A DNA stretch of 25,880 nucleotides from a virus. Position 1 is the first letter of the stretch. Every line of letters starts with the position of its first letter. Position numbers and translations under genes: made by a program. Of this stretch, positions 1-25,880 are shown one piece after another. The stretch is from IMG/VR virus record IMGVR_UViG_3300007363_000090, positions 1 to 25,880 of that record; one strand, given 5' to 3'. The notes beneath the pieces are model-generated. The model worked only from the letters and a program-made list of their open reading frames with translations, did no database searches and was not told the origin of the DNA.

Positions 1-1308
1 CACATAATGAAAGTCGGTTTCCCAAATCTTGTTCGGCACATAATCAACCTTGCCGACCGCAGCACGCCCAGCGATAAAGAACGACTTGCTGGTGTCACCC
101 CAATACGCTTTCTCGATCGCGATAGCAATACGATCTTCTTCCAACATGGAAGATGCGAACAGTTCTTGTGCTTCCTGCACACGGAAATCCACGGTCGCTG
201 CCAACACCGATTCACCGCGACGGCCAGTACGAATGTTCGTAGCCGACTCGCCACCGAACTCGGCAGGGATAGCACCTTCGAGTCGTTCCTGACGTTCCAA
301 ACGATCCAACGCCTGCTCGGTCTTATAGCCCGGATTGACCTGCTGAGTACGCAGATCGCCACCCTTGACAACACCCAACAAACCAGACTTGCCGTCAGCC
401 AACTGCACAATCTCCGGGTTCTCACCGGGACGAGCCACCAAATATTCGTCAGGGAAAATGCCTCGCTCAATAGCGATTTCGGTGAGAGCCTGCAACCGGG
501 CGCGCGTGTAATACATACCGAGCAAACCGTCAAACTGACCGTGCGGGCGGTTCAGGGTGATGCGCTGCGGAATAACCGCCAACGGCATACCAGTCCGGTT
601 CGGGATGCGTTCCAGTTCAACAGCATCCGCACCCGACCGTTCAAACGGGGTCAACGACGGATCGTCCTGCTGACCCAACACACCCAACACCAACTCATGC
701 TCATCGACATACTCGATGAGTGTGAACATGGTGTCGTACTCAACTTTGCCGACACGCAACCGGCCATCAACCAAAGCCCCATAATTCTGAATCAGCCACG
801 AAAACGGCTTCCGATACGTGAAAATACAATCGTACGGAACCGGATTCTCCATGTCATCAGACGGACAAGGGAACGTGTCCAACGGGTTACGGATATGCCA
901 CTTCGGAGTCAACGTCTTGAAATCCGGCTTCAACACCACCGGACTGTTCGAGTAGGCGAGCAGATGGCGGGCGCGGCGACGCAACTTCATGTTCATCCGG
1001 TTCTGATCCCAGATACTCAACATCGCCTTCTTACGGGTAGCCGCCGAATCCTTCGACCGTTCCGACCCTTCCTTCAACGCCGGAAAAAACGGGGTCGGCA
1101 TCGTCGACGAAACACGCATCGACATCTGATCCAAACCCTGAACAAGCAAGTTCGCCACCGACGACTTGGCGTTTCGGTCAAGCTCTGAGAGTGGGATCAC
1201 TACGTCGCCGTCGGCAAGTTCCCTGACCTGTTGCATCTGCTGGTGAACGGGGCCGAGGTTCTGTCGGCGGGTTTTATATATCGCGACGATTTCCTCAATG
1301 GAACGCAC
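1..1308 (-). CDS. phage portal protein, 3' end outside the window
   Basis: The reading frame is open from a GTG at 1308 through base 1, giving 436 residues with no stop, so the C-terminus lies outside the window. Portal proteins form the dodecameric ring at one capsid vertex through which DNA is packaged and ejected. The call rests on position (next structural gene after terL on the same strand), on length, and on sequence character: an N-terminal helical part (SIEEIVAIYKTRR), a central region with RNPLDTFPCP and ERIPNRTGMPLAVIPQR, and a late GGESATNIRTGRRGE segment of the kind seen in portals of actinophages. An AAGGAG Shine-Dalgarno lies 5 nt before the GTG, partly inside a perfect 8-bp inverted repeat. 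The plus-strand frame over the same bases is a shadow. The portal family is likely; the subfamily is not resolved. Confidence 0.82.
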   Translation of the reverse strand, partial: MRSIEEIVAIYKTRRQNLGPVHQQMQQVRELADGDVVIPLSELDRNAKSSVANLLVQGLDQMSMRVSSTMPTPFFPALKEGSERSKDSAATRKKAMLSIWDQNRMNMKLRRRARHLLAYSNSPVVLKPDFKTLTPKWHIRNPLDTFPCPSDDMENPVPYDCIFTYRKPFSWLIQNYGALVDGRLRVGKVEYDTMFTLIEYVDEHELVLGVLGQQDDPSLTPFERSGADAVELERIPNRTGMPLAVIPQRITLNRPHGQFDGLLGMYYTRARLQALTEIAIERGIFPDEYLVARPGENPEIVQLADGKSGLLGVVKGGDLRTQQVNPGYKTEQALDRLERQERLEGAIPAEFGGESATNIRTGRRGESVLAATVDFRVQEAQELFASSMLEEDRIAIAIEKAYWGDTSKSFFIAGRAAVGKVDYVPNKIWETDFHYV

Positions 1309-1315
1309 TCAGACT

Positions 1316-1340
1316 CCTTAGGGCAAACTTACCCCTAAGG
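1316..1340 (-). promoter_or_regulatory. hairpin occluding the portal ribosome binding site
   Basis: A perfect inverted repeat, CCTTAGGG (1316-1323) and CCCTAAGG (1333-1340), with a 9-nt loop, lies in the short gap between the HNH gene and the portal gene. In the minus-strand mRNA the downstream arm supplies AAGG of the AAGGAG Shine-Dalgarno (1314-1319). The folded form would therefore hide the portal ribosome binding site. The repeat is seen in the sequence; the regulatory effect is inferred. Confidence 0.55.
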
Positions 1341-1357
1341 ATAACAGAAGTGACCTG

Positions 1358-1795
1358 CTAAAAGGAAAGATACCGATGCGCTTCGAGTAGCCGATCGGGG
1401 TTGTCTCTGAATTTGCCAAGAGCTGTGTTGCACGCGAAGCATAGCAGGCCCCGGATTTTTCCTGTTTTGTGGCAATGATCTACTGCCAGCAAACTGAGGT
1501 GGCCGCCTCGTGTGATGTGTCTTTCTGGTTCTTTGCAGATAGCGCACACGCCGTTTTGTGCGGCGGCTAGTTGGTCGTATTCGGCTTGGGTGATGTTGTA
1601 CTTGCGTCGGTAATGCTTTCGACGGTTCCAAATTCGCGCCATCTCTGGGTTCTTTTTTTGGTATTCAGTCGAGACGATGACTGCGCATTGTTTGCACCAT
1701 GCCGACAGGTTTCGTGTTCCGTCTTTCCGTACATACGATGACGGCCCGAACTGTGATTCTTCTTTTTCTACTTTGCACCTAGAACAAGTTTTCAT
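1358..1795 (-). CDS. endonuclease VII-like HNH nuclease
   Basis: 145 residues. The C-terminal half has the recombination endonuclease VII signature: CxxC at 84-87, LAVDHCHKTGKIRG (DHCH 106-109), then CFACNTALG (CFAC 119-122). Together these make a zinc-stabilised beta-beta-alpha-metal HNH site. The N-terminus adds another CxxC pair (C4/C7 and C34/C37), probably a second zinc knuckle. Family members either resolve branched DNA before packaging (T4 gp49 type) or act as free-standing homing nucleases. Its place between terL and the portal fits both: a packaging accessory, or an inserted mobile gene. ATG at 1795 has AGGA 4 nt upstream; it starts 24 nt after the terL stop and is probably cotranscribed with it. 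Confidence 0.85.
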   Translation of the reverse strand: MKTCSRCKVEKEESQFGPSSYVRKDGTRNLSAWCKQCAVIVSTEYQKKNPEMARIWNRRKHYRRKYNITQAEYDQLAAAQNGVCAICKEPERHITRGGHLSLLAVDHCHKTGKIRGLLCFACNTALGKFRDNPDRLLEAHRYLSF

Positions 1796-1819
1796 AGAGT
1801 CCTAGTGTATCACCTTTTG

Positions 1820-3814
1820 TTAGAGCCACGACGGTCGCCACATTCGGGGTGGCAGTTTCGGTTCCGTCAACTTCGGTGCGTGCAACAACGTGAACCAGAG
1901 AGCCATCGCCAAGTCGGTTCCCCGCTTCTTATCTTTCGTCCACGTCGAAAGTTCCTCCACCAGAGCGAGGGTTTTCCAGTTTGCGGTCAAAGTTGGGAGG
2001 CGAAGCGACCCTGATCGGACAACCGGAGGGATCAACGCTTCCAAACCGAGGTTCTCATCCAGTTTGTTGCGGCTGGTCGTATGCGGAATGACCATCACCT
2101 CACGGGATGCTTGCCAGCGACGCACAAAATCGTGTGCCAATAAGAACCTTTGGGCAGCGTTGATCTCAACAATGATGTGCGACACCGGATATCCCATCGT
2201 GTCGGCCCGCTGCACCCAATCTTCAAGAATTCCGGTGTACCTGCCGGTGGACAGGTCAAAGCCGAGTAGTTCTTCGGCGGTTAGTTTGACTCGTTCCAAG
2301 TCCACAACGTGATACAAACCGAGATCGGGTTGGACAACAGTCCAGATCACACCCCAAAAGTTCGCTGGTGACGGGTCAACCGAAATGATTGACACCCACG
2401 GTTGCCGTAGCAGGGGTGGCAGGTAGCCGGGTTGCCGGTCACGATCAATGCACCCCGTATAAAACACGCCGTCCGAGCCTGCGCCACCCGTCAACATGAC
2501 CCGCTCAACCAGCTGATAGTCGGTATCAATATCTTCCTGCTGGTACACAACCCGAAATTTGGTTGGTTGGTTGTGTTTGATGAACGACAAGTCTTTCCAC
2601 GGGAGACGCACCGGATCAAGAAGTGGGCCTTCCGGCCACGCTTTCGACCCCTTTGACCGTGACTTCGGGCCGGAATCCAACTCGTCGTAATACGCCCGAT
2701 AGGTGATGTGATGATACTTCTGCTTTTTTACCGGGTCACGCAGTTGTTCCTCCACGGTCGCATCCTCACCGGATGCTTCACCCCAATCCTCAATGTCATC
2801 GTAGGTGACCTTGTTGAGACAATGGGCGTACAGGTCGCCGGGGCCAAGCCGCTGACCGATCACCGCCACCAAACCACCCGGATCGCAACGAGCCTCAGCC
2901 ATCGAATCCCACCGTTCCAACAGGCGGTCACGCGCAACAGACTCCTTCGAATTCTCCGGTGACGCTACGTCGTCAAACAAACAGAGATCGGCACGATGAC
3001 CAATGAACTCCGAATCAATACCGTACGCCGACACGGTGGGTTCCTTATTGTCCAACCCGCCAAACCCCATCTGCTCAACAATGAACTCCTCCGCACGCCA
3101 CAACGAACCCGAAGCGGTTGGTTTGAACCTGCCGTAATCCTGCGCCAAACAACCCTCAGCATCAACCGCCAACCCCTTACGCACCAACTCCGGATCAACG
3201 ATCAACCGCGTGGGCCGTTCAAGAGTTTCGCGGATACGACGCGAATACATTTTCGCCAACGTCTGCGAAATCGAGCCGTACAGCACACGAATACCACGGT
3301 TACGAACAATGCACCACACCGCAACATCGTGAAACAGGGTGGACTTGCCTGCACCCGGAGGACAGTTCAAAACAAGAAACTCTTTCTCCTCCGACTCCAA
3401 ATATTGAACGATCCGATACGCAGCCTCAACCTGCCACGGTGACGGCACACGCCCTAGATAAACACGTCGAAAATAATCGAAATCATCCCAACCACGTTTC
3501 GCACGTTCCGACAACCGCTCATACGGAATAACAGGCGGCAGTTCTGCGATCTCGTCAAGGTTTGCACGCAACTTGTCTAACGACTTGCCGGAACGGTTCG
3601 CTTTATGGCTCGCAGTTTGCTCCGCGAAATCGGCGGCTTTCAACTCGACTTCAAGTTTGCGGCGTTTCGCATCCCACTTTTGGCCGGTGTTGTAATGAAT
3701 CCCGGCGATCTTGCACGCTTCGGTGATCGAGATACCGGCAGCGCGAGCTTCCCAAAAACGAATTTTATCTTCGTTCGGTACGAACCGTCTGCCTGAGTTT
3801 TGGTTACCTGTCAT
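1820..3814 (-). CDS. terL: terminase large subunit (ATPase/nuclease)
   Basis: 664 residues from the ATG at 3814 (MTGNQNSGRR); the longer open frame upstream runs into the divergent control region and is unlikely to be translated. TerL cuts concatemeric DNA and drives it through the portal. Visible motifs: Walker A LNCPPGAGKST (149-159), Walker B LCLFDD (277-282), coupling-type motif AVIGQR (317-322), and RNase H-like nuclease acids D480 (ISVDPSPA), E550 (HIIVEINAA) and D634 (GTDLAMALW). Residues about 15-60 (EARAAGISITEACKIAGIHYNTGQKW) look like a helix-turn-helix, as in small terminase subunits. No separate terS is seen nearby, so the DNA-recognition domain may be fused here. A TACAAT -10 hexamer ends 9 nt before the ATG, suggesting a leaderless or near-leaderless message. 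Confidence 0.95.
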   Translation of the reverse strand: MTGNQNSGRRFVPNEDKIRFWEARAAGISITEACKIAGIHYNTGQKWDAKRRKLEVELKAADFAEQTASHKANRSGKSLDKLRANLDEIAELPPVIPYERLSERAKRGWDDFDYFRRVYLGRVPSPWQVEAAYRIVQYLESEEKEFLVLNCPPGAGKSTLFHDVAVWCIVRNRGIRVLYGSISQTLAKMYSRRIRETLERPTRLIVDPELVRKGLAVDAEGCLAQDYGRFKPTASGSLWRAEEFIVEQMGFGGLDNKEPTVSAYGIDSEFIGHRADLCLFDDVASPENSKESVARDRLLERWDSMAEARCDPGGLVAVIGQRLGPGDLYAHCLNKVTYDDIEDWGEASGEDATVEEQLRDPVKKQKYHHITYRAYYDELDSGPKSRSKGSKAWPEGPLLDPVRLPWKDLSFIKHNQPTKFRVVYQQEDIDTDYQLVERVMLTGGAGSDGVFYTGCIDRDRQPGYLPPLLRQPWVSIISVDPSPANFWGVIWTVVQPDLGLYHVVDLERVKLTAEELLGFDLSTGRYTGILEDWVQRADTMGYPVSHIIVEINAAQRFLLAHDFVRRWQASREVMVIPHTTSRNKLDENLGLEALIPPVVRSGSLRLPTLTANWKTLALVEELSTWTKDKKRGTDLAMALWFTLLHAPKLTEPKLPPRMWRPSWL

Positions 3815-3829
3815 GGTGTTCCCATTGTA
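3814..3829 (-). promoter_or_regulatory. probable leaderless promoter of terL
   Basis: On the minus strand TACAAT (3824-3829; 5 of 6 matches to TATAAT) is followed by 9 nt and then the terL ATG. No good -35 hexamer is seen at 16-18 nt and no convincing Shine-Dalgarno fits before the start. Transcription would begin at or within a few bases of the start codon. Leaderless messages are common in Actinobacteria. Confidence 0.45.
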
Positions 3830-3833
3830 AAGT

Positions 3834-3955
3834 GAAACGCCCGCCCCATGCTTGGCATCGGACGGGCGTTTCGGTGTGGGGGAAAGTGACGGGCCGGAGA
3901 AGAACAACAGCCCGTCAAAATCAGAATAGCACCTTGCACACCAGAACACAAGGTG
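3834..3955. promoter_or_regulatory. divergent control region with three inverted repeats
   Basis: Three perfect inverted repeats lie between divergent terL and the replication gene. IR1: GAAACGCCCG (3834-3843) and CGGGCGTTTC (3863-3872), with an inner ATGC/GCAT stem in the loop. IR2: GACGGGC (3888-3894) and GCCCGTC (3910-3916). IR3: CACCTTG (3930-3936) and CAAGGTG (3949-3955), which overlaps the -35 and spacer of the rightward promoter. GACGGGC occurs in IR1 (3861-3867) and in both arms of IR2, as expected for repeated binding of one protein. IR1 could also act as a terminator shielding terL from antisense reading. Functions are inferred. Confidence 0.6.
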
Positions 3956-3962
3956 GTAGATT
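3934..3962 (+). promoter_or_regulatory. sigma70-like promoter of the replication operon
   Basis: TTGCAC (3934-3939), a 17-nt spacer and TAGATT (3957-3962) lie about 30 nt before the ATG at 3992. The leader carries AAGGA ahead of the start. A 7-bp inverted repeat (3930-3936/3949-3955) covers the -35 and spacer and is a candidate operator. Confidence 0.6.
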
Positions 3963-3991
3963 GAAACCGTAGCGGGAAGCAAGGAACAGAG

Positions 3992-4735
3992 ATGAGCGCA
4001 GAAGCATCGAGCTTCGTATGGCGATACTCGCCGTACACCGGAACCAAATTTGCGATCCACCTCGCCATCGGTGACGTAGTGAACGACACCAACGACAACC
4101 TGTTCTGGATGGCCACCCGAACCCTCGCCCAGAAAACCCGGTCAAACCGGCGAACCGTCCAACGAGTCATCGACGAAATGGTTGCTGACGGATACCTAGA
4201 AGCCGTCAAAGCCGCCACCCAACACCGCCCAGCCGTCTATCGGTTTATCCACAAGACCAGCCCGATGATCTGGGGTGACGAGTCCAGAGGCGACATTTCG
4301 TCCCTCAGGGGCGACATTTCGTCCCCCAGAGGCGGTCACAGACCGCCCGAACTAAATATAACTAAACATGAACCCAAACCTTCTTCATCATCTGACGATG
4401 ATGGATTCAACAAGTTCTGGGCCGAATACCCCCGCAAAGTAGGAAAAGGCACCGCCCGGAGAGCATGGAAAACCGCGATCAAAAAAACCGATCTGGACAC
4501 CATCCTCGAAGCCACCCTCACCTACCGGCTTAGCTGCTCCAAAGAAACCCAATACATTGCGCACCCGGCAACATGGTTGAACGGTGAACGATGGGCCGAC
4601 AACCAAGAATCCTTGCACACTACAAACAAACCTGATCTTCCGGTTTGGGTGCCGTGCGGAACCTGTCAGAACGGGTGGATTGAAACAAACGACAACCGGC
4701 TAGCCCCCTGCCCCTGCACCAAAGGACAACCATGA
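3992..4735 (+). CDS. replication-initiator-like winged-helix protein
   Basis: 247 residues. Residues about 18-75 (KFAIHLAIGDVVNDTNDNLFWMATRTLAQ, then RRTVQRVIDEMVADGYLEAV) form a winged helix-turn-helix like phage O-type replication proteins. Residues 139-203 (FNKFWAEYPRKVGKGTARRAW, then YIAHPATWLNGERW) form the C-terminal domain common in phage replication and primosome-loading proteins. A last segment has CGTC (222-225) and CPC (240-242), a possible zinc ribbon. The linker encodes RGDISS twice from a 21-bp direct repeat, and in phages of this type the origin often lies inside the initiator gene. First gene of a rightward operon behind its own promoter; it overlaps the next gene by ATGA. Binding to its own repeats is inferred. 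Confidence 0.75.
   Translation: MSAEASSFVWRYSPYTGTKFAIHLAIGDVVNDTNDNLFWMATRTLAQKTRSNRRTVQRVIDEMVADGYLEAVKAATQHRPAVYRFIHKTSPMIWGDESRGDISSLRGDISSPRGGHRPPELNITKHEPKPSSSSDDDGFNKFWAEYPRKVGKGTARRAWKTAIKKTDLDTILEATLTYRLSCSKETQYIAHPATWLNGERWADNQESLHTTNKPDLPVWVPCGTCQNGWIETNDNRLAPCPCTKGQP
4285..4335. repeat. 21-bp direct repeats (iteron-like) inside the replication gene
   Basis: Two adjacent units, 4285-4305 and 4306-4326, differ at only 2 of 21 positions and share GGCGACATTTCGTCCC. A third, partial unit (CAGAGGCGG, 4327-4335) follows. The unit is a multiple of three, so the frame is kept and the protein reads RGDISSL RGDISSP RG. The position within an initiator-like gene suggests origin iterons, as in lambda O. 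No AT-rich unwinding element is obvious beside it, although the stretch right after (CTAAATATAACTAAACATG) is AT-rich. Confidence 0.6.
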
Positions 4736-5001
4736 ACCCTCGCACCGACACCCTCCACAAAGCCGAACAACTCATCAACGGAGACCGCAACAACCAATAC
4801 GGCCCACCCACCCAAGACTTCACCCGCACCGCCCAACTCTGGGCCGCATACCTCGAACACCCCATCCACCCACACGACGTAGCCGCCCTCATGTGCCTCC
4901 TCAAACTCTCCCGGATCGCATGGCAACCCGAAAAACACGACTCATGGATCGACCTCGCCGGATACGCCGCCTGCGGCTACGAAACCACCCTACAATCCTG
5001 A
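4732..5001 (+). CDS. DUF6378-like phage protein
   Basis: 89 residues starting at an ATG that overlaps the previous stop by 4 nt. The sequence has the hallmarks of a small phage family usually called DUF6378: NGDRNNQYGPPTQDFTRTAQLW (24-45), DVAALMCLLKLSRIA (58-72) and HDSWIDLAGYAACG (77-90, near the end). The all-helical character and the acidic DSWIDLAGY motif recall MazG-like nucleotide pyrophosphohydrolases, so a nucleotide-pool role is possible but unproven. Next to a replication initiator, such a role would make sense. The coding strand is strikingly A/C-rich. Confidence 0.7.
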   Translation: MNPRTDTLHKAEQLINGDRNNQYGPPTQDFTRTAQLWAAYLEHPIHPHDVAALMCLLKLSRIAWQPEKHDSWIDLAGYAACGYETTLQS

Positions 5002-5003
5002 CC

Positions 5004-5240
5004 ATGAGCTGGAACGAACAAGACGCAACCATCATCGAACTACAAACCGCACTCATGCGCTACCAAGCAATCATCGACGAACTCAAAGACGAAAACGATG
5101 ATCTCATCGACCAGTTAGCTGACAACGACGAACGCATCTACGAACTCGAATCCCACCCCCACCGCTACCATCGGCTCGCCGCCACCCTCGGAATCATCGC
5201 CCTCATCCAAACCATCAACCTCCTCATCTGCCTCCTATGA
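5004..5240 (+). CDS. small coiled-coil protein with C-terminal membrane anchor
   Basis: 78 residues from the ATG at 5004, two bases after the previous stop. A longer frame upstream exists only because the DUF6378 gene is open in that frame. Residues 8-50 form a charged heptad-like helix (IIELQTALMRYQAIIDELKD, then ENDDLIDQLADNDERIYELE). Residues about 59-78 (AATLGIIALIQTINLLICLL) are one hydrophobic span ending the protein. That architecture suits a tail-anchored membrane protein or membrane-linked replication scaffold; a spanin-like role is less likely in this position. Overlaps the next gene by ATGA. Confidence 0.6.
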   Translation: MSWNEQDATIIELQTALMRYQAIIDELKDENDDLIDQLADNDERIYELESHPHRYHRLAATLGIIALIQTINLLICLL

Positions 5241-5434
5241 AATGGGCCGGAGACAACATCATTGATCACATGCTCGACACCATCCGCGACTGGAAAACCC
5301 AATCCCAACAATGGGAACAAACCGCCAAACAACTAGCCGACAGCCTCAAAACCGAACCCTGCACCCCCAAACAACAAGAAGCCCTCACCAACTACACCCG
5401 CCAAACCCGCCGCAAATACCGTAACAAAAAATAG
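5237..5434 (+). CDS. small hydrophilic protein, function unknown
   Basis: 65 residues, not recognised. It starts at an ATG overlapping the preceding stop by 4 nt, so it is translationally coupled. The first half is helical and Gln-rich (WKTQSQQWEQTAKQLADSLK); the end is basic (RQTRRKYRNKK) and may touch nucleic acid. Last gene of the 3992 operon; its TAG stop is also the first base triplet of a 16-bp near-perfect palindrome. Confidence 0.5.
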   Translation: MKWAGDNIIDHMLDTIRDWKTQSQQWEQTAKQLADSLKTEPCTPKQQEALTNYTRQTRRKYRNKK

Positions 5435-5447
5435 GCCATTTGGCCTA
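5432..5447 (+). promoter_or_regulatory. palindrome at operon end
   Basis: TAGGCCA (5432-5438), TT, TGGCCTA (5441-5447) overlaps the stop codon of the last gene of the operon. It would give a short 6-bp RNA hairpin with no T-tract after it, so it is either a weak transcript end or a protein-binding site. Confidence 0.35.
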
Positions 5448-5888
5448 CCCCGATCACAGCTCCCAACTGCTACAATCAATACCACAACCGATCAGAAACG
5501 CAACACAGCGTACCCTCGTTGCACAGGGCGGGCTTCACACACGGAAACGTGGGTAGACCCCCCATGCCCCAGACGGCCCAAACCAACGGCACACAGGCAA
5601 TAAGCGGGGGAGCAGGCAAGCGCAAGCACCACCAACAAACAAGACATGAGCCGTGTCACAAAACAAAGGCCGGGAATCCGACAGAGGCAACCGGATGGGT
5701 GGCATAACAACTCTTTATCTTCCCTCCCCCCAGAGTGGTTCGCGCCACACCCACGCAGCACACCAAACAAAACCACACACACCGATCACAAGTAATATCT
5801 ACCTCCCCGGCGCGGGCGCGTCGGCAGACCCCCGGTCGAGGCTGGCAGCCGGACGAGTCGAGGGTCGAATAGTTGCAGAGTGCAAGCG

Positions 5889-5916
5889 TCCTGACATAAG
5901 GGACATTATGGGCGTG
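5889..5916. other. dif-like XerCD site candidate
   Basis: The site has an 11-base left arm TCCTGACATAA (5889-5899), a 6-base centre GGGACA (5900-5905) and an 11-base right arm TTATGGGCGTG (5906-5916). The inner arms CATAA and TTATG with exactly six bases between them match the core geometry of E. coli dif (CATAA-N6-TTATG). The outer right arm is not the usual A/T-rich XerD half. It could instead be an operator. Host XerCD use is inferred. Confidence 0.4.
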
Positions 5917-6116
5917 GCTACCCTCCCCCTAAAGCCCCCACCATTCGGCAACAGACCACCACCCGGCGCGCTGGCCGGACACGCTGTCGACCACCAGCTC
6001 ACACCATCAGCAGCACATGGGCCCGAACCATCCGACCCTGTGTGTTTCGGGAGAGCGTCGCGCCTATCTGGTGGGTGTGGTGTGTTGGTTGGTGGTTGCC
6101 GGGTTGGTGTTGGTTG

Positions 6117-6144
6117 TTGACTTGTTGGGTGTGGGTGGTAGTTT
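6117..6144 (+). promoter_or_regulatory. weak promoter candidate for the 6193 operon
   Basis: TTGACT (6117-6122), 16 nt, TAGTTT (6139-6144). The -35 is good and the -10 matches only three positions. It lies about 50 nt before the ATG at 6193 in strongly G/T-rich DNA, where chance matches are easier. Confidence 0.3.
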
Positions 6145-6192
6145 GTGGGTGTGGTGGTCGTGGGGATCGCCCAAGAGTCAAGGAGAGTGGAA

Positions 6193-6630
6193 ATGGGTGA
6201 GTTGGTGGCTAAGTGTCAGTCGTGTGGGTCGACTGAGTATCTGTATGAGGTTCAGCCTGTTGGGTGGCTTCCTCAGTTCATGTGTGAGGACTGTCGCCAT
6301 AACGAGGGTGTGGATGTGTTGGCGTTGTTGGATGATGCGACGGGTCGTGTGTGGGAGTCGTGGCATACGGGTGGCAACTGTTACGCGTTGAGTGTTCAGA
6401 GTGTTGATAGGGCTGGTGACTATGTGATGGTGACTGGTGAGGATGTGTTGTCGCGTTTTGGTGATCTGTGTGATTTCGGGAGTGCTGTGAAGGTTGGGTA
6501 TTACCCTGATGAGGATTCGTGTGAGGCGCAGTTTTTGGTGGTTCGTGAGTTTGGTCGTCGTGTGACTGTTGGTGATGTGGTGCAGGTGGTCGCTGACGCG
6601 TTTGATGAGTGGGGGATCAAGCGTTCCTGA
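6193..6630 (+). CDS. zinc-ribbon-containing protein, function unknown
   Basis: 145 residues from the ATG at 6193, preceded by AAGGAG with 7-nt spacing; the longer frame from 6145 is rejected for lack of such a site. C8/C11 and C31/C34 (CQSC, then CEDC) form an N-terminal zinc ribbon. The rest is acidic, beta-rich and unrecognised (DYVMVTGEDVLSRFGDLCDF, VVREFGRRVTVGDVVQVV). First gene of the rightward operon after the gene-free region. Codons are dominated by G and T, the reverse of the operon ending at 5434. A structured RNA element starts 2 nt after its stop. Confidence 0.65.
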   Translation: MGELVAKCQSCGSTEYLYEVQPVGWLPQFMCEDCRHNEGVDVLALLDDATGRVWESWHTGGNCYALSVQSVDRAGDYVMVTGEDVLSRFGDLCDFGSAVKVGYYPDEDSCEAQFLVVREFGRRVTVGDVVQVVADAFDEWGIKRS

Positions 6631-6632
6631 GT

Positions 6633-6720
6633 GTTGGTGGCTTCGTCCTAGTGGACTTGTCAGGGTGCGATTCCTTGACGAAGCGCGAGGCTTTCGCTCT
6701 GCCTTCAAATGGGCGAGATG
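6633..6720 (+). ncRNA. tRNA-minihelix-like RNA element, copy 1
   Basis: Conserved lead GTTGGTG (6633-6639). P1 5' strand GCTTCGT (6640-6646). Joining segment CCTAGTGGACTTGT (6647-6660). P2 CAGGG (6661-6665), loop TGCGATT (6666-6672), CCTTG (6673-6677). P1 3' strand ACGAAGC (6678-6684). After GC comes P3 GAGGC/GCCTT (6687-6691, 6701-6705), then CGAGATGGGAAA up to the next start codon. P1 is 7 bp and P2 is 5 bp with a 7-nt loop; no base separates the P2 and P1 3' strands, as in a tRNA acceptor/T-arm. The loop resembles a T-loop (UNCRANY). Copy 2 supports every stem by mostly compensatory change. It sits between two genes of one operon, so cis-regulation or RNase P processing is plausible. Confidence 0.75.
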
Positions 6721-6724
6721 GGAA

Positions 6725-6871
6725 ATGATGATGGAAGCAGAGTCAACAAAAATCGAATTTGTGGAGTGTTCGTGTCCTATTGAGGATTGGGTACATGGGT
6801 GGGATGATGATTCGTTGTTGGGTGACTACTACTACTGTGGTCATTGTGGTGAACTGACTCAGGTTGGTTGA
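6725..6871 (+). CDS. 48-residue acidic zinc-ribbon-like protein
   Basis: The start is one of three consecutive ATG codons (6725, 6728, 6731). Two CxC/CxxC pairs are visible, C15/C17 and C38/C41 (ECSCP, then YCGHCGE), spaced like a small zinc-binding domain, with an acidic Trp-rich middle (WVHGWDDDS). Not recognised. The gene is framed by two copies of the same RNA element, one ending just before its start and the other beginning 2 nt after its stop, as if the RNA-plus-gene unit were a duplicating cassette. Confidence 0.55.
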   Translation: MMMEAESTKIEFVECSCPIEDWVHGWDDDSLLGDYYYCGHCGELTQVG

Positions 6872-6873
6872 TT

Positions 6874-6968
6874 GTTGGTGACCTGTCCCTAGTGGGCTTG
6901 TGCGAGTGCGATCCTCGCAACAGGTGCTAGGTGAGTCGTCGCGACCTACAACAGCGACGAGATGGGAA
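6874..6968 (+). ncRNA. tRNA-minihelix-like RNA element, copy 2
   Basis: Same order as copy 1: lead GTTGGTG (6874-6880), P1 ACCTGTC/AACAGGT (6881-6887, 6919-6925; six pairs plus one C-A mismatch), joining CCTAGTGGGCTTGT (6888-6901), P2 GCGAG/CTCGC (6902-6906, 6914-6918) with loop TGCGATC (6907-6913), then GC and P3 TAGGT/ACCTA (6928-6932, 6944-6948), then CGAGATGGGAAA. The joining segment differs from copy 1 at one base and the T-loop-like loop at one base. P1 differs at most positions but stays paired. The next gene starts at 6976. Confidence 0.75.
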
Positions 6969-6975
6969 AGGGAAC

Positions 6976-7344
6976 ATGGCTAGGGAAGTGATGGAAAGTG
7001 GTCGGGCGGTGATTCGGTGTAGGTATCTTGGCCCGACTGACCGGCGATCCAGCCGGGTGAAAGTGAATCGATTTGATCCTCCGTCGCTTGGGCGCGATCC
7101 GAATACGATCATTGTTGCTTGGGATTACGCGCTCAATCCCATTGAGAATTTTCGGGTTGCTGTCGCAAAGTATGTTGAGCGCGCAGGGTGGACGGGTTCA
7201 TGGTTGGTTTCGTCTGTTCCTGATGGTGCGGTCGCTGTGTGTGTCCCTGACACCCATGTGGTTTCGCTGTCTGATAAGTGCGAGGCATACCAGATCATTG
7301 ATGAATGTGAGATGCTTTACCTGTTGACTGGTTCGGTGAAGTGA
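6976..7344 (+). CDS. hypothetical phage protein behind RNA element 2
   Basis: 122 residues from the ATG at 6976, following GGGAAAGGGAAC. Not recognised. The protein is mixed alpha/beta; its first third is basic (RYLGPTDRRSSRVKVNRF), and later parts include ENFRVAVAKYVERAGW and a cysteine-containing end (CEAYQIIDECEMLYLL). It overlaps the next gene by one base (TGATG), so the two are coupled. Codon choice is less G/T-biased than the two genes before it. Confidence 0.55.
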   Translation: MAREVMESGRAVIRCRYLGPTDRRSSRVKVNRFDPPSLGRDPNTIIVAWDYALNPIENFRVAVAKYVERAGWTGSWLVSSVPDGAVAVCVPDTHVVSLSDKCEAYQIIDECEMLYLLTGSVK

Positions 7345-7517
7345 TGACTGCACATGATGTCGTGTGGGGCGTGATCGTTGCGCTCATCGTGTTCGGTGGT
7401 GGGTTGGAATGGTTCCTCTCGCGGATGGGCGAGAAGGATCAGCCTGATCAATGGTCGGACGAAATGACCGAAGACGAAATGGCAGACGCATACGATCGCT
7501 ACAAAACGATCGACTGA
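7344..7517 (+). CDS. small membrane protein with acidic tail
   Basis: 57 residues, too short for many gene finders. Its ATG shares a base with the preceding stop, and its own TGA shares one with the next ATG (TGATG twice), strong evidence that it is translated. Residues about 5-25 (DVVWGVIVALIVFGGGLEWF) are one transmembrane helix. The rest is charged and acidic (DEMTEDEMADAYDRYKTID) and would face the cytoplasm if the N-terminus is outside. Function unknown. Confidence 0.6.
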   Translation: MTAHDVVWGVIVALIVFGGGLEWFLSRMGEKDQPDQWSDEMTEDEMADAYDRYKTID

Positions 7518-7801
7518 TGCGTAGCCGTTTTCGGCGGGTTCCTTTTGTGGGGCGGGTCATCCGATATGGTTGGCCCGCCCCACCACTATTACCGCCACCC
7601 GTCCGGTACATAGTGAAACATCCGCGACTAGCGACCTATTGGCGCGACCCTTACGGGCGGTATTCTCGCGCTGGTGACCCACGATCGGATTGGTCTGCGG
7701 ATCGTCGGCGCGCTTATCGATTCGCAACCGAAACGCAAGCCCGCGCGACTCTTGATAGTTGCCGGGTGGAAGGCGTAATAGTTGTTGATCAGTCAGGGTA
7801 G
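7517..7801 (+). CDS. basic hypothetical protein, last gene of plus operon
   Basis: 94 residues, coupled to the gene before by TGATG. Very Arg-rich start (MRSRFRRVPFVGRVIRYGW), then a Pro segment, and a C-terminal YRFATETQARATLDSCRVEG motif of the kind found in many small actinophage proteins. No assigned function. The stop is followed 35 nt later by a strong hairpin terminator, which ends the rightward operon. Confidence 0.6.
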   Translation: MRSRFRRVPFVGRVIRYGWPAPPLLPPPVRYIVKHPRLATYWRDPYGRYSRAGDPRSDWSADRRRAYRFATETQARATLDSCRVEGVIVVDQSG

Positions 7802-7835
7802 CAACGCTGCCAACTGACATATGACTGCTGGAATC

Positions 7836-7863
7836 AGGCCCGCCCTACCTATGGGGCGGGCCT
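7836..7863. terminator. bidirectional hairpin terminator between convergent operons
   Basis: AGGCCCGCCC (7836-7845) and GGGCGGGCCT (7854-7863) form a perfect 10-bp GC-rich stem with an 8-nt loop. It is followed on the plus strand by ATTTCG, a weak T-tract. It lies exactly where the plus operon (ends 7801) meets the minus operon (ends 7870), so it probably stops both. Confidence 0.8.
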
Positions 7864-7881
7864 ATTTCGTCATGACGAAAT
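7864..7881. promoter_or_regulatory. 18-bp perfect palindrome over the whiB stop codon
   Basis: ATTTCGTCATGACGAAAT is identical to its own reverse complement. It abuts the terminator hairpin and contains the whiB stop (7870-7872). Its half-site ATTTCGTC also occurs in both 21-bp repeats of the replication gene. A dimeric protein-binding site is the simplest reading, but the location at the end of a gene is unusual for an operator. Confidence 0.5.
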
Positions 7882-8412
7882 GCTGACCTTGATCATTACC
7901 GGGCTTCGCCCTGACCGAGCGCGTCGCTGGTTTTCGTCGTCGTCGATTGCGCTGCCGATCAGCTGGAGCAGGTCTTGGAGTCCGGCCCGCCATTCGTCGG
8001 TGAACGGGATCAGCCGGCCGTCAAGGTCTGGCGGGTCGTTCTCGCGCTCAATCCCGTTGCCTGTTGCTGTCTCGCGAGCAATCCCACTTGATGCGCGTGT
8101 GTTGCGGGCGATCCTGACGCGGGGTCGTAGTCCGTCGCGTTGGTTGGGTGTGAGGCCGCCGAAGATGCCGTATGCGTCTTGGTCTGCGGGGAAGCTGAGT
8201 GCGTAGCGTAGGCATTCTTGTTTGACGGGGCAGGGTGGGGTTGTTTCTCTGCCGATGGGTTTCCCTTTGGGGTCGTGGGTGTCGTAGGTGCCGCCGTTGC
8301 AGTAGTGGAGTGCGGTTTTGGTGGTGGCTGAGTCGCCTTTTTCTGCGAAGAATAGGTCGGTGGCTAGTCCTCGGCAGGCTGCTTCGAGGTGCCATGTTTT
8401 GTTGGTGGTCAT
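7870..8412 (-). CDS. whiB: WhiB-family iron-sulfur transcription regulator
   Basis: 180 residues. The start at 8412 overlaps the methyltransferase stop by ATGA; the longer frame runs back into that gene. WhiB-like proteins bind a 4Fe-4S cluster through four cysteines and act with sigma A. Here the ligands are C13, C38, C61 and C67 (WHLEAAC, ALHYC, PPCPVKQECLRYAL), followed by GIFGGLTP (82-89), the family's G-rich turn, and a basic stretch (RPRVRIARN) for DNA contact. The usual CxxCxxxxxC spacing is stretched: 22 residues separate C38 and C61, an insertion of about 20. The C-terminal 70 residues are extra. Phage WhiB proteins such as that of TM4 repress the host whiB2 gene; whether this one does so is unknown. 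Confidence 0.88.
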   Translation of the reverse strand: MTTNKTWHLEAACRGLATDLFFAEKGDSATTKTALHYCNGGTYDTHDPKGKPIGRETTPPCPVKQECLRYALSFPADQDAYGIFGGLTPNQRDGLRPRVRIARNTRASSGIARETATGNGIERENDPPDLDGRLIPFTDEWRAGLQDLLQLIGSAIDDDENQRRARSGRSPVMIKVSISS

Positions 8413-9831
8413 TGGAGGAGGTCTTTCAGTTGTGTTGCGATCCAGTATGCGACGGGTGTTGCGACTCCGTTGCCGCACATTTTGTAGCGGGTGCTGTCGC
8501 TGTTGGTTTTGCCGTCTGCCCGGTGGAGGGTGTGGTTGTCGGGCCAGCCCATGAGTCGTTCACATTCGAGCGGGGTGAGTCGGCGTACGACGGTTTCGTT
8601 TTCGTCAGGTACGTCAGCGATAAACATTTGTGCGTGATGCGATTGGGGTGATGGTTGTAGCGCGTTCAAAGCTAGTGATACCTCTGTTTCGGTTGCGGAG
8701 AATGTGTTGGCTTTTGCATCTTCACGGATGCTGTATGCGGCGATCATGGGCGTGTTGTTCCCTCCGGTTCCCATCCGTGACAGCAAGGATGGGGTGATGT
8801 CGTGGTAGATGCGGGGCGGTTCACCGACACGTTGCGCGGTGAAGATAAGTACAGTTGCGCGAGTGTCGTTGCCGTTATCAAACGCGTTCAATGTCGGTGA
8901 CACCCCCCCCTGCATCCATGTTTCGTAGTCATCGGTGTTCTGCGCTCGACGGCTCTTCACGAACCATGACTGCCATTCCATTCCCGTTCGCTCTCAATGT
9001 CGGTGTGTGTGTGTGTGACGGCTGAGGGTCAAGCCCTTGTGTATGACTGAACGCAATCGGTTGTGTTGGTTCCACGATCAAATCGGTCGCTGCTTTATGG
9101 TCACGGGCCGCGATAGTTGACGCTATGTCTGTTTCGTCGTATTTGTCTGACCGTTGGCGACCGAATCCAATGCTTTCTGCAAGAGTTCTGGGAGTGTTTT
9201 CCCGCGACGATTCGCCCTTCTTAGGATTCCTTCGGCGGCCTTTGCCGACAGCGAGTATTTCTCCATCCCCGACTCGTTCGATGATTGCAGGATCAAAGAC
9301 AGAGATGAGGAACACTCGTCTACGCCGTTGGGGGACTCCGAAGAACTGTGCATCCAACACGTTCCACCATTGGCCCAATGCCCCGATGTTTCCCAACGCT
9401 TCAAGGACGGCTTGGAAGTCGTCGCCTTTGTTGCTGCTGAGTGCGCCGGGGACGTTCTCCCAGATGGTGATTCGGGGAAAAACTCCTGCTGTTGCATCTC
9501 TCATCTCCTTGATGATTCGTACCGCTTCGTAGAACATGGATGATCGGTTGCCGTCTAATCCGGTTCGTTTCCCGGCTACGGATAGGTCTTGGCATGGTGA
9601 GCCGAAGGTGAGTACATCGACGGGTGGTAGGTCTGCGCCGTTCACGTCGCATACATCATGCCAGCGTGGGACTTCGGGCCAATGGTGGGCGAGTACCTGT
9701 TGGCAATGTTTGTCCCATTCCACTTGGAAGCGAGGCTGGTAGCCAGCTTGGTCGAACGCTAGGTCGAAGCCGCCAACTCCGGTGAAGAGTGAGCCGTGGG
9801 TTAGTGTCGGCGTGTTATCCATAGTGTCCAT
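8409..9831 (-). CDS. C5-cytosine DNA methyltransferase, split by a frameshift
   Basis: Two overlapping frames on the minus strand form one gene. Frame A (9831 to 8929) has motif I SLFTGVGGFDLAFDQAG, motif IV TFGSPCQDLS with the catalytic Cys, motif VI ENVPGA and motif VIII FGVPQRRRRVFLI. Frame B (to 8409) has SPTLNAFDNG, motif IX RRLTPLECERLMGWPD and motif X GNGVATPVAYWI. They join near 8931-8990, where NGNGMAVMV in A should continue as KSRRAQNTDDYETW in B. A single extra base in GGTTCGTGAAG would explain it. Either half alone lacks essential motifs. This may be a real mutation, a programmed +1 shift or an assembly error. The enzyme would methylate phage DNA against host restriction. Two in-frame ATGs (9831, 9822) could start it. 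Confidence 0.85.
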
Positions 9832-9884
9832 ACGATTCCGAGGGTGTAGAGGATGACAGCGGTGGTTACGATCGCGTCAGTCAC
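9801..9884 (-). CDS. possible 27-residue membrane peptide
   Basis: A GTG at 9884 opens a frame of 27 residues, overlapping the end of the gene before by 8 nt and the methyltransferase start by 31 nt. Nearly the whole peptide is hydrophobic (AIVTTAVILYTLGIVWTLWI) with a basic end (TRRH), a clean single-span membrane peptide. It fills the otherwise unexplained gap before the methyltransferase. No homology is claimed; it could be a chance frame. Confidence 0.3.
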   Translation of the reverse strand: MTDAIVTTAVILYTLGIVWTLWITRRH

Positions 9885-10191
9885 GGTCTAGTTCTTTGTC
9901 AAAGGCGTGCCATGCGGCTAGCCATGCCGGGTTTGTTGGTGGTTGGTTGCCGCGTAGTTCGTCGATCTGTTCTTCGGCTGCACCGACGAGACGGCTGGCG
10001 AGGTTGAGGATGCGGGTGATGTCGGCTCGTAGGGCTTCAATCTCGTCAGCGGCTTGGGCGAACATTTCATAGTCACACCCTTTTGCTAGATTGCCGTACT
10101 CCCACTCTTGCCGTAGTCGGGTCACGATGTCGTCAACCGTTTTGTCCTTACCGAGATTGACGTTCATATTTACTGAAATCTCGTCACTCAT
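9877..10191 (-). CDS. small coiled-coil phage protein (paralog A)
   Basis: 104 residues from the ATG at 10191 (MSDEISVNMNV); the longer upstream frame is open only by overlap. It carries DDIVTRLRQEWEYG, then AADEIEALRADITRI (leucine-zipper-like), a pattern very common in short phage proteins of unknown role. The preceding gene has the same two blocks, so the pair arose by duplication. Overlaps that gene by 8 nt. Confidence 0.6.
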   Translation of the reverse strand: MSDEISVNMNVNLGKDKTVDDIVTRLRQEWEYGNLAKGCDYEMFAQAADEIEALRADITRILNLASRLVGAAEEQIDELRGNQPPTNPAWLAAWHAFDKELDRD

Positions 10192-10402
10192 CGCGCTTCC
10201 ATTTCGTTTGTGATGTTGAACTGAACTGGCCGTCAATGACCATCCCAACGGGGTGGAGGAATGAACCAAGACGCGCAATCTCTGCCCGTAGCCGTTCAAT
10301 CTCGTCAGCGGCGGCAAGTACTGCTCGCCCGTACACCGACTCATCGGGGAATGTCCCGTAGTACATGAGTTCACGGAGCAGGGTCACAATGTCGTCACTC
10401 AC
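10184..10402 (-). CDS. small coiled-coil phage protein (paralog B)
   Basis: 72 residues. DDIVTLLRELMYYG (3-16) and AADEIERLRAEIARL (about 31-45) match the blocks of the next gene with the same order and spacing. Beyond the zipper the two proteins diverge. It overlaps its upstream neighbour by ATGA and its paralog by 8 nt. Function unknown. Confidence 0.6.
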   Translation of the reverse strand: MSDDIVTLLRELMYYGTFPDESVYGRAVLAAADEIERLRAEIARLGSFLHPVGMVIDGQFSSTSQTKWKRDE

Positions 10403-10602
10403 GGCTGGTTCTCCGCGAGCATCATCATCAGAAACCGCAAATCAATCTCCGCGTTCTCAATCTCGACACGCAGTAAACGGATGAGTTCTTCGGCCTCATC
10501 CATCATCTCAAACAAGGTTGGTTGCTTCGGAAGATTCGATGCGTCTTTGCCGAAAAACATTCTCGGATAGTTCCCCACTAGATTTCCTTTCAGGTTCGCC
10601 AC
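10399..10602 (-). CDS. small helical protein, function unknown
   Basis: 67 residues, not recognised. After a short N-terminus (NLKGNLVGNYPRMFFGKDAS) comes one amphipathic helix (FEMMDEAEELIRLLRVEIEN, then AEIDLRFLMMML), consistent with a dimeric coiled coil. It overlaps the lysozyme-like gene before it by 13 nt and the following gene by ATGA, so it is translated as part of the minus operon. Confidence 0.5.
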   Translation of the reverse strand: MANLKGNLVGNYPRMFFGKDASNLPKQPTLFEMMDEAEELIRLLRVEIENAEIDLRFLMMMLAENQP

Positions 10603-11111
10603 GGCGACCAGCCGTCACGGTTACGGTATGCGCTGTACGTCCAAATGTAAAGAGCTGCCCGTAGGTTTGTTTCCGGGTTATAGAGTTCTTCGCAGGTGGT
10701 GAGTACGCCTTGATCTTGTAGCCAGCCGTTAGCGGTGTAGCGGGTGGGTTTGCACCAGAAGTGGTTGATTTGGGTGAGGCCGGTTGAACCGCCGTTGGGG
10801 TCGCTTCCGTTCAACGCATCGGGTTGGCATCGGGATTCACGGAACATGATCTTGGACAATCGTTCCCATTGTTCGACCGGCCAGCCAACCCGGATGGCGG
10901 TGTCATACCATTCGGCACACGGAGTGTCCGGCGGAGTGGTTGGTGGGGTGGTGACTGTCTGCTGATAGTCGGCTCGGAGAGGCACGTATACGGTCGCAGG
11001 AGGCTCGCTGACGTGGGCGGTGGTGTCTTGTACCACCCGATCCGTAGCGGGCGGCTGAGCATATGTGTCGATACAGCCTGCGAGAAGCAGGCAAGCAATA
11101 AAGCGTTTCAT
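10590..11111 (-). CDS. lysozyme/transglycosylase-like lipoprotein
   Basis: 173 residues. The N-terminus is a lipoprotein signal (MKRFIACLLLAGC, lipobox LAGC with C13). A Thr/Pro linker follows (TVTTPPTTPPDTP). The C-terminal domain (about 70-173) has LSKIMFRESRCQPDALNG and GSTGLTQINHFW, the Glu-containing and G-L-T-QIN motifs of lytic transglycosylase/goose-lysozyme-like folds, with LRAALYIWTYSAYRNRDGWSPW near the end. It would be tethered outside the membrane and cut peptidoglycan. It lies far from the lysis cassette, in the middle of DNA-metabolism genes, so roles in wall remodelling or superinfection exclusion are as likely as lysis. Confidence 0.7.
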   Translation of the reverse strand: MKRFIACLLLAGCIDTYAQPPATDRVVQDTTAHVSEPPATVYVPLRADYQQTVTTPPTTPPDTPCAEWYDTAIRVGWPVEQWERLSKIMFRESRCQPDALNGSDPNGGSTGLTQINHFWCKPTRYTANGWLQDQGVLTTCEELYNPETNLRAALYIWTYSAYRNRDGWSPWRT

Positions 11112-11124
11112 AGTGGCCTTTCGG

Positions 11125-11460
11125 TCAGTAGCCAGCGGCTTTCAGCAGGGCTACAAGTTGGGCGAGGGACAAGATCGCATACTGCTCAGCGGGATCACCG
11201 TAGCCGCGTCGTTTCGCAACCAGAATCCCGATATCGGCAGCAGCGTTCTTACGTTCTTCCTCGGTTTCACTCAACCATTCTGAGATGGCGAGCGTCTTAT
11301 GGTTCTTACATTCCCATACCAGCGGGCCTGTCCCGGTGATGTCACCCTTATCGAACGTGCCGTGTAACGCACGTCGTTCGGCGTACGGGAAGCCGTGTTC
11401 TTTCAGCCAGCCGACGATGGCTGTCTCAAAGCTCGTTCCCTTCTGACGTTGTTTGCTCAC
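11125..11460 (-). CDS. Holliday-junction-resolvase-like PD-(D/E)XK nuclease
   Basis: 111 residues from a GTG at 11460 with GGAG 4 nt upstream; a GTG at 11520 gives a longer frame but lacks a ribosome site and overlaps another gene more. Motifs fit archaeal-type Hjc/restriction-fold nucleases: E12 (GTSFETAIVGWL), D40 (FDKGDITG), E50 and K52 (VWECKNH), then a helix-strand pair (NAAADIGILVAKRRGYG). In an operon with exonuclease, annealing protein and SSB, it would resolve or trim recombination intermediates. A general Cas4/VRR-type nuclease is an alternative. Confidence 0.65.
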   Translation of the reverse strand: MSKQRQKGTSFETAIVGWLKEHGFPYAERRALHGTFDKGDITGTGPLVWECKNHKTLAISEWLSETEEERKNAAADIGILVAKRRGYGDPAEQYAILSLAQLVALLKAAGY

Positions 11461-11605
11461 GTGGCTCCAAGCGTATTCGACGTAACCGTTGAGTGCGACA
11501 CGAATGATCTGGTATCGCACTCAACAGTACGTGGGTAGTTATGGTCAGCCCGCATGATGGGCAATACCAGTTTACACGATGAGGGTTAGAACGCTTCTTC
11601 GTCAT
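11426..11605 (-). CDS. 59-residue zinc-ribbon microprotein
   Basis: The ATG at 11605 lies inside the end of ssb (20-nt overlap) and the stop lies 35 nt into the resolvase gene, so it bridges them exactly. WYCPSCGLTITTHV gives C15/C18; H25, H34 and C36 (AIPDHSC) could complete a zinc site. The C-terminal third is basic (RTQRLRRIRLEPRE). The first 36 residues look like a genuine zinc finger; the tail is read mostly as an overlap with the resolvase and may be under little selection. Confidence 0.5.
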   Translation of the reverse strand: MTKKRSNPHRVNWYCPSCGLTITTHVLLSAIPDHSCRTQRLRRIRLEPREQTTSEGNEL

Positions 11606-11969
11606 CGAATGTGGAACCGGGAAATGCCTGCTTGACAGCATCGTTAGTGTCGGTGCGTCGATACTTGACAGATACGGCGATCTCGTCTGCGACAAGCTGA
11701 ACGCTGCGTCCTTTCGTGCCGTCCTTCTTGTCGTAGTCCTCGACTTGGAAGCGTCCGACGACGATCAGCCGGTCACCTTTGCTGATGTGTTCGGCTACTG
11801 CTTCGGCCTGCTTGTCGAATACGACTACATCGTACCAAGAGGTTTTCTTCTGTTCGTCTTTGCCGCGTGTGTCTGCGAGTGAGAACTTCAATACGGCAAG
11901 TCCTGCGCTGGTGTAACGCAGTCCGTCGGGTTGCCGTCCGACGTTACCCATGACAACTGTGTGGTTCAT
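11586..11969 (-). CDS. ssb: single-stranded DNA-binding protein
   Basis: 127 residues with the bacterial SSB OB-fold: start NHTVVMGNVGRQPDGLRYTS, core LKFSLADTRGKDEQKKTSWY, and the strand GDRLIVVGRFQVEDYDKKDG. The acidic tip DDEEAF matches the SSB tail that recruits partner proteins. It coats single strands made by the operon's exonuclease. The start overlaps the annealing-protein stop by ATGA. Confidence 0.93.
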   Translation of the reverse strand: MNHTVVMGNVGRQPDGLRYTSAGLAVLKFSLADTRGKDEQKKTSWYDVVVFDKQAEAVAEHISKGDRLIVVGRFQVEDYDKKDGTKGRSVQLVADEIAVSVKYRRTDTNDAVKQAFPGSTFDDEEAF

Positions 11970-12604
11970 TGTGATTCTCCTTTGAGTTTCAGGAAGTTGA
12001 ATGATTTGCGAAGAACGCCCATGTGTTCGCTGGTGAGTGGTTCACGTAGGTTGATGCCAGCGTGGTCGGCTACCGCATCGTGATCCAAGTTGGCGGCGGC
12101 ACACGCTGACAGGAACTTGTCGAGTTGTTCTTTGCTGATCGGTGTCGCGACAACGGTTTGAGTTTTGGCGACAACTTTGCGGGCCGGTGCGGAGGGTGTG
12201 GGTGTGGCACCCAAATCTTCCCATTCGGCTTTCGACCACAAGCTCAGGCTGATTCCGAAACGCATCGCAGCGTTACGCAGAAAGTCCGATGCGAGTTCCT
12301 TGTACAAGTCAGGCTTGTTTGCTTGACAGGTGGCGACACCTAGCAGGGTTTTGCCGCAGACGGTGAGGGTTCCCCACATGGTTGCGACACCGTTCGCCAC
12401 ATGAACCTTCGGCATCCCGGTCGTTTCGTCCCACGCGACGGGCGACCATGACCACAACGGATCAACCTCGATGAGGATGCGGGTGATGTCAGCGTGACCT
12501 ACGAAGTCAAGGGTGATGCCACCCTTCGGTAGTTTGCCGACAATCTTCGGGTCAGGTACTGCATAGTCTTTCAAGACTTTCAGTAGTGCTTCTCTCTGTT
12601 CCAT
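11966..12604 (-). CDS. Rad52-like single-strand annealing protein
   Basis: 212 residues. The N-terminal two thirds hold GGITLDFVGHADITRILIEV and WSWSPVAWDETTG, then SDFLRNAAMRFGISLSLWSK, a pattern I associate with Rad52/22-like annealing proteins of actinophages. The C-terminus has a Pro/Thr linker and a small helical domain (SKEQLDKFLSACAAANLDHD). It would pair homologous single strands and works with the exonuclease immediately before it and SSB immediately after. Its ATG overlaps the exonuclease stop (TAATG). The family call is moderate; Erf- or RecT-like fold assignments would need structure prediction. Confidence 0.65.
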   Translation of the reverse strand: MEQREALLKVLKDYAVPDPKIVGKLPKGGITLDFVGHADITRILIEVDPLWSWSPVAWDETTGMPKVHVANGVATMWGTLTVCGKTLLGVATCQANKPDLYKELASDFLRNAAMRFGISLSLWSKAEWEDLGATPTPSAPARKVVAKTQTVVATPISKEQLDKFLSACAAANLDHDAVADHAGINLREPLTSEHMGVLRKSFNFLKLKGESQ

Positions 12605-13557
12605 TACTTTTCCCCTTTGATACGCAGCACACGGAACGTGCTGATCTTCGTGAACTCATCGTACAAATCAGGATGAGCTTTCTGCAAACCCTTCCCATCG
12701 AACGACGACCTTTTCTGCTGCTTCCACGTGACAGCAACCTGCCCGTCAATCAGGCCGGTATCACCGTCACCGATCAACGTAGCGATCTTACCTTTCAAAT
12801 CATCCTCAATCTCAGCGAGCTGTTTCTTCTGCTCCTGAACATCACGTAACTCGCGCAACAACTGGGCGTGGGCGGTGATGTCCACCTGCTTGTCGGATGC
12901 TTCCGGGTACACCAACGCCACATCATCATACGAAGCAGGCCACTCCGGGTTCGGTGTTCCCAAGTTCACCCAGAACAAGAACTCTTGTACCGCTCCGAGA
13001 TGGGCGTGACGTTCTTCTTCGGTGATCTGCTGCACAAACAACTGCAACTGCAACGTCGAATCAAAGATCGCCCACGTGATTTCGTGGATGTGCGGGCCGA
13101 CACAAATCGCCTGCTGTACTCCTTGCCACCGCCAATACGGGGGTAGCACACCGTCCCATACACCGTTGAATGTTTTGACTTCAACGATCATTTGCGGGTT
13201 GCTGTTCTCGTAACCATGCTCGTCAACAAAGTCAAGTGTGGCGATCATCGGATGGTTGCTGTGATCCAGCCAGTACATATACGACGGTTGAACCAGTCGG
13301 ACACCGAGCAGGTCGCTGGCCCATTGACCGATAATCGGTTCGAGCCGGTTGCCACGATCCATCGCAGCGGTCGTCTCCGTACGTTCCGGTTCGTCAGCGA
13401 TCTTCTCTGCGAACAACTGGTGCATCGTTTTGAAACGGTGAACACCATGAACCGCTGCCGCATCCGACGCTGAGATAACCGGACGGCCTTCCGGGTCACG
13501 ATGACGGATACGTAACCATTCGTCAGACCCATGCTGAGGTTTATAGATAAGGGACAT
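12604..13557 (-). CDS. YqaJ/lambda-exonuclease-family recombination nuclease
   Basis: 317 residues from the ATG at 13557, preceded by GAGAGGAAG. Motifs of the YqaJ-like PD-(D/E)XK family: GSDEWLRIR (10-18), ISASDAAAVHG (28-38), the Glu of DRGNRLEPIIGQW (E73), D109 (IATLDFV), E126 and K128 (IVEVKTF), and WRWQGVQQAICVG (143-155). It degrades one strand of duplex DNA to expose single strands for annealing. The C-terminal part is helical with a coiled coil (LLRELRDVQEQKKQLAEIED). First gene of the recombination operon, with its own TTGACA promoter. Confidence 0.88.
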   Translation of the reverse strand: MSLIYKPQHGSDEWLRIRHRDPEGRPVISASDAAAVHGVHRFKTMHQLFAEKIADEPERTETTAAMDRGNRLEPIIGQWASDLLGVRLVQPSYMYWLDHSNHPMIATLDFVDEHGYENSNPQMIVEVKTFNGVWDGVLPPYWRWQGVQQAICVGPHIHEITWAIFDSTLQLQLFVQQITEEERHAHLGAVQEFLFWVNLGTPNPEWPASYDDVALVYPEASDKQVDITAHAQLLRELRDVQEQKKQLAEIEDDLKGKIATLIGDGDTGLIDGQVAVTWKQQKRSSFDGKGLQKAHPDLYDEFTKISTFRVLRIKGEK

Positions 13558-13592
13558 CAAGCTTCCTCTCTCTGTTTGCTTTCCCACGGACG

Positions 13593-13622
13593 ATACTAAG
13601 GGGGTGTGGCAGGGTTTGTCAA
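13593..13622 (-). promoter_or_regulatory. sigma70-like promoter of the recombination operon
   Basis: On the minus strand: TTGACA (13617-13622, perfect), 18 nt, TAGTAT (13593-13598, 4 of 6). It overlaps the stop of the preceding gene and lies about 35 nt before the exonuclease ATG, leaving room for the GAGAGGAAG ribosome site. Confidence 0.7.
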
Positions 13623-13894
13623 TCCCTAAGTTCTGTATTCCAGTTGATCGGCATATACGTCGATAGGGAGTAGCAGGCCACAATGTTTTCCCACGGAATA
13701 TGGTTCAGATCGGAGACCACATCCGGGCTGTCAGCGGTGTTCATGACGGTTCCGGCGATGGTGAGATAGCCGTCTTTGCAGTCCGGCACCACCCATCCAA
13801 CAGTCAACGGCAAACACGGTTCGGGGTCGTAGTCGGAGAGGTACGTCCAGCCGGGTTCTCCGGTGTGCGCATCACGCCATTGGACGATCACCAT
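13619..13894 (-). CDS. small conserved phage protein
   Basis: 91 residues from the ATG at 13894. A longer frame from a GTG at 14005 would overlap the zinc-ribbon microgene almost fully and looks non-protein-like there. MVIVQWRDAHTGEPGWTYLS and LTVGWVVPDCKDGYLTIAGT, then HIPWENIVA, match a compact beta-sheet phage family I recognise by pattern but cannot name. It overlaps the microgene by 23 nt. Function unknown. Confidence 0.6.
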   Translation of the reverse strand: MVIVQWRDAHTGEPGWTYLSDYDPEPCLPLTVGWVVPDCKDGYLTIAGTVMNTADSPDVVSDLNHIPWENIVACYSLSTYMPINWNTELRD

Positions 13895-14036
13895 CGGCCA
13901 CGTCGAGTCGCTGTCGTCGTACACTTCGGCGTTCGGGTTTCGTGGTGGCCCCGGTTTCTTCGCACGCTTCGCATCGTCGCCATGTTCGCTCGATGAACTC
14001 ACCACAAACCTCGCACTCTGACCACTTGTTGCTCAC
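13872..14036 (-). CDS. 54-residue zinc-ribbon microprotein
   Basis: GTG at 14036 overlaps the metallophosphoesterase stop (GTGA), the same coupling used across this operon. The N-terminal half is a clean two-knuckle zinc ribbon: C8/C11 (WSECEVCGEF) and C22/C25 (RRCEACEE). The tail is Arg-rich and read through the start of the next gene. Too short for usual gene callers. Possible nucleic-acid or protein adaptor. Confidence 0.55.
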   Translation of the reverse strand: MSNKWSECEVCGEFIERTWRRCEACEETGATTKPERRSVRRQRLDVADGDRPMA

Positions 14037-15178
14037 ACATACAGTCTACCTCGCCAGTAGGCACGCCCAGAGTGAATCGGAATCTGCTCATACCAGAACT
14101 CGCCGTCCCCCGGCTGGTAGGTGACCACCGCCAAACCTTGCTGCCAATCTTCGGTTATCGGTAGCGGTCGCCCTTCCAAGTCGAGGCCGCCTTTCGTAGA
14201 CGGAACGCTCCCATCACATCGCGCCAAAGTGCCGGGGCTAGCAGCCAAGATCGTTTTCGCCCCATCAAAATCTTCGCGTGACCGTTCAGCCCATTCGCGC
14301 CGATGGATGTGTCCGTAAACAACCGACGTTTTGCTGTTCGCCAAATACTTGTGAGCTGTACTGCCACCCGACGCAACCTTGTCGCCGTGAATGACACGCA
14401 ACCGTTCGTTGATCCAATGCGACCCTGCCGGATATCCCGGCTTGTAGTCAATCTGTGCTTCATCCATTCGACAGAGGAACGGTATAGATAGTACGGGTAG
14501 AGAGTCCGGTGCAAGACCGCGTTTGATACCGAACGCCGCTTTGAGATTGTCGAGGGTGGCGTTGCTGATTCGTTCTTCATGGTTACCTGCGATCCATGTG
14601 ATGCGACTGTTAGGTGCGAGGGCGCGTAACCGGAAGCACAGTTCGGTGGCCCGGTCAATAGATGCTTGGGTGGTTTGAGCGAACGCTGGTGAGAGCCGGT
14701 ATTTGCCGAACTCGGGTGCGTCAAGGTTGTCGCCCACCAACACAATCTGATCGGGCTGTAATGCGACGATGATGCTTTCCGCTATCGAGATTGCCTGCTC
14801 ATCATGTGTCGGTTCCAACGCACCGTCAGCGGCACGGTAATAGCCGATCTGCATATCAGGCAGAATGACCGCGGTTTCCATGCCCTCGGGTTTCGGTAGC
14901 CCCTTGCTGGGACGGCACGTCACCTTCACGGGTGGGCCTTGCCGTACCGGATCGAACTGCGGGCCGGTTTCCCATGCGGGCGAGAACTGCAACCCGATCA
15001 GGTCATGCACCTCAGCTTCGCCGTCATCGTTCTTCGTCAAACTTTGATACAACGAAACACGGTTGATCTTGCCAACCTCATCGACACTAATACCCTGCCG
15101 ATCTAACAGGTCAGCGATCTTGCCGAGCATCACCTTCCGGTCGACCGGCGCAGCAGACAGTTCGTTAGCGAGACTCAC
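14033..15178 (-). CDS. calcineurin-like metallophosphoesterase
   Basis: 381 residues from a GTG at 15178, overlapping the preceding gene by 14 nt. Residues 1-100 include a helix-turn-helix-like start (MLGKIADLLDRQGISVDEVG), which may bind DNA. The catalytic domain (about 100-330) has all metal motifs: D108 (ILPDMQIG, with Q in place of the usual H), GDNLD (149-153), GNHEE (198-202), RVIHGDKV and VVYGHIHRRE. Phage members of this family include nucleases and Mre11/SbcD-like phosphoesterases. Upstream of an exonuclease and annealing protein, a DNA-end role is plausible; substrate unknown. Confidence 0.82.
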   Translation of the reverse strand: MSLANELSAAPVDRKVMLGKIADLLDRQGISVDEVGKINRVSLYQSLTKNDDGEAEVHDLIGLQFSPAWETGPQFDPVRQGPPVKVTCRPSKGLPKPEGMETAVILPDMQIGYYRAADGALEPTHDEQAISIAESIIVALQPDQIVLVGDNLDAPEFGKYRLSPAFAQTTQASIDRATELCFRLRALAPNSRITWIAGNHEERISNATLDNLKAAFGIKRGLAPDSLPVLSIPFLCRMDEAQIDYKPGYPAGSHWINERLRVIHGDKVASGGSTAHKYLANSKTSVVYGHIHRREWAERSREDFDGAKTILAASPGTLARCDGSVPSTKGGLDLEGRPLPITEDWQQGLAVVTYQPGDGEFWYEQIPIHSGRAYWRGRLYV

Positions 15179-15437
15179 AACGACACACCCCCCGCAAATG
15201 ATCGTTGATGGTTTGCCTGCCGATACGCACCCCGTTCTTGCGAAGCGCACCATGCAACCATGCAATCGTGACACCACCCGAAGTACCCATACGCACGTTG
15301 GTTGGTGTCGCCAATATTTCTGTGGTCACACCATCCAACGCTGCACGATCTGATTCATTCAGCTCGTCGCGCATACGCCCAAACGGACATAGTTCAGGTG
15401 CGGTCTTTATGACGATGAGATCGTCGGCCAGTCCCAT
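15165..15437 (-). CDS. helix-turn-helix-like small protein
   Basis: 90 residues from the ATG at 15437, which has GGAGAG just upstream; the earlier in-frame ATGs lack one. Residues about 27-85 (LNESDRAALDGVTTEILATP, then LHGALRKNGVRIGRQTINDHLRG) end in a recognition-helix-like segment, suggesting a DNA-binding protein. First gene of the leftward operon after the lysis terminator, so it may regulate that operon. Two cysteines close the protein (GVCRCESR). Confidence 0.6.
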   Translation of the reverse strand: MGLADDLIVIKTAPELCPFGRMRDELNESDRAALDGVTTEILATPTNVRMGTSGGVTIAWLHGALRKNGVRIGRQTINDHLRGVCRCESR

Positions 15438-15456
15438 AACTCTCCAATCTAGCAAT

Positions 15457-15480
15457 GATGGCGGCGAGTCTGTCGCCATC
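15457..15480 (-). promoter_or_regulatory. leader hairpin before the 15437 gene
   Basis: GATGGCG (15457-15463) and CGCCATC (15474-15480) form a perfect 7-bp stem with a 10-nt loop in the 5' leader, about 20 nt before the start codon and just above the ribosome site. Possible mRNA stabiliser or protein target. Confidence 0.4.
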
Positions 15481-15532
15481 TGCTGTCCCACGTGGCATCA
15501 CCCTCGATAGGTAATGCCTGATTTCAGGGAGT

Positions 15533-15561
15533 AGTTGAACGAGATCGTCTGGCAATGTCAA
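15533..15561 (-). promoter_or_regulatory. promoter candidate after the lysis terminator
   Basis: On the minus strand: TTGACA (15556-15561), 17 nt, TCAACT (15533-15538). The -35 is perfect, the -10 poor. The position, immediately after an intrinsic terminator and before an operon's first gene, adds weight. Confidence 0.45.
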
Positions 15562-15569
15562 GCACCTTC

Positions 15570-15594
15570 AATAAAAACGCCCTGTATGCAGGGG
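15570..15594 (-). terminator. intrinsic terminator of the lysis and tail transcript
   Basis: In the minus-strand RNA, CCCTG (15589-15593), a 4-nt loop and CAGGG (15580-15584) are followed by CGTTTTTATT. Stem plus T-run is the classical rho-independent form. It lies 3 nt past the stop of the last lysis-cassette gene. Confidence 0.85.
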
Positions 15595-15595
15595 T

Positions 15596-15790
15596 TTAGT
15601 CGTTGTGGGTGTGCCAATCTATATGAGAATCGATGCGTCCGTCAAGGCGATCAACCTTGTTCTCGATACGGTTCAAGACCCGCTGGTTCTCACCATGTTG
15701 TTCGGTGTTGCGACGGTCAAAGCGGGTGAGGAACCACATGACCGGCCCGCCAATCAAAGCGACCACAACTGGCACCCACACCGTTTCCAC
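15596..15790 (-). CDS. small membrane protein, holin-like
   Basis: 64 residues from a GTG at 15790. One N-terminal transmembrane helix (VWVPVVVALIGGPVMWFLTR, about 4-22) is followed by a charged coiled coil (QHGENQRVLNRIENKVDRLD) and a His-containing end. The pattern is common next to phage endolysins. It may be a holin, a pinholin or an antiholin; the direct evidence is topology and cassette position. Starts 2 nt after the previous stop. Confidence 0.6.
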   Translation of the reverse strand: METVWVPVVVALIGGPVMWFLTRFDRRNTEQHGENQRVLNRIENKVDRLDGRIDSHIDWHTHND

Positions 15791-15792
15791 GG

Positions 15793-16095
15793 TTATTCGT
15801 CGTCGTCCGACTTCTTGCTACCCAACGCGCTACCAGCCGCTAGACCGGTCAACGCACCCGTAATACCGGCAGCCAACGGCGACAGAATCTCAAACATTTT
15901 CACGTCAGCTTCGGCCATCTTCTCCGGCTGATACACGAAAATCAGGGAGTACAGGAGGCTTCCTACAATGAATAGGAGTACCCCGGCGAGGGTGAGGATC
16001 AGCGCAGCACGGGTGCGTGCGGCGATCTCATCGGCGGTCAACCGCTTACGGTTGCGAGGCTGTTTGGCAGGCTGCGGTTTCGTTGTTTGGGTCAT
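15793..16095 (-). CDS. two-span membrane protein, holin candidate
   Basis: 100 residues. A basic cytoplasmic head (KQPRNRKRLTADEIAARTR) precedes two hydrophobic spans, about 30-54 (ALILTLAGVLLFIVGSLLYS) and 68-91 (Ala/Gly-rich FEILSPLAAGITGALTGLAA), then a charged tail (KKSDDDE). The two-span topology, the dense Gly/Ala second helix and the place beside an endolysin make it the better holin candidate of the cassette. Its start overlaps the lipoprotein gene by 50 nt. Confidence 0.65.
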   Translation of the reverse strand: MTQTTKPQPAKQPRNRKRLTADEIAARTRAALILTLAGVLLFIVGSLLYSLIFVYQPEKMAEADVKMFEILSPLAAGITGALTGLAAGSALGSKKSDDDE

Positions 16096-16192
16096 CGCAA
16101 GGGTTCCTATATCGATCAGAGCAGGCTGCCAGTAGTGTACCCAAAGATACTGCTACAACCAGCAGAGCTTGGATTCGTACAGACGTTTTCAC
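16046..16192 (-). CDS. 48-residue lipoprotein
   Basis: GTG at 16192, directly behind a TATACT -10, so probably read from a leaderless message. Residues 1-24 are a lipoprotein signal (MKTSVRIQALLVVAVSLGTL, lipobox LLAAC with C24). The mature part is only 25 residues, with two more cysteines (C32, C42) that may form a disulfide outside the cell. A short exported lipoprotein within a lysis cassette could be a spanin-like factor, though Actinobacteria lack a classical outer membrane, or a superinfection-immunity factor. Function unknown. Confidence 0.6.
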   Translation of the reverse strand: MKTSVRIQALLVVAVSLGTLLAACSDRYRNPCDDPNNETAACQTASQP

Positions 16193-16214
16193 TTTACAAG
16201 TATAGTCTACTTGT
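16193..16214 (-). promoter_or_regulatory. leaderless promoter with overlapping inverted repeat
   Basis: TATACT (16199-16204, minus strand) stands 6 nt before the GTG of the lipoprotein gene, placing the start site at or next to the start codon. The -10 lies within an inverted repeat, ACAAGTA (16196-16202) and TACTTGT (16208-16214), separated by 5 nt, a good operator candidate. No -35 is evident. Confidence 0.5.
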
Positions 16215-16383
16215 CGGGGTCGTCTGACCCGCGGTCGGCTATCCCATCCAGCACAAACAGAATGATGGAGATAACAGCTAGCCAGATGCCGAGGGTGCGG
16301 GTCGTCCCGGACAGGGTGATCAAGACGAGCATCAGTCCGGCTGCCATAACCCCAGCCTGCAAGAAGGTGCGATATTTGTTCAT
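16207..16383 (-). CDS. 58-residue two-span membrane protein
   Basis: The ATG at 16383 overlaps the preceding stop by ATGA; stop TAG at 16207-16209. Two hydrophobic segments, about 7-25 (FLQAGVMAAGLMLVLITLSG) and 31-48 (LGIWLAVISIILFVLDGI), are joined by a short TTRT turn, with an acidic tail (DRGSDDPDK). Hairpin topology in a lysis cassette makes it a third holin/antiholin candidate. Confidence 0.6.
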   Translation of the reverse strand: MNKYRTFLQAGVMAAGLMLVLITLSGTTRTLGIWLAVISIILFVLDGIADRGSDDPDK

Positions 16384-17450
16384 GGGCGTTTCTTTCGAGG
16401 GATCGGGCCGGGAAGGGCGGTGGATACGGCGACTGTTGCGGCAACCATTGTACGCCTTTGAGCAACGGTGATCGTTGAACCGGCTGGCACATAGTTGTCA
16501 TACCCGCCTGCAAACACGTTCACTTCGGATTCGAACTGTTGTTTCTGTTCGTCGGTCGCATTGTTGGGTGGTGCGATAGGGGTGTCAGAAGGGGTCGGTG
16601 ATGTTGTTGTGGTGGGTGCAGTTGTGACAGTTGGGGTCACAGTCCCACGGGCAGTTGTCGCAACCGCAGTTTCGGTTGGCGCATCGGTCGTTGGTGCAAC
16701 CGTTGTCAGGGGGCTTGTTGTCGCCGGGAGGGTTGTGGCTAGCAGCGTTGTTGTCGGCGGAACCGTCGTCGTCGGTGGCAAGGTTGTTGAGGTAGTCGAT
16801 GAGGTCGTCGATGTTGTTGAACTTGATGAACTGGTTGTTTTGGGTGTGGTGTCGGGGGGTGAGGGGATTGTTGTTGGCGGCCATGTTTCCTCCGGTTGGG
16901 TGGTGGTGGTTTCGGGTTCGGTGGCAGGCGGGTCTGTCGCAGGCGGGTCTGTTGCTGGCGGGTCGGTTTCGGGAGGGTCGGTAGCCGGAGAGTCGGTGGC
17001 TGGGGCTTCGCTAGTGGTGGTGGTTTCCGGCTCCGTAGTTGTGGTCGTAGAGCTGGTCGTCGTCGTAGTCGAGGTAGTGGTGGTTGTTTCGACAGGGGTG
17101 CCGTTCACCTCCACCTCATACGACACCCCATACCATGCGTCAGGATTACCGCAACACACCCCAGCCCGCAACCGATACGAACCGGCCTGCACCGGCACAC
17201 TCAACCACGAATCCAAACCAAACCAGTCATCATTCGCGGCGACCACACCACCGGCTTCGTCATACAACCACAACATCGAATCAATACCGTTGTTGATCGC
17301 GTACGCCCGAACCTCCAACACAGTCGGCTCATCAAACGTAAACCAATAGTCAGTCGGGCCAACCACCGGCAGGCGACCTGACGCAGACGCGTTACCAGCA
17401 GCAAGCAAAAAAATGCCGAGAAACGGCACGATGCGCCACAGGCGCGTCAC
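16380..17450 (-). CDS. exported Thr/Pro-rich mucin-like protein
   Basis: 356 residues from a GTG overlapping the endolysin stop (GTGA). Signal peptide at 1-24 (LWRIVPFLGIFLLAAGNASA). Residues about 27-118 form a beta domain like bacterial pre-peptidase C-terminal domains (DYWFTFDEPTVLEVRAYAIN, then LWLYDEAGG, WLSVPVQAGSYRLRAG). A low-complexity linker of Thr, Ser and Pro follows, including five 15-bp repeats coding PATDP-like units. The end is a compact conserved-looking domain (NATDEQKQQFESEVNVF, YVPAGSTITVAQRR). Heavily O-glycosylated surface proteins look like this. It may be displayed on the host or virion; role unknown. Confidence 0.6.
   Translation of the reverse strand: MTRLWRIVPFLGIFLLAAGNASASGRLPVVGPTDYWFTFDEPTVLEVRAYAINNGIDSMLWLYDEAGGVVAANDDWFGLDSWLSVPVQAGSYRLRAGVCCGNPDAWYGVSYEVEVNGTPVETTTTTSTTTTTSSTTTTTEPETTTTSEAPATDSPATDPPETDPPATDPPATDPPATEPETTTTQPEETWPPTTIPSPPDTTPKTTSSSSSTTSTTSSTTSTTLPPTTTVPPTTTLLATTLPATTSPLTTVAPTTDAPTETAVATTARGTVTPTVTTAPTTTTSPTPSDTPIAPPNNATDEQKQQFESEVNVFAGGYDNYVPAGSTITVAQRRTMVAATVAVSTALPGPIPRKKRP
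16921..16995. repeat. 15-bp tandem repeats in the Thr/Pro-rich gene
   Basis: Five 15-bp units (16921-16935 through 16981-16995) with the theme GTNGCNGGCGGGTCN on the plus strand encode PATDP, PETDP and PATDS on the minus strand. Divergence increases toward 16995. Confidence 0.7.
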
Positions 17451-17923
17451 TTAGAAGCGAAAGCCTTACTGATCGCATCCAAGATTTCCTTGAACGCAGC
17501 ATCCACTTTCGCCGGATCGTCAGCCATAGCGGGTGCGATCTCATAGTGAACCCACCCGGCACCGGGCGAACCGATCGTCGGCTTGTCGTACACTTTCCAT
17601 GCGGCACGATCACATCGCCAACCGGCACCATGCTTACCGGGCTTGACACGGTTGCCGTAATCATGAATTTCTTCGATCATCAACTTCTCGTTGTTGGCTT
17701 CAAGGAAGTTGATTGCGTCAACGATCTGCTTGTCGTTGCCACCTAGATCGCAGGCCCGCCATGTTGCGTGAACGGACAGCCCGCTACCGCCTCGTACGGG
17801 ACGGTTGGCGTAGATGCCGAGGTTCTTCATGCCGAACAGGAACACCATGTATTCCTGAAACTTCTTTGTGCCGGGTCGAGCGGAGGGTGTCGGGTCGCTG
17901 TTACCTGTATACGGGCGGCTCAT
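17447..17923 (-). CDS. endolysin, M15 (VanY/D-Ala-D-Ala)-type peptidase
   Basis: 158 residues from the ATG at 17923 (MSRPYTGNSDPTPSARPGTK), overlapping the gene before by ATGA. Metal-peptidase motifs of family M15 are visible: S50-V-H52 with D59 (LSVHATWRACDLGG) and W124-V-H126-Y-E128 (GAGWVHYEI). These supply two His and one Asp for zinc plus the catalytic Glu. There is no separate wall-binding domain. It would cleave peptide cross-links of peptidoglycan. It heads the cassette of membrane proteins and lipoprotein that ends at the 15570 terminator. Confidence 0.75.
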   Translation of the reverse strand: MSRPYTGNSDPTPSARPGTKKFQEYMVFLFGMKNLGIYANRPVRGGSGLSVHATWRACDLGGNDKQIVDAINFLEANNEKLMIEEIHDYGNRVKPGKHGAGWRCDRAAWKVYDKPTIGSPGAGWVHYEIAPAMADDPAKVDAAFKEILDAISKAFASK

Positions 17924-18108
17924 GCTGGGTTCTCTTTCTGATGATCTGGATAATGAATGTTGCCTTCTTCCAAAGAAGCCACAATTGCTGATGCCCACAG
18001 GTGAGCGTTTTCGCTGGTGTCCCATGGGCCGGGGCGATCGACCTCAATGCCGTTGATGGTGACGATCACATGGTTGTCGGGGGTGACGGTTGCGAGGTAG
18101 GTGTTCAT
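17920..18108 (-). CDS. small protein between fibre and endolysin genes
   Basis: 62 residues from the ATG at 18108, overlapping the stop of the fibre gene by ATGA, with its own stop overlapping the endolysin start. It is a short beta-rich protein (TYLATVTPDNHVIVTINGIE) with a helical end (SENAHLWASAIVASLEEGNI). Could be a fibre chaperone or tip protein, judging only from position. Not recognised. Confidence 0.55.
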   Translation of the reverse strand: MNTYLATVTPDNHVIVTINGIEVDRPGPWDTSENAHLWASAIVASLEEGNIHYPDHQKENPA

Positions 18109-19061
18109 CGGATGCTCGGTGTTCCGGACGAATGACATACGCCCAACTGACCCTGTGGGCTTCTAGCGGACCATGTAATGCCGTCTGTAGATGTTTGGCC
18201 GGGTAGCACCATTCGGCCAGCGTCGTCTGACGCTGTGTAAGAGAACATCACCCCGCTGGTTGCCGCGGCTGCCCGGTTTGTCCATGTGGTGCCGTTAGCC
18301 GAGGATTGGACATCGAAAGATAGTGTGCCGTCGTAGCAGGCCGCCGCCGCCACCGTGCTGTTACAGGTGACTCGGAATCCTCCGGCCGCTGAGATGTTGA
18401 TAGCGGATGTTCGAGCAGTCCATGTAAGTCCGTCGGTACTTGAGGCGAGAGCGTTAGTGGTTCCGGCGTCTGATCCGGCGATCCAGATGGATTGACCTTT
18501 GAAGTAGATCATTCCGCCAACGTTCGTCAGCGTTGAGGTGCGTGATGTCCAAGTGCCGGTTGGGTCGGTCGCTGTATACATGGTTCCAGTGGCAGTTGCG
18601 ATAATCCACAGTCCGTTACCCCATGAAACTCGGGTGACGTTGCCGGTAATGCCAGTCGTCTTTTGGGTCCATGTTGTGCCGTCGGTCGAGTATGCGACCT
18701 TGGCATTGTCGCCGACAGCGACCCAATAACCGTTGCCGTAGGCAACCTCGGAGATGGTGTCTCCAGCATTGAAACTGCTCGTGCGTTGCGTCCAAGTGAT
18801 GCCATCGGGTGACGAGGCCAACTTGCCTGATGCTCCGACGGCGACATAAAGACTTGTTCCGTTTGAAGCAACGCTGACGATATTCGTCGAACCGAAAGAC
18901 GAGGTTCTACTAGTCCAACTACCGTCAGCAAACGTCGTTGATGTTGAGGTATACAGTTCGCCGTTACTACCGGCGCTGACCCACTGATAGGGCAGAGCTT
19001 TTTTCCTTCCAGTCAAAGTGCTGAGAGCAGAAGCATTAGCACGCGTAGCAATAAGCGGCAT
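18105..19061 (-). CDS. BNR/Asp-box beta-propeller fibre protein
   Basis: 318 residues. After a short N-terminal anchor (MPLIATRANASALSTLTGRK), the rest is repeated four-stranded blades with SxDGxTW boxes: SSPDGITWTQRTSS, YSTDGTTWTQKTTG, SSTDGLTWTARTSA, SANGTTWTNRAA, TSTDGITWSARSP, alternating with YGNGYWVAVGDN-like strands. Such propellers occur in phage receptor-binding and sialidase-like tail proteins. No catalytic sialidase residues are evident. Together with the next fibre gene it probably decides host binding. Confidence 0.72.
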   Translation of the reverse strand: MPLIATRANASALSTLTGRKKALPYQWVSAGSNGELYTSTSTTFADGSWTSRTSSFGSTNIVSVASNGTSLYVAVGASGKLASSPDGITWTQRTSSFNAGDTISEVAYGNGYWVAVGDNAKVAYSTDGTTWTQKTTGITGNVTRVSWGNGLWIIATATGTMYTATDPTGTWTSRTSTLTNVGGMIYFKGQSIWIAGSDAGTTNALASSTDGLTWTARTSAINISAAGGFRVTCNSTVAAAACYDGTLSFDVQSSANGTTWTNRAAAATSGVMFSYTASDDAGRMVLPGQTSTDGITWSARSPQGQLGVCHSSGTPSIR

Positions 19062-19069
19062 CAGTTATC

Positions 19070-20179
19070 TCACTTGAACTGAGTCTGCGAAGCAAACACC
19101 GTGAATGTGGCCGACGCAGTTTTGACAATCGTAAACGTATACAAATCAATCGACGAAGCATTGCCCGCAGTCGGCGCAGAACCGCCCGACCATTTCGGAG
19201 TAACCGACGAACCATCAACCTGAAACGCCGATGCGTAATACGCCGTCGTACCCTGAGTCACCGCAAACGCAACCGTAATCGAATCATTCGTCGCCAACGT
19301 ATCATTCAACGTCGTACCGCTGTTGCCACGGAAGTTGAACGTCCAGTTCGCTGACGCGTTACTGGTGTAATACCACGCTGACGCGGTAAGAACATCCATG
19401 TTCACGGTGCCGGTCGCAGCGGTGGCCGACACATTCCATGTTTCCTCAGTCTCCACCAACACCGCACCCGAAATGCTAGGAGAAGTCAACGTCTTATTCG
19501 TCAACGTGTCCGTCGTCGCCCGACCAACAAGAGTGTCCGTTGAAGTCGGCAACGTCAATGTTCCTGTGTTGCTGATCGTCGAAATCACCGGGCTGGTCAA
19601 CGTCTTATTGGTGAGGGTGTCGGTGGTGGCGCGGCCAACCAGCGTGTCAGTAGAAGTCGGCAGGGTAAGAGTGCCGGTATTGCTGATAGACGAAATGATC
19701 GGGCTGGTCAAATTCAAACCAGCAAGAGTGGCCGACCATTTGATGCCGTTCGTCTGAGCAGAATCAGCAACCAGAACCGCATTGTTAGAACCGACCCCGG
19801 TACGGGCATAATCCGTACCCGTATGCGTCAGAAGATCGCCCTTCGTGGTCAAGGTCGAAGCAACAGCGTTCGCCTCATCCGCATCAACCGCCGTAAACAC
19901 CGGATAAATAGTCGCCCCAGAAGCATGAGCCGCAGCCGTCGTACCATCCACCCCACGCGTCACAACATCCAACGTCGTCGAAGTAGACGTAGACCGAGTA
20001 ACCAGAATCTTCTCCTCCGAAGCTGTCCCCGGAGAAACCACCACATAAAACGGCTTAGCCGCATCATACGGCCAACCCGTATACGCCGCGATAGTCGTAC
20101 TCGTACCATTAGAAGCCAAAGCCCCCGTGATAGTGGTAGCCGCAGCACCACCGGCATATGTCCTGCGTGTGTAAGCCAT
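19070..20179 (-). CDS. tail fibre protein with repeat shaft
   Basis: 369 residues; AAAGGA precedes the ATG. The N-terminal third (RTYAGGAAATTITGALASNG, then SEEKILVTRSTSTSTTLDVV) resembles fibre anchor domains. A shaft of two 37-residue repeats follows (SPIISSISNTGTLTLPTSTD-type, then TDTLTNKT), typical of trimeric fibres, and then a C-terminal beta domain (about 240-369) rich in aromatic and Thr residues. It lies between the propeller fibre and the larger baseplate-like protein. Confidence 0.75.
   Translation of the reverse strand: MAYTRRTYAGGAAATTITGALASNGTSTTIAAYTGWPYDAAKPFYVVVSPGTASEEKILVTRSTSTSTTLDVVTRGVDGTTAAAHASGATIYPVFTAVDADEANAVASTLTTKGDLLTHTGTDYARTGVGSNNAVLVADSAQTNGIKWSATLAGLNLTSPIISSISNTGTLTLPTSTDTLVGRATTDTLTNKTLTSPVISTISNTGTLTLPTSTDTLVGRATTDTLTNKTLTSPSISGAVLVETEETWNVSATAATGTVNMDVLTASAWYYTSNASANWTFNFRGNSGTTLNDTLATNDSITVAFAVTQGTTAYYASAFQVDGSSVTPKWSGGSAPTAGNASSIDLYTFTIVKTASATFTVFASQTQFK
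19490..19711. repeat. two 111-bp fibre-shaft repeats, protein-identical but DNA-diverged
   Basis: Units 19601-19711 and 19490-19600 encode 37 residues each, 35 identical. By my codon-by-codon reading, 19 of the 35 identical residues use different synonymous codons. Confidence 0.75.
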
Positions 20180-20188
20180 CGCTATCCT

Positions 20189-22033
20189 TTATTCAATCGA
20201 TCTTGCCGTAACAATTGCCGTACCCTGCCACTCCCAACCGCTGTTGAGAGCTTCCATCGGTACCCATTCTACATTCTCCACGATCACTTCAAAGGAGTCG
20301 TGACCTTCCTGATAGGAGACCACCTCCGAATCCTGTACGAGTGACTCCAAGAAGGTGCGTTCGTCAATCACATCTTGGTAGTACTCGCGTCCTCGGACGT
20401 TCAGTTTGTTGTGCAGGATGATCGGGATGGAAAACACGCGAGCGCGGGTGGGGGCGGCGTATGCGCGTGCCTGCCAACGGGTGACGGTCGGGCCGGTCGT
20501 TGTCGCTGACGCTGATCGAGCCAACACAAGTTTGACTGCCACATCGGAGAACCCGACCTGCTCACACGGAACAGTCTTGTCGGTGGTACCCGCGACTTGC
20601 ATGGCAGTCTGGGCGGTGTACCCCGACGAATCATGGTTCAAATAGGGGGTGACCGTACCGGCCAACGGGAGGGTGCGGAGATCAAAACGGGGGAGGAACT
20701 TGCGGTCGGGAACACCCCAACGATATGTGCCAGCCTCGATATAGCCCTCAGCACACAAGTCAGAAGATTCCGCATACAACCCTTGACCGGAAACCGAGAA
20801 CACTCGGCCTCCCTGCCAGTTGGCGACACCCAACACGTCACCCTGAGTGGAAGCCATCAGATCGGAGGCATAGGCGGGTTCGTTTACGCCATTCAACTCG
20901 GAGATGTCCATACGACCCAAACCAGTAGAGGTGCCATCAAAATTTGACCAGCCGTACCAGATGTACCGGCCATCACCAGAGGCGGCATACACCGAGGTGG
21001 TGGTTTCCAAAATTGGGCCGACCAACAGGTTGCCATCAGTATCTGAGGTGCAGAACCGGATGCCCTTACTGGTGCCGATAACGATGTACGACAGGTAGCC
21101 GTACAGGGCGTGGATTATTTCACCTTGGGGTAGTTCGGCGGCCTGCACAGGAACATCAAGAGAGGTTCCGTCAGCCTTGATTTGGGTGCGGTAGATCAGC
21201 GAGATGCCACCCGCGTAGCCGCCAACATAGATGTGCTGTTGACCGCCCGCCGCCCCAACCCAGTTGAACGTGGTGTTCGGATGCGTGTACAGGACAGCCG
21301 GGTTGTTACCAGACTGCGTAATGTTCCACAGTTTGTAACTATCGGTGCTTGTGTAACCGAAAGCCATCAAACGGCCTTTGACGTACTGCAACTGGTTCCA
21401 TTCGTGGCCGGTCGCATACGACGCTGCAGCCGACGTACTCGTATCAGTCTTGTAAATACCGTTCCCTGAGAACGAAATCCACACATTGAACCCGTCAGTT
21501 GTCAACCCGTTGATTGTCGCAGCCGGAGTACCCGTCACCGTCGTGTAACTCGACAAGTCTGTGGTGTACTTCAACGTCTGACCATCCGACAAATACAAGC
21601 GACCGTCGGCAACACAAATACGAACATTCGCGTTAGACGAGTTGTACACCTTGCTGGTCGTTGGAAGAAGTTTCAGTTCGCCTTTTGTCCACGGATCAAC
21701 ACCCTTACTCGCCCAAAACCGGTAATCCTGTGCGTCGCCAGTATCCGCATACTGCTGACCAGAACCCTTATGCCATGAGGCCTGCGCACGTCGCCACAAC
21801 CCCTGAGGGCTGATCGCCGCTTCACCCGGCAACGCCGACTGATCAACCGAATCACGAACACGCGGCTCAAACGCACGACCAAACCGACCGGACTTCACAT
21901 CCACCATGTATGCGTGACCAGCCAACGCGATCGGAAACACATCAGGGACAAGCGACGTAGAACCCTTACCCGTATAGTAGGAGGGGCCACCCGTATAGGG
22001 TGTCGTGAAATCAATCAGGCCGGTGACAGCCAT
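20189..22033 (-). CDS. minor tail/baseplate protein with beta-propeller-like repeats
   Basis: 614 residues; GGAAG precedes the ATG. Blade-like segments recur (GRLYLSDGQTLKYTTD, GFNVWISFSGNGIYKTD, QHIYVGGYAGGISLIYRTQI, GRYIWYGWSNFDGTSTGLGR), consistent with a propeller of six or seven blades. The last 150 residues (ARVFSIPIILHNKLNVRGRE, then TFLESLVQDSEVVSYQEGHD) look like a separate alpha/beta domain, often seen at the C-terminus of actinophage tail proteins. It probably connects the tail to the fibres encoded next. Exact structural role unknown. Confidence 0.65.
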   Translation of the reverse strand: MAVTGLIDFTTPYTGGPSYYTGKGSTSLVPDVFPIALAGHAYMVDVKSGRFGRAFEPRVRDSVDQSALPGEAAISPQGLWRRAQASWHKGSGQQYADTGDAQDYRFWASKGVDPWTKGELKLLPTTSKVYNSSNANVRICVADGRLYLSDGQTLKYTTDLSSYTTVTGTPAATINGLTTDGFNVWISFSGNGIYKTDTSTSAAASYATGHEWNQLQYVKGRLMAFGYTSTDSYKLWNITQSGNNPAVLYTHPNTTFNWVGAAGGQQHIYVGGYAGGISLIYRTQIKADGTSLDVPVQAAELPQGEIIHALYGYLSYIVIGTSKGIRFCTSDTDGNLLVGPILETTTSVYAASGDGRYIWYGWSNFDGTSTGLGRMDISELNGVNEPAYASDLMASTQGDVLGVANWQGGRVFSVSGQGLYAESSDLCAEGYIEAGTYRWGVPDRKFLPRFDLRTLPLAGTVTPYLNHDSSGYTAQTAMQVAGTTDKTVPCEQVGFSDVAVKLVLARSASATTTGPTVTRWQARAYAAPTRARVFSIPIILHNKLNVRGREYYQDVIDERTFLESLVQDSEVVSYQEGHDSFEVIVENVEWVPMEALNSGWEWQGTAIVTARSIE

Positions 22034-22036
22034 CCG

Positions 22037-22918
22037 CTACTTCCTGATACGAAGCGGATATTGACGTGCAAGACGAGCAGCCTCAGCAGTCACACGATCT
22101 CGACGCAACCGCAACAGGTTCGTCACCGAGTTCCCCATCGCACCAGCAGGCACCTCATCAGCACGACGAGTGTCACCTTGCGACTCAATAAAGTTACGCT
22201 TCACCTCACGACCGGCAAGCAGTCTGATCTGCGCACCCAACACCAACAAATCTTCCAGCTCGGCACCAGCACCAACCGACGTGCCAGTAGTGGCTTCGCT
22301 CGTAAACGAACCATACGGAGCCTTATACAGGACACGTACCGTGCCGGAACGCACATCATCATCGAACGCCAACACGAACCCCGACGCGAAATCGGTGGTG
22401 GGCATATTGCGCATGAACCGCACATTCCGAATGATCGGATAATCGTCACTCAAATAGCGCAGGCGTGCCTCATAGAAATCGATCACGTCGGTAACACCAG
22501 TCAGGTTCACCATACGATCCGACCCGTTATACGACAGGTCAACCGTTTTCATCTGATACAGGCCGTTCACCGGGGATGACAGGTCTGCCAGTTCCGCGTT
22601 CAACGCTGTCAACACCATGCTCCGAGGGAACTTCGGGTTGACTGTGACCACCGCGCCGGACGTGTGAGACGCTGCGCTTGTTCCTCCGTATCCACGTTCG
22701 ACGGTCAAAGTTTTGCTGGTCTGCGTTGCGTCCCAAATGTAAAACAGTTCCGAATCAATTTCGCATACGGTTTGTGCGCGAAGGCTACCTAGATCATAGG
22801 CGAGGCTAATCGTTGTGTCTGACGTGTTGAGAGACGCAGCAGTTTTGTTGCGTTCTTCAACGGTGCCAGCCAACAACGGTTGGATAACCCGATCGATAAG
22901 GTTGCCTGCGGTGGTCAC
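22037..22918 (-). CDS. virion structural protein, probably tail or connector
   Basis: 293 residues from a GTG overlapping the preceding stop (GTGA). The N-terminal half has a beta domain (DTTISLAYDLGSLRAQTVCE, then LTVERGYGGTSAASHTSGAV) like fibre-attachment modules: the RGYGGTSAASH turn is close in form to the RGVDGTTAAAH turn of the downstream fibre. The second half is helical and basic (RDRVTAEAARLARQYPLRIR). It may be an adaptor carrying the same attachment fold as the fibre. Function not certain. Confidence 0.6.
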   Translation of the reverse strand: MTTAGNLIDRVIQPLLAGTVEERNKTAASLNTSDTTISLAYDLGSLRAQTVCEIDSELFYIWDATQTSKTLTVERGYGGTSAASHTSGAVVTVNPKFPRSMVLTALNAELADLSSPVNGLYQMKTVDLSYNGSDRMVNLTGVTDVIDFYEARLRYLSDDYPIIRNVRFMRNMPTTDFASGFVLAFDDDVRSGTVRVLYKAPYGSFTSEATTGTSVGAGAELEDLLVLGAQIRLLAGREVKRNFIESQGDTRRADEVPAGAMGNSVTNLLRLRRDRVTAEAARLARQYPLRIRK

Positions 22919-23043
22919 TTAGCGGGCTTCTTCGGCTTCTTGCTAGGGGAACCGGGGGTGGTGATAACACCGGGGGGTGTCGGCTTCTTCGGGCCGATCG
23001 GCATAGGAGTCGGAGGCTTCGGCTTACCTTGCTTCTTCATCAT
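22915..23043 (-). CDS. 42-residue Lys/Pro-rich protein
   Basis: MMKKQGKPKPPTPMPIGPKK is the start; the rest is of the same kind and ends KKPKKPAK. Two adjacent ATGs (23043, 23040). The frame is bounded on both sides by overlap coupling: its TGA overlaps the next GTG, and its ATG overlaps the previous stop. Disordered and very basic, like DNA-condensing or internal capsid peptides. Not recognised. Confidence 0.5.
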   Translation of the reverse strand: MMKKQGKPKPPTPMPIGPKKPTPPGVITTPGSPSKKPKKPAK

Positions 23044-23201
23044 TCCTTTTCTCCTGAACTCTTATCAGTATCCATGATCTTCGAAAGAACACCCGTACGA
23101 TCCGGCGCACCGTACTCAGCCATACACGTTTCCTCAGACTCACCCTTTTCATGGGCGGGGCCTTCGGCGTGCTTCTTCATATATTTGCCACCGTACTGCA
23201 T
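23040..23201 (-). CDS. 53-residue hydrophilic protein
   Basis: ATG at 23201 with GAGG 5 nt upstream; shares a base with the preceding stop (TGATG). The sequence is charged with many Gly, His and Glu residues (KYMKKHAEGPAHEKGESEET), then APDRTGVLSKIMD. Not recognised. It may be a virion core or head-associated peptide because it sits between two such-looking genes. Confidence 0.5.
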   Translation of the reverse strand: MQYGGKYMKKHAEGPAHEKGESEETCMAEYGAPDRTGVLSKIMDTDKSSGEKE

Positions 23202-23353
23202 CACTTCCTCTTTCTCTTAGCGCGTTGCTGTTCAGACAAAGCGATAGCGACAGCCTGCTTACGAGACTTCACAACCGGCCCACCCTTACCAGAATGCAAA
23301 GTGCCAGCCTTGAACTCGCTCATCACCTTCTCAACCTTATTTTTCTTTTTCAC
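23201..23353 (-). CDS. DUF6496-like protein
   Basis: 50 residues from a GTG at 23353 with GGAGG 5 nt upstream. KVEKVMSEFKAGTLHSGKGG, then PVVKSRKQAVAIALSEQQRA, is the characteristic pattern of DUF6496, small basic proteins widespread in phages and bacteria. The SRKQAVAIALSE part is a short helix. Function unknown; a nucleic-acid-binding role is often assumed from charge. Confidence 0.75.
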   Translation of the reverse strand: MKKKNKVEKVMSEFKAGTLHSGKGGPVVKSRKQAVAIALSEQQRAKRKRK

Positions 23354-23505
23354 TTGTTCCTCCCAGCCCAAGCGTTATCAATCAGATTTGGATACGGACG
23401 ACCAGCCCGCTTCGCACGAGCTTGAGCAGCTTTCTTCTGAGCCGGACTCAAAGGCGACGACTTCTTATTCGGATTCGGCTGATCCCAAAACGCTTTCTTC
23501 ACCAT
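23350..23505 (-). CDS. 51-residue basic phage protein
   Basis: ATG at 23505; the stop overlaps the next GTG (GTGA). After KKAFWDQPNPNKKSSPLSPA comes QKKAAQARAKRAGRPYPNLI and DNAWA. The pattern LSPAQKKAAKARAKAAGRPYPNLVDN is common in phage genomes near virion genes. Helical and basic; probable internal virion or DNA-binding peptide. It overlaps the preceding gene by 7 nt. Confidence 0.6.
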   Translation of the reverse strand: MVKKAFWDQPNPNKKSSPLSPAQKKAAQARAKRAGRPYPNLIDNAWAGRNK

Positions 23506-23756
23506 GCTCGACAACTCCAATACCGAGCCGAAGTTTTAGGGCCGGGATTATCGCAGTTATGACGCGCCCGAAAATTAGCGCGGCGACCCGGCTGATCCTT
23601 CTTGATTGTCATATTCGGATCACCAAACATGACCCGTTTCACCTGCTCACCAGCCGACACATACACGACAGACTTCTTGCGGCCATACCCCGGTTCGCCC
23701 TTACGGATAGGGCGAGGCGAATTCAACGCCACATTTTTCCCTTGATAGACAGCCAT
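23499..23756 (-). CDS. conserved small phage protein (FRARHNC motif)
   Basis: 85 residues from the ATG at 23756; the longer frame upstream is rejected because a TATACT hexamer lies 7 nt before this ATG. The C-terminal half, KRVMFGDPNMTIKKDQPGRR, then FRARHNCDNPGPKTSARYWS and CRAW, is a motif I have seen in proteins of many environmental phages. It has two conserved-looking Cys and one His, so a metal-bound knuckle is possible. Unknown function; first gene of the micro-gene train. Confidence 0.7.
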   Translation of the reverse strand: MAVYQGKNVALNSPRPIRKGEPGYGRKKSVVYVSAGEQVKRVMFGDPNMTIKKDQPGRRANFRARHNCDNPGPKTSARYWSCRAW

Positions 23757-23769
23757 ACGGGAAAGTATA
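23757..23769 (-). promoter_or_regulatory. leaderless promoter of the micro-gene train
   Basis: TATACT (23764-23769, minus strand) is followed by 7 nt and the ATG at 23756, in the 26-nt gap after the glycosyltransferase. There is no ribosome site between them, so the transcript should begin at or very near the start codon. Confidence 0.5.
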
Positions 23770-23782
23770 CCCCACAAGCAGG

Positions 23783-24895
23783 TCAAAGTTCGGTGACCAA
23801 CCCGCACTCAAACAGATGCATCAACGTCGAAATCGGTACGTAAACCTCTTGATCTTTGACGAGTCGCAGATGGTATTGGCCAACATCGCAGACCGCACTC
23901 CTGAGTGCGCGAACCCGTACCTTCCTGCCGCCAGCGTCCAGCCAATCTCCTTGTGGGACGATCCCTCCGGGCGGGAACACTTCTAACAGTTGGCGGGCAG
24001 ACCTATCCCACGTCCAATCAAGGGTGGCTTCGAACCGCATCTGTCGTTCCCATAGTGGGGGGCGACCTTTTCCGTATGCGTCACGCATCGCGTCCACGAG
24101 CTGATCATGTTTCGGAACGCACCAGTCACCTATCTCCTGAAAGTATTGGAGGGACGCTTTGCCCCAATCCCAATCCAACTGGTAGTCGAACAGGTTGGAG
24201 AACATGAGGTGGCCGGTGTGGGCGGGGGCGATCACCCGGTTACCGAGCGCGACGTTTTGGAGGGGGATCATGCCGAACCCCTCACCGCGGGTGGCGGAAA
24301 CGAAACAGTCAGCAGACGCATAGAACCGGCGTTCATCTTCCACCGTCATCGTCTGTTTGATCACATGAATATTTGGGCCGAACTCATATGACTTCGGGTC
24401 GTCCAACAGGTCGGGGGTGCATTTGATGTAGAGGTCAGCGTCGGGCAGGTTCAGGTCACGGAACGCTTGAATGATCTGTCCGATACCTTTCCGTTTCCAC
24501 CCTGACCCGCCCGTAACAAACCGAAACCGAGCGTTGTCTGGCATCTCGATAGGTGACCAGTCGTCATGGTTGATGCCCAACGGAACAACCGAAATGTTCT
24601 CGTGATATGGGGCGAACAGTTCGGCGTTATGGTCACACGGAACAATCACCTTGTCGAACATACGAATCGTGCGGGTGTATCGTTCCGGCACTTTCGTTGT
24701 TTCCCACATGGTGAGACAAGCGGTGCGTTGACCGTCATACCAGCCTTTCACCATGTCCGGAGGAACCGCATACACGGCAGAACCAGCCCGTTCATGCCAC
24801 ACCACATACTTCGATAACGCTTCCCGAAGGCACAAGATCATACGTCCGTAGCCGACGTGAGGTATCTCAACCCCAAACAGATGATAGTTGTTCAC
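23783..24895 (-). CDS. GT-B fold glycosyltransferase (GT4-like)
   Basis: 370 residues from a GTG that overlaps the preceding stop (GTGA). The N-terminal Rossmann half begins with FGVEIPHVGYGRM and has VPCDHNAELFAPYHENISVV followed by PLGIN. The C-terminal half has FVTGGSGWKRKGIGQIIQAF and the family EX7E nucleotide-sugar motif, RGEGFGMIPLQNVALG (E before GFGM to N/V-ALG region). It transfers sugar from a nucleotide donor, possibly to virion protein, phage DNA or host wall. It stands among virion genes, not beside the methyltransferase, so glycosylation of the Thr-rich or fibre proteins is attractive but unproven. Confidence 0.85.
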   Translation of the reverse strand: MNNYHLFGVEIPHVGYGRMILCLREALSKYVVWHERAGSAVYAVPPDMVKGWYDGQRTACLTMWETTKVPERYTRTIRMFDKVIVPCDHNAELFAPYHENISVVPLGINHDDWSPIEMPDNARFRFVTGGSGWKRKGIGQIIQAFRDLNLPDADLYIKCTPDLLDDPKSYEFGPNIHVIKQTMTVEDERRFYASADCFVSATRGEGFGMIPLQNVALGNRVIAPAHTGHLMFSNLFDYQLDWDWGKASLQYFQEIGDWCVPKHDQLVDAMRDAYGKGRPPLWERQMRFEATLDWTWDRSARQLLEVFPPGGIVPQGDWLDAGGRKVRVRALRSAVCDVGQYHLRLVKDQEVYVPISTLMHLFECGLVTEL

Positions 24896-25158
24896 ACGTG
24901 GCCGGACTCAACTTGGAATTCGGTTTTGGCGCGAGCCTCCACTTTGGCGGCACCATCAATCTTCTTCGGTTGCAACCCGTCGTTCCGCAGGCGTTTGTAT
25001 GCGGCCATGTCTTTATCCCAACGGCGTTCCGTTTCGTTGATCTGATGCGACCTGTTCTTACGGTTCGGCATCGCATCCGACGACACCGCAACGTGAGCGA
25101 TCTTGCAACCGAAACAACCATCAACATCAAGGTTTGGGTGGGTTTCCCTATGTTTCAC
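24892..25158 (-). CDS. conserved small phage protein with CxxC
   Basis: 88 residues from a GTG overlapping the preceding stop. DGCFGCKIAHVAVSSDAMPN near the start holds C15/C18, likely a zinc knuckle with nearby His residues. A helical stretch follows (INETERRWDKDMAAYKRLRN, then DGLQPKKIDGAAKVEARAKT). This combination recurs in actinophage genomes near head and tail genes. Function unknown. Confidence 0.6.
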   Translation of the reverse strand: MKHRETHPNLDVDGCFGCKIAHVAVSSDAMPNRKNRSHQINETERRWDKDMAAYKRLRNDGLQPKKIDGAAKVEARAKTEFQVESGHV

Positions 25159-25445
25159 GTGATGTAACTCCCATATCCGGCTGCGGTCAGATCAGCGGCT
25201 TCGTCGCTCGTGATGTCGTACACGTGACCGCCATAGTAGGTGGTGGCAACCAACGTCATATCGGCTGGCTCGTTCTCAGTATACGTGCCGTCCAACAAGC
25301 GGAACACGTTACGCCCGCGAGGTAGCGATCCGTAGTGGCGTAACAGATTGTATGAGCGTCGAACTTGTGGGGTGCGCGGAATATCAACATCAAAATCGGA
25401 AAGCGCATGAAAGTTGTCGGTGGGTGGTTGAAAGGTGGGCATCAT
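25155..25445 (-). CDS. small virion-associated-looking protein (YYGGH family, copy 2)
   Basis: 96 residues. The C-terminal half, RGRNVFRLLDGTYTENEPAD, then TTYYGGHVYDITSDEAADLT and AAGYG, is repeated with similar wording in the preceding gene. Such modules occur in phage virion proteins near the head-tail genes. The ATG overlaps the preceding stop by 4 nt. Function unknown. Confidence 0.6.
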   Translation of the reverse strand: MMPTFQPPTDNFHALSDFDVDIPRTPQVRRSYNLLRHYGSLPRGRNVFRLLDGTYTENEPADMTLVATTYYGGHVYDITSDEAADLTAAGYGSYIT

Positions 25446-25880
25446 GTCACCGTATATCCTGCTGCCACAAGGTCAGCTTTTTCTTCTGCGGAAACGAAAT
25501 GTTGATGCCCGCCATAATAAACCTTGTTGACGAGCGCAGGGTCAAGCGGGTCGGTGTTGGTGTAGGTGCCGTCGTTCAACCGGAAGATATTGCGGGCGCG
25601 ACTGCCACGTTCCAGTTTGCCGAGGAACCATGCTGACGGGGCAGGGTCAGCGTATTCGGCCCACGGGAACTGGTCGTCGGCGGGCGGTCGGAACACAAAC
25701 GACTTGACCCATGTCGCATTGCTTTGCGTACCTTGCCCGGTGCCGGTGGCGGTGGCAGTAAACCGGCGTGACCCGACAGCCGACGATGTTCCTTCACCTG
25801 TGCCGGTGGCGGTAACCAGAACAATCCGCAACCCGGTCGCCGCACTCGTACCAGCCCCGCTACCAGAAGCGTCTCTAAAC
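25442..25880 (-). CDS. YYGGH-family protein with Gly/Thr repeats, 5' end outside the window
   Basis: The frame is open to the right edge (about 145 residues visible), so the start is beyond the window; a TTG at 25831 is probably internal. The N-terminal visible part has repeats of the ATGTGEGTSS/SGSGAGTSAA type (three units), followed by FVFRPPADDQFPWAEYADPA and then RARNIFRLNDGTYTNTDPLD with VYYGGHQHFVSAEEKADLVA. The second module is paralogous to the next gene. Gly/Thr-rich repeats suggest a surface-exposed virion decoration or tail protein. Confidence 0.6.
   Translation of the reverse strand, partial: FRDASGSGAGTSAATGLRIVLVTATGTGEGTSSAVGSRRFTATATGTGQGTQSNATWVKSFVFRPPADDQFPWAEYADPAPSAWFLGKLERGSRARNIFRLNDGTYTNTDPLDPALVNKVYYGGHQHFVSAEEKADLVAAGYTVT

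Follow-up and report, generated by a model that had tools for sequence, protein, structure and literature searches.

A repeated tRNA-like RNA without an anticodon arm in the stop-to-start gaps of phage operons

The locus and its two element copies

The DNA analyzed here in full (hereinafter, the window) is a 25,880-base IMG/VR virus record from an actinobacterial-type phage that encodes a terminase, a replication initiator, WhiB, a RecE-like exonuclease, an annealing protein and a methyltransferase; one large protein has its closest named relatives in Streptomyces phages, with approximately 28% identity. The element under study is found twice within a plus-strand operon, in which a 145-amino acid ORF (6193-6630) that is not itself preceded by a copy is followed by a small, Cys-rich ORF of 48 amino acids without a family match (6725-6871), led by copy 1, and by a phrog_3199-like ORF of 122 amino acids and unknown function (6976-7344), led by copy 2. 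Downstream, two strong, terminator-like inverted repeats (7547-7583 and 7831-7868) lie at the end of the operon, before the convergent WhiB gene.

The exact ends of the copies are 6633-6725 and 6874-6969. The first-pass annotation of this DNA had located both correctly but had ended copy 1 at 6720, about 5 nt too early. Four sequence blocks are indeed common to the two copies, as it had reported, namely GTTGGTG, CCTAGTGGRCTTGT, TGCGATY and CGAGATGGGAAA. The core pattern CCTAGTGGRCTTGT-N5-TGCGAT has exactly two matches in the window, with none expected from shuffled sequences, and no third site appears in the window when up to three mismatches are allowed.

All features of the two copies are on the plus strand. 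Copy 1 opens with the conserved leader GTTGGTG (6633-6639), just 3' of the stop codon TGA at 6628-6630, and continues with the 5' strand of an acceptor-like stem, P1 (GCTTCG, 6640-6645, paired with 6679-6684), a D-arm-like hairpin (TCC-TAGT-GGA, 6646-6655) and a T-arm (CAGGG-TGCGATT-CCTTG, 6661-6677), which is identified by stem covariation and loop comparison. Then follow the 3' strand of P1, (A)CGAAGC (6678-6684), a discriminator-like tail of the form R-C-N-A (GCGA, 6685-6688), an H-type pseudoknot (6687-6718) and a purine-rich ribosome-binding stretch, GAGATGGGAAA (6715-6725), that runs into the possible start codons ATG at 6725, 6728 and 6731. Copy 2 repeats this order: leader GTTGGTG (6874-6880), just 3' of the stop codon TGA at 6869-6871; P1 5' strand ACCTGT (6881-6886, paired with 6920-6925); D-arm-like hairpin CCC-TAGT-GGG (6887-6896); T-arm GCGAG-TGCGATC-CTCGC (6902-6918); P1 3' strand ACAGGT with tail GCTA (6920-6929); H-type pseudoknot (6928-6960); and purine-rich stretch GATGGGAAA (6961-6969), before the ATG at 6976. 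In each copy, P1 starts 9 nt 3' of the stop codon of the preceding ORF.

The pseudoknot consists of stem P3 (6687-6691/6701-6705 in copy 1; 6928-6932/6944-6948 in copy 2) interleaved with a fourth stem, P4, which reads TTTCGC/GCGAGA in copy 1 (6692-6697/6713-6718) and TCGTCGC/GCGACGA in copy 2 (6936-6942/6954-6960). The first-pass annotation had inferred an RNA from three stems, P1, P2 and P3, that change between the copies in a mostly compensatory manner. These stems pair as it stated, with a single C-A mismatch in P1 of copy 2, and the compensatory pattern extends to all four stems: across both copies, 46 of 47 positions are paired, whereas 200,000 shuffles of the stem letters averaged 18.8 and never exceeded 33. 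Only the last base it assigned to P1 is better placed elsewhere, in the D-arm-like hairpin (TCC/GGA in copy 1, CCC/GGG in copy 2); in copy 1, T6646 could alternatively form a seventh P1 pair with A6678. What had been missed is the tRNA likeness, with P2 and its loop forming a T-arm and P1 an acceptor-like stem, the involvement of P3 in a pseudoknot, and the intercistronic leader position of both copies. Thermodynamic folding is only mildly better than that of shuffled sequences (z of -1.5 and -1.8 for the two copies), so the evidence for an RNA is comparative.

A family of covarying intercistronic RNAs

Direct searches did not uncover relatives of the element. The blastn search of the region against a phage collection returned chance matches only; one of these, in Rhodococcus phage AngryOrchard, is a simple hairpin. 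Exact-block patterns found no relatives among viral contigs, since neither the stems nor even the T-loop are constant. Using the terminase rather than the RNA as bait, we collected 80 IMG/VR loci and scanned them with a descriptor of the fold, which requires in turn the P1 stem, a linker containing GG, a 5-bp stem, a T-like loop and the return strand of P1. The same element was detected in several of these loci, in many cases with the canonical tRNA T-loop TTCGATT. A covariance model built from six copies (R1) matched 9 of the 81 sources, at 28 sites that all have the same strand orientation with respect to the terminase. A second model (R2) recovered copies in records that had been fetched through a downstream protein, not through the RNA (for example, with an E-value of 9e-16 in G051). 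The 122-amino acid downstream protein alone, used as the query, led to no relatives, whereas an alignment of this protein led to seven loci.

The resulting non-redundant set includes 50 copies from 16 sources; besides the window phage, a dozen or more metagenomic relatives are carriers. Additional viral contigs came from a pattern scan, among them a 301-kb contig whose copies possess an extra arm; these more distant contigs match more weakly, and some might represent a different tRNA-like design. The T-arm and tail pattern in genome contigs hit mostly ordinary tRNA genes, which score below 33 bits with R2. The relatives in the main family are all metagenomic contigs without expression data, copies from the same phage or from closely related ones cannot be counted as independent, the E-values come from a shortened calibration, and the extent of the family beyond the terminase relatives has only been sampled.

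Across 48 distinct sequences, P1 is 98.9% paired and all six of its pairs change on both sides; the T-stem is 100% paired, with four of five pairs changing on both sides. Overall, 13 of 14 pairs show changes on both sides. Double-change cells number 182; shuffling leaves 50, and sliding the structure no more than 54. The covariation score is 0.705, against 0.164 in shuffles and at most 0.132 in slid structures. Although the alignment was fitted to the covariance model, 21 of the 22 copies that were not used in model building keep six of six P1 pairs. Altogether, the 50 copies contain 30 distinct P1 helices and 29 distinct T-stems. The first-pass annotation would have been refuted by a lack of further homologs with covariation; these homologs exist, and the inference of a selected RNA fold is upheld.

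Members of the family share an acceptor-like stem of 6 bp, a D-arm-like hairpin, a T-arm and the tail R-C-[T/G]-A, and have no anticodon arm; downstream of the tail come a hairpin or pseudoknot, then a purine-rich stretch, then the ATG. The columns of the D-arm-like hairpin after P1 are 80-98% paired, with stems such as ACCC/GGGT and CGCG/CGCG outside the window. The T-loop is TTCGATT/C/A in 35 of the 50 copies; TGCGATY is the window variant, and GTCRTA takes the place of the T-loop in six copies, of which the set of 50 includes two. Both of these variants keep the C56- and R57-like bases. The tail begins with a purine and C in every copy (50/50 each), followed by a third base that is T in 37, G in 12 and A in one, and by A at the fourth position in 43 of 50; 5' of P1, position -2 is T in 38 of the 50 copies and position -1 is G in 37. 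The lack of pairing between base -1 and the discriminator (0 of 39 copies) was set aside given that base composition predicts only one or two such pairs. In 44 of the 50 copies, a hairpin of at least 6 bp begins no more than 10 nt after the tail, as opposed to 9% in shuffles, and in the window copies and in loci L015 and L041 this hairpin is an H-type pseudoknot with the same interleaved order. Thus, the element is a covarying tRNA-like RNA that lacks an anticodon arm.

The position of the element in operons is equally regular. For 49 of the 50 copies, P1 is preceded by a stop codon at a distance of 2-24 nt (median 8), and the tail is followed by an ATG after 15-93 nt; 5.4% of random positions satisfy a comparable criterion. 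None of the 50 was found in a promoter-proximal position. Up to seven copies per phage (seven in the phage of L027/L198) precede unrelated genes, all on one strand. The genes that are led by a copy include beta-clamp-like and dksA/traR zinc-finger genes, and most have no known family. In six phages, one gene family, that of the 122-amino acid ORF led by copy 2, retains its copy (protein identity 48-91%), with the relatives in L041, L067, L103/L199, L104/L200 and L202 also following a copy; in distant relatives of this gene from Roseobacter and Caulobacter phages, no copy was found. Other junctions in the same gene clusters are often 4-nt overlaps without the element, although the gene calls are crude. 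With so many junctions lacking it, the element marks chosen ones. The element thus fills stop-to-start gaps in phage operons, repeatedly and in one orientation.

Relationship to known RNAs and repeats

The first-pass annotation had recognized no known class, and comparison with Rfam agrees: no Rfam 15 family reaches the gathering threshold in the window or over any copy in L196-L202, no tmRNA was identified by Rfam in the same sequences, and the best score of a tRNA-class model over a copy is 24.2 bits (tRNA-Sec, cutoff 47). ARAGORN predicted no tRNA or tmRNA at the copies scanned, and a literature search, which did not cover preprints and most subscription journals, yielded no description of the element. 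This is a previously uncatalogued RNA family that is absent from Rfam 15.

The closest structural parallel is tRNA itself (RF00005, RF01852), with which the element shares the acceptor-like stem, the D-arm-like hairpin, the 5-bp T-arm with a 7-nt TTCGATY loop and a purine discriminator followed by C. In contrast to tRNA, the acceptor is 6 bp long, CTA or CGA stands in place of CCA (the third tail base is C in 0 of 50 copies, so that a 3' RCCA end is missing), the element sits in mRNA leaders, and there is no cloverleaf with an anticodon arm, the stretch between P1 and the T-arm being 14 nt in the window, with one short hairpin. In mitochondria, working tRNAs punctuate one long transcript between protein genes. 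The phage elements are likewise tRNA-shaped and located between protein genes on one long transcript, but they are anticodon-less mimics for which cleavage has not been shown.

Several phage and operon RNAs that are not tRNAs are known to be cut by RNase P, including phage M3 RNA, the P1/P7 C4 antisense RNA, T4 gene 32 mRNA and E. coli polycistronic mRNAs (PMC11143913), and so are the tRNA-like pseudoknots of plant viruses such as TYMV (PMC11143913, PMC12710915). The former, the sequences of which were not compared with the element, are single sites and not a repeated family before many genes. The TYMV-type structures similarly combine viral tRNA mimicry with a pseudoknot; unlike the phage element, they are placed at the 3' end of an RNA genome, have a CCA end and form the acceptor through the pseudoknot (PMC12710915).

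Repeats immediately upstream of start codons have been described in actinobacteriophages, namely SAS/ESAS in Cluster K mycobacteriophages (PMC3203893) and the repeats of Microbacterium phage clusters EC, EF, EG and EI (PMC7302621). Like the element, these are repeated, proximal to start codons and in one orientation within actinobacteriophage operons, but they are defined by primary sequence, and for ESAS the authors found little support for RNA pairing (PMC3203893). Identity with the present element was rejected: R2 found no copy in TM4, Quhwah, Hyperion, MementoMori or AnnaSerena (best E-value 0.05), and the 13-bp GGGATAGGAGCCC located at the ribosome-binding site in Cluster K was not seen in the element leaders inspected.

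Possible roles of the element

We favor, at slightly less than even odds (a probability of about 0.48), the hypothesis that the element is a tRNA-mimic punctuation mark cut by host RNase P on the 5' side of P1. Recognition, cleavage and the effect on expression are all inferred, and the choice is guided by the precedents, the spacing and an anatomy that nearly satisfies the needs of bacterial RNase P (a stacked acceptor/T-arm helix, a T-loop, and a purine and C on the 3' side of the helix). The more general proposition, that actinobacterial phages use dedicated anticodon-less tRNA mimics together with host RNase P to split one transcript into individually capped messages, is slightly more tentative. 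Under the proposed mechanism, host RNase P would recognize the stacked acceptor/T-arm helix and the R-C of the tail, and would cut at the 5' end of P1, that is, after approximately 6639 and 6880 in the window, splitting the polycistronic transcript a few nucleotides 3' of each stop codon. Given the distance from stop codon to P1, the upstream message would be left intact. Each downstream message would begin with a stable tRNA-like cap, followed by the hairpin or pseudoknot and the ribosome-binding site; this arrangement would protect the 5' end, uncouple downstream from upstream translation and allow separate mRNA levels to be set. It is possible that RNase Z, for instance, makes a second cut on the 3' side of the discriminator, and the absence of CCA would allow this, but no data support it. 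Because the downstream genes are unrelated, a general role in expression fits better than the control of one pathway.

P1 and the T-stem contribute 6 + 5 pairs separated by 0-1 nt, which approaches, but does not quite reach, the stacked helix of tRNA (approximately 12 bp). In pre-tRNA, the bases that correspond to the R, C and A of the tail meet the RNase P RNA in the RCCA interaction (PMC11143913). The purine discriminator and the C74-like base are each present in 50 of 50 copies, whereas C75 is absent, so that the full RCCA contact cannot be made. Against the RNase P hypothesis, too, is the acceptor-like stem of six rather than seven pairs, and there are no transcript or cleavage data. Many pre-tRNAs favor U at position -1; this base occurs in none of the 50 copies, where G is dominant.

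Anatomy and position alone cannot separate cleavage from a role in translation without any cut, and this is the main rival, which we consider unlikely without dismissing it. The fold would stay in the mRNA and aid initiation or restart at the next gene; it might, for instance, retain the 30S subunit once translation has terminated a few nucleotides upstream, or dock into a tRNA site in the manner of an IRES. Such a role fits the short distances to the stop codon on one side and the start codon on the other, as well as the purine-rich ribosome-binding stretch after the last stem, and tRNA mimicry is employed by viral IRESs, although we know of no bacterial tRNA-like IRES. However, most junctions in the same operons, often 4-nt overlaps, do without the element, and the R-C-N-A tail has no obvious function in this setting. 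The conserved unpaired blocks of a structured RNA directly before a start codon could also belong to a regulatory leader through which a phage or host factor (a protein, a tRNA-binding enzyme or a small molecule) switches the downstream gene. We regard this as quite unlikely, with up to seven copies per phage preceding unrelated genes and 49 of 50 copies following the stop codon of another operon gene rather than a promoter. Moreover, the acceptor-stem sequence differs between copies within one phage, which makes recognition by a single aminoacyl-tRNA synthetase unlikely.

If both ends were cut, the product would be a free mini-tRNA of approximately 50 nt that could serve as a decoy for tRNA-targeting host enzymes or defense systems. 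Such an excised small RNA would make sense of the compact tRNA-like fold and the discriminator-like base, and several copies would raise the dose, but the link to start codons and the gene family that retains its copy across phages point to a role in cis, and most tRNA-cleaving toxins target the anticodon arm, which the element lacks; we consider a decoy improbable. A DNA-level element, that is, a recombination or protein-binding repeat with incidental inverted repeats, receives hardly any credence from us. A role at the DNA level has been proposed for ESAS of Cluster K mycobacteriophages (PMC3203893), and the element is indeed repeated, intergenic and in one orientation; its stems, however, diverge widely yet stay complementary, G-U pairs included, whereas a DNA site would keep sequence and not pairing, so that covariation largely contradicts this explanation. 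The same negligible weight is given to decayed tRNA genes caught between protein genes. Some phages do carry tRNAs in such places, and the T-arm and acceptor-like stem would be natural remnants, but a uniform layout in many phages without an anticodon arm, compensatory stems, a fixed place before the ATG and negative ARAGORN and Rfam tRNA results at the copies scanned speak against decay, which is largely contradicted by a fold kept across 50 copies.

The new RNA family covaries clearly, occupies a fixed place in phage operons and likely represents a way of using tRNA mimicry that is new for DNA phages. Cleavage by RNase P at these sites, if it occurs, would explain the separate expression of tightly packed phage genes and would provide short natural tags with which to split transcripts; the two window elements, of approximately 90 nt, permit a direct test. 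Our findings suggest that other start-associated repeats of actinobacteriophages, the role of which has been open since 2011, are worth re-examining as RNA.

Several further tRNA-like or otherwise structured sequences came to light. In Microbacterium phage Quhwah (L205, gaps 1288, 3047, 7815, 33858 and 41557), the repeat TAGACTATAGGTGTAAGCC, published as a motif without a role (PMC7302621), is located upstream of start codons and looks like a separate structured leader RNA. Microbacterium phage Hyperion contains an unannotated tRNA-like sequence upstream of gene 57 (L206:30847-31004, minus strand; T-arm GGAGG-TTCGACC-CCTCC). The cultured Mycobacterium phage Trixie has a larger tRNA-like leader (L204:722-830, record 52383 region; GGGTAG...CGGGG-TTCGATT-CCCTG-CTACCC-ACTT) that ends approximately 37 nt before the start of gp94, is not called as a tRNA and is matched by R2 in the T-arm only. 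In the 301-kb contig (IMGVR_UViG_3300036770_007539; L196 and L197; 262-301 kb), ORFs are preceded by several tRNA-like elements that carry an extra hairpin, in one case capped by GAAA, and that are mixed with true tRNA-Lys and tRNA-Leu genes; a group I intron (L197:15138-15343) abuts a tRNA-like end. Finally, L138, L140 and L152, on different contigs, contain near-identical tRNA-like leaders with an extra hairpin before different genes, those for a zinc-ribbon protein and a DNA cytosine methyltransferase.
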